Below, piece after piece: positions 1 through 64,000 of a stretch of DNA of 64,000 nt (positions within the stretch are counted from its first letter, which is position 1; each line of letters opens with the position of its first letter). The notes under the pieces are model-generated. The model saw nothing but the letters and a program-made list of their open reading frames with translations, was not told where the DNA came from and ran no database searches. The position numbers and the translations under genes are program-made. This DNA is from Melioribacter roseus (GTDB lineage: Bacteria > Bacteroidota > Ignavibacteria > Ignavibacteriales > Melioribacteraceae): assembly GCA_020724265.1 (NCBI GenBank), contig DYHH01000002.1, forward strand, positions 1-64,000, in the 5' to 3' direction.

Positions 1-1944
1 CTGCATGATCTTCCCGCCAAACATGTTGATACCGGGATGGGATTCGAAAGAGTTTGTGCTGTTCTTCAAGGGAAATCTTCAAACTATGATACCGATGTAT
101 TCACTCCAATCATTAATGCAATTGAAAGATTATCCGGCATAAAATACAAAGTAAACGAACATCAAATTGCAATGCGTGTAATTGCAGATCATGTTCGTAC
201 ATTAACATTTGCAATTGCAGATGGTGCAACTCCCGGCAACGAAGGAAGAGGTTATGTGCTTCGCAGGATTTTAAGACGTGCAGCACGTTACGGAAGAAAC
301 ATTAATTTGAAAGAACCATTCTTATTTAAATTGGTCGATACTGTCGTTGATAACATGGGATACTATTTTACAGAACTCAAAGATCAGAAAGCAAATGTCA
401 AAAAGATAATTAAAGCAGAAGAAGAAAGTTTTAATAGAACTCTTGATAGAGGAATTGATCTTTTCGAAGAGATCAGCGAAAAGTCAAACGTCAAAAGTGA
501 AAAGTTAATCAGCGGTGATGATGCATTCAAACTTTACGATACATTCGGCTTTCCGCTTGATCTAACAATGGTAATGGCTCGTGAAAAAGGATATATTGTT
601 GATGAGAAACGATTTAACGAATTAATGAACCGACAAAAAGAACGTGCACGAAAATCTACTAAAGACAAACAAGGAATTCACAAAGTTGAAATTAACGATT
701 TAAGTCAATTCGAATTAACTGAAGATAAACCTACGAAATTTACCGGCTACGATGAATTAATATCGGAAGCCGAAATACTCGGTGTTAAAAATCAAAACGG
801 TGATACTCTTATTATTCTTGACAAATCGCCGTTCTATGTTGAAGCAGGCGGACAAATTGACGATAAAGGATATTTAGAAATCGACAATAAAAAATTGCCG
901 GTTGTTGGTTTATCTATACTCGAAGGTAAAATAATTCATGTAATCGAAAAAGATGATAACACAATAATTAAACCCGGACAAAAAGTTAAAGCAGTTGTAA
1001 ACTCAGCGCGTCGTTGGGATATTATGCGAAACCATTCGGCAACTCACTTTTTACATAAAGCATTAAGAGAAGTTTTAGGAAGTCATGTTCAGCAATCCGG
1101 TTCTTATGTTGGTCCGGATAGATTACGATTTGACTTCACTCATTTTGAAAAAGTTAAACCCGAAGAGCTGGAAAAGATTGAAGACATAGTTAATGAGAAA
1201 CTACTTCAAAATATTCCTATGACTCATCACAAAGACACCCCGTTTGAAGAAGCAAAAAAGATGGGTGCATTAATGTTCTTTGGCGATAAATACGGAGATA
1301 AAGTCAACGTTGTTCAATTCGGTGATTATACGATGGAATTCTGCGGCGGTACCCATGTTAAAAATTCATCGCAAATAGGATTGTTTAAAATTATTAGTGA
1401 ATCTTCCATTGCAAGCGGCGTTAGAAGAATTGAAGCGGTTACGGGGCATGGAGTTGAAGAATATATCAAGAAGCAAGAACTCAGAATTCAGAACTCAGAA
1501 CAAAGAATTAATGAGTTGATTGAAGAGAAGAAAAAACTTGAGAAAGAAATTGCAGAACTTCAACTTGAAGAAAAACTCGGCGGAATAGATGACATCATTT
1601 CTAATCCCGAAGAGGTAAACAGTATAAAAATATTCAAAGGGAAAGTAGAAGTAACCGGAATAGAAGAATTAAAATCGATGGGGGACGAACTTCGAAATAA
1701 AATGAAATCTGGCGTTGGATTTTTGATTGCACAAGTTGAAGATAAAGTACAAATGCTTTGCGTTGTTACCGATGATCTAATAAAAGACAAAAAGATATCG
1801 GCAGGCAAAATAGTCGGTGAAGCAGCAAAACTTGTCGGTGGAGGCGGCGGCGGCAGACCTCACATGGCTACAGCCGGCGGAAAAGATGTTGAAAAAATTG
1901 ACGAAGCTTTAGAAAAGTTTTCTGAAATTATTACAAAACTTTAG
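1..1944 (+). CDS. alaS: Alanyl-tRNA synthetase, 5'-truncated by window edge
   Basis: The reading frame is open from base 1 and begins in the conserved LPAKHVDTGMGFER segment, so the ATG at 37 is internal and not the start. Bacterial AlaRS is about 870 residues; 647 are visible, so the N-terminal catalytic part is missing. Visible in order: the end of the aminoacylation domain (ATPGNEGRGYVLRRILRR), the editing domain with HSATH (first His at visible residue 345) and the CGGTH motif (Cys 448, His 452) that completes the zinc site, a charged coiled-coil stretch, and the C-terminal glycine-rich DHHA1 region (GGGGGGRPHMATAGG). The enzyme charges tRNA-Ala and clears mischarged Ser/Gly in the cytoplasm. 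Identity is secure. Confidence 0.97.
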   Translation: MHDLPAKHVDTGMGFERVCAVLQGKSSNYDTDVFTPIINAIERLSGIKYKVNEHQIAMRVIADHVRTLTFAIADGATPGNEGRGYVLRRILRRAARYGRNINLKEPFLFKLVDTVVDNMGYYFTELKDQKANVKKIIKAEEESFNRTLDRGIDLFEEISEKSNVKSEKLISGDDAFKLYDTFGFPLDLTMVMAREKGYIVDEKRFNELMNRQKERARKSTKDKQGIHKVEINDLSQFELTEDKPTKFTGYDELISEAEILGVKNQNGDTLIILDKSPFYVEAGGQIDDKGYLEIDNKKLPVVGLSILEGKIIHVIEKDDNTIIKPGQKVKAVVNSARRWDIMRNHSATHFLHKALREVLGSHVQQSGSYVGPDRLRFDFTHFEKVKPEELEKIEDIVNEKLLQNIPMTHHKDTPFEEAKKMGALMFFGDKYGDKVNVVQFGDYTMEFCGGTHVKNSSQIGLFKIISESSIASGVRRIEAVTGHGVEEYIKKQELRIQNSEQRINELIEEKKKLEKEIAELQLEEKLGGIDDIISNPEEVNSIKIFKGKVEVTGIEELKSMGDELRNKMKSGVGFLIAQVEDKVQMLCVVTDDLIKDKKISAGKIVGEAAKLVGGGGGGRPHMATAGGKDVEKIDEALEKFSEIITKL

Positions 1945-1961
1945 GTTTATGTTGATGGTGA

Positions 1962-2043
1962 CCAAAAAGTAATTATTCAATTAAATAATTTGTGAAAATT
2001 CGTGTAATTCGTGTCTGCGATAATAAAAAACATTACTTTTTGG
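1962..2043. repeat. Inverted-repeat-bounded intergenic repeat with 'attcgtgtaattcgtg' core
   Basis: The arms ccaaaaagtaat (1962-1973) and attactttttgg (2032-2043) are perfect 12-bp inverted copies. Between them lies gtgaaaattcgtgtaattcg followed by tgtctgcga. This core resembles an intergenic repeat that I recognise from Bacteroidota-type genomes, by memory and not by search. It sits between convergent alaS and the OsmC gene. It could fold as a long hairpin and end transcription from either side, or be a non-autonomous mobile remnant. Confidence 0.5.
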
Positions 2044-2061
2044 CCAACTTCGGGTTAATAA

Positions 2062-2493
2062 TTACAAACTAACTTCCATTTCAAGTTTAATTTCGGTTTT
2101 CATTGAGTTAGAAATCAAACAATGGTTTTCCGCTTTTTCTATAATTCTTTCCGCCCGTTCAATGTCTTTTTCTTCGGTTACAATGACTTTAGGTTTTAAA
2201 ACTATTTCGGAAATCATAAATCTACCATCGACTTTTTCTAATTTACCAACACCGTCACATTCAAAGCTTTTGAAGTTTAGTTTGGAATTTTCGGCAATTG
2301 CTAAAAATGTTGTCATCAAACAAATATTTGCCGATGCGACGTATAAATGTTCCGGCGACCATGTATTCGGAACTCCTTTAGGAAATTCGGGGGGAGTTGC
2401 TACTTCAATTGTCGGCATTGTCGGTTCAAGTAATTCACCTTTTCTTCCTTCCGTCCATTTAACCGTTGTGTTATAGTAATGTACGTTATCCAT
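2062..2493 (-). CDS. OsmC/Ohr family peroxidase-like protein
   Basis: The 143-residue protein has the OsmC fold pattern: an N-terminal strand region, the helix with the first redox cysteine (ASANICLMTTFLAIAE), and the second cysteine late in the chain (ENHCLISNS). OsmC/Ohr proteins reduce organic hydroperoxides through these two cysteines in the cytoplasm; the WSPEHLYVAS segment just before the first Cys is typical. It is the third gene of a minus-strand group behind an ECF sigma factor and a zinc anti-sigma factor, 54 nt downstream of the latter, which suggests oxidative-stress control. The exact substrate and OsmC versus Ohr subgroup cannot be fixed here. Confidence 0.88.
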   Translation of the reverse strand: MDNVHYYNTTVKWTEGRKGELLEPTMPTIEVATPPEFPKGVPNTWSPEHLYVASANICLMTTFLAIAENSKLNFKSFECDGVGKLEKVDGRFMISEIVLKPKVIVTEEKDIERAERIIEKAENHCLISNSMKTEIKLEMEVSL

Positions 2494-2547
2494 TGATATT
2501 CCTTTATTTTTTTTACTTAAATGATTTTTTAAACTGACAAGATTTAT

Positions 2548-2784
2548 TTAATCTTCGAGACCGAGAAAATCGAGAAGACGTTTGTGAGTGTTGTCATCAA
2601 CTTCAACATTATATTTCTTGTAGAATTGAATTGTAGTTTCAACACTTGTGAAATATTTTTTACATGAATCGCAGCTATCAAGATGAGTTTTAATTGCAAC
2701 GCAACGCGGCGAATCAAGTTCTTCACCTAAGTTATCACAAATGTGATTCATTACTTCTTTACATGTAGCTTTTTCAGTGTTCAT
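2548..2784 (-). CDS. Zinc-binding anti-sigma factor (ZAS/zf-HC2 type)
   Basis: This 78-residue soluble protein contains HLDSCDSC, the H-x3-C-x2-C zinc motif of ZAS anti-sigma factors, with another Cys just before it (RCVAIKTH). There is no membrane helix, so it would bind its sigma factor in the cytoplasm. Its start overlaps the 3' end of the ECF sigma gene by 11 nt, the usual translational coupling of a sigma/anti-sigma pair. In characterised ZAS proteins such as RsrA, oxidation of these cysteines frees the sigma factor. A redox role here is inferred from that family and from the OsmC gene immediately downstream. Confidence 0.85.
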   Translation of the reverse strand: MNTEKATCKEVMNHICDNLGEELDSPRCVAIKTHLDSCDSCKKYFTSVETTIQFYKKYNVEVDDNTHKRLLDFLGLED

Positions 2785-3340
2785 AACTAAGTTTTTTATT
2801 CAATTCATTTCTTAAAAATGCCCTTGCTCTATGCAGCCTTGATTTTACCGCCGGAATAGATAGTTCCGTTATTTTCCCGGTTTCTTCTGTTGATAAACCT
2901 TCAACATCTCGTAAAAGAAAAACAACTCGATATTCTGCCGGTAAATTTTGTATTGCGTCATCAAGAATAACTTTTAATTCATTATTCTCTGAAATCTGAT
3001 CCGGAGTAATCTTCCAATCCGCAATATTCTCTTCGGAGATTAAATTATCTTCATCGTCGATAGAACTATAATCATGTTTCTTTTGAGAACGAGCAAGCAT
3101 CAAACAATTATTTGAAACTACAGTATAAAGCCAAGTTGACAATTTTGATTTGCCGCTGAACTGACCAATATTTTTTACCATGCTTAAGAAAGTTTCCTGC
3201 ATAGTATGTTCGGCTCTTTCCTTATTACGGCAAATTTTAAACGAAAAATTATAAACAGTTTGTTCATAATTTTTAACAAGCTGAGCTAATGCAGCTCTAT
3301 CGCCGTTTTGAGCTTTCTGTATAAGTAATTCTTCGCTCAT
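2774..3340 (-). CDS. ECF RNA polymerase sigma factor (sigma-70 family)
   Basis: The 188-residue protein has sigma region 2 at about residues 10-80 (LVKNYEQTVYNFSFKICRN, then STWLYTVVSNNCL for -10 recognition) and region 4 at about 125-180 (NLPAEYRVVFLLRDVEGLS, helix-turn-helix IPAVKSRLHRARAFL). There is no region 1 or 3, which defines the ECF group. It directs core polymerase to a stress regulon. It heads a minus-strand operon with its overlapping zinc anti-sigma factor and OsmC. The 282-bp gap upstream is shared with the divergent signalling gene at 3623. Its own target promoters cannot be recognised from this window. Confidence 0.93.
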   Translation of the reverse strand: MSEELLIQKAQNGDRAALAQLVKNYEQTVYNFSFKICRNKERAEHTMQETFLSMVKNIGQFSGKSKLSTWLYTVVSNNCLMLARSQKKHDYSSIDDEDNLISEENIADWKITPDQISENNELKVILDDAIQNLPAEYRVVFLLRDVEGLSTEETGKITELSIPAVKSRLHRARAFLRNELNKKLSYEH

Positions 3341-3622
3341 TTAGTGTGATGTTTGAATTAATAAAAAGATTCAACTAGTACAAATTGTATAAAAATTGAA
3401 ACGAAATTTACTTATTAGAGAAACTAACTACAAAATCGAATTAGGACAATCTATCGCAGCAAAAATTTATAAAAAACAAATATTAAACTTGAATTGAATA
3501 GTAATGCATTGCAATTACATCAGTTTTTTGTTAATCTTTGTTTAGTTTTATCGTATTTTTAAAGACATAAGTGTGGAATTATCACAATAAAATCTACTTC
3601 CTAACTAAGAATAGAAAATAGA

Positions 3623-5884
3623 ATGGAAAATCAATTTTATATTGCCCTTCAAAACAATAAATTATTCTTAGATATTGATTTACAAGAGATGGATCTTTCC
3701 GAGATTAAAGGTGAACTTAAAACTTTAAAAGAAGGCGAGATTCTATTTCGTGAAGAAAATCCTGCCGATAATATTTTTCTTATTGTCAGCGGTGAAATTA
3801 ATCTATTAAAGAAAAAACTTCTTGGTTCAACTAAGTCTTTTATCTTTGGTGAGAATGATTTTTTTGGTTACGATGAAATAGCCGAAGAGACCTCGCGTAC
3901 TTCTACTGCGGTAGCACTTCGAGATTGTTATCTTATATCTTTTTCGGAAGACGAGATTAACAAGCTGATAGAACAGAACCACATGATTAAAACCAATCTC
4001 CTTAATTTTTCGGATATTGAACCGCAAGATGTATATAAACCCGACGAATCCGATACTGATGATGCTGCAAAGAAAGAAAAACAAATACAGACATCTAAAG
4101 AGAAAAGTAAAAAAACTGACGTAGCTTCTTTTGAACAAAGTTTGAAAGACGATTTAATTGATAAACTTGATACAACAATAGAAGAAAATGCAGCACTTTA
4201 TGAAGAAGATTTAGAAGAGCCTTTTGAAAAATTACATACTGAAGAAAAAACCAAAACCTCAAAGGAAGAAGAGAAAGAAAGTGAATTAGAAGAAGAACCG
4301 CTTTTCCCTGATGATGAAGTTGAAAAACAATCAGAAGAAGATTACCTAAAATTAGACGACGAATCAATTGCCGCCATTTCTTCACAGGAAGAAGAATTGG
4401 AAGAAAAACCGCGAAAATTAAATGATTTTGATGAAGCTTTCTTTAAGGCTTTTAATGAAGCTAATGGTGAAAAACCTACGGAAGAAAAGTCCGATGAGCA
4501 AGACATTGTTGAGAAAACTAATATCGAAAAAGATTCACCTGAGTTTCATGAGGATTTAACTGGTGAAGTTTTAGATGAAGAAAGTATTGATATTGATTTG
4601 AATCAGGGGGAAGAAATTTTAGATGAAGAACCTTTAAAAGAAAAATCCTTTGAAGAAAAAATTAATGAACAAGAAAATCAGATTATTAACAGAAAGACAT
4701 CAAATATTTTACTACAATCAGAGCAATTGAAGAAAATAATTAAAGCCGCCCAGTTAGTAAACTCAAACATAAAAATCGATGATGTACTACAAAACATTGT
4801 AAACGTCGCAATTGATCTAACCGAAGCGGACCGAGGGACGCTTTATCTAATAGATAAAGAAAGAAACGAACTTTGGTCTAAAGTACTAATGGGCAACGAG
4901 ATGAGGGAAATCCGGCTTAATATGGGCGAAGGTGTTGCGGGTTGGGTTGCTCAAAATCGCGAGACCGTCAATATTGAAGATGCTGCGAAAGACGAAAGAT
5001 TTAAATCTGATTATGATAAAGCTTCAGGTTACAAAACTCACAGTATGTTATGCTTCCCTTTGAAAAACCGGGAAGATGAAATTGTCGGTGTAATTCAGCT
5101 TCTAAATAGTAAAAATGGAAGTTTCTCCGAGATGGATGAGGAATTTTTAAGTGCTATTTCAATTCAATGTTCATTGGCACTTCAAAATGCAGAAATGCTT
5201 GAAAGACTTTTACAAACCGAACGAGTTCAATCATTGGGTAAGATGACAAACTTTTTAATTCAAGATATTAAGAAACCAGTTCTTGTTAGTAAAAGATATG
5301 CTGAACATTTACAATCCAAAGAGCTTAATAAAGACGCCGCCCAAATTGTAGAAATGATTTTGGAACAATTAACTCAAGTTGCTGATTTAGTCCAAACAAC
5401 CTCAAGTTATTCTGAAGGTAAAGCAGTATTAAGAACGTCACGTGTTAGTTTAAATGAAACTCTGAAAGAGTTTGGTGAAAGATTGGAGTCTTTTGTCAAA
5501 TCAAGAAATTCAACTATAAATAATAAGTTTGATAAAGATCTGAAGGTGCAAATAGACAGCAAAGAATTTTTTCAATGTTATAATCATATTATTAAAAATG
5601 CATGTGATGCTATGCCGGACGGAGGCAGTATTGAAATTTCTACAAAGCAAGAAAGTAATAATGTTGTTATATCTATTAAAGACAGCGGACTCGGTATCCC
5701 CGAAAGTCTTCTAAATAAATTGTTCGATCCTTTTATGACTCACGGAAAGAAAGAGGGTACCGGTTTAGGTCTAACTATAACCAAAAAGATTGTTGAAAGC
5801 CATTCGGGTAAAATTTCTGTTGTAAGTAATTTGGGTGAGGGCGCAACTTTCAAAATTACGCTTCCTATTGCTTCTGCATTGTAA
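3623..5884 (+). CDS. cNMP-binding/GAF/HATPase signalling protein with degenerate H-box
   Basis: The 753 residues divide into four parts. About 15-130 is a Crp-like cyclic-nucleotide-binding fold (EGEILFREENPADNIFLIVSGE). About 135-365 is a very acidic, low-complexity, probably disordered linker. About 370-530 is a GAF domain. The last part is a histidine-kinase-like module with a complete GHKL ATPase: N box NHIIKNACDAMPDGG, G1 DSGLGIP, F box FDPFM, G2 GTGLGL. In the dimerisation helix, where kinases usually have H-[DE]-[IL]-x-x-P, the sequence reads IQDIKKP, so Gln547 replaces the phospho-accepting His. There are no membrane segments. miaA starts 12 nt downstream. It may be a pseudokinase, or it may phosphorylate another residue. 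Confidence 0.82.
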   Translation: MENQFYIALQNNKLFLDIDLQEMDLSEIKGELKTLKEGEILFREENPADNIFLIVSGEINLLKKKLLGSTKSFIFGENDFFGYDEIAEETSRTSTAVALRDCYLISFSEDEINKLIEQNHMIKTNLLNFSDIEPQDVYKPDESDTDDAAKKEKQIQTSKEKSKKTDVASFEQSLKDDLIDKLDTTIEENAALYEEDLEEPFEKLHTEEKTKTSKEEEKESELEEEPLFPDDEVEKQSEEDYLKLDDESIAAISSQEEELEEKPRKLNDFDEAFFKAFNEANGEKPTEEKSDEQDIVEKTNIEKDSPEFHEDLTGEVLDEESIDIDLNQGEEILDEEPLKEKSFEEKINEQENQIINRKTSNILLQSEQLKKIIKAAQLVNSNIKIDDVLQNIVNVAIDLTEADRGTLYLIDKERNELWSKVLMGNEMREIRLNMGEGVAGWVAQNRETVNIEDAAKDERFKSDYDKASGYKTHSMLCFPLKNREDEIVGVIQLLNSKNGSFSEMDEEFLSAISIQCSLALQNAEMLERLLQTERVQSLGKMTNFLIQDIKKPVLVSKRYAEHLQSKELNKDAAQIVEMILEQLTQVADLVQTTSSYSEGKAVLRTSRVSLNETLKEFGERLESFVKSRNSTINNKFDKDLKVQIDSKEFFQCYNHIIKNACDAMPDGGSIEISTKQESNNVVISIKDSGLGIPESLLNKLFDPFMTHGKKEGTGLGLTITKKIVESHSGKISVVSNLGEGATFKITLPIASAL

Positions 5885-5896
5885 CAATGTGGTATA

Positions 5897-6814
5897 ATGA
5901 ATTTCAATTTAATAACTATTCTTGGACCTACAGCCGTAGGGAAAACTAAATTAGCTGTAAAGCTCGCATATTATTTTAACGGCGAAATTATTTCGGCTGA
6001 CTCACGACAGGTATATGTTGGTATGGATATTGGCACAGGAAAAGATCTTGCCGATTACGTTATCGATGATTTTAAAATCCCTTATCATCTGGTTGATGTT
6101 ATTTCTCCAAAAGAAGAATTTGATTTATACAAATTCATTAAGCTATTTTACGAAGCATATAATGTAATTAAGAAAAATAAAAGAACACCGTTTTTAGTTG
6201 GGGGTACCGGGCTTTACCTCCATTCTATTTTAACTAATTACAATCTGACAGATGTTGACTTTAACTCGATTAGAGCTAAAGAATTATCAAAACTAGATAA
6301 TGATTCATTAAGAAAGATTCTTCTGCAATCAAATAAAGATTTACACAATACTACAGACCTCATTGAAAAAGAAAGAATTATAAGAGCCATTTTAATTGAG
6401 GAAGACGAAACAAAAAATTCAAATCATACCAAAACTATTTACCCCTTTGTTCTCGGAGTTTATCTCGATCGAAATGAAATAAAAAAAAGAATAACTGCAA
6501 GATTGAAGGAAAGACTAAAAAACGGTATGATAGAAGAAGTTGAAGAATTGTTAAAGAAAGGAATTACACATGAAAAACTAGAATTCTTCGGGCTTGAGTA
6601 TAAGTATGTAAGTTTATTTTTACAGAATAAACTTAACTATAATGATATGTACCAAAAGCTAAATAGTGCTATTCATAATTTTGCAAAAAAACAAATGACA
6701 TGGTTTAGAAAAATTGAAAATGAGGGTTTGCAAATTCATTGGCTTAAAGGAACTGATTTTGAAACAGCAAAAGATCTGATTGAACAAGAATATTTAGGAA
6801 ATGTTAATGAGTGA
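5897..6814 (+). CDS. miaA: tRNA dimethylallyltransferase
   Basis: MiaA transfers a dimethylallyl group from DMAPP to N6 of A37 in tRNAs that read UNN codons. The 305-residue length is normal for the family. The N-terminal P-loop GPTAVGKT (residues 10-17), the ISADSRQVYVGMDIGTGK motif, HLVDV and VGGTGLYLHSI are all conserved in order, followed by the helical tRNA-binding insert and a C-terminal KKQMTWFRK motif. It starts 12 nt after the upstream signalling gene and overlaps the downstream glycosyltransferase by 8 nt, so the three are probably co-transcribed. The call is secure. Confidence 0.96.
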   Translation: MNFNLITILGPTAVGKTKLAVKLAYYFNGEIISADSRQVYVGMDIGTGKDLADYVIDDFKIPYHLVDVISPKEEFDLYKFIKLFYEAYNVIKKNKRTPFLVGGTGLYLHSILTNYNLTDVDFNSIRAKELSKLDNDSLRKILLQSNKDLHNTTDLIEKERIIRAILIEEDETKNSNHTKTIYPFVLGVYLDRNEIKKRITARLKERLKNGMIEEVEELLKKGITHEKLEFFGLEYKYVSLFLQNKLNYNDMYQKLNSAIHNFAKKQMTWFRKIENEGLQIHWLKGTDFETAKDLIEQEYLGNVNE

Positions 6815-8087
6815 TTTCATTCCTAAACAGGTTGAACAATATCTTAACAATAGAGCCGAAAAAAAATGGTTGGTAGAGAATAAAGGAAATTATTTCCGGA
6901 CTGTAATTGTTGTGCCTGCAATTAAAGAACATGATAACATTCCTAAACTACTTACTTCTTTGTCAAAAAACGAACCTGCTGCAATTAGAAATACTTCTAT
7001 TTTATTTGTTGTAAATAATTCTGATGAGAAATCTAAAGAAGTTATCGATGAAAATATCCTTACAATCGAATTGTTACTTAAGTTAAAAAGTAAACCTAAT
7101 CAATACGGGTTGAATATTGATTTTATTGACGCTGCTTCAGAGAACAAATGTTTACCGAGAAAATATGCCGGTGTCGGACTTGCAAGAAAGATCGGTATGG
7201 ATCAAGCTTTATACTATTTTGATTATTCTAAAAAAGGCAATGCAATTGTATGCTTGGATGCCGATTGTGAAGTCGATGCTAATTATTTAACCGAAATTCA
7301 AAAATACTATGATGATAATAATCATACGGCAGTAATAAAATATGAGCACAAGCTTGATAACGAAGCAATTATAAATTATGAAATTTTTCTTCGATATTAT
7401 GTGCTGGGATTAAAATTTGCAAAATCATCTTATGCTTATCATTCAATTGGATCGTGTATTACCGTTAGTCCGATTACATACACAAAAATTGGGGGTATGA
7501 ATAAGAAAAAAGCAGGTGAAGATTTTTATTTTTTAGAGAAAGCCGCTAAGCAGGGAAAAATTAATTCTATTAATACTACTACGGTTTATCCATCATCAAG
7601 GAAATCATGGCGTGTACCTTTTGGAACGGGACAACGAATCACACGCTATTATGAAAAAGTGCGTGATGAATACATTCTGTATAATGCAGATTCGTTTGTG
7701 GTTCTAAAAGAAATTTTGGAAGAATATAACAATGAAAAGACAAATGATCCCAGCGAAATATTAAACTCGGCAAAATCTATTTCAAAAGCTTTATATGATT
7801 TTTTGATTAATAACCAATTTGAATCGGCTTTAAATAAAATTATTGAAAACGCAGCGACAGTTGAACAAGTAAATCATCAAAAAAAAATATGGTTTGATGC
7901 TTTTAAAACTATGAAACTAATTCACTATCTGCGCGACAATGGATATACGGAAGAACCAATGTTTACATCTTTGAACAGAATTTTTGATTTATACGGTATA
8001 AATGATTTTAATAAATATATTCTTAATGATATTCCCCCTGTGGAAAAGCAAATTGAATACCTGGACCTAATGAGAGTCCTGACCTAA
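6807..8087 (+). CDS. Glycosyltransferase family 2-like protein
   Basis: The start is set at the ATG at 6807, which has aggaa six bases upstream; an in-frame ATG at 6801 touches that site directly. The 426-residue protein begins its GT-A fold with [18 protein letters not shown] and has an acidic nucleotide-sugar/metal motif CLDADCEVD. It then shows the helical acceptor half seen in GT2 enzymes ([18 protein letters not shown]). There are no membrane helices, so it is cytoplasmic. It overlaps miaA by 8 nt and lies apart from the main glycan cluster. Donor sugar and acceptor are unknown. The C-terminal 130 residues, helical, are not a domain I recognise. Confidence 0.75.
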
Positions 8088-8095
8088 ACATCATC

Positions 8096-8127
8096 TTAGA
8101 TTTTACAATTCAACTTTGCTATATTTG
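8096..8127 (+). promoter_or_regulatory. Possible Bacteroidota-type promoter for prfA
   Basis: tatatttg at 8120-8127 is a full match to the TAnnTTTG -7 box. An imperfect -33 element (ttag for TTTG, 8096-8099) lies 20 nt upstream. Transcription would begin near 8131, about 18 nt before the prfA ATG. It is a pattern match only. Confidence 0.4.
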
Positions 8128-8148
8128 ATTCCTATTTTTGAGGAAGTA

Positions 8149-9219
8149 ATGGAACTATACGAGAAGTTAAAAGAAGTAAAAGCAAAATTCGATAGAATTA
8201 ATGAACAGTTATCCGATCCGGCTAATTTATCGGATCAAGAAAAGTTGATCAAACTCAGCAAAGAAAGAAGTCATCTTTCGGATATTGTGGAAGCATTTGA
8301 TGAATACGAAATAGTAATAACAAATCTTAAAGAGAATAAAGAAATTTTGGATACATCCAAAGATAAAGAGTTAATTGAAATTGCCGAAGCTGAAACTGAA
8401 GAATTGGAATCGAAGCAAGAAGAACTTGAAGAAAAAATTAAATTTCTTTTGATTCCCAAGGACCCCGACGATGATAAACCGGCAATTATGGAAATCCGTG
8501 CCGGTACTGGCGGGGATGAAGCAGGTCTTTTTGCCGCAGACCTTTTAAGAATGTACACTCGATATGCAGAAATTAAAGGGTGGAAATACGAACTCATTGA
8601 TTTAAATGAAGGTGCAATGGGTGCAGTTAAAGAAGTAGTGTTAAATATTACCGGAAACAGTGTTTACGGTAATTTAAAATTTGAAAGTGGTGTACATAGA
8701 GTTCAACGTGTTCCCGAAACTGAAGCAAGCGGAAGAGTTCATACCTCTGCTGCATCAGTGGTAGTTTTACCTGAAGCAGAAGATGTTGAAGTGGATGTTG
8801 ATCCCAATGACATTAGAGTTGACGTTTACAGAAGCGGCGGAGCCGGCGGACAGAACGTTAACAAAGTCGAAACTGCAATAAGGCTTACACACATTCCAAC
8901 CGGAATTGTAGTTCAATGTCAGGATGAAAGATCACAACTAAAAAACCGTCAAAAAGCAATGAAAGTTTTAAAGGCAAGATTATATGACATGAAACTTCAA
9001 GAACATAACAGTAATATTGCACAGCAAAGAAAAACAATAGTTAAGAGCGGTGATAGAAGTGATAAAATACGAACATATAACTTTCCGCAAAATAGAGTTA
9101 CAGATCATAGAATTGGATTAACACTTTACAACCTATCCGAAGTTATGGAAGGCGATATAGATGAGTTAATAGAAAAAATAAAAATCGCAGATAGAACTGA
9201 AAAGTTAAAAGCGGTTTGA
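8149..9219 (+). CDS. prfA: Peptide chain release factor 1
   Basis: RF1 recognises UAA and UAG stop codons and triggers peptidyl-tRNA hydrolysis. The catalytic GGQ lies at residues 233-235 ([15 protein letters not shown]), the expected place. The decoding region reads [15 protein letters not shown], with the PxT pattern of RF1 and not the SPF of RF2. I start it at the ATG at 8149 because AGGA at 8141-8144 is correctly spaced and [10 protein letters not shown] matches the usual N-terminus; an upstream in-frame TTG at 8116 would add 11 unlikely residues. At 356 residues it is normal in length. It converges on the flippase gene with only 4 nt between stop codons. Confidence 0.96.
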
Positions 9220-9223
9220 TAAA

Positions 9224-10717
9224 CTAAAGTTTTATTTGCTTGATATTATCCCTCCATCGTTTCGGATTTCTCCACTTTACCCACGATTGTTTAATTCGAA
9301 GCAATTCAATTTCTTCATAGAAGTTGAAGAAGTATAATATGAAAGGTAACGAGATTAGCAAGATAAACTTTATACCAATCTTAATTACAATATTCATCGC
9401 CGGTAAAAAATATCCGATTAAATAAAGAACGATACCCACCACCAACATTTTGGATATTTTCCCAAACTCATAATTAATCGGTAATAACTTGTTCGAATAA
9501 TAAAATGAAAGAGCAGCTATTACCGAATAAGAGATCAACATAGCATAAGCAGCACCGTAAATATCAAATAAAGGTATAAGAATAATATTTAAGACTACTG
9601 TTAAAATCGTTCCCAATATAAATATTACTGCATAAGTTGTTGTTCTTTTTGCATAATCAAAGCCAAGAGTAAATAAAATATTAATACCCTTAATAACCAT
9701 AGCTAATGAAATAAAGGGAACAAGTTTATATGCTTCATAATATACAGGCGTAGTAAGGAAAATCAATAATTCCTCGCTGAAAAGAGAAAGACCGAGCGCT
9801 GAGAAAACCAAAAACAACGTAAAATAGGTAAGTACTTTAGAAAAGAATCGCGAAGAATTCTCTTCATTAAACATCTTGAACGCAATAGGTATAAAACCCT
9901 GTTGAAATGAGTGAAGAATAAAAACGGTTATTACACCTGCAATTTTTTGAGCAAGCGAGTAAATACCAACACCGGCAAATGAAAGATAAAATGCAATTAT
10001 ATATCTATCACCAAAACCCAATATCAAATTAGCTGCACCGGCTAAAGCAAGTGGGAATCCATAATAAAACATTTCCTTGAGAACTGTAAATGAAAACACA
10101 GGCTTCATATTCTTAAATACAAATGGGAATGAAATTACGAGCAAGAAAATTTCGCCGATAATTTGACTAAGAACAATTCCTTCTATGCCCATCTTTTTCG
10201 CAAGTAGTAAATAAAGATTTGAAATAAGAATTACGAAAAACTTTGAAACCATTAAAACAGAATAAAACACAGCTCTCTCACGTAATCGAAGTAATGATTC
10301 GGGAAGGCGATTTATTATTCCAAGAGAAGACCATATCACAAGAAGATAAAAATAGTTTGAAAAATTTTTATTCCCGAATATCAAAATCGAAAAACTTTCC
10401 TTTAGCGGAATCAATAAAACAAGCAGCAAAATTGATACTATAATAAGTGCGGTGAATGCAGAAAAGATAATTGATTTATCTTTCTCTTTATCCTTCTCGG
10501 TCGATGACCATCGCAACATTGCTTGAGCCAAGCTGAAAGAAAAAAAGAGAAGAAGTAGCTGTGAAGTTATTTCGATAATACTAAGTATTCCATATTCGGT
10601 AGTTGTTAATTGAGAAGTATACAACGGAAGTAATAATAAACCAACAAGTTTAGTCGAAACATTCCCTAAACTATAAATGATCGTTTGCTTTACAGTCCTT
10701 TTAATTTTATCGAGCAT
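9224..10717 (-). CDS. Lipopolysaccharide/oligosaccharide flippase (Wzx/MATE-like, MOP superfamily)
   Basis: The 497-residue integral membrane protein has about 12-14 hydrophobic helices and a polysaccharide-synthase N-terminus (TIIYSLGNVSTKLVGLLLLPLYTSQL, where the amphipathic start leads into TM1). Such proteins flip undecaprenyl-linked glycans across the inner membrane. The ATG at 10717 is preferred over a TTG at 10723. It stands at the left edge of a cluster of glycosyltransferases, which fits export of the glycan they build. No Wzy polymerase or O-antigen ligase is recognisable nearby. The substrate is unknown. Confidence 0.85.
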   Translation of the reverse strand: MLDKIKRTVKQTIIYSLGNVSTKLVGLLLLPLYTSQLTTTEYGILSIIEITSQLLLLFFSFSLAQAMLRWSSTEKDKEKDKSIIFSAFTALIIVSILLLVLLIPLKESFSILIFGNKNFSNYFYLLVIWSSLGIINRLPESLLRLRERAVFYSVLMVSKFFVILISNLYLLLAKKMGIEGIVLSQIIGEIFLLVISFPFVFKNMKPVFSFTVLKEMFYYGFPLALAGAANLILGFGDRYIIAFYLSFAGVGIYSLAQKIAGVITVFILHSFQQGFIPIAFKMFNEENSSRFFSKVLTYFTLFLVFSALGLSLFSEELLIFLTTPVYYEAYKLVPFISLAMVIKGINILFTLGFDYAKRTTTYAVIFILGTILTVVLNIILIPLFDIYGAAYAMLISYSVIAALSFYYSNKLLPINYEFGKISKMLVVGIVLYLIGYFLPAMNIVIKIGIKFILLISLPFILYFFNFYEEIELLRIKQSWVKWRNPKRWRDNIKQIKL

Positions 10718-10842
10718 TAACAATACTTGGATTGTTTAATTAATAAAAATAATTTTATAAAAAACACTATACAGCTAAAACATAGAATCTTTGGACAAGT
10801 TAAGACAACTTGGAAGAATTAATTATTTAGTATCGAAAATAC

Positions 10843-10850
10843 TATATTTG
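10843..10850 (+). promoter_or_regulatory. Possible -7 box upstream of the GT2 gene at 10924
   Basis: tatatttg matches TAnnTTTG and lies 73 nt before the glycosyltransferase ATG, in the divergent gap between that gene and the flippase. No TTTG is present at the usual distance upstream, so support is weak. Confidence 0.25.
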
Positions 10851-10923
10851 TTGACAAAATTATATGTCTAAAAACCAAATACATAAATCGTTTGGTAGAA
10901 AACCGTTGTTTAATAATCATTAA

Positions 10924-11871
10924 ATGAAAGACTTAAAACCGGTAAATAACATCAAAAAAGTCTCCGTAATATTAACAACTTATAACTCGGCAAAATTTCT
11001 TCAAAGAACATTGATTTCGATATTCAATCAAGAAGGATTGAATAAGGATTTTACATTGGAATTAATCGTAGTTGACGACGGTTCAACAGACGAGACAAAA
11101 GAAATCTTATCCAGTAACAATATCGATTTTTTAACAACCGACAAAAATTCAGGTGGTCCTAATAAAGGGAGAAACATTGGGCTTAAGACCGCGACCGGTG
11201 ATTATATATGTATAATGGATCATGATGATGAATGGAAATCGCATAAAATTATTACACAACTTAAGTATGTTGATAAAGCACCTATAATTACTGCCGGTTA
11301 TACGTTAATTAATAATTATACAAACTCCAGAACCGAATACGTTCGAAATTCTCCCGGTTCCGAGAAATATGTAATGTTCGGTAAAGATGAAACGTTCAAA
11401 AAGAAGTTGATGAAATCATCCGATAGACAAAATGCTTATTTGGGTGGAATATTATTTTCGTCTGAGCTTAAGAATAATTACTTTGAAGAAGTATTCGGAA
11501 TGGTTGATTATGACTGGGTACTGAGATTGTTTAACAAAAATCATTCCTTAGAAATTTGTGAATCACTTTACTACAAGTATATTGACGATATTAATCTTTC
11601 GTATAATGAGTCTTATAGAATTAAGGATTTTTATTATTCACTTATGTCGATAGAAGTTTATGCCGATGAATATCCAAAGGAAGTTAGACGAGCTTATAAG
11701 AAAATCCATGGTACAAGAGCTAGATATTATTACATTAAAGGAGAAATGAAAAAAGCCCGGTTCTATTTCTTAAAGGCAGAATTCCACTGGAAAACAATTT
11801 TATACTATCTAACTACGTTCATTGGTTCTAAATATGTTATCCGGAAATTTAAAGTCTCCGGTTCTTGGTAA
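10924..11871 (+). CDS. Glycosyltransferase family 2
   Basis: The 315-residue protein has a classic GT-A N-terminus: VSVILTTYNSAKFLQRTL, then LIVVDDGSTDETKEIL, the NKGRNIGLKTATGDYI segment and the metal-binding IMDHDDEW (DxD-like HDD). No membrane helix is evident, so it acts at the cytoplasmic face of the inner membrane. It is the only plus-strand gene inside an otherwise minus-strand glycan cluster, divergent from the flippase and convergent with the YfhO-like gene. It therefore has its own promoter. Donor and acceptor cannot be told from sequence. Confidence 0.87.
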   Translation: MKDLKPVNNIKKVSVILTTYNSAKFLQRTLISIFNQEGLNKDFTLELIVVDDGSTDETKEILSSNNIDFLTTDKNSGGPNKGRNIGLKTATGDYICIMDHDDEWKSHKIITQLKYVDKAPIITAGYTLINNYTNSRTEYVRNSPGSEKYVMFGKDETFKKKLMKSSDRQNAYLGGILFSSELKNNYFEEVFGMVDYDWVLRLFNKNHSLEICESLYYKYIDDINLSYNESYRIKDFYYSLMSIEVYADEYPKEVRRAYKKIHGTRARYYYIKGEMKKARFYFLKAEFHWKTILYYLTTFIGSKYVIRKFKVSGSW

Positions 11872-11899
11872 AAAATATTTCTGATGCTAACGATTTTTA

Positions 11900-14368
11900 T
11901 TATTGTTTTTTCCTTTCAAAAAAGTATCCGCCGATAATTAAAAATATCAGAATAATATTTCCTGCCCATACTAACTTCATGCTTGTATAGTAAGTCTGCG
12001 GTTCAAAATAAAAAGTTAGAGTATAATTCCCGGAAGGTACTTTTACTCCGCGAAGAATGTGGTTTGTTTTTTCGATATTTAATTCTTCATCGTTGCTTGT
12101 TACGGCATACCAACCTTTAGGATAATACACCTCGGATAATACTAAGAACTGTTCGTTATCTGTTGAGATTTCTAACTCAATAGAATTAGGAGTATAGTCT
12201 AAAATTTCTATACTGCCGTTCCCGGTAAATTTATGCTTTTCAAGTGATGGATTTACCAATAATGCAATACTATCAGGATCAAAGGAAAAATCATTCATAT
12301 ACAAAACTAAGTTTTCCGGGGAATCGAATGATTTAATTTCCTTAACAAACCATGCTTTGGGTTGAACATTTAGGTTCTCATAAAGAATTTCATTTCGCTC
12401 TTGTGCTTCGGTTATTTTTCTTAAAAACGGGTAGTTTAATGGATTCGGTGAAACAATATATTTCCCGTTTAACATATTGATTACATTCCAATTCAATCTA
12501 TCTTGTGTTGGAAACTTGAATAAGTTATGTTCAATAATATCTTGAATTACCTGCAACTTGATTGCGGAATATCCGTTTATAGTCGGATAGAAATAAGCAT
12601 AATAATTACTTTGAAAATCATTACTTATAACCAATGCCCGCATATTATCATTTTGAGATTGCAAGGTTCTGGTTATTGCCGTCTCACGAAATACAACTTG
12701 TTCTAACTGAGTTTCATCAATAAATTCAAGTTTAGATACTTGCCTGTTTGTAACCCAGAACAATTCAATTCCGATAAAAAGGAGTATGCCGATTATAGCT
12801 AACTCTTTTTTAATTTTTCTAAAGGTATAGCCCAATACCAATAAACCTGTTAGTGCAACAAGAATTAGTACCCGGACAGTATCTTCGGTTAAGAATTCTA
12901 TTCTAATATCTTTAATTATATCCAAAGTTTGAGGATTATATCTTCCGGCTTCATTTGCACCGATATATGCAAAAGAATTTTTCATCATAAGAATAATCAC
13001 AAGAAACAAAATTCCTCCGCCGAATACAGCAGTAATGTATTTGTAATCATTCTGTTTTAATTCATCAAACAATGCTTTTAACCCGAACCCGGCAAGTATA
13101 AATGTTGCAATAAACGTGATATGTGCAAACATAACCGGTACTCTAAATTTGGAGAAGTAAGGAACGTATTCATAAAATAAATTATAAAGAGCCGGAAAAT
13201 GTCTTCCCATTGCAAGCAAAACGGAGAACCCGATAAAAATACTGAGAGAAATTACAAATGAATTTTTTCGATAATAGATTAATCCAAATAAAGCAAAAAG
13301 AAATAGTAACATTCCCATAGTCTTGTAATTTTCAGTGAAGGGCATTTCACCCCAATAACCGGGGACTTGCTGACCTTTTATTTGCGAATATTTTTCTCCA
13401 TTATAAATCTCTCCCGAAGTACCACCGGTAAAACGTGGAATGAAAAAGTCAATGATTTCTCTCGGTGCTAATGACCAACGGGTTGCATAATCAAAACTAA
13501 CTCCTCCGGTTCTGGCAGCACTTTCTGCCTCATCTCCAAGTTGAACAGGGTTGCCTCCGCGTGTAGAATATTGTGCGTATTCATTTGTAGCTAAAGTTGG
13601 TTGAGCAGATGTCATTACGGTCAATATCACCGCAACAACTAATTTTAACAAAACACCAATAAACTCTTTATGCTTTTTATCCAGTAATATTTTTATGATT
13701 GGATAAGAATAAAGAAAAACTAGAATGACAATTCCGTAAAAAACAATTTGATAATGATGAGTTCTAACAAGCCATGAAAATGCTAATGCAAAAAGTCCGG
13801 CACTAAACCAACTCTTCTTTTCAATAAAATAATCAAATGTAAAAAGGACCCATGGAATGACCATAATCGCACGTAACTTTGAAAAGTGACCATGACCTAA
13901 TAGTGCTTGCCAATCGGGGAGCATTATAAATGCAACGGCAACAATTGCGGATGCATACCACGGAATTTTAATCCGGCGAAGAAAAAGAAATAAGCCAATA
14001 CCTCCGAGCAGAAAATACCAGAAGAAATGTTTTAATATGTTGGAAAGCAATACTATTAGAGAATCAATGTGAATTGAAGTCGGAGAAATTCTATTATACA
14101 TCGGCATACCGCTGAACAAAGCCGGATTCCAGAAAACAGTTTCACCTGTCAACTCTTCATACTGTAGATACAAATTTGTATTTCCTTTGGAACCGATAAC
14201 GTCGGAGCCGGAGGGTTCTTTGCCTTCAAGTATATATGGCGAGTTGAATATTAACAAAGGAATTATTAGAAGCACAATAAGAATAACATATTCTTGGTAG
14301 GGCTTTAAGTTTTCTAAAAAACTTTTGCTTTCTTTGATTTGCTTAACTGTTGTTTTTTTCTTGCTCAT
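11900..14368 (-). CDS. YfhO-family multi-spanning membrane protein (GT-C-like)
   Basis: The 822-residue protein has about 12 or more membrane helices across residues 25-530, a soluble domain at about 535-790, and a final helix before a basic tail (FERKKQ). The N-terminal loop after the first helix contains GSDVIGSKGNTNLYLQ and an aspartate, the layout of YfhO proteins and of GT-C glycosyltransferases that use lipid-linked sugars. Characterised YfhO of Gram-positives glycosylates lipoteichoic acid; here the target is unknown. It is last in the six-gene minus-strand operon, 9 nt after the methyltransferase. The YfhO call is good, but the catalytic role is inferred. Confidence 0.78.
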   Translation of the reverse strand: MSKKKTTVKQIKESKSFLENLKPYQEYVILIVLLIIPLLIFNSPYILEGKEPSGSDVIGSKGNTNLYLQYEELTGETVFWNPALFSGMPMYNRISPTSIHIDSLIVLLSNILKHFFWYFLLGGIGLFLFLRRIKIPWYASAIVAVAFIMLPDWQALLGHGHFSKLRAIMVIPWVLFTFDYFIEKKSWFSAGLFALAFSWLVRTHHYQIVFYGIVILVFLYSYPIIKILLDKKHKEFIGVLLKLVVAVILTVMTSAQPTLATNEYAQYSTRGGNPVQLGDEAESAARTGGVSFDYATRWSLAPREIIDFFIPRFTGGTSGEIYNGEKYSQIKGQQVPGYWGEMPFTENYKTMGMLLFLFALFGLIYYRKNSFVISLSIFIGFSVLLAMGRHFPALYNLFYEYVPYFSKFRVPVMFAHITFIATFILAGFGLKALFDELKQNDYKYITAVFGGGILFLVIILMMKNSFAYIGANEAGRYNPQTLDIIKDIRIEFLTEDTVRVLILVALTGLLVLGYTFRKIKKELAIIGILLFIGIELFWVTNRQVSKLEFIDETQLEQVVFRETAITRTLQSQNDNMRALVISNDFQSNYYAYFYPTINGYSAIKLQVIQDIIEHNLFKFPTQDRLNWNVINMLNGKYIVSPNPLNYPFLRKITEAQERNEILYENLNVQPKAWFVKEIKSFDSPENLVLYMNDFSFDPDSIALLVNPSLEKHKFTGNGSIEILDYTPNSIELEISTDNEQFLVLSEVYYPKGWYAVTSNDEELNIEKTNHILRGVKVPSGNYTLTFYFEPQTYYTSMKLVWAGNIILIFLIIGGYFFERKKQ

Positions 14369-14377
14369 ATTTCCTTC

Positions 14378-15124
14378 TCAAACTTTTTTCCTTAATAAAC
14401 ATTCACAACCGAATATAATGAACTCTTTTAATATCGGAATTTCCGGAACTCTTACCGGGTTGATTCCGAATCTAAGTTTATAAATAGGTCGGAATAGAAA
14501 CAAGTCTTTCTTAGCAATTTCAAATGAATACTTTTTATAAAGTTGCTTGAACTTTCTTATACTAAGACCAATATTGTAATTTTCAATAACATGATTTATT
14601 AGTTTATCACTTTCGCCAAACACCTTACCTAAGAATTTAATTAAAATATTCGGCAGTAATTGAAGATAAGGAATATATCTAAAAGCGGACTTTCCGTTTT
14701 GCTGATGACCGGCAAATCCCGAAAACCTTGGCGGAAATGTAATAAATAAATAACCGCCATCATTTAAAAGATAACTAAGATTTTTAAATGCAGCATCACG
14801 GTCGGGTATGTGTTCAATTACATCTCTCATAACAATTAAATCATATTTATCTTTTAGTTTATCTGCTATTTTAGAATCTGTAATATCGCCTTGAATTATA
14901 TTAAGTTCGGAAGCTTTTGCTTTTGAAGTATCAACGCGATCTTGTTCAAGCTCAACTCCTTTTATCAAAATTCCTTTATCATGAATTGCCTTCACAAAAC
15001 CACCTTCGGCACAGCCTACTTCTAAAATACGACACTTATAAAAATTAGGAATATGTTTTTCAAGATACGGGATTAAATAAGAATTCGAAAAATCTATTTG
15101 TTCAAAGTAGTGTTTCTCTGCCAT
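14378..15124 (-). CDS. Class I SAM-dependent methyltransferase
   Basis: The 248-residue protein has the Rossmann-like SAM site: motif I ILEVGCAEGGFVKAI (residues about 33-47), an acidic residue after strand 2 (VELEQDR), a motif II acid (IIQGDITD) and motif IV YDLIVMRDVIEHIPD. The DVIEH pattern is typical of Methyltransf_11/23 enzymes acting on sugars or lipids. It sits 6 nt after the C5-epimerase-like gene and 9 nt before the YfhO-like gene. A role in O-methylating a glycan or its lipid carrier is inferred from this context. Confidence 0.85.
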   Translation of the reverse strand: MAEKHYFEQIDFSNSYLIPYLEKHIPNFYKCRILEVGCAEGGFVKAIHDKGILIKGVELEQDRVDTSKAKASELNIIQGDITDSKIADKLKDKYDLIVMRDVIEHIPDRDAAFKNLSYLLNDGGYLFITFPPRFSGFAGHQQNGKSAFRYIPYLQLLPNILIKFLGKVFGESDKLINHVIENYNIGLSIRKFKQLYKKYSFEIAKKDLFLFRPIYKLRFGINPVRVPEIPILKEFIIFGCECLLRKKV

Positions 15125-15130
15125 GAATAA

Positions 15131-16132
15131 TTACAATCTCCCGATTTTTTTAAGAGCGCTAAGTTTTATTCTATACATTTTTAATGCATTTATCAGACTA
15201 TCTTGTTCGGAAAATATATCACAATATTGTTTGAAGATAGTTTTACCGGTTAACTTGTAAAGCATATCAAGCTGATTTACATGCAATCGTTGATAGCCGA
15301 TAGTGGCAGGATCTACTGAAGGATACCAGTCGGCTTTGCAAAGATTATACTTAGACCAAAACTGCATATCATATTGCGGAAGAATATTTTCAAGAGTTTT
15401 GATTCCGTCATCAAATATTTTTCTGGCTTTAATATTTTCTGGAAACACCCGAACAAAATCATAAATACCACAAAGAGAAAATATCATACCATTTAAAACA
15501 AGCGTTGGAACAGATGCGGTATATTCTTCATAGAACGGACCGAACTCGGTAAATGACGTAACGCCACCATTATCAACCGGAATTTCGAAACTTGTTATTG
15601 CTTGTTCTGCAAGTTTAGCATACATATCATTACCGGTCAGTTGGTATCCTCGCAGCAAGATTGAAATACCCCGGCTTTGTGAAAAAGCAGATTGCCAAGG
15701 ACCCGGATTTTTATATTGCGGAAGCGGTACATCGGTTAACCATCTAATGCCGAGTTTATCAGAATAATCAAAATTGTTTTCGTCCGCAAACCAATTACAA
15801 AAATTGAGAAAACGATTTTTATCTGCATCTCTTTGTGTTTTTAAATAGGTATGAAATACTGCAAGCCCTAGTTGTCCAATTGAAATAGGAAAGTAAACAT
15901 ACTCTTTATCTCTAACATCAATATAAGTTTTGTTAATAGGTATTCCGTTTTTATCAAACTGCTTAATGAGTCTTTGATTTTTTCCTGCAGCAACAAGTTC
16001 TTCTTTGAACATGAAATAATAATAACCAAGTTTTTGTGAATGCAAGTCTTCAGAAATGGCATAATGTATTTTGGGTGATCGAAGATCAACAATAAGTTTA
16101 TTCAGCATAAATATTTTTTTCTTCAGACTCAT
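15131..16132 (-). CDS. D-glucuronyl C5-epimerase C-terminal domain protein
   Basis: The 333-residue protein shows features of the heparan D-glucuronyl C5-epimerase C-terminal family: an (alpha/alpha) barrel-like pattern with GPWQSAFSQSRGISIL, an EEYTASVPTLVLNGMIFSL segment and GYQRLHVNQLDML near the end. In animals the family inverts C5 of glucuronic acid in heparan sulfate. Bacterial relatives are found in polysaccharide clusters. It has no signal peptide, so it would be cytoplasmic or act on a lipid-linked intermediate. Its start overlaps the GT4 stop by 4 nt (ATGA). An alternative start is the ATG at 16108. That it epimerises a uronic acid is inference. Confidence 0.72.
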   Translation of the reverse strand: MSLKKKIFMLNKLIVDLRSPKIHYAISEDLHSQKLGYYYFMFKEELVAAGKNQRLIKQFDKNGIPINKTYIDVRDKEYVYFPISIGQLGLAVFHTYLKTQRDADKNRFLNFCNWFADENNFDYSDKLGIRWLTDVPLPQYKNPGPWQSAFSQSRGISILLRGYQLTGNDMYAKLAEQAITSFEIPVDNGGVTSFTEFGPFYEEYTASVPTLVLNGMIFSLCGIYDFVRVFPENIKARKIFDDGIKTLENILPQYDMQFWSKYNLCKADWYPSVDPATIGYQRLHVNQLDMLYKLTGKTIFKQYCDIFSEQDSLINALKMYRIKLSALKKIGRL

Positions 16133-17436
16133 AAAACAGATTCAAAAATTTCGGATAAATTTTTTGTTAGATTTTTACGTGTGTATTTTTCGGAATCATT
16201 TACAATAAGTGACATTTTCCCATTAAGCCAATCATTATATTTTTTGAGAATGACGGCTTCCGGGTTTTCAGAGAAATCGAGCATAACTCCACAACTCAAC
16301 TCGTTTATTATTTTTGCGGCGTCTCCGTCTTTTGGACCGAAACCAAGTATGAAGTTCTTTGTGGCAATATATTCAAATAATTTTCCTGTCAATATTCCTT
16401 TACTATTTTGAGTATTCGGGATTGATAATAAAAGCATATCGGCATTAACGATTTCATTAATTAACTCAGAATGAGAAATATAATTTTTCAACTTAATAAT
16501 GTCTTCTAAATTATTTTCTTTAATTAAATTAATTACATCAGGATGAACAGTTCCTATGAAATCAACCTCAAGTTTTTCTATTCTATTATGTTCTTTCAGA
16601 GAATTTAATGCAGTAAATAGATTATTCGGTATTTGACTCTTGCGCAGACTTCCAGCATATACGATTTTAAAAATATTTTTGGCTTGCTTATTTATTCCGT
16701 CAAAATCTGATTGGTCATAACCATTCGGAATTGCGAAATATTTATTAACAACTTTCTTATTTAAAAGATCAGTTATAGATTCACTAACCGTAACCACAGC
16801 TTTGCTGTTTTTTAGAACACTTAATTCATAAGCAATATCTTTCTTAATTGCATAACGTGTTCGTTTTAGTTCCTTCTGCCAAAAGCCGTCTGTCCATGGA
16901 TCGCGAAAATCAGCAATCCACTTTAATCCGGTTTGTTTAGCTAATTTCATTGCACCGATTTGTAATGAATGAGGCGGAGATGAGCTGAATATTAAATCGG
17001 GGTTTTCGTTTTCTATAATTCTTTTCCCTTCTTTAATAATTGAAGGTATCCATCCAACTCTTGCATCCGGTATAAAAACATTTGCTCTTATCCATTTTGA
17101 AAGTTTCTCAATTAAACTCTCGTTATCATATCTACTTAATACGGTAGTGGGGATATTCCCTTTTTGTCCGGTTACACTTTTATACAAAGTAAACGGCTCA
17201 AATGATTTTGTTTTATAGATTTTTATTCCTGGGGGAATTTCATTAAGTAAACTTTCATCTATAGCAGGGTATTCACCGTTTTCGACTGTTAAAATAATTG
17301 GTTGCCAACCAAATTCCGGTAAGTACTTCGCGAATTTCAGAACTCTCTGAACACCGGGACCACCAGCAGGCGGCCAATAATATGTAATGATTAATACTTT
17401 TTTCAATTTACTCAATAAGTCGGTTAAGTCAATCAT
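16129..17436 (-). CDS. Glycosyltransferase family 4
   Basis: The 435-residue GT-B protein has an N-terminal Rossmann half with KVLIITYYWPPAGGPGVQR, which carries the glycine-rich acceptor-site loop of GT4 enzymes. The C-terminal half contains FKIVYAGSLRKSQIP and an ESFA-like donor-site region (KGILTGKLFEYIATKNFIL), where the Glu contacts the nucleotide sugar. It is retaining by family. It lies 39 nt after the GT2 gene at 17476 and overlaps the C5-epimerase-like gene by 4 nt. The linked uronic-acid epimerase hints at an acidic glycan, but the sugar is not known. Confidence 0.88.
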   Translation of the reverse strand: MIDLTDLLSKLKKVLIITYYWPPAGGPGVQRVLKFAKYLPEFGWQPIILTVENGEYPAIDESLLNEIPPGIKIYKTKSFEPFTLYKSVTGQKGNIPTTVLSRYDNESLIEKLSKWIRANVFIPDARVGWIPSIIKEGKRIIENENPDLIFSSSPPHSLQIGAMKLAKQTGLKWIADFRDPWTDGFWQKELKRTRYAIKKDIAYELSVLKNSKAVVTVSESITDLLNKKVVNKYFAIPNGYDQSDFDGINKQAKNIFKIVYAGSLRKSQIPNNLFTALNSLKEHNRIEKLEVDFIGTVHPDVINLIKENNLEDIIKLKNYISHSELINEIVNADMLLLSIPNTQNSKGILTGKLFEYIATKNFILGFGPKDGDAAKIINELSCGVMLDFSENPEAVILKKYNDWLNGKMSLIVNDSEKYTRKNLTKNLSEIFESVL

Positions 17437-17475
17437 CCAATAAAATTAATTGATTGAGCGATTGAATGAATGTTT

Positions 17476-18513
17476 TTACTTATAATATTTTTTAACAAAC
17501 CCTGTAAACTCACCTTGCTTAAGTATTATTCTTCTGACAAATGCAGTAATAAATCCTAATCCATAACCAAATATTTGAGTCGGGACAATTAATGGGATAT
17601 AAAAGAAAGTTCTATAATCTTTGTACCTAATTATTCCATGGATTCCCATAGCTATTAAAACTGCTAATCCGAATATTATAAACCAAATAAAAATATTGGG
17701 ATATAGTAAAGTTAGGATTAAAACAGCTAATGAAAGAGAAGTTCCGAAAGAAGGAAGGAAGTGAACAAACTCCAGCATTCCTTTATCTATTTTATATAAA
17801 TTTATTCTTGCAACACCCCAATTAAAAACTTGCCGGAAAAATTTTTTAATGGACATTCTTCTTTTATGATAAACTACAGCATCTTCAACTTTAATTACAG
17901 GTTCATCGGTTGATAAAATTCTATGACTGAATTCTATATCCTGTCCATGTCTTAGTTTTCCCATTCCACCGATTTTTTCATAAATATCTTTTCTTACACC
18001 CATATTAAAACTACGCGGATAATATTTAGAAATTCCTTTTTTGGAATGACCGCGAATTCCGCCTGTAGTTATAAAAGATGTCATTGAATAATCAATTGCT
18101 TTTTGAACAGGAGAGAAAGAAGGAAGTACTTTATCCGGACCACCGAAACCTGCCGGTTTATTTTCTTCTTGTTCAAGACGAATTCTGTAAGCAGTCAACC
18201 AATTTTCATCCGCAATACAATCACTGTCGATAAAAAGTAAATATTCTCCTTTTGCTTCTTTCATACCATAATTACGTGCTTCACCGGGACCTTTGTGATC
18301 CTGTTTTAAGAATCGCAGATTAATTGGTGCTTTTTCAATTACATTATTAACTACTTTGTCGGTATCATCTGTTGAACCGTCATCAACAATAATTACTTCA
18401 AATAAATTATCATCCAAAGATTGGTTAACTAATGAGTTCAGAAGTTCGTTAATTTCATCGGAACGATTATAGGTTGGAACTATTACGGAAAAAATATATT
18501 GGTAGGAGGACAT
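17476..18513 (-). CDS. Membrane-associated glycosyltransferase family 2
   Basis: The 345-residue protein has a GT-A domain at about residues 8-230: FSVIVPTYNRSDEINELL, VIIVDDGSTDDTDKVV, ARNYGMKEAKGEYLLFIDSDC (DSD metal motif) and a GGMGKLRHGQDIEFSHR acceptor segment (HGQDxE). Two or three hydrophobic helices at about 250-330 anchor it in the inner membrane. The gap to the DPM1-like gene upstream is 9 nt, so it is the second gene of the operon. Family membership is clear, substrate unknown. Confidence 0.88.
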   Translation of the reverse strand: MSSYQYIFSVIVPTYNRSDEINELLNSLVNQSLDDNLFEVIIVDDGSTDDTDKVVNNVIEKAPINLRFLKQDHKGPGEARNYGMKEAKGEYLLFIDSDCIADENWLTAYRIRLEQEENKPAGFGGPDKVLPSFSPVQKAIDYSMTSFITTGGIRGHSKKGISKYYPRSFNMGVRKDIYEKIGGMGKLRHGQDIEFSHRILSTDEPVIKVEDAVVYHKRRMSIKKFFRQVFNWGVARINLYKIDKGMLEFVHFLPSFGTSLSLAVLILTLLYPNIFIWFIIFGLAVLIAMGIHGIIRYKDYRTFFYIPLIVPTQIFGYGLGFITAFVRRIILKQGEFTGFVKKYYK

Positions 18514-18522
18514 TATAAAAAA

Positions 18523-19554
18523 CTATCTTTTTTCTTTTATGCTGTAATCTTCTTGCCGAGGTGTGTTATGAACTATGATTTCACCAAGTAACCCGACGGC
18601 AAAAAATTGAACGCCTACAATGATTAATAGAATGCCAAGAAATAATAAAGGACGGTTACCAATACCTTTACCTAAAAATAATTTTTCGTAAGTCAATAAT
18701 AGATTTACAATTATTCCGAATATAAATGCCACTGCTCCGAAAAATCCGAACAAATGTAAAGGTCTTTTAATGTAACGTGAATTAAAAATAACGGTTAACA
18801 GATCAATAAAACCTTTAAAGAACCTTGAAATTCCGAACTTGGTTTTTCCGTAACGGCGGGGATGATGGGTAACGGGAATTTCTGTAACGGTAAATCCTTT
18901 ATTATTTGCCAGCACGGGAATATAACGATGAAGTTCACCATAAACGTTAATGTTCTTTACAACTTCTTTTTTATATGCCTTTAACCCGCAATTGAAATCA
19001 TGAATCTTGATCCCTGACATTACTCTTGTTGTGTAATTAAAGAACTTAGAGGAATGTTTTTTAATAAACGGATCAAAACGAACTTTCTTCCATCCCGAGA
19101 CCATATCCCAGCCTTCATCAAGTTTTTTCAAAAGGTTGGGAATTTCTGCCGGATCATCCTGCAAATCGGCGTCCATTGTTATTACAGCATCTCCGCTTGC
19201 CTTTTGAAAACCAACATTTAACGCTGCGGATTTACCGTAGTTTTTTCTGAATGATATATATCTAACTTTGTTATCTTTTCTATTAATTTCCCTAAGTATC
19301 TCAAGAGATTTGTCTGTACTTCCGTCGTCGATAAATATAATTTCGTAATCTATGTTAGCAACTTTAACCGATTTGACAATTTCTGTGTAGAGCGGGTTAA
19401 GAGATTCTTCTTCATTAAAAAGCGGGACAACTACTGTAACTTTAGAAAAGGAAAAAGGAGTACCTTCTTTTTTTTCTTTAGTCTGTGTTTTTTTATTCCG
19501 GTAAAATTTTTTTTTATTGTAAAACTTTTTTCTTTTTGGGGTTTCGTTATCCAT
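18523..19554 (-). CDS. Polyprenyl-phosphate glycosyltransferase (GT2, DPM1/ArnC-like)
   Basis: The 343-residue protein has the DPM1-like GT2 domain (VTVVVPLFNEEESLNPLY, IIFIDDGSTDKSLEIL, VITMDADLQDDPAEIP with the DADLQD motif). Two C-terminal membrane helices follow (about 255-330). Such enzymes load a sugar onto undecaprenyl phosphate for use by GT-C enzymes outside the membrane. That fits the YfhO-like protein at the far end of the same operon. It is the first gene of the operon. The N-terminal 40 residues are an extra, very Lys/Arg-rich extension encoded by A-rich sequence with an A9 run on the coding strand. No alternative ATG lies between it and the GT-A fold. Confidence 0.88.
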   Translation of the reverse strand: MDNETPKRKKFYNKKKFYRNKKTQTKEKKEGTPFSFSKVTVVVPLFNEEESLNPLYTEIVKSVKVANIDYEIIFIDDGSTDKSLEILREINRKDNKVRYISFRKNYGKSAALNVGFQKASGDAVITMDADLQDDPAEIPNLLKKLDEGWDMVSGWKKVRFDPFIKKHSSKFFNYTTRVMSGIKIHDFNCGLKAYKKEVVKNINVYGELHRYIPVLANNKGFTVTEIPVTHHPRRYGKTKFGISRFFKGFIDLLTVIFNSRYIKRPLHLFGFFGAVAFIFGIIVNLLLTYEKLFLGKGIGNRPLLFLGILLIIVGVQFFAVGLLGEIIVHNTPRQEDYSIKEKR

Positions 19555-19647
19555 GCGAGATGTACTGATTTTGTTGTAATTTACGGCTAAAATTAAACTA
19601 ATAAATGTCTAAAAGCAATTTACGTAATTTGATTTGTATCTTAGAGC

Positions 19648-19956
19648 ATGGGTAAAATAATTTTTTGGGGACTAATACGTATTGCATTCCTAATACCTGT
19701 TCTATGGGTGGCAACAGATTGGCTTGATTATAAATTTTGGTGGATTGTAGCTGCGATGTCGGTATACGGAGTTATTTTTCATCCGGCAATAATTCAGTAC
19801 AAAATATTTCATGAAGAAAACAAAAATGTTTTAGAAGATACGATTTGTGCCCAATGTAAACACTTCGATAAATCAGCGGTTCTTTGTATAAAGTACGATG
19901 AACATCCTACCGAAAATTACGTCCCATGTGACGGAGTTGATTGGGAGCCGTTATAG
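19648..19956 (+). CDS. Small membrane protein with four-cysteine C-terminal domain, function unknown
   Basis: The 102-residue protein has two hydrophobic helices (about 4-24 and 30-52), then a short soluble tail with a Cys pattern: CAQC, then C in VLCIKY, then C in VPCDGVDWEPL. Four cysteines in about 35 residues suggest a metal site (zinc or Fe-S) or disulfides. I do not recognise the family. It is divergent from the glycan operon, with a 93-bp gap, and 67 nt from the convergent BtuF-like gene, so it is probably monocistronic. Its clean reading frame and compositional sense support a real gene. Confidence 0.65.
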   Translation: MGKIIFWGLIRIAFLIPVLWVATDWLDYKFWWIVAAMSVYGVIFHPAIIQYKIFHEENKNVLEDTICAQCKHFDKSAVLCIKYDEHPTENYVPCDGVDWEPL

Positions 19957-20023
19957 TAGCATTGTCTAATGGCTAAATTGTCGTATTGTTGATTTAGCTG
20001 AATCGATTTCTACAATTTTAAAA

Positions 20024-20899
20024 TCAATCAATTTGCAATAGTCTTGAAAAGAAATCAGAAAGAGCTTCAATAAATCTAGGCCCCGGTCTAAAATACAAAT
20101 CGCGGTCAACAAAGAATACCTTATTATTTTTTATAGCAGAAAGGGAAGACCATTCGGGATACATGTCGGTTAATGTTTTAATATTTTCCTTACCCGAGGA
20201 TGGATAAACAATTATATCAGGATTACGTTCAATTACAACTTCTCTGCTAAAAATTGGGTAATTCAACACTAAATCCTCCGCGAAGTTTTTCATGTTGCAT
20301 GTTTCAATATAAGTGTTGATAAAAGTATTTTTTCCGGCAACCATAATCGGATTAAGTTCAACAAGAATCATAACTGTTTGAGGCGTATTCGAAACGGCTA
20401 CCTTTTCAATATAATTAAATGTTGAATCCCATTTCGCAATTTCATTTTCAACAAATTCTTGTTTGTCGAAAATCTTTCCCATATCCAAATAAGTTTTTTT
20501 GATTCCTTCATAATCTCTTGGGTTTGATACAAATAAATCAAATCCGAGATTAAGAAGTTTATCATATACCGACTTTTGATTTCCTTCAACAGTTAATAGA
20601 ATCAAGTCGGGATTCAGTTCGATAATCTTTTCATAATTAACCGTTAGTAAATCGCCGACTTTATTAATTTGTTTTGCTTCTTCCGGGAAGTAACAGAAAG
20701 TTGTGTTGCCAACAATTATATCCTGCTTGTCAAGTTTAAATAACATTTCGGTGATATTCGGCGCTAATGAGATTACTCGATTCGGATTTCTATTAAATTG
20801 AATTGAATTACCAAGGTCATCAGTTAAAGAGAATTCTTGTGCTACAATAAAAAGCGGAAGAATAAATATAAATAATAAACAATGTGTGAGTTTTAACAT
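20024..20899 (-). CDS. Periplasmic metal-chelate/cobalamin-binding protein (BtuF-like)
   Basis: The 291-residue protein begins with a signal peptide (LLFIFILPLFIVAQ) and has the helical-backbone binding fold: NRVISLAPNITEMLFKLD at the start of the first lobe, a long linking helix, and a second lobe with NPDIIVYPSSGK and VFFVDRDLYFRPGPR. These segments match BtuF and related vitamin B12 or siderophore-binding proteins that feed ABC importers. No permease or ATPase gene is adjacent. It is alone on the minus strand, divergent from tRNA-Lys. Cobalamin is the likeliest ligand by similarity, but an iron chelate is possible. Confidence 0.85.
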   Translation of the reverse strand: MLKLTHCLLFIFILPLFIVAQEFSLTDDLGNSIQFNRNPNRVISLAPNITEMLFKLDKQDIIVGNTTFCYFPEEAKQINKVGDLLTVNYEKIIELNPDLILLTVEGNQKSVYDKLLNLGFDLFVSNPRDYEGIKKTYLDMGKIFDKQEFVENEIAKWDSTFNYIEKVAVSNTPQTVMILVELNPIMVAGKNTFINTYIETCNMKNFAEDLVLNYPIFSREVVIERNPDIIVYPSSGKENIKTLTDMYPEWSSLSAIKNNKVFFVDRDLYFRPGPRFIEALSDFFSRLLQID

Positions 20900-20941
20900 A
20901 ACAATTACTTTGAATAATGAATAAGAAGTTTACTCAAAATT

Positions 20942-20973
20942 TTTGAAAGTATAAAACGAAGGGAGTATATTTG
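20942..20973 (+). promoter_or_regulatory. Bacteroidota-type promoter of tRNA-Lys
   Basis: TTTG at 20942-20945 and tatatttg at 20966-20973 match the -33 TTTG / -7 TAnnTTTG promoter known from Bacteroidota, with 20 nt between them. The predicted start point, about 4 nt after the -7 box, falls at 20977-20978, the first base of the mature tRNA. Confidence 0.65.
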
Positions 20974-20977
20974 CAGT

Positions 20978-21050
20978 GCACCGTTAGCTCAGTTGGTAGA
21001 GCATCTGACTCTTAATCAGCAGGTCGCCGGTTCGAATCCGGCACGGTGCA
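20978..21050 (+). tRNA. tRNA-Lys (anticodon CTT)
   Basis: The acceptor stem gcaccgt (20978-20984) pairs fully with acggtgc (21043-21049), and A21050 is the discriminator. The D arm starts gctc and ends gagc. The anticodon loop ctcttaa gives CTT, decoding AAG. The T arm gccgg-ttcgaat-ccggc is perfect. The first anticodon-stem pair is a T/C mismatch. CCA is not encoded, so it must be added after transcription. Confidence 0.96.
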
Positions 21051-21363
21051 CAGGTAGCACATAAGTTAATTTAGCACTACTTGTATATTATTAAATAAGT
21101 GTATTAGATTTAAGTCGGCAAAATCTTCCCCCAACTACCGTACTCTGTTTTTATTATCTTCATTACATCTTCACGATTTTAAGAAAAGAAATTAATACGT
21201 ATGAAAAATTATCTTCTAACTACATGTGACCACTCAAAATCTACAAATAAATAAAGATCAATATCTTTCGGAAATTATTTCACAAAGAAGAAATTAGCAA
21301 TTATATTGGAATTACTGGTTTCTCTAACTTAATTTTGATAGTAATAAATAGTTCAGCATATAT
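21051..21363. other. Intergenic region between tRNA-Lys and trkA
   Basis: These 313 bp hold no convincing gene. The only ATG-led frame worth noting is 17 codons from about 21201. I see no strong hairpin terminator after the tRNA and no good SD just before the trkA ATG. The trkA promoter must lie here but I cannot place it. Confidence 0.5.
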
Positions 21364-22704
21364 ATGAAAATTATTATTGCAGGTGCAGGTGAAGTCGGGT
21401 ATCATTTAGCCAAACAGCTTTCGCTGGATGAACATGATATTACAATTATCGATATTGACAGTTCGAGACTCGATAAGATTAGCGGCAGTTTGGATGTGTT
21501 GACACTTGCAGGCTCTTCTACCGTAATAGGTATATTAAAAGCTGCTAAAGTTGAAAACACCGATTTAGTTGTTGCAGTAACTTCAAGTGAAGCGGTTAAT
21601 ATTAACACGGCAATTTTATCCAAAAAACTCGGCGCTGGAAAAACTATCGCAAGAGTATCTAATGATGAATATATCTCCGGTGATTATAAAGATATGTTTA
21701 AGAACCTGGGTGTTGATAATTTAATTTACCCTGAAGACTTAGCTGCGATTGAACTTGTTAAGCTGGTAGAACGAGCAGCGGCTACTGATGTTATTGAATT
21801 TGAAAACGGTCTTCTTACATTAATTGGATTAAAGCTTGATAAGAATGCTAAAGTGATTCATAAATCAATGAAAGAAGCTGCTTCGGAATATAATGCGATT
21901 GATTTTAGAATTGTTGCTATTCAACGGGGACTTAGGACAATTATTCCTTCAGGAAGCGATATATTTTTACCGAATGATCAGATTTTTGTAATTACTAATC
22001 CCGGGGGGCACGATAAAATTCTGGAAATTGCCGGCAAAGATAAAACCAAAATCGATAATATGATGATATTGGGCGGTGGTAAGATAGGCAGAAAGGCAGC
22101 AAAGCTTCTTGAAGATGAAATCAATATCAAAATAATAGAAAAAGATAAAGAAAAATCTGTTGAACTTGCAGACATGCTTCAAAGAGCATTGGTGATTCAA
22201 GGTGACGGGAGAGATATAGACCTGCTGGCACAAGAAGGTATTGTAGATATGGATGGTTTTATAGCAGTAACGGAAGATGCCGAAACAAACATTATTACAT
22301 GCTTAATGGCTAAACATCTCGGTGTTACAAAAACTATTGCACTTGTTGATAATGTCGATTATATCCCGCTTACTCAAACCATTGGACTAGATTCCTTAAT
22401 AAATAAAAAACTTATTACTGCTAGTAATATTTCCCGCTTTATTAGAAAAGCATCAATAATTTCTATTGCTTCTCTTCAAGGTATAGATGCAGAAGTTGTT
22501 GAATATGTTGTGAGTGATAATGCTAAAGTAATTAAAGCTCCGATCAGAGACATAAAATTTCCTAAGAATGTTATATTAGGCGGATATGTAAGAAACGGAG
22601 AAGGATATATTGCTGTTGGGGACTCGCAATTACTTCCTGGTGATAAGGTTGTTGTTGTTGCTTTGCCGGATGAATTTAGTAAAGTAGAAAAATTCTTTCT
22701 TTAG
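21364..22704 (+). CDS. trkA: Trk potassium uptake system, NAD-binding gating subunit
   Basis: The 446-residue protein is two RCK units in tandem, as in TrkA. The first Rossmann repeat begins IIIAGAGEVGYHLAKQL at residue 3. The second begins MILGGGKIGRKAAKLL near residue 234. Each is followed by a TrkA-C domain (around 145-220 and 365-446). TrkA forms a cytoplasmic ring under TrkH and opens it according to bound nucleotide. The trkH start codon follows the trkA stop with no gap, so the subunits are made together. Confidence 0.95.
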   Translation: MKIIIAGAGEVGYHLAKQLSLDEHDITIIDIDSSRLDKISGSLDVLTLAGSSTVIGILKAAKVENTDLVVAVTSSEAVNINTAILSKKLGAGKTIARVSNDEYISGDYKDMFKNLGVDNLIYPEDLAAIELVKLVERAAATDVIEFENGLLTLIGLKLDKNAKVIHKSMKEAASEYNAIDFRIVAIQRGLRTIIPSGSDIFLPNDQIFVITNPGGHDKILEIAGKDKTKIDNMMILGGGKIGRKAAKLLEDEINIKIIEKDKEKSVELADMLQRALVIQGDGRDIDLLAQEGIVDMDGFIAVTEDAETNIITCLMAKHLGVTKTIALVDNVDYIPLTQTIGLDSLINKKLITASNISRFIRKASIISIASLQGIDAEVVEYVVSDNAKVIKAPIRDIKFPKNVILGGYVRNGEGYIAVGDSQLLPGDKVVVVALPDEFSKVEKFFL

Positions 22705-24153
22705 ATGCTCAATTTAAAAATCATCACGAACTTTATCGGTGTTGTATTAATTCTCAACGGTCTTTTTATGATGTTGGGAATTCCCTTCTCGTTGTATTAC
22801 GGAGATAATGATATTATTGTTCTACTCGCCTGCGGTGTAGGAATATCATTAATTGGGTTCATACTTGTTTTGCTTACCAGGAAACATGAAAAAGAAATCA
22901 GTAAGCGAGAAGGCTATATAGTCGTTTCGGTAACATGGGTAATTATGGCTTTATTCGGAGCCATTCCTTTTGTAGTTCACGGAGCAATTCCATCCTATAC
23001 CGATGCATTTTTTGAAACAATGTCCGGCTTTACAACAACAGGCGCATCAATTTTAAATGATATTGAATCGCTTCCGCACGGTCTTTTATTTTGGCGAAGT
23101 ATGACTCAATGGCTTGGCGGTATGGGTGTAATTGTATTATCAATTGCTATTTTACCAATGCTGGGAATCGGAGGTATGCAGTTATTTGTTGCCGAAGTAC
23201 CGGGTCCGACAAAAGATAAAATTCATCCCCGAGTAAGAGAAACTGCAAAACGTTTGTGGGGAATATATGTCCTCTTTACCATCGTAGAAGTTTTTCTTCT
23301 GCTATTAGGAGGAATGAATTTGTTTGATTCCGTTAATCATGCTTTGACAACAATGGCTACCGGGGGATTTTCAACTAAACAATCCAGTATTGCCGCTTAC
23401 GATTCGCCATTTATACATTATGTAATGATTGTTTTTATGTTTATTGCCGGCACAAACTTTACACTTCACTACCATCTTCTTCATAGAAATTTTTCTGCAG
23501 TTAAAAAAAATGATGAATTTAAGTTTTACTTAAAATTGATCGGTACCGTAGTTACAATTGTTATTATCGGTTTATTATTGGCAGACTATGCCGGTATAGA
23601 AAAAACTTTTCGCGATGCTCTTTTTCAAGTAGTCTCAATTATTACAACTACCGGTTACGTTACATCCGATTATGAATTGTGGGGACCGTTTTTCCAGGTA
23701 TTATTTTTCTTACTTCTATTTACCGGCGGAAGCGCCGGCTCAACCGGTGGTGGTATTAAAATGGTTCGTCATTACTTATTAATAAAAAATAGTATGATGG
23801 AACTTAAGAGGTTAATTCATCCTCGTGCTGTTATCCCGGTTAGATTAAATAAGTCTACCGTACCGAGCGATATAATTTCAAATGTATTGGCATTCTTCTT
23901 GTTCTACATTTTTATTTTTCTACTCGGAACGTTAATCATGTCTTTAATAGGAATGGATTTTATAAGTGCATTAGGTGCTTCGGCTACATCCATAGGCAAC
24001 GTTGGTCCCGGTATTGGAACGGTTGGACCAACTATGAACTTTGCAAATGTTCCGGATATCGGTAAATGGATATTAACCTTTTTAATGCTGCTTGGAAGAT
24101 TGGAATTATTTACCGTTCTTGTAATTTTTTCGTCTGCATTTTGGAAAAAATAA
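22705..24153 (+). CDS. trkH: Trk potassium uptake system, membrane subunit
   Basis: The 482-residue membrane protein contains the four pore loops of the TrkH/KtrB family: FTTTGASIL, TMATGGFSTKQ, ITTTGYVTSDY and SIGNVGPGIGTVG. Each has the central Gly of the selectivity filter. Between them are the expected helix pairs, and the SAGSTGGGIK loop is present. It imports K+ across the inner membrane with TrkA as regulatory partner. Its ATG at 22705 directly abuts the trkA TAG. Identity is secure. Confidence 0.95.
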   Translation: MLNLKIITNFIGVVLILNGLFMMLGIPFSLYYGDNDIIVLLACGVGISLIGFILVLLTRKHEKEISKREGYIVVSVTWVIMALFGAIPFVVHGAIPSYTDAFFETMSGFTTTGASILNDIESLPHGLLFWRSMTQWLGGMGVIVLSIAILPMLGIGGMQLFVAEVPGPTKDKIHPRVRETAKRLWGIYVLFTIVEVFLLLLGGMNLFDSVNHALTTMATGGFSTKQSSIAAYDSPFIHYVMIVFMFIAGTNFTLHYHLLHRNFSAVKKNDEFKFYLKLIGTVVTIVIIGLLLADYAGIEKTFRDALFQVVSIITTTGYVTSDYELWGPFFQVLFFLLLFTGGSAGSTGGGIKMVRHYLLIKNSMMELKRLIHPRAVIPVRLNKSTVPSDIISNVLAFFLFYIFIFLLGTLIMSLIGMDFISALGASATSIGNVGPGIGTVGPTMNFANVPDIGKWILTFLMLLGRLELFTVLVIFSSAFWKK

Positions 24154-24232
24154 ATGGATTTTCGATTGCCGGCTTGAACCTCAAAAATTTTCCTCAACAT
24201 TGCTTATATTTAAACTCTTTTCCAAAAGGGTT

Positions 24233-25003
24233 ATGCATACTTTAAGAATTATCATATTGTTATTAATATTTCACGTATTACTTACTGCTCAGGAAATCTA
24301 TTTCTGTAACAGTCATACGGAATCAGGCAATCCTATTGATGCAAGAAATACATGGTCGATTAAACCGTGGGGCAGTTTTGTGTATATATTATTTGATAAC
24401 GAAGGGAAACAATTCGAGACTCAGCTTAATTATATGTTCGTGGATAGATTTATTGATAATGAATATAAACCATTCGATAGTAAAGCGATTAATATAAAAG
24501 AAGGCGTAACCTGGTTTGCCTATAATTATAAATTTACTCAGCCGGGCAAATACCGGGTTTATTTTGTAAATCAGAATCAGAAAGAATTGATTTCCGGTAC
24601 GGTTACAATACAAGTAGAAAGTGATTATTTACAAAGCCGGCAGAGAACAAACTCTCTTTATTACGATGAAACAAAAATAAAATTTTGTGAAAGGGTTATT
24701 GCCGGTAAACCAATCAACACATTCAGGGAAATGTCGCTTGGCGCTCTCGATAGCACCGTACATGTATATCTATTACATAAAGGAGAAATTCAAACCCCGT
24801 TATTTGTTGTCGACGTATGGGAAAAACCGGTACGTTCAATTGAGTACGATAAATTTGTTGAATCAAAAAAATATGCATTAAATCCTTCTTGGGATCATGC
24901 ATTCTTTAAGTACACTTTTAAAAAACCCGGTTACTACAAATTCAATATCTATAATCAAAACGAAGTACTAATTACTACCGGTTACCTTGAAGTCGTCGAT
25001 TAA
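24233..25003 (+). CDS. Exported protein with two tandem ~110-residue repeats, function unknown
   Basis: I use the ATG at 24233, preceded by aaaaggg and leading directly into a signal peptide (RIIILLLIFHVLLTAQ); an upstream TTG at 24200 would add a poor leader. The 256-residue protein is internally repeated. The first half starts IYFCNSHTESGNPID and ends QPGKYRVYFVNQNQKELISG. The second starts IKFCERVIAGKPIN and ends KPGYYKFNIYNQNEVLITTG. Each looks like a beta-sandwich unit with one Cys near its start, suggesting a periplasmic or surface domain. I do not recognise a family. It follows trkH by 79 nt and precedes a YbaN-like gene by 15 nt. Confidence 0.72.
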   Translation: MHTLRIIILLLIFHVLLTAQEIYFCNSHTESGNPIDARNTWSIKPWGSFVYILFDNEGKQFETQLNYMFVDRFIDNEYKPFDSKAINIKEGVTWFAYNYKFTQPGKYRVYFVNQNQKELISGTVTIQVESDYLQSRQRTNSLYYDETKIKFCERVIAGKPINTFREMSLGALDSTVHVYLLHKGEIQTPLFVVDVWEKPVRSIEYDKFVESKKYALNPSWDHAFFKYTFKKPGYYKFNIYNQNEVLITTGYLEVVD

Positions 25004-25018
25004 TTTTATTTTCTAATT

Positions 25019-25447
25019 ATGAACGAAGAATTAAAAATAACATCGAATAAAGTCGTAAAAATTTTACTAATTATTGCCGGGTGGTTTTTCGTCTCTCTTG
25101 GAGTGATCGGAATATTTTTACCTGTAATGCCTACCACAATTTTCTTGATTATTGCAGCTGCTTGTTTTGCAAGAAGTTCCGAAAAATTTTATAACTGGTT
25201 AATTACCAATAAGTATCTCGGAAAGTTTATCAGAAATTACCGTGAACATAGGGGAATGCCTCTTAAAGCAAAAATTATTGCTATACTTATGTTGAATATT
25301 GCAATTGGTTATTCTGCAATATTTGCCGTTACATTGCTTTGGGTAAAAATATTATTGTTCGGAATTGCTATTGGTGTAACCATTTATCTCATATCTTTAA
25401 AAACAATTTCATCCGAAGCAATAAAAGAAGATTTCCAGGAAACCTAA
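25019..25447 (+). CDS. YbaN/DUF454 family inner-membrane protein
   Basis: The 142-residue protein has the DUF454 signature: GWFFVSLGVIGIFLPVMPTT in the first helix, FARSSEKFYNWLITNKYLG after the second, and NYREHRGMPLKAKI before two further helices. The family consists of small inner-membrane proteins of unknown function. It lies 15 nt after the repeat-containing exported protein and its 3' end overlaps the convergent MATE gene by 4 nt. Confidence 0.87.
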   Translation: MNEELKITSNKVVKILLIIAGWFFVSLGVIGIFLPVMPTTIFLIIAAACFARSSEKFYNWLITNKYLGKFIRNYREHRGMPLKAKIIAILMLNIAIGYSAIFAVTLLWVKILLFGIAIGVTIYLISLKTISSEAIKEDFQET

Positions 25448-26781
25448 TAAATAAGTTTTCCTTTAGTAAGATGATTAAACCTAAGAGAAAGTAAAATAGC
25501 AACCGAAGCTAATCCAACCAAAAATCCCAACCAGATACCCACCGTACCGAAATCAAAAACGAAAGCAAGGAGATAACCTGCCGGCACACCGAGCATCCAA
25601 TATGCTGCAAATGAAATTAATAATGGAATTTTCACATCTGTTAAACCACGCAAAATACCTATCGCGGTTGCCTGTAAACCATCAAACAACTGGAAAAGTG
25701 CCGCAACAACTAACAAGCTCGATGCAAGTTCAATTACATCTATTTCATTAACATATAAATATGGAAGGTGAGCACGGAACAATATAAATATAAAAGCAAA
25801 ACAGAACATCAAACCGGCAGCCAGTAATAATGAACTGAAACCGGCGGTGCGTACTCCTTCTTTGCTTTTCTGACCCAATGCAGTACCAACTCTAATTGTT
25901 CCCGCTGCACTTATTCCCAGCACAATCATATAAGTTACAGATGCCAGATTAATTGCTATTTGATGTGCAGCCAAAGGAACGGCACCGATCCATCCAATCA
26001 TTATTGCAGAAAATGAAAAAGCTCCGACTTCAAGAAAATATTGTAAACCGCTCGGAAGTCCAATGGCAATAACTTTCTTTATTACTTTCCGATTAATAGA
26101 TTTATACTTTAGAGTTGGGTTATAGATTTTGTAGTTCGATGATGTTATGACATAATACATTAAAACCGCCGCCATCAAAGTTCTTGTTAAAAATGTTGAA
26201 ATACCGGCTCCATACAAACCCATTGCTTCAAAACCCAGATTACCGAAAATTAAGCACCAGTTGCTAAACGCGTTAAAAAAATTTGCCAGTACAGCAATTA
26301 TCATAGCAGGTTTAACAACACTTATCCCTTCTAAAAATTGACGGTAAACCTGGAAGACCAAAAATGGAATTACAGAAAAAGCTAAAACTTTCATATATGA
26401 TTTGGCTTCAACAACAACTTCTTTCGGTTGATCCAAATATTGCAGAAAGTCGGCACCAAAATAAATTAAGAATAAAAGCAATATTGCAAAAACAACGTTG
26501 ACTAAAAGAGCTTGCCTTAAAATCATTCCGCATTCATCATCGTTTTTAGCACCTTTTGAAATAGCAACTAAAGGAGTAATAGCCATTGTCATTCCAATTC
26601 CGAGAACGAGAATTAAAAAGAATAGACCATTTACTAAAGCTGCCGCAGCTAATGGAACTGTGCCAACTCTACCGACCATTAAGCTGTCTACTACCCCCAT
26701 CATAATGTGACCTATTTGTCCAACCGAAACCGGGATGGCAAGTATTATAGTTTCTTTTATATGTGTTTTTATTGAAAGCAT
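25444..26781 (-). CDS. MATE family cation-coupled multidrug exporter (NorM-like)
   Basis: The 445-residue protein has about 12 membrane helices in two halves of six, as in MATE transporters. The first helix carries ILAIPVSVGQIGHIMMGVVDSLMVGRVG, and the repeat in the second half reads IAIGLPSGLQYFLEVGAFS. The family exports drugs or metabolites in exchange for Na+ or H+. The gene is monocistronic on the minus strand and shares a 142-bp divergent gap with the coiled-coil gene at 26924. The substrate cannot be predicted. Confidence 0.9.
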   Translation of the reverse strand: MLSIKTHIKETIILAIPVSVGQIGHIMMGVVDSLMVGRVGTVPLAAAALVNGLFFLILVLGIGMTMAITPLVAISKGAKNDDECGMILRQALLVNVVFAILLLFLIYFGADFLQYLDQPKEVVVEAKSYMKVLAFSVIPFLVFQVYRQFLEGISVVKPAMIIAVLANFFNAFSNWCLIFGNLGFEAMGLYGAGISTFLTRTLMAAVLMYYVITSSNYKIYNPTLKYKSINRKVIKKVIAIGLPSGLQYFLEVGAFSFSAIMIGWIGAVPLAAHQIAINLASVTYMIVLGISAAGTIRVGTALGQKSKEGVRTAGFSSLLLAAGLMFCFAFIFILFRAHLPYLYVNEIDVIELASSLLVVAALFQLFDGLQATAIGILRGLTDVKIPLLISFAAYWMLGVPAGYLLAFVFDFGTVGIWLGFLVGLASVAILLSLRFNHLTKGKLIY

Positions 26782-26923
26782 AATTTTTATTTAAAGCGTT
26801 CCAAATGTACTGAATTAAAATGTGTTATTAAATTTTCTGCTTTATATCTGAGTTAAAGTAGTGTATATGTTAAGTAATTTTGATAAATTATAAATTAACA
26901 AATTCATAAGACCGGAGAGTTAT

Positions 26924-28729
26924 ATGGGTATCCTTTCAAAAGGTCAAAAAAGTGCCGATAAGCTAATTCAAGAAAACGACGAGTTGAAGAATAAACTTCA
27001 CACCGTTCTTGATAAATACAGCAGTATGGAAGAACTTGAGGAAAAGCTTGGTAAAGCCAGAAAGGAACTTGCCGAGATTAATCAGAAGGAAAAAGAATCA
27101 GACAGCATGCTTCAAACTCTTGAAGCACAAATTGGTGAAAGAAAAAATGAATTTGAGCTGCTACAAGATAATATTGCTTCGTTGGAAGAATTACGTGAGA
27201 GCCTTGAAAAATCCGTAAACGATTTGCAAGTTGAGAACAACCAGCTCGCTAAGAACAGAGATGAAAGTGAAGAAAAAAACAGTTGGTTAACCGAAGAAAT
27301 TTCTAATAAGCAAAGTGAGTTAACCAGGTTAAACGAAGAAATACACAGGCAGCAGGATAAACAACAAAACTTATCACACGTAATTACCGAACTTGAACAG
27401 AGAATCTCCGGATTGCGCGAAGAAGAAAATCGAATTACTATAACCATAGAATCAAAAGAGGAAGAATATGCGCAGTTTGAGGCAACTTATCTTGAGCATA
27501 AAGAACAGAACGAGAGATATGAAAGTGAAATAGTTGAACTGCAGCAAAAAGTTGAAGAGTATAAACAACTTGAATCGGAACTTTCTAATAGAATTGAGGA
27601 ACTAAAGAGTAAAGAAAACGAAAGATTGGATTCAATAAAAAAGATTGACGAAAGAATTTCTTCCTCGGAAGAAATAAAATCCAGCTTAGAGCATAGTCTT
27701 GCAGCATTAACAAAACAGCTTGTCGATAAAGATTCCCTATATAATGAGTATAATGAAAAACGTGAAGAATTTACAAAAGAGCTAAACGCAAAACAGATAG
27801 AGCTTAATTCAATAAAAGAAAGTATTTCTCTTCATAGAGAAGAACTGGAAAAACTTGAATCCGATATTCAAAACCTGAAAGAAAGAAAAAGCGTATTAGA
27901 AGAAGAAGCACGGCGTGCCGAAGTTATTAAAAATGAAATTAATGAAACAACTCTTGCAAGAAGGGAAGAAGAAGAAAAACTTACTCACTCACTTTCGAAT
28001 CTTAAAAACAAATTGAGTGAGATCGAAAACCGGAAATTTGAAATTGAAGAAAACCAGCTCCAGGTAGAAAATAAATTTACAGAGGCGCTCCAGAAATTTA
28101 CGGATGAAATTAAAGATGCCGGTAGTAAACTATCGAAACTAAAACAGCAGGTTCTTGACAAAGAGAAAGAACTTAGAGAAAAAGAAGAATTACTTTTGGA
28201 TAAAACCGCACAAATCGCAGAGTACTCCGGTCTTAACAAAGTAATGCAAAAGGAAAGAACAACAACCGAACAATTTATTACATCACTTAAAACTCAGCAA
28301 AACGAACTCTTTGAAAATGTTGAAAGACTTAACAACAAAGAAAACAAAATTCGATTGGATATAAGCAGACTACGCTTAGAGAACGAAGCATTAAGTAAAC
28401 AAAGAGATGATCTGGAAAAAAATCTTCAGCAATTGATTGAACAAATAAATAGAAATTACAGTGAAACAGAATCACGTAACTCTGCACTAACCGAAGAAAT
28501 AAAAAGAAACGAGATAATTGCTGACGAACTTGACCAAAAAGTCGAATCAGCTAAACAAAATTTGCAGGAAATAAAAAGCGAAACGGCGAAAAAGGAAATT
28601 GAAAAAGAAGAATATGCAGCAAAAATTTCTCAACTAATTGCATTAGAAAAAAAGCTTCAAACAAAAATCTCAGCTTACGAACGACAGCTGAGTGATGATA
28701 GTGAGAATCCTTCTGATGATAAACAGTAG
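26924..28729 (+). CDS. Long coiled-coil protein, function unknown
   Basis: The 601-residue protein is almost entirely heptad-like, rich in Glu, Lys, Gln and Leu, with very few Pro or Gly, from about residue 15 to 590. It has no signal peptide, membrane helix, Walker motif or globular domain that I can see, so it is not a complete SMC or RecN protein. It may be a cytoplasmic filament or scaffold. The start is backed by ccggagag upstream. A 310-bp gap separates it from the envelope genes downstream, so it need not belong to that locus. Confidence 0.8.
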   Translation: MGILSKGQKSADKLIQENDELKNKLHTVLDKYSSMEELEEKLGKARKELAEINQKEKESDSMLQTLEAQIGERKNEFELLQDNIASLEELRESLEKSVNDLQVENNQLAKNRDESEEKNSWLTEEISNKQSELTRLNEEIHRQQDKQQNLSHVITELEQRISGLREEENRITITIESKEEEYAQFEATYLEHKEQNERYESEIVELQQKVEEYKQLESELSNRIEELKSKENERLDSIKKIDERISSSEEIKSSLEHSLAALTKQLVDKDSLYNEYNEKREEFTKELNAKQIELNSIKESISLHREELEKLESDIQNLKERKSVLEEEARRAEVIKNEINETTLARREEEEKLTHSLSNLKNKLSEIENRKFEIEENQLQVENKFTEALQKFTDEIKDAGSKLSKLKQQVLDKEKELREKEELLLDKTAQIAEYSGLNKVMQKERTTTEQFITSLKTQQNELFENVERLNNKENKIRLDISRLRLENEALSKQRDDLEKNLQQLIEQINRNYSETESRNSALTEEIKRNEIIADELDQKVESAKQNLQEIKSETAKKEIEKEEYAAKISQLIALEKKLQTKISAYERQLSDDSENPSDDKQ

Positions 28730-29039
28730 TACTAACTGATTTCATATTTATACACTACTGTATTAGTCTGAGATTAATAAATAATTTAATTTTCCTCCAT
28801 TATTTAGATTTTTTTGAATTTTATTAACATTTTATTTGGTATTGAAATTGAATAATAATAGGACAGCTTCTCTATTATTGTTGTTTTTTCTAATTTATTA
28901 ATTATTAATACTTTACAAGTATTGTCTGAAACAAAACATTAAAGAAGCGTACATAAATTATTTATTTACTTTTGATTTTTGTCTGATTACTTTTGCATAA
29001 TCGCAATTAATCAAATAGAAGAAAAACACACGACTTAAA
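28730..29039. other. Intergenic region before the envelope/acylation locus
   Basis: This 310-bp AT-rich stretch contains no credible gene. An AT-only potential stem (aataata with tattatt, near 28851-28886) followed by a T-rich run could weakly end the coiled-coil transcript. Two copies of tacttttg, 28967-28974 and 28988-28995, match the TAnnTTTG -7 box and could drive the downstream genes, but neither has a well-placed TTTG. Confidence 0.4.
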
Positions 29040-29744
29040 ATGAAAAAAATAACTCTACTGTTTATTATTTGTATTATCCCCTTAATTTCGATTGCGCAAT
29101 CAAATAATAATTATCTCAATAATCCTTTATATCAGAGACAACTTGAATTCTATAAAATATATAAACCGGTTAATCCCCGGATAGTAATGCTCGGCAATTC
29201 GCTAACTCACGGTGTAGATTGGAATAATTTATTAGGTAGAAATGATGTTGTTGAAATGGGGATAGTAAGCGATATCCTGTCGGGTTATTTTAATAGAATT
29301 CACTATGTAACCGAGCTCAAGCCCCAAATCTGTTTCATACTAGGCGGGCTTAACGATATTTATCAATGGATTCCGGTAGAAACTATTTTCGATGACTACG
29401 TAAAAGTAGTTGAAAGATTAAGAAGAAGCGGAATAACTGTTATCATTCAAAGTACACTTTATGCCGGTAGAGATTGGGGAAAAGATTGGCTCGCGGCAAA
29501 TAACCCGGAAGCAAATGCCGCCGAAATTAATAAAGAAAGAAATACCCAAGTTGATAGATTAAATATGTTGTTACGCAACTATGCAGTAAAAAATAGTATT
29601 GAATACATTGACTTAAACACTTTGATGAGCAGAGGAAATTATCTTCGTTCCGAGATTACTTATGATGGTGTTCATCTTAATGCTGCCGGTTATAAAATAT
29701 GGGGCAGGGAAGTCGAAAAGGTTTTGAAAAAAACAGGGATTTAA
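29040..29744 (+). CDS. Exported SGNH/GDSL-family hydrolase
   Basis: The 234-residue protein starts with a signal peptide (ITLLFIICIIPLISIAQS). SGNH blocks are visible: block I VMLGNSLTHG (nucleophile Ser, with GNS instead of GDS as in PAF-acetylhydrolase-like members), block III ILGGLNDIY (oxyanion Asn) and block V YDGVHLNAAGY (Asp-x-x-His). It probably removes or transfers acyl groups in the periplasm. It lies 15 nt before another SGNH protein and upstream of two MBOAT genes, the usual partners in polysaccharide O-acetylation. Confidence 0.87.
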   Translation: MKKITLLFIICIIPLISIAQSNNNYLNNPLYQRQLEFYKIYKPVNPRIVMLGNSLTHGVDWNNLLGRNDVVEMGIVSDILSGYFNRIHYVTELKPQICFILGGLNDIYQWIPVETIFDDYVKVVERLRRSGITVIIQSTLYAGRDWGKDWLAANNPEANAAEINKERNTQVDRLNMLLRNYAVKNSIEYIDLNTLMSRGNYLRSEITYDGVHLNAAGYKIWGREVEKVLKKTGI

Positions 29745-29759
29745 ACAAAAGGAGTAGAA

Positions 29760-31208
29760 ATGAAGAATAGAGCAAACGATATTTTAAAGATCCTGATTAT
29801 ATCGGTTATATTTTTATACGCATTTTCTTTCGTGCCGATCGATTATGAAATAATTGGATTAAAACTACATTCTGTCGATCTGTTTTCCGATTTGACAAAA
29901 GAATCGGAATCCGATGAAGAGTTTCAATACGATGAAGATTACTTTAAAATGGAAGATGATTTCTTCAAGACGGAAGATTCAACCGAATCTAATGACACAA
30001 GCGAAGATATAATTTTACTTGAAAATAATGTTAATCTTGCCGGTATAGGTTTGGCAAATTTATTGAAAGAATTGGATAATGATTTTTATTTCTTCGCTCC
30101 CGCAATGCAGGGAAAAGATGAACCGATAAGAGGAAATACCGCACAATTAAGAAAATTTTTTAACGAACTAAAAAACTCGAAATCGAAAATTGTAAGAATT
30201 GCTCATTACGGTGATTCTGCCATCGAGGGAGATTTAATAACAGCTGATCTTCGACAAGAATTTCAAAGAAAATACGGCGGTGAAGGTGTCGGATTTCTTG
30301 GTTTAACCTCACAAGACACTAAGTTTAGACAAACTACAACACAGAGATTTTCAAATAACTGGGAAACTGCCGCTATCTATTCTAACAATCCTAAAAATTT
30401 ACCTGTAGGAATCAGCGGTGAAATATTTATTCCGGAAGGCAACAGTTGGGTTGAATTTGAAACAAACCGAAGATACAGAACGGTTAAAAGCTTCAATAGG
30501 TTTAGAATTTTTTACAGCCATGCAAAAGCATCAGATGTTAAATATACAATTGACGGAAGTCAGAACGGAACAATTAAACTCAGACCCGGTAATGGCATTC
30601 AAGAAGCTGTTGTTGAGGTTGGTAAAAATGCAACTAAACTTAGACTAGAATTCACCAAAGAACAAGCATATTTTTACGGTGCAAGTTTAGAGGGCGGCAA
30701 TGGTGTTTATGTTGATAATCTTCCTCTTCGAGGTAATTCCGGTGTTGATATTAAAAATATTTCTGCCGGTGTATTAAAAGATTTTGCAAAATATTTAGAT
30801 TATAACCTGATCATATTGGAATTCGGGTTAAATGCAGCCGGCTCAATTACTTCAAGATATGATTGGTATGAAAGAGAAATGGTCGGTGTTATTAAACATT
30901 TACAGTCCGCTTTTCCTAATGCCGGAATTATATTGATTAGTGCTCATGATAAAAGTGTTCGTAAAGGTTCACAATTTGTAACCGACCCTGCTGTTGTTAC
31001 ATTATTGAAATCGCAAATGAATATTGCTAAATCAGCAGATATAGCTTTTTGGAATATGTTTGAAGCTATGGGGGGGTTAAATTCAATGCCTACATGGGTT
31101 GATGCAAATCCACCGTTAGCCTTTAAAGATTATATACATTTTAACGGACAAGGTGCAGAGAAGATTGCAGGAATGTTATTTGATTCAATAATGGGTGCCG
31201 GAAAATAA
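29760..31208 (+). CDS. Membrane-anchored SGNH-like protein, candidate glycan O-acetyltransferase partner
   Basis: The 482-residue protein has one N-terminal membrane helix (ILKILIISVIFLYAFSF), an acidic spacer (about 40-85), then a large periplasmic SGNH domain. It has RIAHYGDSAIEGDL (nucleophile Ser), ILEFGLNAAGS (Asn block) and DYIHFNGQGAEKI (Asp/His block). A beta-rich insert lies between blocks I and III. In alginate and acetylated-cellulose systems a periplasmic SGNH protein (AlgJ/AlgX type) receives acetyl from an MBOAT protein; the two MBOAT genes follow immediately. AGGAG precedes the ATG. The acetyltransferase role is inferred from domain and neighbours. Confidence 0.8.
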   Translation: MKNRANDILKILIISVIFLYAFSFVPIDYEIIGLKLHSVDLFSDLTKESESDEEFQYDEDYFKMEDDFFKTEDSTESNDTSEDIILLENNVNLAGIGLANLLKELDNDFYFFAPAMQGKDEPIRGNTAQLRKFFNELKNSKSKIVRIAHYGDSAIEGDLITADLRQEFQRKYGGEGVGFLGLTSQDTKFRQTTTQRFSNNWETAAIYSNNPKNLPVGISGEIFIPEGNSWVEFETNRRYRTVKSFNRFRIFYSHAKASDVKYTIDGSQNGTIKLRPGNGIQEAVVEVGKNATKLRLEFTKEQAYFYGASLEGGNGVYVDNLPLRGNSGVDIKNISAGVLKDFAKYLDYNLIILEFGLNAAGSITSRYDWYEREMVGVIKHLQSAFPNAGIILISAHDKSVRKGSQFVTDPAVVTLLKSQMNIAKSADIAFWNMFEAMGGLNSMPTWVDANPPLAFKDYIHFNGQGAEKIAGMLFDSIMGAGK

Positions 31209-31250
31209 TGAGGTCTCTATTTATCCAATAACATCACAAGGTATCTGTTA

Positions 31251-32723
31251 ATGGATCTAAATTCGTTTGCTCCTAATTTAATAGAGTTGATTAAATACAA
31301 TCCTTTACAGCCGTTGTTGTTTAACAGCGGCTTCTTCCTTTTTTTCTTCTTATTTATACTGGTATTTTATAGATTTTTCTGGCATAACTACCGCGCAAAA
31401 GTTTTTTTCTTAACAACGATCTCGCTCTATTTCTACTACAAATCCAGCGGTGTTTTTTTTGTACTGATAATTCTCAGTTCAATAATTGATTTCATTGCAG
31501 GCAAGGTTATTTACAAAAACGAATCCCCTTACTTTCGAAAACTCTTTCTTGTAATTAGCCTCGTGATGAATTTAGGAATACTCGGGTATTTCAAATACAC
31601 TAACTTTTTCTTAGACTCGTTTAACCAGTTAGGTGTCGGCAGCTTTGATATGCTTGATATTTTTCTGCCTGTCGGGGTATCGTTTTTTACTTTTCAATCT
31701 ATGAGTTATACGATTGATATTTACAGAGGACAACTAAAACCGGAAAATAAATTCACCGATTTTCTTTTCTTTGTTTCGTTCTTTCCTCAATTAGTAGCCG
31801 GTCCAATTGTTCGTGCATCAGACTTTTTACCGCAGATAAAAAACGATGTTTATGTTTCGCGTGAAGATATTGGACGCGCACTTTTTTTAATTATAGCTGG
31901 ACTACTTAAAAAAGCAGTTATTGCCGATTATATTAGTATTAACTTTGTCGATAGAGTATTTGAGTGGCCTACCCGCTTTACGGGTGTTGAAAATTTGCTT
32001 GCACTTTATGCATACACTATTCAACTCTATTGTGATTTTTCCGGTTATTCGGATATGGCAATTGGTTTAGCTTTACTTCTTGGTTTTAAACTTCCAATAA
32101 ATTTCAATTCACCTTATAAAGCGGCATCAATTACCGAATTTTGGCAGAGATGGCATATTTCTCTATCATCTTGGTTGAGAGATTATTTATATATCGGATT
32201 AGGCGGTAACCGAAAAGGAAATATTAGAACATATGTAAATCTCATATTGACTATGCTGTTAGGCGGTTTGTGGCACGGTGCTTCATGGCGAATGGTTATA
32301 TGGGGTTTAATACAAGGCACTGCTCTTGCCGTTGAAAGAAAACTTGGAATTAAAAAATGGACCGAGAGAAGCAAGTTGCATCGTTTTGTCGGATTTCTAA
32401 TAACATTCAATCTGTTTACTTTCACCCTTCTCTTCTTCCGTGCTCAATCTCACGAGATATCATTACAAATGCTCTCGCAAATGTGGAATTATTTTAATCC
32501 GGAAGTTTTTATGCAATTTGTTGAAGGTTATCCGCTTGTATTTATTTTAATAATAATTGGTTATATAACTCACTTTACACCTCAGAGCTGGGAAGTTAGA
32601 ACTCAAGAACTAATTACTAAACTTCCTTTAGTGGGTAAAGCATTACTAATTACAATTGTTATCTGGCTTGTTGCTCAATTTAAGTCGGCTGATATACAAC
32701 CGTTTATCTACTTCCAATTCTAA
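31251..32723 (+). CDS. MBOAT family membrane O-acyltransferase (AlgI-like), copy 1
   Basis: The 490-residue protein has about 10-12 membrane segments and the AlgI-type core: QLVAGPIVRASDFLPQ, YCDFSGYSDMAIGLALLLG, FWQRWHISLSSWLRDYLY (His302) and GGLWHGASWR with the catalytic-type His342. MBOAT proteins of this branch carry acetyl from the cytoplasm to a periplasmic transferase for polysaccharide acetylation. It is followed 17 nt later by a close paralogue with the same motif positions. The gene lies 42 nt after the SGNH gene. Confidence 0.9.
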   Translation: MDLNSFAPNLIELIKYNPLQPLLFNSGFFLFFFLFILVFYRFFWHNYRAKVFFLTTISLYFYYKSSGVFFVLIILSSIIDFIAGKVIYKNESPYFRKLFLVISLVMNLGILGYFKYTNFFLDSFNQLGVGSFDMLDIFLPVGVSFFTFQSMSYTIDIYRGQLKPENKFTDFLFFVSFFPQLVAGPIVRASDFLPQIKNDVYVSREDIGRALFLIIAGLLKKAVIADYISINFVDRVFEWPTRFTGVENLLALYAYTIQLYCDFSGYSDMAIGLALLLGFKLPINFNSPYKAASITEFWQRWHISLSSWLRDYLYIGLGGNRKGNIRTYVNLILTMLLGGLWHGASWRMVIWGLIQGTALAVERKLGIKKWTERSKLHRFVGFLITFNLFTFTLLFFRAQSHEISLQMLSQMWNYFNPEVFMQFVEGYPLVFILIIIGYITHFTPQSWEVRTQELITKLPLVGKALLITIVIWLVAQFKSADIQPFIYFQF

Positions 32724-32740
32724 TTAAAGGAAGGGAGCTA

Positions 32741-34216
32741 ATGTTTGAAAGTGATTTCTTTATAAATTTGGTAGAAATATTAAGTTACGATCCATTCAAA
32801 CCACTTCTTTTCAACAGCGGCTTTTTTCTTTTCTTTTTTATTTTCATTTTAATCTTCTATAGATTTTTCTGGAGAAATTACCGTGCAAAAGTTTTCTTTT
32901 TAACGGTAATGTCGCTCTACTTTTATTATAAATCAAGCGGCTTATTCTTCTATCTTGTTGTACTTAGTTCAATTGTCGATTTTATTGCCGGGAAGTACAT
33001 TCATTCAACTGAAGTACCGGCACGGAAAAAGCTTTTCTTAGTTTTAAGTATTCTAACAAACTTAGGAATACTAGGCTATTTTAAGTACACCAACTTTTTT
33101 ATTAATACAATCAACAGCATGTTATCCGGAGGGATTGAATTTGTTGATATATTTCTTCCGGTTGGAGTATCGTTTTTTACTTTTCAATCTATGAGTTATA
33201 CTATTGATATCTATAAAGGTAAGCTGGAACCGGAAAATAAATTTATAGATTTCCTATTCTTTGTATCGTTCTTTCCGCAGCTTGTTGCCGGGCCGATTGT
33301 AAGAGCAAAGGAATTTTTACCTCAAATTAAAAACGATGTATTTATTACAAAAGAAGAAATCGGGCGTGCCTTATTTTTAATTCTTGCCGGATTAATGAAA
33401 AAGGCAATAATAGCGGATTATATAAGTATCAACTTTATTGATCGCGTTTTTGAATGGCCTACCCGCTATACCGGAGCAGAAAACTTGATGGCTGTTTATG
33501 CATACCTTGTTCAGATATATTGTGACTTTTCAGGTTATTCGGATATGGCAATAGGTCTTGCGCTTTTACTTGGATTTAAATTGCCGTTAAATTTTAATGC
33601 TCCCTACAGAGCGAAAACAACAACAGAGTTTTGGCAGAGATGGCATATATCTCTTTCGTCTTGGCTAAGAGATTATCTTTACATTTCACTGGGTGGTAAT
33701 AGAAAAGGAAAAGGAAGAACATATATTAATTTGATGTTAACTATGCTGTTAGGCGGATTGTGGCACGGGGCGTCCTGGCGGTTTGTCATATGGGGCGGTT
33801 GGCATGGTTTGGCACTTGCAGTTGAAAGAATATTTAATATTCCGGAATGGATATCAAAAAAGAACATTGTAGTAAAAATTGTTGGTGTTTTTATAACAAT
33901 GCATGTATGGGCTGTCTCAATGATTTTTTTCCGTGCACAATCTTATGAAACAGGTTTCCAGATAATCAATCAGATAATACATTTTTTCCATTTTGAAGTC
34001 CTCTTTCAATTTATTGAAGGTTACACTTTAGTCTTTATTCTTATTATTATTGGCTACCTAACACATTATGTTCCTCAAAGGGTTGAAGATAAAGTTCAAG
34101 CATTTATTACAAATTTACCTCTGGTTGGAAAAGCATTTTTAATTACGTTTGTAATTTGGTTGGTTGCACAATTCAAAGCTGCTGATATTCAACCGTTTAT
34201 TTATTTCCAATTTTAA
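32741..34216 (+). CDS. MBOAT family membrane O-acyltransferase (AlgI-like), copy 2
   Basis: The 491-residue protein is closely similar to the preceding one from end to end, and its key histidines fall at the same residues (His302 in FWQRWHISLSSW, His342 in GGLWHGASWR). Both end in ADIQPFIYFQF. It has a strong SD (ggaaggga) and probably shares a transcript with copy 1. Differences concentrate in loops and the region after residue 350, suggesting a change of partner or substrate rather than decay. Both copies look functional. It arose by tandem duplication. Confidence 0.9.
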   Translation: MFESDFFINLVEILSYDPFKPLLFNSGFFLFFFIFILIFYRFFWRNYRAKVFFLTVMSLYFYYKSSGLFFYLVVLSSIVDFIAGKYIHSTEVPARKKLFLVLSILTNLGILGYFKYTNFFINTINSMLSGGIEFVDIFLPVGVSFFTFQSMSYTIDIYKGKLEPENKFIDFLFFVSFFPQLVAGPIVRAKEFLPQIKNDVFITKEEIGRALFLILAGLMKKAIIADYISINFIDRVFEWPTRYTGAENLMAVYAYLVQIYCDFSGYSDMAIGLALLLGFKLPLNFNAPYRAKTTTEFWQRWHISLSSWLRDYLYISLGGNRKGKGRTYINLMLTMLLGGLWHGASWRFVIWGGWHGLALAVERIFNIPEWISKKNIVVKIVGVFITMHVWAVSMIFFRAQSYETGFQIINQIIHFFHFEVLFQFIEGYTLVFILIIIGYLTHYVPQRVEDKVQAFITNLPLVGKAFLITFVIWLVAQFKAADIQPFIYFQF

Positions 34217-34339
34217 AATCGATTAAATTTTGGCGGTATAATAAATTCTGCACTTTCTTAAATAATTCTTTATATGATTTTGATTTTATGTTATTTTTAA
34301 CGGATACTATAATCTGAAATTATAATTTATTCTAACTTG

Positions 34340-37258
34340 ATGGCAAATTCTCTTATTAATAGAAAAAAATTCTTTTACCTGTCTTTCATTTTGATGGGTT
34401 TGTTTTTTATTTTTTTACATAGTTCATCGGCTCAAACGCCTTCGGAAGTAAGAGAATTTAAGAATAGAGCTATTGAACATATGCAGGCAGGTAGATTTGG
34501 TGAAGCAATTGATCTTCTGAATAAATACATTTCTACAAATGCTCGCGAAGCCGAAGGATATAATTTAAGAGCTATTTGTTACGAAAACAGATCACAATAT
34601 CAGAACGCAGTACTAGATTTTAGACGAGCAATCGCTCTTGAACCCCAAAACCAAGAATACAGAAACAATCTAAACCGGGTAATTGCGGTTTGGTATGAAC
34701 AGCTTCGTAAGAAAATTGAAGGGCACCACAGAGAAATTGCTATCGATCCCAACAACCCGTTTAATTATCTCGAAATAGGGAAATCTTATAGATGGATGGA
34801 GATGTGGCCCGAAGCAGAGTTATGGTATGATGAATATCTGCTTCGCGATAACAATGCTTCTCCGGATGAGATAATTCGTTACACGGAAATTTTAGCAAAA
34901 ACCGGAAGTATTCTAAAAGGAGAAAGAATTCTTAGGGAATTTGTTGGAAGATACCCGGATGACTGGCGCCTTTGGAGTCGTTTTGGATATTTTCTTATTT
35001 GGCTTGCTAGGTATAACGAGGCAAGACAAGCATTCGAAACAGCTTTGAGTTTTAAACCCTTCTTTAAAGAAGCTCAAGACGGATTGGATATTGCCCGCAG
35101 TGAAGCTTACGTTACACAAGAAGACCCGCGTGCATTTGAAAGAGTTTATCCTATCGATAGATATTATAGTCTGTTAAGAAGAAATCCTGCCGATGATGAA
35201 ACTCGTTTCCGATTAGTCGAAGAACTTATTAAAGAAGAGCGTATTGAAGAAGCATATCAACAATTACAAAGACTAGCTGTAAGGCATCAAGGCGAAGAAA
35301 AATTTGAAGAGCTTTGGCTATATGTTACAAATTACCGAGATCAAAACTATCGCACAAAAGTTGAAGAGTTCCGTCAAAGGCTTGAAGCTGATCCCAATAA
35401 TTTACAAGCAGTAAAAAGTTTGGCACAATACCATGAATATTTACAAGAATATGATCAAGCTTTGCAAGTGCTGGATAATTATTTTGCTCTAAATCCGGAC
35501 GAGACAGATCAAACCTTAAGGTACCAGTATGCGCGTGTTAATGCATGGGCACGATACTTTGACCGTGCGATTAATATAATGGATAATTTGCTTGCCGATT
35601 ATCCGAATAATTTAGATTATCAACTCTTTAGAGCACAGCTATCTATTTGGACAAGTCAAGATATTCAATTAGCCCGCGAGTATTTGGAGAATGTTCTTAC
35701 TGCACGCCCTGAAAATGTTGATGCATTAATAGCGATGGGGTCATTAAAATTGATCGACAACGATTTTGATGCTGCTCAATCCTATGCAGACCAGGCACGA
35801 GAAGTTGATCCGAATAATAACGAGGTTATTAAGCTTGAACAAAATATTGAATTTCAAAAACTCCGCTATGAAGAAGAATTACTCTTTAGAATTTTAAATG
35901 AAGGTAGAGAATTAGTTCTTGATGGTGATTGTGAAGGCGCACTCCATTATTACGAGGACTATCTTAACCAAGCTGAACCTAATAATATTATACTAAAAGA
36001 ATACGGCGATGTTCTTTTTTGTGCAGGCAGGTTGCAAGAAGCGAGAAACGCTTATGATCGGGCTGCTTCGGATGGCTATTATTATGAAGCATCTTTGCAA
36101 CGTGCCAAAGTTGCTTATGCACTCGATGATACCACAGGTGCAATCAGAATGTTTAAAGAATTGGTACATGAAGAACCTTACGAATTTGAACCGAGACTAT
36201 ATCTTGGTGATTCATATGCAAAAGCAAAACTATTTGATAGTGCCAGAGCACAATATGATTCGCTTTTAACTTGGGATGATCTTGACTCCACTGAAATTGC
36301 TATGATTGAACTGCGTAAAGGATATCTTCCTGTTACAGGTTTAGCTGCTATCTTTGAAACTTTTCCAAATTATATTGGTTTAGCCCCGCAAGCTTCATTT
36401 TACTCGGATAATCTGAGTTTTAGATTTTGGAATATGGGAGCCCGGATGGAGCTTGGTTTTACATACTGGTTAACTTTTGGAGTATCTTATTTTAAAACCC
36501 AAATGAATGCTAACGCAGCAAGTTTGAATGAAGATGTTTTGGCGGCATATCCATTTACAGGCGATAAAACTTTTACAACTTTTAAAGGGCACCTTTACCT
36601 TCGATTTATTGACAATGTAACTATCGGAGCAGGGTTTGGAAAAGTTAACGTTGACGGGTTTCAAACTCGTGACGAATCCGACGCATTTATAAATTTTGAA
36701 AAGAAAGATACCATCGCAGTTAATTTCCAATACTTAAATACCGATGCGGCGCTTGTTCTTTATTCACCTTATTTAATCGACAACCGTTTATATACAACTT
36801 ATTACAGAATAGGCGGCTATTATAACCATAGAAATGGATTTCATTTCTCAGGGTATTTTTCTTATTTAACCGTTACCGATGGTAATGAAGGAAATGATTT
36901 GCAGCTTCGTATAGGAAGAAGATTCTTGCCTGAAGTGATTGCCGGATACGAATACTTCTATTCAAATTATAAGTATGATGCCGACCTATATTATTCACCG
37001 AATAATTTTGAATCACATAGTTTGTTTATTGATTCCTGGTTGGAAAAGAAAAAACATCTTGAAGTTAAACTCGGCGGCAAAATAGGTTTTGTTCCGGCAA
37101 GCAATTTCCTTTTACTCGCTGCAAATCTTGATATAAATTATAGAATAGCCGAAAGGTTAACAATGCAGGCTAGATTAAACCTTGGAAGTACTTCGCGCGA
37201 TAATGCCAGCTATAAATATATTCAAGGACAAATCTCTGCTTATTGGACTATTTATTAA
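34340..37258 (+). CDS. TPR-repeat outer-membrane protein with C-terminal beta-barrel
   Basis: The ATG at 34340 is used; an adjacent TTG lies just before it. The 972-residue protein has a signal peptide (FFYLSFILMGLFFIFL...SSA), then at least ten TPR units at about 30-650 with typical A-x-x-x-A/Y-L and DP-NN spacing. After LRKGYLPVTGLAAIFE comes a beta-strand-rich region at about 665-972, alternating aromatic and polar residues and ending in Tyr. This is the plan of PgaA, BcsC and an AlgK-AlgE fusion, proteins that export polysaccharides. It follows the MBOAT pair by 123 nt and precedes an M23 peptidase by 17 nt. The export role is inferred, since no synthase gene is adjacent. Confidence 0.8.
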   Translation: MANSLINRKKFFYLSFILMGLFFIFLHSSSAQTPSEVREFKNRAIEHMQAGRFGEAIDLLNKYISTNAREAEGYNLRAICYENRSQYQNAVLDFRRAIALEPQNQEYRNNLNRVIAVWYEQLRKKIEGHHREIAIDPNNPFNYLEIGKSYRWMEMWPEAELWYDEYLLRDNNASPDEIIRYTEILAKTGSILKGERILREFVGRYPDDWRLWSRFGYFLIWLARYNEARQAFETALSFKPFFKEAQDGLDIARSEAYVTQEDPRAFERVYPIDRYYSLLRRNPADDETRFRLVEELIKEERIEEAYQQLQRLAVRHQGEEKFEELWLYVTNYRDQNYRTKVEEFRQRLEADPNNLQAVKSLAQYHEYLQEYDQALQVLDNYFALNPDETDQTLRYQYARVNAWARYFDRAINIMDNLLADYPNNLDYQLFRAQLSIWTSQDIQLAREYLENVLTARPENVDALIAMGSLKLIDNDFDAAQSYADQAREVDPNNNEVIKLEQNIEFQKLRYEEELLFRILNEGRELVLDGDCEGALHYYEDYLNQAEPNNIILKEYGDVLFCAGRLQEARNAYDRAASDGYYYEASLQRAKVAYALDDTTGAIRMFKELVHEEPYEFEPRLYLGDSYAKAKLFDSARAQYDSLLTWDDLDSTEIAMIELRKGYLPVTGLAAIFETFPNYIGLAPQASFYSDNLSFRFWNMGARMELGFTYWLTFGVSYFKTQMNANAASLNEDVLAAYPFTGDKTFTTFKGHLYLRFIDNVTIGAGFGKVNVDGFQTRDESDAFINFEKKDTIAVNFQYLNTDAALVLYSPYLIDNRLYTTYYRIGGYYNHRNGFHFSGYFSYLTVTDGNEGNDLQLRIGRRFLPEVIAGYEYFYSNYKYDADLYYSPNNFESHSLFIDSWLEKKKHLEVKLGGKIGFVPASNFLLLAANLDINYRIAERLTMQARLNLGSTSRDNASYKYIQGQISAYWTIY

Positions 37259-37275
37259 TTCCCGTCTAAAATTTT

Positions 37276-38088
37276 ATGAAAAAAATTTTTCTATCATTTA
37301 TCTGCTTTCAGATAATAGTCTTTTCACAACAAGTTGAATTATACGGTATTGCTCAACCCGGCAATGCATTAATTGGGAAAGCAGAGAACCTTGCACAAGT
37401 AATGTTGAACGATAAGATTCTGCAATTTGATAAAGAAGGTGTCTTTACTTTTGGATTTGATAGAGATGCAAAAGGAATCCATCTATTAAAAATTAAATAC
37501 ACAAACGGCAAATCCGAAATAAAGAAATTCGACCTGCCCAATAGAGAATATGATATCCAAAAGATTACAAGTACAAAGCAGCAATTTACCGGTCCCCCGA
37601 AAGAAGAACTGCCAAGAATTGAACGTGAAAGAGAAATAATGAGAAAAGCTCGAAGCAGAATAGGAATTATTGATACTGCATATTTTGCTTCAGGATTTAT
37701 GTTACCGATAGAGAATGCAAAAATAACCGGCGTATTCGGGAGTCAAAGAATAATCAACGAAACTCCTCAAAACATTCACAACGGATTGGATTACGCTGCT
37801 CCAATTGGTACAGATGTTTTTTCGATGGCTGATGGTATAGTCCAACTTGCCGGTGATAATTTTTACTACAACGGTAATTTTGTTTTAATTGATCACGGGC
37901 AAGGACTCTCCAGCATTTACCTTCACTTAAATAAATTATCTGTTACTACAGGCGAGTATGTCACAAAGGGTCAAAAAATCGGTGAGGTTGGAACAACAGG
38001 AAGATCAACCGGACCACATCTACATTGGGGCGTCAACTGGTTTAATAGTAAAATCGATCCGCATTCTTTAATTGGTATTGGATTTTGA
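37276..38088 (+). CDS. Exported M23-family peptidoglycan peptidase (LytM-like)
   Basis: The 270-residue protein has a signal peptide (FLSFICFQIIVFSQ), an N-terminal beta-domain at about 20-110, and a C-terminal LytM domain with the zinc motif HNGLDYAAP (H-x3-D) and the active-site HLHWG. The connecting SMADGIVQLAG and TGEYVTKGQKIGEVG segments are typical. It would cut peptide cross-links of peptidoglycan in the periplasm. It follows the TPR/beta-barrel gene by 17 nt, so wall opening for an envelope-spanning exporter is a plausible role. Confidence 0.92.
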   Translation: MKKIFLSFICFQIIVFSQQVELYGIAQPGNALIGKAENLAQVMLNDKILQFDKEGVFTFGFDRDAKGIHLLKIKYTNGKSEIKKFDLPNREYDIQKITSTKQQFTGPPKEELPRIEREREIMRKARSRIGIIDTAYFASGFMLPIENAKITGVFGSQRIINETPQNIHNGLDYAAPIGTDVFSMADGIVQLAGDNFYYNGNFVLIDHGQGLSSIYLHLNKLSVTTGEYVTKGQKIGEVGTTGRSTGPHLHWGVNWFNSKIDPHSLIGIGF

Positions 38089-38218
38089 AAGTGTAACAAA
38101 TTAAAAGATTGCAAAAATGAATATGCGTAAGTCGAGTATTTCATTTCGGGTTAATTAAATCCTTGGCTAACCGTTTACTCCATTATCCTCTTGAAATTCA
38201 CAGATATTTAAAAAAGAT

Positions 38219-38226
38219 TATATTTG
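38219..38226 (+). promoter_or_regulatory. Possible -7 box upstream of the lytic transglycosylase gene
   Basis: tatatttg matches TAnnTTTG and ends 25 nt before the ATG at 38252. The nearest TTG-like upstream element (38191-38193) is about 25 nt away, further than usual, so the assignment is tentative. Confidence 0.3.
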
Positions 38227-38251
38227 TAATTAATTGCTTTTATAAAACTAT

Positions 38252-39220
38252 ATGAAGAATGAGTTAACTATGAAAACGACATATATATCCCGGGTACATT
38301 TAATAGCGCTTTATATTCTTCTGGCTGTATCAATATTGTTCTTATTTAGCTTTTACATACATGTTGAAGAAGCAAAAACCGGTATCATCCAATCAACGCC
38401 GCAAAGTTTGCAAATAGTTGTACCGCCGATTCCCGAAAGAGTAGAAATATTCGGTGAAGAGGTTCCCTTGCTTGATATTGATGTGAGAGAAAGATTAGAA
38501 CGCGAAATTATTGTTAATACTTATTGGCATTCAAATACTATATTAATGCTGAAGCGTGCTAAGCGATGGTTCCCGGTGATTGAACCGACTCTCGCAAAGA
38601 ATAAAATTCCAGACGATTTTAAATATATTTCTGTAATTGAAAGTAATTTAGATAATCTTGTTTCTCCTGCCGGTGCTTCCGGGTTTTGGCAATTTATGAA
38701 AGGTACTTCACCCAAATATAAACTTGAAATCAATGAGAGTATTGATGAAAGATATCATCTTGAAAAAGCAACTCAAGCTGCTTGTGATTATCTTAACGAA
38801 GCTTATGCTAAATTCGGAAGCTGGGCTACGGCAGCAGCAAGTTATAATATGGGTATCTCAGGTGTTGAAAGACAAATCGATAGACAAAAAACAAAAAACT
38901 ATTATAACTTTACATTGAACGAAGAAACATCCCGTTATTTATTCAGAGCAATTGCGCTTAAACTGATTCTTACCAACCCTGCACAATATGGATTTTTTAT
39001 TGAAGAGTATGAAAAATATGATCCTTATAAAACTTATGAAATAGAAGTTAGATCGGATATAAATGACCTTGCTCTATGGGCAATTGATAAACAAATAAAT
39101 TACAAGTGGCTCAAAAAATTAAATCCTTGGCTGCGTGATAATAAACTCAAAGTACCGGCTGGTAAATCTTATAAAATTAAACTCCCGGTTCCGGGTTCAA
39201 TTTATATAATACCGGATTAA
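38252..39220 (+). CDS. Membrane-anchored lytic transglycosylase (SLT domain)
   Basis: The 322-residue protein has one N-terminal membrane helix (LIALYILLAVSILFLFSFYI) and an SLT-type lysozyme-like domain at about 100-235. The catalytic Glu is in YISVIESNLDN. GASGFWQFMKGT and ATAAASYNMGISGVERQ are the GLMQ- and AYN-type motifs. A C-terminal region of about 50 residues (IDKQINYKWLKKLNPWLRDNKL) resembles a LysM-like wall-binding tail seen in MltD proteins. It cleaves glycan strands of peptidoglycan with 1,6-anhydro product. A second in-frame ATG at 38270 is a possible start. An antiporter gene follows after 12 nt. Confidence 0.9.
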   Translation: MKNELTMKTTYISRVHLIALYILLAVSILFLFSFYIHVEEAKTGIIQSTPQSLQIVVPPIPERVEIFGEEVPLLDIDVRERLEREIIVNTYWHSNTILMLKRAKRWFPVIEPTLAKNKIPDDFKYISVIESNLDNLVSPAGASGFWQFMKGTSPKYKLEINESIDERYHLEKATQAACDYLNEAYAKFGSWATAAASYNMGISGVERQIDRQKTKNYYNFTLNEETSRYLFRAIALKLILTNPAQYGFFIEEYEKYDPYKTYEIEVRSDINDLALWAIDKQINYKWLKKLNPWLRDNKLKVPAGKSYKIKLPVPGSIYIIPD

Positions 39221-39232
39221 TAAAGAGAGCAG

Positions 39233-41200
39233 ATGGAATTTAAATTTCTCAACGACGTTATTATAATATTTGCGCTTTCAATCGTAATCTTGTTGATTTT
39301 CCATAGACTGAAGCTTCCAATAATAATTGGTTTTTTAATTACAGGTATATTCACAGGCCCGTTTGGATTTGGGCTGGTTGACTCTGTTCATCAAGTTGAA
39401 GTACTTGCCGAAATCGGTATTCTTCTTCTTCTTTTTACTATCGGTATTGAATTTTCGTTTAAAGAAATGCTTCAACTAAAAAGATCTGTTCTAATCGGCG
39501 GCTCACTTCAAGTAGTTTTTACTACAATTATAATTGCTGTTATATCATATTCAATTGTACCAGATATAAACGAAGCGATATTTATCGGATTTTTAGTTGC
39601 ATTGAGTTCAACTGCAATACTACTTAAGTCATACAGCGAAAAAGGCGAAATAGAAACCCCTCACGGTAAAATTCTTTTATCGATACTCATCTTTCAAGAT
39701 ATAATTGTAGTCCCGATGATTTTAATCACCCCTATCCTTGCCGGTATTGAAGGTGATTTTGGTACTGAGATGTTGATGCTGTTTTTGAAAATAGTTGGTG
39801 TTCTTATTCTTGTACTGTTCGGTACTAAATATATTGTCCCGTTTTTACTTCATATCGTAACAAAAACAAAAAGTCGGGAATTGTTTCTATTTACAATTAT
39901 AGTAATCTGTTTTGGTGTTGTTTGGTTTACCGGCGAACTTGGTCTTTCTTTGGCACTTGGTGCATTTTTAGCAGGATTAATTATTTCAGAGTCCGAATAT
40001 AGCCATCAAGCATTAAGCAACATTATGCCTTTTCGCGATGCATTCTCAAGTTTGTTTTTTGTTTCGATCGGTATGCTTCTCGATATAAAATTCTTATATG
40101 AAAATATAGGAACTGCATTACTTCTAACAGGAATTGTTTTACTGGTAAAATCTTTTACCGGGGTCACAGCAATTAAATTTTTACAGCTTCCCTGGCGTAT
40201 ATCAATAATTGCCGGATTAGCATTGGCTCAAGTCGGAGAGTTTTCTTTCATACTTGCCAAAACCGGTTTATCGGTTGGATTCTTAAGTGATAATTTTTAT
40301 CAAAACTTTTTAGCGGTTTCAATTCTTACAATGTCATTAACCCCGGTGTTGTTGAAAGTATCACCTGTTCTTGGTAACAAGATAGCCGCAGTTTTAAGGG
40401 AAACTAAAAATGCTGGTGATGAAGGAAAAGATAGACATCTTGAAGACCATTTAATTATTGTAGGTTTCGGAATTAACGGAAGAAACCTTGCGCGAGCAGC
40501 AACAAGTGCTAAAATTCCTTTTGTTGTTCTGGATGTAAATCCCGATACGGTTAAAGAAGAAAAAGAGAAAGGAACTAATATCATTTTCGGTGATGCTGTT
40601 TATCCTGAAATACTTCATCAAGCAAATATTGAAAAAGCAAGAATAGTAGTGATTGCTATTAACGATCCTACGGCTGTACAAAGAACGGTTGCACTGGTTA
40701 AATCCGAAAATTCAAATGTATATGTAATTGTAAGAACACGCCACGTTAAAGAAGTAGAAACTCTAATAGAGCTTGGAGCAGATGAGGTTATACCTGAAGA
40801 ATTCGAAACTTCCATTGAAATATTTTCAAGAGTACTTGCCAAATATTTAATACCGCGTAATCAAATTGAAAAATTTGTAAATGAAATTCGCGCTGATAGT
40901 TATGAAATGTTCCGTTCAATACCCAAAGATGTTTCACCGATTCCTTATCTTCCATTGAACTTTCCCGATCTTGAAATCTGCAGCTTTATTATTAATGATG
41001 ATTCTTTGTTCGCTGATAAATCCTTATCTGAATTAGATCTTCGCAATAAATACGGCTTTTCAATCTTGGCAATTAAGAGGAACAGTGAAGTTATTGCAAA
41101 TCCGACGGCAGTAACCGTCCTTAAATCCGGCGATCTAATTTTTGTATTAACAGAGCACGACAAAATCTCAGAGCTTTCCAAGCTCTTTAAAGAACAATAA
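39233..41200 (+). CDS. CPA2-type cation/proton antiporter with RCK domain (KefB/YbaL-like)
   Basis: The 655-residue protein has a CPA2 antiporter domain of about 12 helices at 1-385 (GFLITGIFTGPFGFGL, ALSSTAILLKSYSE, FVSIGMLLD). It is followed by a cytoplasmic TrkA-N domain beginning HLIIVGFGINGRNLARAA near residue 405, and a TrkA-C domain at about 570-650. Such proteins exchange K+ or Na+ for H+ and are gated by ligands on the RCK part. It lies 12 nt after the transglycosylase gene and 5 nt before the rhomboid gene. K+ is likeliest by domain type. Confidence 0.9.
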   Translation: MEFKFLNDVIIIFALSIVILLIFHRLKLPIIIGFLITGIFTGPFGFGLVDSVHQVEVLAEIGILLLLFTIGIEFSFKEMLQLKRSVLIGGSLQVVFTTIIIAVISYSIVPDINEAIFIGFLVALSSTAILLKSYSEKGEIETPHGKILLSILIFQDIIVVPMILITPILAGIEGDFGTEMLMLFLKIVGVLILVLFGTKYIVPFLLHIVTKTKSRELFLFTIIVICFGVVWFTGELGLSLALGAFLAGLIISESEYSHQALSNIMPFRDAFSSLFFVSIGMLLDIKFLYENIGTALLLTGIVLLVKSFTGVTAIKFLQLPWRISIIAGLALAQVGEFSFILAKTGLSVGFLSDNFYQNFLAVSILTMSLTPVLLKVSPVLGNKIAAVLRETKNAGDEGKDRHLEDHLIIVGFGINGRNLARAATSAKIPFVVLDVNPDTVKEEKEKGTNIIFGDAVYPEILHQANIEKARIVVIAINDPTAVQRTVALVKSENSNVYVIVRTRHVKEVETLIELGADEVIPEEFETSIEIFSRVLAKYLIPRNQIEKFVNEIRADSYEMFRSIPKDVSPIPYLPLNFPDLEICSFIINDDSLFADKSLSELDLRNKYGFSILAIKRNSEVIANPTAVTVLKSGDLIFVLTEHDKISELSKLFKEQ

Positions 41201-41205
41201 TAATT

Positions 41206-41820
41206 ATGAGCGAAAAGAAAAAATTTCAAAAAGGATTGTTGATTGCATTTTCATTATTAATTATCATTTGGCTCGTAAAGATTTTTGAAATTAGTTCCGG
41301 GATAAGTTTTGTTCATTTTGGTGTTTTACCGAGAAATATTTCGAAATTAATCGGAATCTTCTTATTCCCGTTTATTCACTCAGGTTTCGAACATCTTATT
41401 TCTAATTCATTCCCAATATTGCTTTTAGTTACTGCGATTTTTTACTTTTATCCAACCTCATCTCTCAAAGTATTGATAATAATATATATTTTATCGGGCA
41501 CGCTGCTCTGGATTATTGGAAGAGAATCTTATCATATCGGCGCAAGTGCGGTTGTATACGGTTTGGTAACATTTGTTTTTTTCAGCGGCATTCTTAGATG
41601 GGATAGAAGATCAATCGTACTTTCTTTATTAGTAACATTTTTATACGGTGGTTTTACATGGGGCGTTCTTCCGTTTGACGAAAGTGTTTCGTGGGAAGGA
41701 CATCTTTCAGGTGCTTTAGTAGGATTGCTATGTGCAATTATATTTCGTAAATATGATCCGTACGAAAAATTTGCCTCGATGGAGGATGAAGATGAAGAAC
41801 TTGAAAATTTTGAAAGCTGA
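41206..41820 (+). CDS. Rhomboid family intramembrane serine protease
   Basis: The 204-residue, six-helix membrane protein carries the rhomboid residues in order: HLISN (His63, Asn67) in helix 2, the catalytic Ser114 in IGASAVVYG (G-x-S-A instead of the usual G-x-S-G), and His166 in WEGHLSGALVG. Rhomboids cut transmembrane segments within the bilayer. The tail after residue 185 is acidic (EDEDEEL). It begins 5 nt after the antiporter stop, and its last 29 nt overlap the following lipoprotein protease gene, so the two are translationally linked. Confidence 0.87.
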   Translation: MSEKKKFQKGLLIAFSLLIIIWLVKIFEISSGISFVHFGVLPRNISKLIGIFLFPFIHSGFEHLISNSFPILLLVTAIFYFYPTSSLKVLIIIYILSGTLLWIIGRESYHIGASAVVYGLVTFVFFSGILRWDRRSIVLSLLVTFLYGGFTWGVLPFDESVSWEGHLSGALVGLLCAIIFRKYDPYEKFASMEDEDEELENFES

Positions 41821-42856
41821 TCCAATTTGGAATGGGATTTTATTTTTAATAGTTGTAACTATTTTTACCGCTTGTACCTCCGAAACAAAAATTAGAATGG
41901 CTGCTTACCCGGAACTTTTCGACGGGAAGTATGACAGCGAATTCCCTTCCCGGAACAGCTCGGAACAATTAGAAGAAATAGCGAACTCAATTAGACTTGT
42001 TAATAGCATTGCTTTTTACAGAACTTATAATTTTTCTTTAGATGACAGTATAACCACAGTGTCTATTTCAAACGGTGATTTTAAGAAATTCTTGTCAACC
42101 TCAACAACATTCGAAGAAACCGCTTCCGGAACCGGAACACTAATCTATAACAATAACAATACATTAGCGATTTTAACTTGTGCTCATGTGATTAATTTCC
42201 CGGACTCGATAAAAACATTTTATTTAACGAATGAGGGGAAAAGATCGCCATACCTAAAAGGTTTTTCGGTAATTGTAAAACAAGATATATATGTAGTCCC
42301 TTCTTATGAAGAGGGTAACTTTGAAGTAATACTTCAAGACAAAGAACTTGATGCGGCTATTTTAAAAAAGAAAATAACCGGCGAACCAAAAATAAAGCAC
42401 AAAGTTTTTAATATGCCGCTTGGTAACGCCGCCGAATTGAATTGGGGTACATTCGTTTATGTGTTCGGATTTCCGGCAAATTATAAAATGATTTCAAAAG
42501 CAATTGTATCCAGTCCAAACTATGATAAAAAATCATCATTTATAATTGATGCGGTTTCAAACCAAGGATTAAGCGGCGGAATTGTTCTGGCTATAAGAGA
42601 CGGTGTACCGAATTTTGAGTTGGTCGGTATGGTTCTTTCCGCACCTGCGGCTTATGAATATGTGTTGAGACCGCATAAAGACAGCGAAGTTGTAATCGGT
42701 TCCGAATATAAAGGAGCACTTATACCTGATGCTCAGAGAAATATTAAATACGGTATCACAAAAGTTCTCTCTATTGAAGCGATACTTTCGTTTATTGAAA
42801 AGAATAAAACTCTTTTGCAAAAAAATGATATTTATTCTGGGCTGTTGTTTAAATAG
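41792..42856 (+). CDS. Lipoprotein trypsin-like (chymotrypsin-fold) serine protease
   Basis: The start is placed at the ATG at 41792 because GGAGG at 41781-41785 lies six bases upstream, inside the end of the rhomboid gene. Several upstream in-frame ATGs lack this. The 354-residue protein has a lipoprotein signal ending in a lipobox (FTACTSE). The protease triad is His132 (LTCAHVI), Asp187 (KELDAAIL) and Ser261 (NQGLSGGIVL). GLSGG replaces the classic GDSGG. It would be anchored in the periplasm. Pairing with a rhomboid suggests envelope proteolysis, but no substrate is known. No PDZ domain is seen, unlike DegP. Confidence 0.82.
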   Translation: MKNLKILKADPIWNGILFLIVVTIFTACTSETKIRMAAYPELFDGKYDSEFPSRNSSEQLEEIANSIRLVNSIAFYRTYNFSLDDSITTVSISNGDFKKFLSTSTTFEETASGTGTLIYNNNNTLAILTCAHVINFPDSIKTFYLTNEGKRSPYLKGFSVIVKQDIYVVPSYEEGNFEVILQDKELDAAILKKKITGEPKIKHKVFNMPLGNAAELNWGTFVYVFGFPANYKMISKAIVSSPNYDKKSSFIIDAVSNQGLSGGIVLAIRDGVPNFELVGMVLSAPAAYEYVLRPHKDSEVVIGSEYKGALIPDAQRNIKYGITKVLSIEAILSFIEKNKTLLQKNDIYSGLLFK

Positions 42857-43121
42857 AAAAGTATATACAAATCATATATGTCCTAAATAATTATTTATAA
42901 TAAAAATTGCTTGTGCAAGTTTAATAAAAAAGTGATTTTTTGAAAAAGACAAAACAACTCAACAATAATATTTCGGAATAAATACAATATGTATTTTTTT
43001 CTAGCTTAGAAAAATTATTTTGGACAGCACTGATACAAATATATTTTTATGCTATCATTTTTTGTTATCTCAAAGAAAAATCACATCTTTGTCTTTCATT
43101 ATTAAAAACAACTGAGCGGCA

Positions 43122-43769
43122 ATGGATATATCAAAATACAAACACATCATCTGGGATTGGAACGGAACAATTCTTAATGATCTTGATATGTGTGTTAAAA
43201 TTATTAACGAACTTCTCGAACAACATAAAATGAGTACAATAACGACCGAACAATATAAGGATGTATTTACAATACCGGTTGAAAATTATTACAAAGCAAT
43301 CGGCTTTGATTTCGATAAAAAGAGCTTTGCCGTAATCGGTAAAGAATGGATGGACGAATATGAAAGAAGAAAGTATGATTATGCGGAAATTCATCCCGAT
43401 GCAAAAGAAATAATAAGCAAAATTCATCAAAACGGGCAAAGTCAGTCAATTCTTTCTGCATATATGCAGCATACTTTGGAAGAACTTGTAGATCACTATA
43501 ACCTTTCAGATTATTTCGATTATCTTGTAGGAGCCGGCGATATTTATGCATACGGTAAAGTTGAACAGGGTAAAATGCTCATGCAAAAATTAGGTCTGCA
43601 AAAAGGTGAATCCATTTTAATCGGTGATACAATACACGATTATGAAGTAGCGCAAGAAATTGGAGCAGATTGTTTGCTGACAGCCGAAGGTCATCAAACA
43701 TACGAAAGATTAGCTTCAACCGGCTGCAAAGTTATCCATTCATTAAAAGAACTTGTTAACAGGAAATAA
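43122..43769 (+). CDS. HAD-superfamily hydrolase (phosphoglycolate phosphatase-like)
   Basis: The 215-residue protein has HAD motif I as IIWDWNGTILND, where the nucleophile Asp is followed by Trp-Asn, so the usual second Asp (DxD) is Asn. Motif II is QSILSAYM with Ser, motif III the Lys in AYGKVEQGK, and motif IV LIGDTIHDYEVA. A helical cap lies between motifs I and II. Family members remove phosphate from small metabolites. DWNGT is found in a recognisable subset of such hydrolases. It stands alone, with a 265-bp gap upstream. Confidence 0.85.
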   Translation: MDISKYKHIIWDWNGTILNDLDMCVKIINELLEQHKMSTITTEQYKDVFTIPVENYYKAIGFDFDKKSFAVIGKEWMDEYERRKYDYAEIHPDAKEIISKIHQNGQSQSILSAYMQHTLEELVDHYNLSDYFDYLVGAGDIYAYGKVEQGKMLMQKLGLQKGESILIGDTIHDYEVAQEIGADCLLTAEGHQTYERLASTGCKVIHSLKELVNRK

Positions 43770-43871
43770 TTCATTTAATTCTACTGAAGTAAATTTTGTT
43801 GAATTTATACATCTAACTTTATTACAATAGTTTTGGAAATTTCCTTCTTTTGAATAATCAACAGGTATTAA

Positions 43872-45323
43872 TTGCTATCCATAGATTTACTTTTATTAAT
43901 TGGTGCAGCGCTTATACTGATAAGTATATTGCTCGCAAAGTTATCCCATAATATCGGTATACCGACAATGCTGCTGTTTATAGGGGTAGGAATTCTTGCC
44001 GGTTCGGAAGGTTTAGGAGGAATTTATTTTGACGATGCCGGTCTTGCTCAGTCAATTGGTATAATTGCTTTAGTGTTCATTTTGTTTTCCGGTGGTCTTG
44101 AAACAAATTGGAGTGAATCCAAAAAAGTTTCCTTACCTTCCTTCTTTTTAGCTTCAATCGGTGTGTTAATTACTGCAGTCATTATCGGTCTATTTGTTAT
44201 GTGGTTGTTTGATACATCATTTTTATGGGGTCTACTTTTCGGTTCAATAATTTCTTCAACCGATGCCTCCGCCGTTTTTTCAATTCTGCGAACCGGCAAC
44301 ATTTCATTAAAGGGAAAAATAAAACCTCTGCTCGAACTTGAATCGGGGAGTAACGATCCTATGGCTGTTTTCTTAACAATAGGGACAATAGAATTATTGC
44401 TTTCACCCGAGAAAACAGTTCTAAGTTTAATATCATTATTTCTGCTCCAAATTGGTTTGGGCGGTGTTATTGGTTTCGGCGGCGGTAGATTAATGGCATA
44501 CTTAGTAAACAAATTAAATTTTTTCTATGAAGGTATATATCCGATTTTTGCATTGTCGGTCGCACTTTTAATATACTCTTCCACTGCTGTATTAGGCGGA
44601 AGCGGATTTCTTGCCATCTATATTGCAGGTGTTGTTTTAGGTAATTGTCAATTTGTACATAAAAGATCTTTAATTAGATTTTTTGACGGCTTGGCAGTAT
44701 TAAGCCAGATCACTATGTTCTTAACGTTAGGTTTGCTTCTCTTTCCATCAGTATTGTTGGACTATATAGGTTTGGGTTTTCTTTTAAGCGGTGTTCTTAT
44801 GTTTATTGCCAGACCATTAAGTGTATTGATTACACTGATTCCTTTCAAGTTCCAAATTAAAGAAAAGATTTTCGCCTCTTGGGTTGGATTAAGAGGCGCT
44901 GTCCCGATTATCCTTGCGACATTTCCTCTTATTATGGGAATTGAAAACTCACATCTAATATTCAATCTCGTATTTTTTATTGTGTTAACTTCGGCATTAT
45001 TTCAAGGGTGGTCAATTAATTTTATTGCAAAATTATTGAATCTTGCCGCACCCCTCGAGAAAAAAAGGAACCTGCCGATTGAATTTACATCTTCGGTAAA
45101 AGATGATACGGAGCTTATTGAGATCGTAGTACCTTATAATTCTAAAGTAGTTGGTCAGCAGATTGTTGACTTAAATTTTCCTGAAGACAGCAGAATAATA
45201 TTGGTAACGCGGGATGAAAGAAATATTGTCCCAAGCGGACAGACAACTCTTGAAGAAGGGGATATTCTTTCTATGCTAATTAACATTAAGAATATAGATT
45301 CTATCAAGCAAATATTTTCTTAA
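43872..45323 (+). CDS. CPA1-type potassium/proton antiporter with TrkA-C domain (NhaP2/CvrA-like)
   Basis: A TTG start is used, since MLSIDLLLLIGAALILISILL matches the family N-terminus and no ATG lies close by. The 483-residue protein has about 12-13 membrane helices up to residue 395, with STDASAVFSILR and LELESGSNDPMAVFLT carrying the conserved acidic residues of the ion path. A TrkA-C domain follows (about 410-483, IEIVVPYNSKVVGQQIVDL). It exchanges K+ (or Na+) for H+. It is monocistronic and 102 nt after the HAD gene. Confidence 0.9.
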   Translation: MLSIDLLLLIGAALILISILLAKLSHNIGIPTMLLFIGVGILAGSEGLGGIYFDDAGLAQSIGIIALVFILFSGGLETNWSESKKVSLPSFFLASIGVLITAVIIGLFVMWLFDTSFLWGLLFGSIISSTDASAVFSILRTGNISLKGKIKPLLELESGSNDPMAVFLTIGTIELLLSPEKTVLSLISLFLLQIGLGGVIGFGGGRLMAYLVNKLNFFYEGIYPIFALSVALLIYSSTAVLGGSGFLAIYIAGVVLGNCQFVHKRSLIRFFDGLAVLSQITMFLTLGLLLFPSVLLDYIGLGFLLSGVLMFIARPLSVLITLIPFKFQIKEKIFASWVGLRGAVPIILATFPLIMGIENSHLIFNLVFFIVLTSALFQGWSINFIAKLLNLAAPLEKKRNLPIEFTSSVKDDTELIEIVVPYNSKVVGQQIVDLNFPEDSRIILVTRDERNIVPSGQTTLEEGDILSMLINIKNIDSIKQIFS

Positions 45324-45425
45324 TTCATATCCAACACTATCTAGTCAATTTACTCACAGTATAGAAAATTTTCATTTTTTGTTGATTTTTCTTGTCGTTT
45401 TAAAGAATTTTGTCTTGGGCAGTTG

Positions 45426-45449
45426 TTTGAAAATTTTGTGGCTTTCAAA
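45426..45449 (+). promoter_or_regulatory. Small hairpin in the leader of the cold-shock gene
   Basis: tttgaaa (45426-45432) and tttcaaa (45443-45449) can pair around a 10-base loop, 66 nt before the cold-shock ATG. Cold-shock genes often have long structured leaders, so a thermosensitive role is possible, but the stem is weak and AT-rich. Confidence 0.3.
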
Positions 45450-45515
45450 AAATAAGTAAAGACACGGTTTTATCATCTGCCAAATTTTGTTTATAAATTA
45501 TCGGAGGTTTTTCAA

Positions 45516-45731
45516 ATGGCAGAGCGCGAAACCGGTACCGTTAAATGGTTCAACGCATCAAAAGGATTCGGATTCATTACCCGCGAAAGCGGTGACGAAA
45601 TTTTTGTTCACTTCAGTGCAATTCAATCAGATGGTTATAAGAAATTGGCGGAAGGACAAAAAGTTGAGTTTACCGTTGTTGAAGCAGATAAAGGACCGCA
45701 AGCTCAAGAAGTTGTTGTCGTAGAGGGCTAA
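45516..45731 (+). CDS. Cold-shock domain protein (CspA family)
   Basis: The 71-residue protein is a single cold-shock domain with both RNA-binding motifs: KGFGFITRE (RNP1) and EIFVHFSAI (RNP2). The N-terminal [11 protein letters not shown] is also conserved. These proteins melt RNA secondary structure in the cytoplasm. A strong SD (tcggagg) precedes the ATG and a textbook terminator lies 20 nt after the stop, so it is transcribed alone. The 192-bp upstream gap leaves room for a regulated leader. Confidence 0.96.
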
Positions 45732-45751
45732 CACAGATATCCAACTTAACT

Positions 45752-45781
45752 AAGCGGCATTAAAAGTGCCGCTTATTTTTT
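45752..45781 (+). terminator. Rho-independent terminator of the cold-shock gene
   Basis: aagcggca (45752-45759) pairs perfectly with tgccgctt (45767-45774) around a 7-base loop, and is followed by a run of six T at 45776-45781. This is the clearest terminator in the window. It separates the cold-shock gene from DinB. Confidence 0.9.
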
Positions 45782-45795
45782 AAAGGAATATTAAA

Positions 45796-46305
45796 ATGAA
45801 AAAACCACTCCTCACCGATTTCCCTGAATATTATAGAAGATACATCGAAAAGGTTATCGATAAAGATATACTTAATTACTTTGCCGAACAGAAAATTTAC
45901 GTAGTTGATTTTTTTGCTTCTATCGACGAAGAAAAATCAAAATATAGATACGCCGAAAATAAATGGAGTATAAAACAAATCTTGGGACATTTGTGTGACT
46001 CGGAAAGAATATTTATAACACGCGCTTTAAAATTTGCAAGAAACGAAAAGCAATCGCTTCCCGGTTTTGATGAAATCGAGTATGCTGATTCGGCAAATTT
46101 TGATGAGCTTCCTTTAGAAATCCTGGTTGATGACTTTAAAAAAATGAGAGATTCTCACATCTCACTCTTTAAGACATTTAACGATGAAATTTTGGATAGA
46201 AAAGGAATTGCTAACAATACGGAATATTCTGTTTCGTCTGTTTTATATATTATGGCGGGGCACGTGGATCATCATATCAATGTTATTAGAGAAAGATATC
46301 TCTAA
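45796..46305 (+). CDS. DinB-family four-helix protein
   Basis: The 169-residue protein has the DinB/DUF1569-like four-helix pattern with His ligands of a metal site: ILGHLCDSER in helix 2 and AGHVDHHINVI near the C-terminus. Family members include metal-dependent thiol-transferases and damage-induced proteins; the specific reaction is not predictable. aaagga precedes the ATG, and the cold-shock terminator lies just upstream, so it has separate or read-through expression. It converges on the beta-barrel gene with a 4-nt gap. Confidence 0.85.
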   Translation: MKKPLLTDFPEYYRRYIEKVIDKDILNYFAEQKIYVVDFFASIDEEKSKYRYAENKWSIKQILGHLCDSERIFITRALKFARNEKQSLPGFDEIEYADSANFDELPLEILVDDFKKMRDSHISLFKTFNDEILDRKGIANNTEYSVSSVLYIMAGHVDHHINVIRERYL

Positions 46306-46309
46306 CAAG

Positions 46310-47143
46310 TTATAAGAAAAGCAGTCGTGTAATCATAAATCCAAGTCTTAAATCACCGTCATCGAAAGATTTATCGGCTCCCGATAAGAATTGTGTTTGA
46401 TTTAAATCAGTACTGTTGCTTAAGAATATTTTAAAGAAATGTCCCCCCGTTTCAATTTCCAAGCCAAAACTCATAGGGTTATGGTAATCCCGCCATCCTG
46501 TAACGGTTGGGTTGTATTCCCAAACAATACTGAAAACTTCACTTAAATAAAATTGCAAATAAGTTCCGAGTGTAAAACTATATTGATTTTCTTTACAAGC
46601 CGGATGACTGTTGTGGAGATAGGACGGAACAACTCCCAAACCGAGTTTTTTATCATACATAGTATTAAAAACTAACTGAGCAAAAAATTGAAACGCTTTT
46701 GAATCGGACGATTCAATAACCGGGTGATCAGAATTCCATGCCGTACCTCCGTTAAAAGTCAACATGAATGGAAAAAGTTCGTTGTCGTTTTCATATAATT
46801 TTTGTTTAATGGAAAGCTCATAATTATCATATAGATTAGATCGTCCCAGCGAAATTTGTGTAGAGGAAGTTATACCGTAACTTAATGCCAACCTGTTGAT
46901 AACGGGTCCATCCAACCCCCAAAAATCTTTGCTGCCGCTTTTTATTGTAGGTATGAATCTATGTGATATTTCAATTTCCAATTCTCTTGAACCGATTGTT
47001 TCGGCAGTCGGTAAATTAACCGCATAGGTGGAGTGAAATAACTCTACGGGAAGTTGTACCTCGCCCCGCTCTCTTTCCCAATTAACTTGAGCGGAAGTTG
47101 ATAATGTTATAAGGAAAACAATATTCCAGTAAAATTTTTTCAT
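46310..47143 (-). CDS. Outer-membrane beta-barrel-like protein (DUF5777-like)
   Basis: The start is placed at the ATG at 47143, with gaggaa six bases upstream and one base after the YceI stop; a longer frame would overlap that gene. The 277-residue protein has a signal peptide (FYWNIVFLITLSTSAQ). Its alternating beta-strands are typical of Bacteroidota barrels (NTMYDKKLGLGVVPSYLHN, FTLGTYLQFYLSEVF), and it ends in a hydrophobic strand (MITRLLFL). Similar proteins occur beside YceI and cytochrome-like lipoproteins, as here. The family name is from memory. Its function is unknown. Confidence 0.7.
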   Translation of the reverse strand: MKKFYWNIVFLITLSTSAQVNWERERGEVQLPVELFHSTYAVNLPTAETIGSRELEIEISHRFIPTIKSGSKDFWGLDGPVINRLALSYGITSSTQISLGRSNLYDNYELSIKQKLYENDNELFPFMLTFNGGTAWNSDHPVIESSDSKAFQFFAQLVFNTMYDKKLGLGVVPSYLHNSHPACKENQYSFTLGTYLQFYLSEVFSIVWEYNPTVTGWRDYHNPMSFGLEIETGGHFFKIFLSNSTDLNQTQFLSGADKSFDDGDLRLGFMITRLLFL

Positions 47144-47144
47144 G

Positions 47145-47717
47145 CTATTCCTCTTCTTGGGTAATACTTTCAAGATAAAATTTAAGCTGAAGCTGCATTA
47201 CTTCATCTATCTTCATAAACATTAATTGAGGTATATCTATATTATAATCGACAAGAGAAATGGGAAATTCTGTTTCTATAAAAAATCCGGAATCAATTTT
47301 TCTAATCGATCCATTTATAGTAATTTCATTTGTAACACCATGAATAAACATAGTACCTTTCACTTCTGCACTGTATTCATCTTCTAAAACTTTTTCAAGT
47401 TTACCAATTTTTCCTTGGAAAAATGCGAATCGGTATTTATTTGTCTCAAGATAGTTATCGCGCATGTGCCTGTTTCGTAATCCAATACCCGTATCGAGTG
47501 TAGTTAAATCCACTTCAAAATAAATTTGATTATCAGTAAGATCATCAAGTGACTGTAAATACATATAACCGTCAATATAGTTTGTTACCCCTTCAAAATT
47601 TTCAAGCGGCGCATCCGAAATAAACTTAACGAGGTTATCCTCGGATTTATTTACATGATATTCTTGTGCGATAATAATCGAACTAAGTAATATCATTGCT
47701 GATAAAAAGCGTTTCAT
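47145..47717 (-). CDS. YceI-family periplasmic lipid-binding protein
   Basis: The 190-residue protein has a signal peptide (FLSAMILLSSIIIAQ) and a YceI-like beta-barrel lipocalin pattern: HVNKSEDNLVKFISDAPLE, the DTGIGLRNRHMRDNYLET segment (the usual T...R-N-x-H-M-R-x-x-x-L motif) and VKGTMFIHGVTNEITI. YceI proteins bind polyisoprenoids such as ubiquinone precursors in the periplasm. It is the middle gene of a tight minus-strand trio (8 nt after the cytochrome-like gene, 1 nt before the barrel gene), so the three products probably act together. Confidence 0.88.
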   Translation of the reverse strand: MKRFLSAMILLSSIIIAQEYHVNKSEDNLVKFISDAPLENFEGVTNYIDGYMYLQSLDDLTDNQIYFEVDLTTLDTGIGLRNRHMRDNYLETNKYRFAFFQGKIGKLEKVLEDEYSAEVKGTMFIHGVTNEITINGSIRKIDSGFFIETEFPISLVDYNIDIPQLMFMKIDEVMQLQLKFYLESITQEEE

Positions 47718-47725
47718 AACTTCAC

Positions 47726-48154
47726 CTAATTATTAATTGCACCGTTGTCTATCCACATAGCTACTGAATCAATAATCGAATCACTCAATTTCCCGGTTGG
47801 GGGCATTTGTGATAATTCACCTTTCAATACTTTTATTAACAAACTGTTTTCACTGTCCCCCGGCTTAACTCTTAAGAATTGCGAAAAGATTGAACCTTGT
47901 TGGTTAACTAATGCCGAGTAAGAGTTTCCCGGGGTTAGTAATAAATTAGCTTGAGTTGCATTGCTTCCATGACAGCCCGATAGCGCGCATGTAGTATCAA
48001 AGAGTTTTGTTTGAATTCCGCTAAATGTGTTTAATTTTACATCCGATTCAACCGGGTTGCATTCATCGCATTCGGAAACAATATGGTCGGCACAACCTAC
48101 TATAAAAAATAATAAACATATAACAGATAAAATGTATTTGGAATGCAGCATCAT
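47726..48154 (-). CDS. Lipoprotein with cytochrome-c-like CxxxxCH domain
   Basis: The ATG at 48154 is chosen for its aaagga site. The product of about 142 residues has a lipobox (LFFIVGCADH) and then a domain similar to planctomycete-type cytochrome c. The haem-like motif is CALSGCHG, with four residues between the cysteines instead of two. Downstream come VKPGDSENSLLIKVLKG and SQMPPTGKLSDS, where the Met is a candidate axial ligand, and a final WIDNGA helix. The wider-spaced motif makes haem attachment uncertain. Two further Cys (CDEC) lie just after the lipobox. It heads the YceI/beta-barrel operon. Confidence 0.8.
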   Translation of the reverse strand: MMLHSKYILSVICLLFFIVGCADHIVSECDECNPVESDVKLNTFSGIQTKLFDTTCALSGCHGSNATQANLLLTPGNSYSALVNQQGSIFSQFLRVKPGDSENSLLIKVLKGELSQMPPTGKLSDSIIDSVAMWIDNGAINN

Positions 48155-48345
48155 GGATTCCTTTGTTAGAATCATTATTACTATCTATTAAAATATAAAT
48201 TTTATCGAATATATCAAGACATTATGTCGGTTTATGTGGGTGGGTAAAATAATTGTGGATAAATAGATATAATGAAGAATAGTTATAATCTGTTGAGAAT
48301 AATTTTGTTCTATGAATTCTTCATCCGGTTAGATTTTTACAACAA

Positions 48346-49782
48346 CTATCCAATGCATTTGTTTACATGTTCCCAAACTTCTTTCACATGCTTCTCGGTT
48401 GTTCGTAATCCCGAGATAACAATTCTTATCGTAAACTTATGGTTTAATTTTGTGTGAGTTAAAAAGAACTCACCACTTTCATTTATTTTTTCGAGGAGTC
48501 TTTCATTAAAGTTATTCAACTCTGCTTCCGATTGAACATGTTTTGGAACAGCACGAAAACAAATTGTGCTTAAATTTACCGGAGCAATTAATTCAATAAT
48601 ATCGGATTCATTCACCCAGCTTTCAACAAGTTTAGTTAATCGTAAATGTTCACGAATAATTTTCTGTAAACCTTCCACACCGAAGTAACGTATTAAAAAC
48701 CATAACTTAAGAGAGCGAAATCTACGACCGAGTTGAAGTCCGTAATCCATATGATTCTTTGCTTTTGTATCATGCTCAGTTTTTAAGTATTCTGCTGTAA
48801 GACTAAATGTTTTTTTTAGTATTTCAGGATGTCTTGTAAAAAATGCGGAAACATCAATCGGAACGAACATCCATTTATGCGGATTGAAATAAAATGAGTC
48901 GGCTTCTTCACATCCATTTAATATATATCGCATTTCTGGTAATATCGCTGCTGATCCGGCATGTGCAGCATCAACATGAAGCCATAGATTCTCTTCTTTA
49001 CAAATTTTGACAATCTCCGGTATCGGATCAATAGCAGTTGAAGAAGTTGTGCCGACGGTACCAACAACACAAAACGGAAGCCATCCGTTTTTTCTATCTT
49101 CATCAATTGCTTTTTTTAATTCGGTAGGTATCATTTTAAATTCGTAATCAACAGAAATTTTTCGTACACCCTCGACACCAATCCCTAAAGTTAAAGCAGC
49201 TTTTTCAACAGATGAGTGTGCGTGTTCGGACTGATACAATCTTAATTTTTTACCATTCTTATCTCCCATCATTCCTTTAACACGAAATTGATTTCCTTTA
49301 ACAGCTTCTTTAGCCATTGCAATTCCATGTAAAGTTGAAGCCGAACCGCCGTCGTAAATTATTCCCCAAAAATTTTCGGGAAGACCGATCATTTGTCTAA
49401 GCCAATCCATCATTACTTCTTCCAACTCTGTTGATGCCGGTGAAGATTTCCAAACCATTCCGTTAATATTAAACGCAGCGGAAAGTAATTCAGCTAATAC
49501 ACCAGGTCCGCTCGCAGTTGAATTGAAATACGCCATAAACTTCGGGTGATTCCAATGTGTCATCCCCGGCATTATTATCTTGTCGATGTCGGCAAAAATT
49601 TCTTTCATACTTTCATGATTTGAAGGAGGGGATTTCGGTAATTTTAATTTAATATCACCGGGATTAATTTTTGCGAGAACCGGGAATTTTTCAATATTCT
49701 TAAAATAATCGGCAATCCAATCAATTAATTCATACCCGTATTTACGGAATTCTTCCGGCGACATATCAACATTGTTAGACAT
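48346..49782 (-). CDS. PLP-dependent group II amino acid decarboxylase (aromatic-type)
   Basis: The 478-residue protein matches the aromatic L-amino-acid decarboxylase family: ITHWNHPKFMAYF-like N-terminus (GMTHWNHPKFMAYF), SASTLHGIAMAKEA, VDAAHAGSA with the Asp that contacts the PLP ring, and FNPHKWM with Lys303 forming the Schiff base. Family members decarboxylate Tyr, Trp, Phe or Dopa to amines in the cytoplasm; the substrate here is undetermined. It is last in a minus-strand operon after RidA and an alpha/beta hydrolase, 5 nt from the latter. RidA proteins clear reactive enamines formed by PLP enzymes, which suits this pairing. Confidence 0.93.
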   Translation of the reverse strand: MSNNVDMSPEEFRKYGYELIDWIADYFKNIEKFPVLAKINPGDIKLKLPKSPPSNHESMKEIFADIDKIIMPGMTHWNHPKFMAYFNSTASGPGVLAELLSAAFNINGMVWKSSPASTELEEVMMDWLRQMIGLPENFWGIIYDGGSASTLHGIAMAKEAVKGNQFRVKGMMGDKNGKKLRLYQSEHAHSSVEKAALTLGIGVEGVRKISVDYEFKMIPTELKKAIDEDRKNGWLPFCVVGTVGTTSSTAIDPIPEIVKICKEENLWLHVDAAHAGSAAILPEMRYILNGCEEADSFYFNPHKWMFVPIDVSAFFTRHPEILKKTFSLTAEYLKTEHDTKAKNHMDYGLQLGRRFRSLKLWFLIRYFGVEGLQKIIREHLRLTKLVESWVNESDIIELIAPVNLSTICFRAVPKHVQSEAELNNFNERLLEKINESGEFFLTHTKLNHKFTIRIVISGLRTTEKHVKEVWEHVNKCIG

Positions 49783-49787
49783 AAAAA

Positions 49788-50627
49788 TTACTCAATGCTT
49801 GTTAACCAATTTATAATTACTCTTGTTAATTCAATTCTCTTATCTGAAAACGAATGCCCGGTTGAAATAATTATATCATCTAATTTAGTACCAGCAGTTT
49901 TTAAAACTTTTACAAGGGGACTATGATGAAGTTCAACCGGGGCAAGCTGGTCATATTTAGCGGCTATTAATAATAAATTATTCTTTGATAAGCTTTCGAC
50001 TTTATTTACTAAATTCCATTGTTTGTGATTAGAAATCATCTCTTCAAGAAGAGTTTGGGCGGATGTTCCTTTAATTAACTCAACGGAATCTTTCATTCTT
50101 TCGAGTGAAATTAATTTTATTTCTTCATTTCCTTTTACGAAATCAGCCCAAAGTCCCAAATTAAATCCCGCAAAAGAACAAGCATGATTAATAGAACTAT
50201 GTTCCGCAATTTTCATTAATGATATAAAGCCCCCCATACTATGCCCGACTAAAATTATTCTTTCTGGATCACAACGATATAATTCCTTAACCACTTCTTT
50301 GCGAAAATGATTGATAATAGTTTCAGTATCATCCATCGAATTCTGCCATGAATAATTGCCTTCACTTCCCCAAGAACCTCTATAATGAAATTGCACAACA
50401 TTAAAACCTGCTCTTCTAATTGCATGAGCAATATCCATATTTGTTTCATTACCTGGGAAGCCACTTAGCATTATAACAGTAGGATGAATCGGTTCGCCTG
50501 ATGCAATTAATACCGAGCCTAACAGTTTACTTCCATGTGAATCAATAGTAAATGTTCTTGTGGTTGGAAGAAATTTTCCATCCCCTTCCGGCAGGTCTTG
50601 TGTAACAGGATCAAAGTTAAGTTTCAT
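49788..50627 (-). CDS. Alpha/beta hydrolase
   Basis: The 279-residue protein has the alpha/beta hydrolase core: the VIMLSGFPGNETNMD oxyanion region, the nucleophile elbow VGHSMGGF (G-x-S-x-G), an acidic residue in LLIAAKYDQLAP and the final His in STGHSFSD. There is no signal peptide, so it is cytoplasmic. Its start overlaps the RidA stop by 4 nt (ATGA) and the decarboxylase begins 5 nt after it. It is probably an esterase or peptidase acting in the same small pathway. The substrate is unknown. Confidence 0.88.
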   Translation of the reverse strand: MKLNFDPVTQDLPEGDGKFLPTTRTFTIDSHGSKLLGSVLIASGEPIHPTVIMLSGFPGNETNMDIAHAIRRAGFNVVQFHYRGSWGSEGNYSWQNSMDDTETIINHFRKEVVKELYRCDPERIILVGHSMGGFISLMKIAEHSSINHACSFAGFNLGLWADFVKGNEEIKLISLERMKDSVELIKGTSAQTLLEEMISNHKQWNLVNKVESLSKNNLLLIAAKYDQLAPVELHHSPLVKVLKTAGTKLDDIIISTGHSFSDKRIELTRVIINWLTSIE

Positions 50628-51025
50628 TTTTTCTCCTTTTCCAAAACTGCATCAAATTCTATTTCTATTAAAAATTTCGGATCGATAAGTTTGCTCACCT
50701 CAACCATTGTTGTTGCCGGTTTTATTGAATGAAAATATTCTCCGTGAGCTCTGCCGATTTCTTCCCATTTAGAAATGTCGGTTACAAACATTCTTGTACG
50801 AACAACATTATCTAAATCTGCACCGACTTGATTCAAAATATTTTTTATCTTCTTAATAATAAATTTGGTTTGTTCATATACATTGTTTTCGCCAACAACA
50901 TTTCCGTTTTCATCAACAGCAACTGTACCTGTAATAAATATTTGGTTATCAATTTTTACAAGTCGTGAGTAACCTACAATGTTTTCCCATTTTGTACCGG
51001 TTGATATGTTTATTCTATTCTTCAT
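50624..51025 (-). CDS. RidA/YjgF-family enamine/imine deaminase-like protein
   Basis: The 133-residue protein has the RidA chorismate-mutase-like fold signature: GYSRLVKIDNQIFITGTVAV, QTKFIIKKIKNILNQVGADLDNVVRTRMFVTDIS with the conserved Arg, and a C-terminal FLIEIEFDAV. Here the usual C-terminal E-[IV]-E...A pattern is present. RidA hydrolyses reactive 2-aminoacrylate-type enamines released by PLP enzymes. It is the first gene of the operon with the hydrolase and the PLP decarboxylase, and it is divergent from proS. The exact subgroup is not determined. Confidence 0.9.
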   Translation of the reverse strand: MKNRINISTGTKWENIVGYSRLVKIDNQIFITGTVAVDENGNVVGENNVYEQTKFIIKKIKNILNQVGADLDNVVRTRMFVTDISKWEEIGRAHGEYFHSIKPATTMVEVSKLIDPKFLIEIEFDAVLEKEKK

Positions 51026-51152
51026 TTTTACTGCTTTGTTCTGGACACAAAAATAAACAATTACTTAAGAATAACGAACCACTACAGGAATGTGGGGATT
51101 GTTCCAATCATTTACTATTTTTGCTAATTCGATTATTGGAGATATAATATTT

Positions 51153-52886
51153 ATGCGTTTATCAAAATCCTTTGTACCAACATTAAAAGAAGTACCTGCA
51201 GATGCAGTTATTCCAAGTCACATTTTAATGGTAAGAGCCGGATTGGTTAGAATGTTATCCGCCGGAATTTATTCTTTTCTGCCGGTCGGTTATAAAATGA
51301 TTAAAAAGATTTCCGATATAATAAGAGAAGAAATGGATGCAATCGGCGCACAGGAATTTCATCTGCCTGCACTTAACCCGAAAGAAATTTGGGAAGAAAC
51401 CGGAAGAGTCGAGGCTTTCGGTGATACTATGTTCCATATAAAAAATCGTGAATATGTTTTAGCGCCGACACACGAAGAGATAATGACTTTTCATGCAAAA
51501 GGTGTTGTCAAATCATATAAAGATTTACCGCAAATTTGGTATCAGATTCAAACTAAATTTAGAAACGAACCTCGCCCTAGAAGCGGTGTTATCCGGGGAA
51601 GACAGTTTTTAATGAAGGATGCATATTCTTTTGATGTTTCATATGAAGCACTTGATAAATCTTATGAACTGCACGATCAAGCTTACAGAAAAATATTTGA
51701 TAGATGCGGATTGAAGTATTTTGTTGTCGGTGCATCTTCCGGTGCTATGGGCGGAAGTAAATCCGAAGAGTTTATGGTTAAATCCGATGCCGGTGAAGAT
51801 ACGATTGTTTATTGTAAAAAATGCGGTTACGCTGCAAATGTTGAAGTTGCCGAATCAATTATCGATCCTGTAACACGTCATAAAGAGAGTAAACAAGTTG
51901 AAAAGATAAGTACACCGGATATTAAATCAATTGATGAACTTTGTGAGTTCTTAAAAATTGACCAGAGAGAAACTGCAAAGTCAAGAATTTATATTCACGA
52001 TGAAAAACCTGTTCTTATTTTAATGAGTGGTAACGATGAAGTTAATGAAACAAAATTAGAAAAAATCCTTGGTGGAAATGTTCGTCCCGGGCATCCCGAA
52101 GAACTAAAAGAAATTTCAGGTGCTGATGCCGGTTCAATCGGTCCTATAGGATTTAAGGGAAGAATAATTGCAGATAATAGATTAAAGGACGGAAATAATT
52201 TATACAGCGGTGCGAACGAAAATGATTTTCACATCGGCGGTATTGACTTGAAGCGCGATGTTCCAACCGTTGAATATTTTGATCTTCGAACTGTTGAAAG
52301 CGGAGAGGGTTGTATAAATTGTAAATCTCCTATTGATGTTTTCAAAGCAATTGAACTCGGACATATTTTTAAACTCGGAACAAAATATACTGATGCCATG
52401 GGAGTAAATTATCTGGATGAAAACGGTAAAGAACATCCGATTGTTATGGGAAGTTACGGCATTGGTGTTGAAAGAGTTTTAGCCTGTTATCTTGAACAAA
52501 ATCATGACGAACGCGGAATTATTTGGGATAAAAACTTAACTCCTTTTCATATTCATCTAATCGGGTTGAATATGAAAAATGATGAAATCAATTCAGCCTC
52601 AAGTAATCTTTATAGTGAACTTACAAGTGAAGGTTACGATGTTTTATTTGATGATAGACTCGATGCATCCGCCGGATTTAAATTCAACGATGCGGATTTA
52701 ATGGGTGTACCTGTTCAAGTTGTTGTTGGAGAAAAAAATTATAAGAACGGTAATGTAGAAATCAAAATTAGAAGAACCGGAGAAAAAGAAGTTGTTGCAT
52801 TAAGTGATTTGAAATCAAAGTTGAGAGAATTATTAAACCCAGATTTCCCATTAGGGAAATTTATCAATAACGTAAAAGTAACATAA
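51153..52886 (+). CDS. proS: Prolyl-tRNA synthetase (bacterial type)
   Basis: The ATG at 51153 is used because MRLSKSFVPTLKEVP matches the ProRS N-terminus; an ATG at 51090 would add 21 unrelated residues. The 577-residue length fits the bacterial type. Class II motifs are LPVGYKMIKKISDIIREEM (motif 1), FRNEPRPRSGVIRGRQFLMKDAYSFD (motif 2) and GSYGIGVERVLACYLEQ (motif 3). The YbaK-like editing insertion lies between motifs 2 and 3 at about residues 225-385. A C-terminal anticodon domain follows (FHIHLIGLNMKNDE). The enzyme loads proline on tRNA-Pro and edits Ala-tRNA-Pro. Confidence 0.96.
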   Translation: MRLSKSFVPTLKEVPADAVIPSHILMVRAGLVRMLSAGIYSFLPVGYKMIKKISDIIREEMDAIGAQEFHLPALNPKEIWEETGRVEAFGDTMFHIKNREYVLAPTHEEIMTFHAKGVVKSYKDLPQIWYQIQTKFRNEPRPRSGVIRGRQFLMKDAYSFDVSYEALDKSYELHDQAYRKIFDRCGLKYFVVGASSGAMGGSKSEEFMVKSDAGEDTIVYCKKCGYAANVEVAESIIDPVTRHKESKQVEKISTPDIKSIDELCEFLKIDQRETAKSRIYIHDEKPVLILMSGNDEVNETKLEKILGGNVRPGHPEELKEISGADAGSIGPIGFKGRIIADNRLKDGNNLYSGANENDFHIGGIDLKRDVPTVEYFDLRTVESGEGCINCKSPIDVFKAIELGHIFKLGTKYTDAMGVNYLDENGKEHPIVMGSYGIGVERVLACYLEQNHDERGIIWDKNLTPFHIHLIGLNMKNDEINSASSNLYSELTSEGYDVLFDDRLDASAGFKFNDADLMGVPVQVVVGEKNYKNGNVEIKIRRTGEKEVVALSDLKSKLRELLNPDFPLGKFINNVKVT

Positions 52887-52920
52887 CTTGTTAAATGATA
52901 AGTATTTAATCCCGACTTAG

Positions 52921-52979
52921 ATTTTCTTGGGCTTGACAGATTTTCTTATAGTTAAGTAGCAGTCAAGCCCTTAGAAAAT
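52921..52979 (+). terminator. Long inverted repeat after proS, possible terminator
   Basis: attttct-t-gggcttgac (52921-52937) pairs with gtcaagccc-tt-agaaaat (52962-52979). The two stems are 9 and 7 bp, separated by a small internal loop, around a 24-nt loop. It starts 35 nt after the proS stop. There is no T run after it, so a repeat or an attenuating hairpin is equally possible. Confidence 0.45.
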
Positions 52980-52987
52980 ATTAGTCG

Positions 52988-53019
52988 ATTTGTCATCCCG
53001 ATGCATCGGGATGACAAAT
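52988..53019. repeat. Perfect 32-bp palindrome (gtcatcccgat/atcgggatgac)
   Basis: The 32 bases are self-complementary with no unpaired centre: atttgtcatcccgat on the left, atgacaaat on the right. The gtcatcccgatgcatcggga core looks like a dispersed intergenic palindrome. It sits 8 nt after the inverted repeat that follows proS, in a 192-bp gap before the RsmI-like gene. Confidence 0.7.
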
Positions 53020-53033
53020 TTGGGTTAAATTAA

Positions 53034-53072
53034 ACCGCACAGACGCAAGGACGCTAAGATTTACTTTGCGGT
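53034..53072. repeat. 'accgca-cagacgcaagg' type intergenic repeat
   Basis: accgca (53034-53039) pairs with tgcggt (53067-53072) around cagacgcaaggacgctaag and following bases. The wording resembles the widespread 'accgcagagacgcagag' repeats of Bacteroidota-type genomes, by memory. It ends 6 nt before the RsmI-like start codon, so it lies in that gene's leader. Confidence 0.45.
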
Positions 53073-53078
53073 AAGAAT

Positions 53079-53756
53079 ATGAACCATAAACTTTATTTAG
53101 TTTCCACACCGATTGGCAACCCCGAAGACATAACACTTCGAGCGTTAAAAGTTCTACGAGAATCCGATATAATTGTTTGTGAAGAATTAAAACCGGCTCG
53201 CCGACTTTTATCTAATTATGAAATTCAGAAAGAACTAATTCCTTTAAACGAACACAATGAAAAAGAATCTGCAAAAGAAGTCCTTAAGTTAATTAAGGAA
53301 GGGAAAAAAGTTTCTTTAATTTCTGACGGCGGAACGCCATTATTTTCAGACCCCGGTCATTACCTTGTTTCTCTCTGTATACAAAACAATATCGATATTG
53401 TACCGGTAGTCGGGGCAAATTCTTTAATACCTGCTTTAATTGGTTCGGGGCTGGATATAGAAAAATATTATTATTACGGGTGGCTTTCTCCAAATAAAGA
53501 AAATAGGCGCAAGGAATTAAATCAACTGAAAAATCTAAACCAGCTGATTCTTATATTAGACACACCATATCGACTAATAAAGTTATTAACAGATGTAGAA
53601 ATGATATTCGGGAAAAGTGTAAAAGTAGTTGTAGCATATAAACTAACAATGGAAGAAGAAAAATACTATCGTGGTGAAATTTCTTCGGTTCTTTCCGAAA
53701 TTAAGAAAAACGCGCTCAAAGGAGAATTTGTACTCTTGATTGATAATAGAAAATAG
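53079..53756 (+). CDS. Tetrapyrrole-methylase-family SAM methyltransferase, RsmI-like
   Basis: The 225-residue protein begins LYLVSTPIGNPEDITLRAL, the P-I-G-N motif of RsmI, then ESDIIVCEELKPARRLL. Next come the SLISDGGTPLFSDPG loop (usually SDAGTP) and VVPVVGANSLIPALIGSG, which form the SAM site. RsmI 2'-O-methylates C1402 of 16S rRNA. E. coli RsmI is 286 residues and has EDTRH where this protein has EELKP, and the C-terminal domain is shorter here. I therefore call it RsmI-like and do not assign the symbol. It follows proS after a repeat-filled gap. Confidence 0.82.
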   Translation: MNHKLYLVSTPIGNPEDITLRALKVLRESDIIVCEELKPARRLLSNYEIQKELIPLNEHNEKESAKEVLKLIKEGKKVSLISDGGTPLFSDPGHYLVSLCIQNNIDIVPVVGANSLIPALIGSGLDIEKYYYYGWLSPNKENRRKELNQLKNLNQLILILDTPYRLIKLLTDVEMIFGKSVKVVVAYKLTMEEEKYYRGEISSVLSEIKKNALKGEFVLLIDNRK

Positions 53757-53854
53757 CATAAATTTTTGGCAAAATTATTGATGAATATTAGAATTAAGTG
53801 AACTGATTTCACAAAAATTGAGTTTATTAGTTATAAAAAGAACCGGAGGAAAAC

Positions 53855-54400
53855 ATGTTACAGGTTCAAGATGTTGACTTAACCCCGAATCCGCAAGCAC
53901 TTAAATTTATTTTAAGTGAAAAGCTTTTGCAGCACGAAACCCGTAATTTTGCTAAAAAAGAGGATGCTGCAAATGATCCGCTTGCAAAAGGTATTTTTAA
54001 TTTAGAAGGAGTTGTTTCCGTTTTTTATATGGATAGATTTGTTACTATTGAAAAAGACCCTAAAGCGAGCTGGGGACAGATTCAGAAACCGTTTGTTGAA
54101 TTTATTGCCAAATTTGATAAATCACTCATTCCTGCTGAGAAAGAAGTAAAAATTTCTGAGGATGAACAGTCGGATTTGTTAAAACAAATCAATGCAATTT
54201 TAGATCAACGAGTTAGACCGGCATTAGCCGGAGACGGCGGCGGTTTGGAAGTTACCGGTCTCGACGGAAACACATTAAAAATCAGGTACCAAGGCGCATG
54301 CGGTACATGCCCAAGTGCTATCCGTGGTACTTTAGTTGCGATTGAAAATTTATTGAAACGGGAAATTAATCCTGCTATTGAAGTAGTATCGGATTTGTGA
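53855..54400 (+). CDS. Nfu-type iron-sulfur cluster scaffold/carrier
   Basis: The 181-residue protein has two domains: an N-terminal Nfu_N domain at about 1-90 (TPNPQALKFILSEKLL, FNLEGVVSVFYMDRFVTIEKD) and a C-terminal NifU-like domain at about 105-175 (VRPALAGDGGGLEVTGLDG and the CGTC cluster-binding motif). Pairs of such proteins bind a 4Fe-4S cluster between two CxxC motifs and deliver it to client enzymes. A good SD (ccggagga) precedes the ATG. It converges on a cytochrome c gene. Identity at family level is secure. Confidence 0.93.
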   Translation: MLQVQDVDLTPNPQALKFILSEKLLQHETRNFAKKEDAANDPLAKGIFNLEGVVSVFYMDRFVTIEKDPKASWGQIQKPFVEFIAKFDKSLIPAEKEVKISEDEQSDLLKQINAILDQRVRPALAGDGGGLEVTGLDGNTLKIRYQGACGTCPSAIRGTLVAIENLLKREINPAIEVVSDL

Positions 54401-54412
54401 TATTAAGATAGA

Positions 54413-54446
54413 GCCTTGATTGCAAACATGTAATCAAGGCACTTTT
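54413..54446 (+). terminator. Terminator after the Nfu gene
   Basis: gccttgatt (54413-54421) pairs perfectly with aatcaaggc (54432-54440) around a 10-base loop and is followed by acttttc. The T run is short. It lies between the convergent Nfu and cytochrome c genes and may serve both. Confidence 0.65.
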
Positions 54447-54459
54447 CATTAAATAATTT

Positions 54460-54897
54460 TTACTCTCCTTGTAATCCCAAAAGATAATCGGCTATTATAC
54501 CCAAGTCTTTTACATCAAGATTTTCATAAGAAGGCATCATAATATTTCTAAACTGATTTTTGTATTCATCAAAACGAGGATCCCGGCTATAATCGCCTGG
54601 GTTACGGAGATAATTTATTAGTTCATCACGATTCCAGTGTTTTTTAGCATTATATAAACTTGGACCAAGATTAGGATTCCCTCTTAAATCTTGTCCGTGA
54701 CAAGCCAAACAACCATTTTGTTTTATTAAAGTTAGTCCGGGCGGATCTTGGACTCTCTCTTCATTATATTCTTGTGTATCATAACCCGGCATTTCATCAT
54801 GTCTTATTATTGTATCTTCCTTCAAAATGTCGGATAGGATAAACAGGAAGATAAAAGCAGCAAGTACAACGGTTACCCATTTTTGTGAATTAGTCAT
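54460..54897 (-). CDS. Membrane-anchored c-type cytochrome
   Basis: The 145-residue protein has an N-terminal membrane helix (WVTVVLAAFIFLFILSDIL) and a periplasmic cytochrome c domain with the haem motif CLACHG, a following LRGNPNLGPSLY segment, and MPSYENLDVKDLGIIADYL with the likely axial Met. It carries electrons in the periplasm, probably to a terminal oxidase or reductase not found here. It is monocistronic. The stop lies close to the Nfu terminator. Confidence 0.92.
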   Translation of the reverse strand: MTNSQKWVTVVLAAFIFLFILSDILKEDTIIRHDEMPGYDTQEYNEERVQDPPGLTLIKQNGCLACHGQDLRGNPNLGPSLYNAKKHWNRDELINYLRNPGDYSRDPRFDEYKNQFRNIMMPSYENLDVKDLGIIADYLLGLQGE

Positions 54898-54953
54898 TCT
54901 ATTCCTTTCATTACATTTTTATTAACTGAGATGTAAAATTAATCTTAGTGCGG

Positions 54954-54975
54954 GAAATATCAAAGTAAATATCAA
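54954..54975. repeat. 22-bp direct repeat, left copy
   Basis: The sequence runs from gaaatatcaaag to taaatatcaa and recurs exactly at 55132-55153. The two copies are offset by 178 bp and flank an inverted-repeat element at 55004-55085. Confidence 0.7.
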
Positions 54976-55003
54976 AATGCAATTTCCTTTGTCCTCAAAG
55001 TTA

Positions 55004-55085
55004 ATTGTAAAGCGACCATCCTGGTCGCTCCCATTATGGATTGAAGAATAAAAAAAGTAAGCGACGAAGATCGTCGCTTTACAAT
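55004..55085. repeat. MITE-like element of nested 'agcgac' hairpins
   Basis: The ends attgtaaagcgac (55004-55016) and gtcgctttacaat (55073-55085) are perfect 13-bp inverted copies. Inside them two further small hairpins occur: agcgacc/ggtcgct near the left end and aagcgacga/tcgtcgctt near the right end. The whole could fold as a cruciform. No gene is encoded. Confidence 0.65.
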
Positions 55086-55131
55086 TTATACTGAGACTAA
55101 TTTCCTGTTTTTCTCATTCGCCATAACTCAA

Positions 55132-55153
55132 GAAATATCAAAGTAAATATCAA
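55132..55153. repeat. 22-bp direct repeat, right copy, overlapping the amidase stop
   Basis: This copy is identical to 54954-54975. It includes the amidase stop codon (55150-55152 on the minus strand), so the two copies may have come from a short duplication of the gene's 3' end. Confidence 0.7.
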
Positions 55154-56781
55154 TTGACCGTTTCTTCAAATGTTTTATCATAATAATCTTTGTAAGTGAT
55201 AATGGAATTTAAAATTGCATTGGCAATCTCCTGTTGACCGACACTGCTTTTTAAGTATGCTTCATCTTGACGGTTGGTTAGAAAACCGGCTTCAACTAAA
55301 ACACTCGGCATAGATGCACCGACCAAAACATAAAACCCGGCTTGCTTTATACCTCGCGAAGGAATTTTTGTGTGCTTAGTCCATTTTTGATTTAATATAT
55401 CCGAGAATTTTTCAGAATAGCGCATATATGAAGAGTGAGCCATACTAACTAATATAAAATTCTCGTCAGTTAATGCCTGATATCTATCGGGATTTTCTTC
55501 AAAATGAATTACGCTGTTTTCAAATTCGGCAATTTGAATTGCTTCTTTTGTTCTGCCCGGACGAAGAAGATAAACTTCAAAACCTCTTGTATCACTTGGT
55601 TTTTTCTTAAGTGCGTTACAATGTATGGAAATAAAAAGTTTACCTTTTGCTTCATTGGCAATTTTACCGCGTTTGTAAAGTTCAACAAACGTATCGTCAT
55701 TTCTTGTATAAACAACTTTAACATCGGGCAGTTTTTGCTCGATAAGCTTACCAAGTTTTAATGCAATTCCAAGATTTACATCTTTCTCACGAACACCGCT
55801 TACACCAATTGCACCGGGATCTTTACCGCCATGCCCTGCATCGATTACTACAACATCAAATTTCCATTCTTCTTTCTTGCTCGTAAAATCTATAACCGGT
55901 GTTTCAAACATTTTATTCTGAATAGAAATGAGTATATCGTTGCTCTCTATATCCTGAAAAGTCTCGTGGGATGCAAAACCGTCTTTTAGATCAAACTCAA
56001 GTTGAATATTGCCGGCAACATTTTTGCGAGTTATTTTCTTTACTAATCCTGTCGGTTTTATACTTGCTAAATTTGGGTCAACAGTCGTGCCTGTTAAAAA
56101 TAAAAACAGTGTGTTGTTTTTTATAGAACTTCGATATCCTTTCAGTTTCTTTTGAGATTTTAATCTGATCATTGTTCCATTAGTTTTCTCATCAATCAGC
56201 ATGTCGTAAACATCAAATTTCGATTCAATAACAACCGGGGTTTTATCCTTTGGTTTTACCGGCGGTGGAGTTACCGGTTTATCTTCTTTAGGCGGTAGTC
56301 CGGCAATCACTGGGGGACTTTTCTCCGTTACCTGAATATGTTTCCTATTATCGTCATAAGTAATTTCTTTTCCGTAAGCTATTGATAACAGCTTTGAAGA
56401 ATATATCATAGGTATTAGAACATCGTCCTTTGCTAAAAGTGTCGAAATTGGAATTTGCACAACTTGCTGTGAATTATCTATTCTATTTATCAACACAAAA
56501 AATTGATTTCTTGATGTGATCTTTAGATTGTAAGTACTAAACTTCAATTCAATTTTTGCAGCATCATTGTTGTAATAATAATTGCCGCCTAATGCTAAGG
56601 AAATTTCTTTTGCTGATGCATATGATATACCTCCTCTGGTTAGATAGGAAATGTGCTCGGTTCTGTCATTAATATTTAATGACATCTTCAACATACGCTG
56701 TGCATTTATGTTTGAAGAGATTAACAGTAATATTAGAAAAAGGTTTGCTTTATGTATGAAAAGTTTTTTCAACTTAACCAA
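55150..56781 (-). CDS. N-acetylmuramoyl-L-alanine amidase (Amidase_3) with N-terminal accessory domains
   Basis: The 543-residue protein starts with a signal peptide (LFIHKANLFLILLLISSNINA). About 30-150 resembles a copper-amine-oxidase-N-like domain, followed by a Pro/Lys linker (about 155-185) and an AMIN-like beta-domain (about 190-300). The catalytic amidase spans about 308-540: VVIDAGHGGKDPGA (zinc His), EKDVNLGIALKLG (zinc Glu), LFISIHCNAL (zinc His) and VLVEAGFLTN (catalytic Glu). It cleaves stem peptides from peptidoglycan. The start is a TTG, either 56781 or 56772; no ATG precedes the signal peptide. It overlaps the ICMT-like gene by 8 nt. Confidence 0.9.
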   Translation of the reverse strand: MVKLKKLFIHKANLFLILLLISSNINAQRMLKMSLNINDRTEHISYLTRGGISYASAKEISLALGGNYYYNNDAAKIELKFSTYNLKITSRNQFFVLINRIDNSQQVVQIPISTLLAKDDVLIPMIYSSKLLSIAYGKEITYDDNRKHIQVTEKSPPVIAGLPPKEDKPVTPPPVKPKDKTPVVIESKFDVYDMLIDEKTNGTMIRLKSQKKLKGYRSSIKNNTLFLFLTGTTVDPNLASIKPTGLVKKITRKNVAGNIQLEFDLKDGFASHETFQDIESNDILISIQNKMFETPVIDFTSKKEEWKFDVVVIDAGHGGKDPGAIGVSGVREKDVNLGIALKLGKLIEQKLPDVKVVYTRNDDTFVELYKRGKIANEAKGKLFISIHCNALKKKPSDTRGFEVYLLRPGRTKEAIQIAEFENSVIHFEENPDRYQALTDENFILVSMAHSSYMRYSEKFSDILNQKWTKHTKIPSRGIKQAGFYVLVGASMPSVLVEAGFLTNRQDEAYLKSSVGQQEIANAILNSIITYKDYYDKTFEETVN

Positions 56782-57361
56782 TGAATGGAATTATGAATCC
56801 TGTTTTCTTTTTATACTTTTGATATTCATCAGGGAATCTTTTGTTTAGCAATTTCTCTTCAAGTTGTGCCCGTAAAATAAAAAGCGGTATTTGAATAAAA
56901 ATTACCATTGGAATAACCAGAAAACTTGCAAGAGCCAGTCCCGCACCAAAATCACTTAATAACTGTGATATATACTGGGGATGTCTAACTATTTTGAATG
57001 GTCCTGATGTTACTAACTGCTGTTTTTTTGTTATTACAACTTCTTGTGAATAATTATTGCCGAGTGTTTTATATGACCAAACTTGAAGCCAGGAAAAGAT
57101 AATGAAAACTATCAATCCAACAAGACGAAAATTATAGAGAGGATCAGTATCATTTATTTCAATTGTCCCTAACTGAAAAACTCCAAGTATCTGTAGAATT
57201 AAAACAAGAGCAGCAATATTTAAAGGTACTTTTTGAAGATAAGTTTTCGGACGTTCAATAACTTCACTAATCGATGACTTCAATCCCTTTTTAGCACCGG
57301 AGGCATTTGCCGTTATTGTAACGAATAGATTTATACCAACAAGTATATTAATTACGTCCAT
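56774..57361 (-). CDS. Isoprenylcysteine carboxyl methyltransferase (ICMT/PEMT)-family membrane protein
   Basis: The 195-residue membrane protein has about five helices and the family core: LVTSGPFKIVRHPQYISQLL (the GP-x-x-x-x-RHP-x-Y motif that binds SAM) and RAQLEEKLLNKRFPDEY near the C-terminus (the E-E...F...Y pattern). Such enzymes methylate lipids or small hydrophobic acceptors at the inner membrane; bacteria lack the eukaryotic CAAX substrate, so the acceptor is unknown. It overlaps the amidase start by 8 nt, so the two form an operon with this gene first. Confidence 0.87.
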   Translation of the reverse strand: MDVINILVGINLFVTITANASGAKKGLKSSISEVIERPKTYLQKVPLNIAALVLILQILGVFQLGTIEINDTDPLYNFRLVGLIVFIIFSWLQVWSYKTLGNNYSQEVVITKKQQLVTSGPFKIVRHPQYISQLLSDFGAGLALASFLVIPMVIFIQIPLFILRAQLEEKLLNKRFPDEYQKYKKKTGFIIPFIG

Positions 57362-57614
57362 TTAAGAAACTACTTTAGATGTTTGCCGTAATATAAAATA
57401 TTATTATAAAATATGCTGTTTGAAAAATCAAAAAGCACGTTTATGCAAATCAATAGTCTAAGTATAAAATACAGGTAAAATTTACCAACTTCTTTGATAA
57501 TATCAGTATAGTGTCAGTTTTTCTAAGATAAATTGATTTTTCACTTAGCATAATATTTGATTAGAATAAGTTATGTAATTTCTCTATTTTAAAAGGAATA
57601 AGTAAAGGCGACCA

Positions 57615-58100
57615 ATGAATACCGGTCAGATGTTGATTACTATTGCAGCATTAATGTTGTTAACCCTTGTGATCTTACGTGTTAACAATAACTTCCTCAG
57701 CACAAACACAGTGTTGATGGAAAATAAATTTAATGTTTTAGCTGTTTCTCTTGCAACTTCAATACTGGAAGAAGCTAAAGGAAAAGCATTTGATCATAAT
57801 ACAGACACTACTGCACTAACTTCCAAAACACAACTCAGTTCTATTGGTCCAGAAAGCGGTGAGGTTTATCCAAATTTTAATGATTTTGATGATTTTCACG
57901 GATTTGTTCATATTGATACTACCCTTCCTTCGGCTCCATTTAAAATTGAATGCGAAGTGTTTTATGTAAACCCTTCTAATCCTAATTTAACAACAGGTTC
58001 AAAAACTTGGCATAAAAGAATGAATGTAATGGTTACAAGTGATTTTATGGTTGATACCGTAAGACTATCCTCAATTTATAGCTATTTTTATTTTAGGTGA
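57615..58100 (+). CDS. Pseudopilin-like protein A1 of triad 1
   Basis: The 161-residue protein begins MNTGQMLITIAALMLLTLVI, a hydrophobic helix that starts almost at the first residue, followed by an N-rich break and an alpha-helix (SLATSILEEAKGKAFDH). The C-terminal half is beta-rich (HKRMNVMVTSDF). This resembles type II/IV pseudopilins, but there is no basic leader, and the usual Glu5 after the cleavage Gly is Thr. A paralogue lies at 60234. SD aaagg precedes the ATG; the next gene begins 4 nt later with its SD in this gene's end. The pseudopilin relation is inferred from layout. Confidence 0.75.
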   Translation: MNTGQMLITIAALMLLTLVILRVNNNFLSTNTVLMENKFNVLAVSLATSILEEAKGKAFDHNTDTTALTSKTQLSSIGPESGEVYPNFNDFDDFHGFVHIDTTLPSAPFKIECEVFYVNPSNPNLTTGSKTWHKRMNVMVTSDFMVDTVRLSSIYSYFYFR

Positions 58101-58104
58101 CTCA

Positions 58105-58704
58105 ATGGGGTTTAGTACTTTAATCGACATACTCGGTTCAACTATCATTGGAGGAATGCTGCTATTAATTCTTTTCCGCATGAACGATGCCGCCGTTGAG
58201 AACACTTATGTGTACGGTGGGGAGTTAATAGTTCAACAAAATCTTGTCGAGGTAGTTACTCTTTTAGAATTCGATTTTAGAAAAATTGGTTACTGTGCCG
58301 ATTGGACAAAAATTCCCGATCCTTCGCAGGCAATTTTAGCAGCAGATTCAAACGATATTACTTTTCTTACTGATCTAAATTCGGATGGTAATGTTGATAC
58401 TCTAAGGTATTTTACAGGACCAACAAGCGATCTTACCGGTACTGCTAATCCAAGAGATAGAATGTTGTATAGAGTTGAAAATAATGAAACTCCGCAAGGA
58501 GCAAATCTGGGTGTAACTGAATTCAATATGATTTATTTTGATGCGATTGGTAATGAACTTCCCTTTCCTATTGTACACCCTAGTCAAATTTACACTATGC
58601 AAATAAATATTACAGTTGAAAACACTGATGCATATGATGAAAATTATTCCTCGGCATTCTGGAGGCAGATAAGATTAGCAGCAAGAAATTTAAAGAATAG
58701 GTGA
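58105..58704 (+). CDS. PilW-like pseudopilin B1 of triad 1
   Basis: The 199-residue protein starts MGFSTLIDILGSTIIGGMLL, which looks like a class III prepilin site (G then F-S-T-L-I-D) with only Met-Gly as leader. The membrane helix is followed by LVEVVTLLEFDFRKIGY and a beta-rich domain with DSNDITFLTDLNSDG and TANPRDRMLYRVENNETPQG. PilW/PulJ-type minor pseudopilins share the long N-terminal helix and the NPxxxxLYR style of body. The paralogue at 60763 has the same blocks. aggtga overlapping the upstream stop serves as SD, so translation is coupled. Confidence 0.75.
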   Translation: MGFSTLIDILGSTIIGGMLLLILFRMNDAAVENTYVYGGELIVQQNLVEVVTLLEFDFRKIGYCADWTKIPDPSQAILAADSNDITFLTDLNSDGNVDTLRYFTGPTSDLTGTANPRDRMLYRVENNETPQGANLGVTEFNMIYFDAIGNELPFPIVHPSQIYTMQINITVENTDAYDENYSSAFWRQIRLAARNLKNR

Positions 58705-58708
58705 TAAG

Positions 58709-60004
58709 ATGGGTGGCAAAGCAACAGTATTATTAGTACTTGGATTTTCACTGATTTTTTTGGTTGTCGGGTATAATTTCGGAAATCTAACAAATAGAGC
58801 TGTTGATAATTCAATTAGTTATTACTCAAGAACATCAGCTTATAATATTGCCGGAAGCGGTGCCAATATGGCATTAAATGAAATATTCATTAATCCAACA
58901 TGGAACAGCGGTTACTCTAACCTTGCAATTGGGGAAGGTGCGGTTAATGTTAGTGTCTCTTCTAATGGAAGTGAATTAATAGTAACATCCGTTGGGACAT
59001 ATTATGACGAAACATCCACTGTTATCGTAAAACTACAAGCAAGCAGTTTTGCCAAATATGCTTGGTATGCAGGCAATATGAGTTCCAAAGAATTTGTAAC
59101 GGGTGATACGATTTGGGGTCCGCTTCATACAGAATCAAAATTAAATATTGGCGGAAGCCCGGTATTTTGGGGGAAAGTTACCGCGCTTAAAGGCATGAAT
59201 CCATCGGAAAAAAATTTAGCGAAAAACGGTTATTACCCGGAATTTCATGGTGGGTATGAATCCGGTGTGAGTGTTGAAATACCTACAAATTATCAATTCA
59301 CCGATCAAAAAGCTGCTGCAATAGATGGTCTATCAAGCGGCGGTGCATCTTATTTTACCGGAACAGATGTTTGGTTAACATTTAATGCGGACGGAACGGT
59401 AACTTATAGAACCGGATCCGGAAGCGACAGTTCAACATATAGCGCCCCAATTACACAATCACTTTCTACTTTTGCTCCAAACAATATTATCTATGTTGGA
59501 TTCGGTAATGTTTATACATCAGGAACAGTAAAAGGTAAAATTACAATTGCTGCAGGTGAGTCTTCAGGCTCGGGACATGGAAACGTTTACCTTGTGGATG
59601 ATTTAGTTTACACCCAACCTCCGATGATCTGGGATCCTTCAATTAATAATTACGTAGTTAATGAAGCCAGTACGGATATGCTCGGAATATTAGCAAGCAA
59701 TAATGTAAGAATAGCCAATACAGCAGCTAATGTTGCAGATAAAGATATAAACTTACATGCCGCAATTTTTGCAGCTCAAGGCGGTTTTGAAATGGAAGAT
59801 AAATCTATTCCACCGAGCGGAACATTAAAACTACTTGGGAGTGCTGTAGCTGCTAAGGAAGAAGTTGTCGCACTTACAGACAAGTGGGGAAATATTACCA
59901 ATGGATATATTAGGCATGTTGTTTATGATGAAAGAATGTTAACAACTGTTCCCCCTTATTTCCCAACTACAGATCAATTTGAAGTTATCTCATGGTATGA
60001 ATAA
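58709..60004 (+). CDS. PilX-like protein C1 of triad 1
   Basis: The 431-residue protein starts MGGKATVLLVLGFSLIFLVV, one hydrophobic helix with just a short lead, then AYNIAGSGANMALNEI, reminiscent of the N-terminal helix of PilX proteins. A beta-rich body follows with GDTIWGPLHTESKLNIGGSP, many Gly/Ser/Thr and few charged clusters, suggesting a repetitive or beta-helical surface protein. SD aggtga lies just upstream, 4 nt after the previous stop. The paralogue at 61317 is similar at the N-terminus. The PilX relation is by pattern and not proven. Confidence 0.72.
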   Translation: MGGKATVLLVLGFSLIFLVVGYNFGNLTNRAVDNSISYYSRTSAYNIAGSGANMALNEIFINPTWNSGYSNLAIGEGAVNVSVSSNGSELIVTSVGTYYDETSTVIVKLQASSFAKYAWYAGNMSSKEFVTGDTIWGPLHTESKLNIGGSPVFWGKVTALKGMNPSEKNLAKNGYYPEFHGGYESGVSVEIPTNYQFTDQKAAAIDGLSSGGASYFTGTDVWLTFNADGTVTYRTGSGSDSSTYSAPITQSLSTFAPNNIIYVGFGNVYTSGTVKGKITIAAGESSGSGHGNVYLVDDLVYTQPPMIWDPSINNYVVNEASTDMLGILASNNVRIANTAANVADKDINLHAAIFAAQGGFEMEDKSIPPSGTLKLLGSAVAAKEEVVALTDKWGNITNGYIRHVVYDERMLTTVPPYFPTTDQFEVISWYE

Positions 60005-60043
60005 TCAAAATCAGAGTTAATATCTTAATTTGGTTCTAACTAT

Positions 60044-60066
60044 AAATTGAGGCACGTTCTCAATTT
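60044..60066 (+). terminator. Hairpin after triad 1
   Basis: aaattgag (60044-60051) and ctcaattt (60059-60066) pair perfectly around gcacgtt, 39 nt after the C1 stop. There is no T run, so it may only stabilise the mRNA end. The rest of the 229-bp gap to triad 2 is AT-rich with no gene. Confidence 0.4.
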
Positions 60067-60233
60067 CACACACATTGTGCTGTAACTAATTTGATTATTG
60101 ATTGTAATTCACTACTTTTTTAGCACAATATTTGTGTATAATATTTTGTGTGATTTAGTATTTTTAAATTAGTTTGAGCAATTAAGTAATCCATAGAAAA
60201 AATAATATTAACAAGGGATAGATTAAATCGAAG

Positions 60234-60755
60234 ATGGGCGGTAATTTATTAATAACAGTTGGTGCCTTAGCTTTATTGAGTATACTGATACTTACGGTTA
60301 ATAATAATATTATGAACAATGAAGTCTCATTGACCGAGAGCGAAATTGTGATAACAGGTGTTTCGCTAGCTCAATCCCTTATTGATGAAATTAAGACCAA
60401 AGCTTTTGACCAGGTTGAAATTACGGGAACAATAAATTCTCCGAATGATTTGTCATCTACTTTGGGTCCCGAATCAGGTGAAAATATTAGTATGCCCGAT
60501 ACATCCGGCAATCAAGTTTTTGCTTCATTAACAACTTATAACGATGTTGATGATTATAACGGTTATTCAAGATTGGTAAATACGGATATTGCAGAGAATT
60601 TTTTGTTAACGTGTCAAGTTCAATATGTCTCGGTATCAAACCCGGAAAACGTATCCGGGTCAAGAACATATTGTAAACGCATATCGGTAACGGTAACAAG
60701 TCCGTTTTTTACGACTCTGCCGTCTGTACAAATTAGAAGTGCGGTAACATACTAG
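60234..60755 (+). CDS. Pseudopilin-like protein A2 of triad 2
   Basis: The 173-residue protein begins MGGNLLITVGALALLSILIL and parallels A1: the LIT segment, the N-rich VNNNI, SLAQSLIDEIKTKAFDQ, then LGPESGE, DDYNGY and a final ISVTVTSPF. It also lacks a basic leader and Glu5. No strong SD precedes it. B2 starts 7 nt after it. The 229-bp gap after triad 1 probably contains its own promoter. It is a divergent duplicate of A1 with changed loops. Confidence 0.75.
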   Translation: MGGNLLITVGALALLSILILTVNNNIMNNEVSLTESEIVITGVSLAQSLIDEIKTKAFDQVEITGTINSPNDLSSTLGPESGENISMPDTSGNQVFASLTTYNDVDDYNGYSRLVNTDIAENFLLTCQVQYVSVSNPENVSGSRTYCKRISVTVTSPFFTTLPSVQIRSAVTY

Positions 60756-60762
60756 GGAATTA

Positions 60763-61314
60763 ATGGCATATTTATTAGAAATAGCGGGATCAACATTTAT
60801 AGGCGGAATGATAATTTTTATCATTTTGAATCTGAATTCCAATGTGCTGCGTTCTTCAAGCAGTTTTTCTTTTAGTAAAATTACACAAGAGAATCTTACC
60901 TCTGTAGTTGAAGAGATCGAGTATGATCTTAAGAAAATAGGTTATAGATCTCCCGACCCTGTAATATTATTAGCAGATTCAAACGCAATAACTTTTAGAT
61001 ATGATATTAATAATGACGGAACACCAGAAACTATTGCATACTTTACAAGTGATACTACTGCACTAATTAATACACCTAATCCGAGAGATATATTTTTGTA
61101 TAGAACCGTTAATGGAGGAACTCCGCAGACAAGCAATATTGGCGTTACAAGATTTAGATTGTGGTATTACGATGCTTTAGGTAATTTAACAACAACTCCG
61201 GCTGATATCAGATCAATAAAATTTGCTTTGAATATTGAAAGTGTTTATGCATTTGATGAAGAATATACAGTCACCTATATAGAAAGATTAATACAACCGA
61301 ATAATTTGAGATAA
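60763..61314 (+). CDS. PilW-like pseudopilin B2 of triad 2
   Basis: The 183-residue protein begins MAYLLEIAGSTFIGGMIIFI and shares with B1 the AGSTFIGGM helix, the LTSVVEEIEYDLKKIGY segment, DSNAITFRYDINNDG, and NPRDIFLYRTVNGGTPQ. A Glu lies four residues after the second residue, closer to a prepilin Glu than in the other members. agggaa precedes the ATG. It is clearly a paralogue of B1, and the block order is retained. Confidence 0.75.
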   Translation: MAYLLEIAGSTFIGGMIIFIILNLNSNVLRSSSSFSFSKITQENLTSVVEEIEYDLKKIGYRSPDPVILLADSNAITFRYDINNDGTPETIAYFTSDTTALINTPNPRDIFLYRTVNGGTPQTSNIGVTRFRLWYYDALGNLTTTPADIRSIKFALNIESVYAFDEEYTVTYIERLIQPNNLR

Positions 61315-61316
61315 CC

Positions 61317-62435
61317 ATGAGCGGAAAAGCTATACTTATACTTGTACTTGGCGTAACAGCTGTTATTTCGGTGACATTCACTAATCTCACCGAGACATCA
61401 AGCCAGGCAACAAATAATATGATTCGCTATTACAATCAGCAGAATGCTCATAATATAGCTCAAACCGGTATTCATATGGCTTTAAGAGAATTAACCGATT
61501 CGAGTTCATGGCGAACAGGTTACGGTAGTCTTTCTCTATTTAATGGAGTATTGAACACAACGTTAGTTGACACAACCTTTGATACTCTTAACGTAGTAAT
61601 GATTACATCAACGGGTACATTTGGCGGCGGAACTGACTTGGAAGTAAGTTCTACATCAATTGTTTATACTGTTGTTGGTGGCGGAGGTGGATTTATACCT
61701 GCATCCGTTCTTGCAGCCATTACTACTAACAACCAGGTTGAAACAAGCGGAACTTTGACTGTTGACGGAAGAGATCATGACTTAAATGGAAACTTAGTCC
61801 CCGGAGCAGGAACTTATGCGATATGGACAACCAATAATTTTAATCGAAAGGGGAATTCACATCTCGGCTCTACTGAGAGCGGTACGGATTATGCACCTGC
61901 AAAAGTTGAAAACAATAATGTGAGATTGGAGGGACAGTCTTATCCCGGTGGTTATCCTTCAACTCCCGATGGTGTTCTTGGCGGGGCAGCAATGGGTTAT
62001 CCTCCCGGCACATTAAAATCAATAGCTTTAAGTGGAGTAGGCGGGAGTCAATATGTGACCAATCCTTCGCTACTAACTTATCCGTTAAAAGGCGTAACTT
62101 ATGTTGAACTACCTGCTGGAGGAACTTGGAACCCGGCTAATATTGACGGAGAAGGAATCCTGGTTGTTCATAACTCAACAAATGATGCGACAATAAAGAA
62201 TATGAACTGGGGTACATTCAAAGGGTTGATGATAGCTGATGATATTGTACATATTCACAATAATATAATTGGTGCGGTAGTAGGTTTATCGCCGTCTCCT
62301 TCTAGCGGCAACCAAATCGGTAATGGTACAGGAAGCATATTATATTCTCGCGAAGCTTTGATGAATGCCACTTCGATCGGCGGCAGTTCCGCAGGCGGAA
62401 GTAGTACTTCTAATGTTGTTGCTTGGTGGGATTAA
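61317..62435 (+). CDS. PilX-like protein C2 of triad 2
   Basis: The 372-residue protein begins MSGKAILILVLGVTAVISVT and has AHNIAQTGIHMALREL, matching the C1 helix region. The body is Gly/Ser/Thr/Asn-rich, with VYTVVGGGGGFIPASVLAAI and LTVDGRDHDLNGNLVPGAGT. It ends SAGGSSTSNVVAWWD. It starts 2 nt after the B2 stop, and its 3' end overlaps the convergent SDR gene by 4 nt. The body diverges more from C1 than the N-terminus does. It is probably an envelope-exposed or assembled subunit. Confidence 0.72.
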   Translation: MSGKAILILVLGVTAVISVTFTNLTETSSQATNNMIRYYNQQNAHNIAQTGIHMALRELTDSSSWRTGYGSLSLFNGVLNTTLVDTTFDTLNVVMITSTGTFGGGTDLEVSSTSIVYTVVGGGGGFIPASVLAAITTNNQVETSGTLTVDGRDHDLNGNLVPGAGTYAIWTTNNFNRKGNSHLGSTESGTDYAPAKVENNNVRLEGQSYPGGYPSTPDGVLGGAAMGYPPGTLKSIALSGVGGSQYVTNPSLLTYPLKGVTYVELPAGGTWNPANIDGEGILVVHNSTNDATIKNMNWGTFKGLMIADDIVHIHNNIIGAVVGLSPSPSSGNQIGNGTGSILYSREALMNATSIGGSSAGGSSTSNVVAWWD

Positions 62436-63346
62436 TTATTAAGAATATTATTCAATGCCGTTCGCAAATCTGTATATGAAAAATTAAATCCTTCTTCCAT
62501 AGTCCTCTTAGGAATTATCTTCGATCCCTTAACTACAGTTTCGGCAGCTTCGCCAAGAACTAACTTAAGAATAAATTCCGGTACTCTGAACAAAGAAGGA
62601 CGGTTAAGCGTTCTTCCTAATATTTTCGAAAAATCATTCATTTTTATATAACCCGGTGCAACTCCGTTTAATATTCCTTTTATATCATTATCAACGGCAA
62701 AAATGAAAAGATCCGCAATATCATCAATGTGAATCCAAGGCATCCACTGATTACCAGAACCTAATGGACCTCCAATAAATAATTTAAAAGGGGTCAGCAT
62801 TTTTGCAAGAGCTCCGTCATTTTTGGCTAATACAATTCCGGTTCTAATATTAACTCTTCTAACTCCGCAATCATCAATTTTTGTAGATTCTTTTTCCCAT
62901 TTTTGTACTACTTCAGATAGAAATCCTTTCCCTTCAGATGAGTATTCATCAACTTCAAGATTAATTTCGTTGTTGTAAAAACCAACTGCTGATGCACAAA
63001 CAAACACTGACGGTTTTTTTTCAGCTTTGCAAACAGCATCAACTATATTTCTTGTACCAATAACCCTGCTATCCAAAACTTTTTTCTTATGAGATTGACC
63101 CCATCTTTTACCCATAACATTTTCGCCTGCAAGATGAATAACTGCATGTGATTCCTCAATATATTCTTGCCATCCTTTTTCTAAGTTATAATCCCAAATA
63201 ACATGTTTAACGGTATCGGGGAAAATAGTTGCTGCTTTCTCTTTTGACCTGGAAAAGATGATAACTTCATCCCCGCGATCTTTTAATTTATTTACAATGC
63301 TTTGACCAATCAAACCTGTTGCACCGGTTACTATAATTTTTTTCAT
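62432..63346 (-). CDS. TIGR01777-type NAD-dependent epimerase/SDR protein (YfcH-like)
   Basis: The start is put at the ATG at 63346, with ggag six bases upstream and MKKIIVTGATGLIGQ following; a longer frame would add 12 residues without an SD. The 304-residue protein has the TGATGLIG dinucleotide-binding loop, VIHLAGENVMGKRW and a C-terminal DUF1731 region (LFRVPEFILKLVLGEAAETVVKGSKIIP). This is the TIGR01777/YfcH group. The reaction is unknown, though an NAD(P)-linked sugar or cofactor epimerase is likely. It is monocistronic, convergent with C2 and divergent from the truncated methyltransferase. Confidence 0.92.
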   Translation of the reverse strand: MKKIIVTGATGLIGQSIVNKLKDRGDEVIIFSRSKEKAATIFPDTVKHVIWDYNLEKGWQEYIEESHAVIHLAGENVMGKRWGQSHKKKVLDSRVIGTRNIVDAVCKAEKKPSVFVCASAVGFYNNEINLEVDEYSSEGKGFLSEVVQKWEKESTKIDDCGVRRVNIRTGIVLAKNDGALAKMLTPFKLFIGGPLGSGNQWMPWIHIDDIADLFIFAVDNDIKGILNGVAPGYIKMNDFSKILGRTLNRPSLFRVPEFILKLVLGEAAETVVKGSKIIPKRTMEEGFNFSYTDLRTALNNILNN

Positions 63347-63452
63347 ATTTTTCTCCATTTCATAATAAATGTATATTAACAACCAAAATTTATCGAATAA
63401 AGTTCATACTAATATTAGAAACATTTAGCAGTCTTCAAAATTTGGAGTTTAT

Positions 63453-64000
63453 GTGTCAAAAGAATTTTATAGAAATACAAAAGCTTATGATATTGCTTTT
63501 TCAGACCGCGAGTTTGATACTGAATGTGATTTTTTAATTTGGTGCTTGCATAACCTAGGTAAGGTAAAAAAAACTAAATTAGAAAAGAAAAATTTTCTTG
63601 AACTCGGATGCGGACCTGCAAGACATACACGTGAATTTGCAAAACGGGGATGGGACTCTTATGCATTGGATATTTCGGATGAAATGATTGAGTATGCTTT
63701 ACACGAAGCACGAAAAGAAAGTCTGCAGATTAACGGTATTGTTGGAAATATGATCGACTTTAAATTGAACAAAAAGGTAATACTTGCAGCAACTTTAATG
63801 GAAAGCATCGCTCATATTTTGACAAATGACGATATGGTTAATCACTTTAAGACTGTTTCTAAAAATTTAGTAGACGGCGGAATATATATAATTGAAGGGA
63901 CACATCCACAGTTCTTCTTCCCCGATGATGAAACAAATTCATGGATTTCGGAAGAGGGAAATTTTTCTGTTGAAATTACATTTGGTACTCCGGAGGATAC
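63453..64000 (+). CDS. Class I SAM-dependent methyltransferase, 3'-truncated by window edge
   Basis: A GTG start at 63453 with GGAG five bases upstream opens a frame that runs to the end of the window; the nearby ATG at 63451 is out of frame and soon stops. The visible 182 residues begin VSKEFYRNTKAYDIAFSDRE and contain the SAM motif FLELGCGPARHTREFAKRG, the acidic strand-2 end YALDISDEMIEYA, and a later AATLMESIAHI. The substrate is unknown. The gene is divergent from the SDR gene, 106 bp away. The rest lies outside. Confidence 0.85.
   Translation, partial: MSKEFYRNTKAYDIAFSDREFDTECDFLIWCLHNLGKVKKTKLEKKNFLELGCGPARHTREFAKRGWDSYALDISDEMIEYALHEARKESLQINGIVGNMIDFKLNKKVILAATLMESIAHILTNDDMVNHFKTVSKNLVDGGIYIIEGTHPQFFFPDDETNSWISEEGNFSVEITFGTPED

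Follow-up and report, generated by a model that had tools for sequence, protein, structure and literature searches.

A Histidine Kinase-Like Protein Without Its Phospho-Acceptor Histidine, Encoded Beside a Second MiaA-Type Gene in the Ignavibacteriales

A Sensor Kinase Layout With Glutamine in the H-Box

The window analyzed here, a 64,000-nucleotide stretch of contig DYHH01000002.1 from Melioribacter roseus (assembly GCA_020724265.1), carries near its start a gene whose product resembles a sensor histidine kinase but has glutamine in place of the phospho-acceptor histidine. The question is whether this gene is misread or decaying, whether phosphotransfer has moved to another residue or protein, or whether the product now does something else. 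Histidine pseudokinases are a known kind of protein, and to our knowledge few natural ones, e.g., DivL and RcsD, have a clear evolutionary record. The gene and the parts of its product are as follows.

3623–5884, + strand: pseudo-histidine kinase (pHK), 753 amino acids, with the order CNB, acidic linker, GAF, DHp without His, HATPase_c
3719–3979, + strand: CNB domain (Pfam cNMP_binding), residues 33–119; Tyr at column 83 (pocket Glu), Arg92 kept
4013–4714, + strand: acidic linker, residues 131–364, 234 amino acids, 35% Asp plus Glu
4775–5182, + strand: GAF domain, residues 385–520 (Pfam); Ser at column 496 (“NKFDE” Lys)
5228–5320, + strand: DHp helix 1, residues 536–566, QSLGKMTNFLIQDIKKPVLVSKRYAEHLQSK
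5261–5263, + strand: codon of Gln547, which replaces the phospho-acceptor His in the alignment column
5555–5869, + strand: HATPase_c (CA) domain, residues 645–749 (Pfam); His655 in the first N-box Asn column

The pHK frame opens with ATG and contains no internal stop. Its H-box reads LIQDIKKP, with Gln547 in the phospho-acceptor column, and Pfam HisKA gave no match in the protein; HATPase_c was the best Pfam model for the ATPase part (E = 2e-25), the match to HATPase_c_2 being weak. In phmmer searches, residues 521–753 aligned to histidine kinases of known structure, in several cases from DHp through CA, and Gln547 fell in the phospho-acceptor column of 3a0r and 3d36. These columns, together with the 32 histidine-bearing relatives described below, bear out an earlier note, made from the letters of the window, that Gln547 replaces His in the H-box, and the acidic linker of 230 residues that it described agrees with the length measured here. 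Two of its other descriptions hold in part. The ATPase half, called complete, does have the G1 (D687, G689, G691), F, and G2 (G714, G716) boxes as well as Asn659, but not the first N-box Asn, whose column holds His655; the cyclic-nucleotide-binding domain has the CNB fold according to Pfam, but with Tyr83 for the pocket Glu. An AlphaFold model of pHK made from three sequences was set aside, its mean pLDDT being 36.5.

Residue 547 Across Relatives

We aligned 137 proteins, drawn from the family, order, and class to which the genome of the window belongs and comprising 101 pHK members, 32 relatives that bear the histidine (H-bearing relatives), and four paralogs. The members represent one protein from each of 101 genomes (100 Ignavibacteriales and one other genome of the class, G410), and were split by divergence into a main group of 87 and a deep group of 14, a division of our own. 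The H-bearing relatives, which belong to eight other families of the class, were fetched from among 101 class genomes outside the order with a match at E ≤ 1e-60, a count that leaves out G410 since it carries pHK. Set aside before counting were the paralogs (L065–L068, with HEIRTP), three 100-base filler pieces (L069, L076, and L147), two entries that gave the same matches as L012 and L014 (L009 and L010), a more distant kinase (L011), and other proteins of the window’s own genome (L002–L008).

Histidine was absent from column 547 in 100 of the 101 members, which are distributed as Q 59, S 13, E 9, N 6, D 4, R 3, Y 2, G 2, T 1, K 1, and H 1, whereas all 32 H-bearing relatives have it, in each case as HD. 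Pfam HisKA (E ≤ 0.01) matched 15 of the 101 members vs. 32 of 32 H-bearing relatives. This alignment of orthologs supports the suggestion in the earlier note that the protein is a pseudokinase, with His in a single member, L117. The genome of that member is 68% complete and the contig is short; its codon is CAC where relatives next to it have TAC (Tyr), so that a small group may have seen a reversion to histidine.

The H-bearing relatives (L082–L090 and L127–L150) are CNB-GAF-HisKA-HATPase_c kinases with the same domain order as pHK in all three that were scanned whole, and with a CNB in 32 of 32. They share 37–43% identity with pHK from GAF to the end, with a profile–profile match of E = 1e-116. 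They differ in the H-box, which reads HD[IL][KR][NSG]P, and in an N box that starts with the canonical Asn; they also have the CNB pocket Glu, the GAF Lys (31 of 32), and a linker of 28 amino acids.

The presence or absence of His was placed on an unrooted tree of 129 rows, built by a quick method that calls for caution over long branches that meet, with columns 547, 551, and 562 removed and with four partial rows (L070, L080, L118, and L120) and the four paralogs omitted. Two changes suffice, one between the groups and one at L117. Because the tree is unrooted, this number cannot separate loss from gain, and we infer a loss from the nature of histidine kinases.

As a control within the genome of the window, we considered its 61 other kinase-type matches, some of which cover GAF or CNB only, and fetched 40 stretches. 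Each of the 39 other kinases whose DHp was covered by a fetched stretch carries the H-box His (38 scored by script and L205 by eye); the fortieth, L211, whose tail is also in L195, reads AHDLKNP with the His present, and the partial L177 (+) was left unscored. When the genome was searched with an H-bearing relative, the best match was pHK itself (41%), followed by one of 31% over the kinase part only; the genome thus has no additional kinase of the H-bearing type.

Further Changes in the pHK Clade

Residue 547 is not the only position at which members depart from H-bearing relatives. At H+4, the main group has K in 83 of 87, the H-bearing relatives have N, S, or G in 32 of 32, and the deep group has N, S, T, P, or G. 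The first N-box Asn, present in all 32 H-bearing relatives, is Q in 14 of 14 deep members and in the main group is distributed as 57 H, 18 Q, 9 N, 2 S, and 1 E of 87. In the NKFDE motif of the GAF, 31 of 32 H-bearing relatives keep the Lys, whereas 75 of 87 members of the main group and 12 of 14 of the deep group have Ser; pHK has Ser496 there and keeps the remaining NKFDE residues. All 32 H-bearing relatives have the CNB pocket Glu, as do 11 of 14 members of the deep group and 21 of 74 of the main group; the last denominator leaves out the 13 of 87 main rows in which no CNB was detected, six of them with under 60 residues ahead of the GAF in the piece read. NKFDE (GAF) and phosphate-binding cassette (the site of the CNB pocket Glu and Arg) are used here as the customary motif names, with the functions usually assigned to their residues.

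Two class III cyclase matches in the same genome mean that a cyclic nucleotide ligand could exist. We considered pHK as a cAMP/cGMP receptor and set this aside, given that it has other residues in place of both the Glu of the CNB pocket and the Lys of the GAF motif; binding of cAMP or cGMP is doubtful because the pocket Glu is absent (Tyr83).

The linker from the CNB to the region before the GAF has also changed, from 28 amino acids in 32 of 32 H-bearing relatives to 131–182 in the deep group and 63–466 in the main group (median about 250), a range that excludes L103, which measured 0 because its match starts late, and G243, whose linker has about 1,150 residues. As a side observation, 20 of 94 linkers contain (D/E)DGIP(K/R) and 22 contain a DALFxxL-like motif; the linker of pHK has neither.

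Other positions are retained. In the main group, the acidic residue at H+1 (Asp548) is present in 85 of 87, and Pro552, Asn659, and the G1 and G2 glycines are nearly invariant (G714 and G716 in 86 of 86, with one gap). His562, in the motif RYAEHL, occurs in 87 of 87 main members and is V, L, I, M, or A in the 32 H-bearing relatives, and might thus be taken for a phospho-acceptor that has moved along the helix, in line with the earlier note’s proviso of phosphorylation at a nearby His. We judge this very improbable. Only one of the 14 deep members has His562, and since the other 13 miss it although they too are without His547, it does not explain the loss; moreover, it lies 15 residues, or about four helical turns, from the ATP-facing position and is followed by Leu563 rather than by an acidic residue.

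Constraint on the Histidine-Less Helix

Compared with a congener whose protein is 92% identical, pHK has dN/dS values of 0.025 for the CNB, 0.044 for the GAF, 0.013 for the S-helix plus DHp, 0.039 for the CA, and 0.21 for the linker, the whole range being far below 1. Against two more distant congeners, the S-helix plus DHp gave 0.035 and 0.046, at high synonymous divergence and with other parts near saturation. In the main group, residues 537–558, centered on the position of the missing His, form the most conserved 22-residue segment of 363 from the GAF to the end; the corresponding top segment in the H-bearing group is the F/G2 region. Two results point the other way. The mean entropy of the helix, 0.78 in the main group vs. 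0.75 in the H-bearing group, shows no extra conservation in the former, and among deep members the CA motifs surpass the helix in conservation (mean entropy 0.57 for the N box, 1.29 for F–G2, and 1.57 for the helix). Overall, the DHp has remained under purifying selection despite the loss of its His, less strongly so in the deep group.

These values also bear on whether the gene is an artefact or in decay, whether by sequencing error, which the earlier note had allowed for, or as a pseudogene. Beyond the missing residue itself nothing points that way, and the same loss in 100 of 101 genomes, dN/dS far below 1, and a frame without internal stops practically exclude it.

Gene Neighborhood and MiaA2

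The genes around pHK in the window are as follows.

5897–6814, + strand: second MiaA-type prenyltransferase (MiaA2), 305 amino acids; TIGR00174 at 172 bits vs. a cut-off of 148.65
6801–8087, + strand: glycosyltransferase family-2-like protein (GT-like), 428 amino acids, directly downstream of MiaA2
8116–9219, + strand: prfA (release factor 1), found in 12 of 16 pHK neighborhoods
2774–3340, − strand: ECF sigma factor, divergent, 188 amino acids, in 15 of 16 pHK neighborhoods; Pfam on the ortholog L152
2548–2784, − strand: small zinc-finger protein (zf-HC2-like), a probable anti-sigma partner, in 15 of 16 neighborhoods; Pfam on L152 just below the curated cut-off

The arrangement with the divergent ECF sigma and zf-HC2-like genes on one side and the MiaA-type and glycosyltransferase-2-like genes downstream was found in 15 of the 16 pHK neighborhoods. 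No member of the ECF sigma, zf-HC2, MiaA2, GT, or prfA families was found in five neighborhoods of H-bearing relatives, in one of which (L169) the gene picker missed the H-bearing gene itself.

MiaA2 was detected at E ≤ 1e-50 in 153 of 164 genomes of the order. Among the 98 genomes with a recorded position for both genes, pHK lies directly upstream of MiaA2 on the same strand in 93, with gaps between match ends of 7–345 bases (below 100 in 89); G440 and G429, with a MiaA2 match but no recorded position, fall outside the 98. The exceptions are G059, G016 and G417, in which pHK is at a contig end in the latter two, and G243 and G441, which belong to one genus and have MiaA2 elsewhere. The GT-like gene was found in a class-wide sample in 90 genomes of the order and, at lower scores, in two others. 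Within the order, its best match immediately follows MiaA2 in 76 genomes (with gaps of 466–991 bases in five of the 76) and lies elsewhere in 14, a recount that ruled out an invariant triad of pHK, MiaA2, and glycosyltransferase and leaves the pHK–MiaA2 pair as the only one close to fixed.

Nearly all relatives examined in the order share the loss at residue 547, and most adjoin this same tRNA-modification-type gene; pHK is therefore probably a repurposed signaling protein rather than a broken or misread gene. The partnership also points to MiaA2 as a possible target of pHK.

Diverged Copies and the Use of ATP

A pHK match at E ≤ 1e-55 was missing in 64 of the 164 genomes of the order, 12 of which were opened. 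Loss of pHK from these genomes, considered as an explanation, was rejected: 11 of the 12 hold a diverged copy (23–34% identity) directly upstream of MiaA2, with the GT-like gene again downstream of MiaA2, and in the twelfth, G043, MiaA2 is absent. None of the 11 copies has His at the aligned position, the DHp alignment being unsure in L217, L219, L222, and L224. Three of the 11 are short (371–387 amino acids), and the two of these that were scanned (L217 and L219) consist of CNB and HATPase_c with no GAF. In L214, L215, L220, and L221 the G1 or G2 motifs are altered while the gene context is kept. Because these motifs are altered in several diverged members, the use of ATP may not be common to the whole family.

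The state of the ATP pocket matters for two readings in which pHK would still be an enzyme. In the first, pHK would pair with an H-bearing kinase, or with a separate phosphotransfer protein, and its CA would phosphorylate the partner’s histidine. Such a trans-acting kinase is conceivable because the CA motifs are well conserved in most members: the main group keeps the ATP-pocket motifs and the acidic H+1 residue, and the deep group conserves the CA above the DHp helix. Possible partners exist as well, in that 40 or more other kinases of the window’s genome have the His. There is also precedent in Corynebacterium, where heterodimers of ChrS and HrrS are reported and a ChrS pseudokinase acts through HrrS (PMC9491836), which suggests that a dead kinase can work via a partner kinase; that case differs in being a CA-domain frameshift in a laboratory-evolved strain, not a loss of the His. 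We nonetheless consider a trans-acting kinase unlikely, given that the first N-box Asn and the H+4 residue changed in the same clade, that the four copies with altered G1 or G2 occupy the same gene context, and that no kinase or response regulator was found among the identified families conserved beside pHK in the neighborhoods read.

In the second, the protein would be a GHKL ATPase, or a Ser/Thr-type protein kinase acting on another protein such as the ECF sigma/zinc-finger pair, MiaA2, or the GT-like protein. The intact G1 and G2 of the main group fit such an activity, as do the divergent ECF sigma and zf-HC2-like genes. The better Pfam fit to HATPase_c than to HATPase_c_2 speaks against it, as do the altered G boxes of several members whose downstream genes are unchanged, and we hold it to be quite unlikely.

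Comparison With Known Pseudokinases and a Proposed Role

The closest parallel is DivL, which according to the parts of its description used here (PMC4211667) has a histidine-kinase fold in which the phospho-acceptor is replaced (Tyr550) while the other boxes are kept, a pattern that pHK shares except at the first N-box Asn. The same account reports that DivL is without kinase and phosphatase activity and binds DivK~P via its DHp, that a conserved patch lies near the Tyr550 position, and that the Y550H change does not restore autonomous kinase activity. The DivL structure 4q20_A matches pHK at E = 3.2e-16, over residues 569–748 only, i.e., past the H-box. DivL differs in having PAS input and Tyr rather than Gln or Ser, and in its occurrence in Caulobacter and other alphaproteobacteria; the CNB, the acidic linker, and the MiaA link of pHK are not among the features named for DivL in those parts (PMC4211667). 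Orthology with DivL was ruled out, as pHK has CNB and GAF instead of PAS, and Tyr stands at column 547 in only two of 101 members. RcsD is likewise a natural histidine-kinase-like protein without the conserved His, but is described in the sections consulted as a membrane protein with an Hpt domain that forms part of the Rcs relay, and is reported to self-phosphorylate despite the missing His (PMC3762810), which is a caution against equating that absence with inactivity.

Our preferred explanation, which we regard as probable, is that pHK is a histidine pseudokinase of the DivL kind that works by binding and is genetically coupled to MiaA2. An ordinary CNB-GAF sensor histidine kinase would have lost its phospho-acceptor His in, or before, the ancestor of the Ignavibacteriales, and the His-less protein would then have become fixed in a new job that does not involve phosphotransfer. 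The DHp helix pair would most likely serve as a docking surface for a partner protein, with the GAF and the altered CNB, on its long acidic tether, as the presumed input, and ATP bound by the CA would act as a conformational modulator rather than as a phosphate donor to the protein’s own DHp. The partner could be a kinase or response regulator, as for DivL, or a product of the pHK gene cluster itself.

One ancient change at residue 547, the constraint on the helix in the main group, and the lineages in which ATP-pocket motifs are altered or the GAF is missing while the gene stays in place together fit a family whose common denominator would be something other than phosphotransfer. Two observations sit less easily with parts of this explanation. 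The invariant ATP-pocket residues and the Asp548 of the main group would be needless in a mere scaffold, and the better conservation of the CA than of the DHp helix in the deep group counts against the helix as the functional surface common to all members.

A more specific version would make pHK, throughout the order, a non-phosphorylating subunit that controls MiaA2, and the GT-like enzyme where it is adjacent, by direct binding with no response regulator between; this is a tentative possibility to which we give a low probability. If MiaA2 is what pHK binds, a sensor would be wired straight to tRNA or nucleotide modification, and the link raises the testable idea that prenylation of tRNA or nucleotides is under direct sensory control.

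In the open-licence PMC literature we found no description of this CNB-GAF family, of its order-wide spread, or of its coupling to a second MiaA. The family offers a single change at a defined branch, H-bearing relatives for comparison, about 100 species, and a nearly fixed gene partner, and includes several lineages that later lost ATP-pocket motifs or the GAF, so that one can ask which parts of a histidine kinase stay needed after phosphotransfer is gone. As to MiaA itself, the genome of the window has another MiaA-like gene (G000:C21:133567-134457), 34% identical to MiaA2, and two searched genomes with H-bearing relatives have one MiaA each (E ≤ 1e-15).

Genes adjoining the probable histidine pseudokinase

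The MiaA-type prenyltransferase gene that adjoins the gene of the probable histidine pseudokinase (pHK) in the window has a match in 153 of the 164 Ignavibacteriales genomes searched (E ≤ 1e-50). The genome containing the window has two MiaA-type copies, 34% identical, one of them (MiaA2) directly downstream of pHK and followed by a glycosyltransferase-like gene:

Window 5897-6814 (+): MiaA2
G000:C21:133567-134457: the other MiaA-type copy
Window 6801-8087 (+): glycosyltransferase-2-like protein, for which NCBIfam yields no more than a weak hit to TIGR04283 (37 vs. 182 bits)

Four diverged pHKs (loci L214, L215, L220, and L221) have altered ATP-binding motifs, yet their MiaA2 and glycosyltransferase neighbors are unchanged. 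Two genomes with a pHK orthologue, G243 and G441, have MiaA2 sited elsewhere, away from pHK.

Variation among pHK members and paralogues

Among pHK members, His occupies the phospho-acceptor column (547) only in L117 (G048:C117), where the codon is CAC rather than the TAC of its relatives; this protein retains Lys four residues on and His at column 562. Judged from these codons, L117 may be a natural revertant at column 547. A second GAF-kinase paralogue, found in several genomes (L065-L068; 36–39% identity to the window pHK), has the H-box HEIRTP, and few residues precede the GAF domain in L066-L068.

The acidic linker between the cyclic-nucleotide-binding and GAF domains reaches about 1,150 residues in the 1668-aa pHK of G243 (L162:2200-7206). 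In some 20 orthologues, L026 and L031 among them, short motifs such as NEDGIPK and (N/D)DALFxxLSG recur within a linker that varies elsewhere along its length. These motifs, which may serve in docking, are absent from the window protein.
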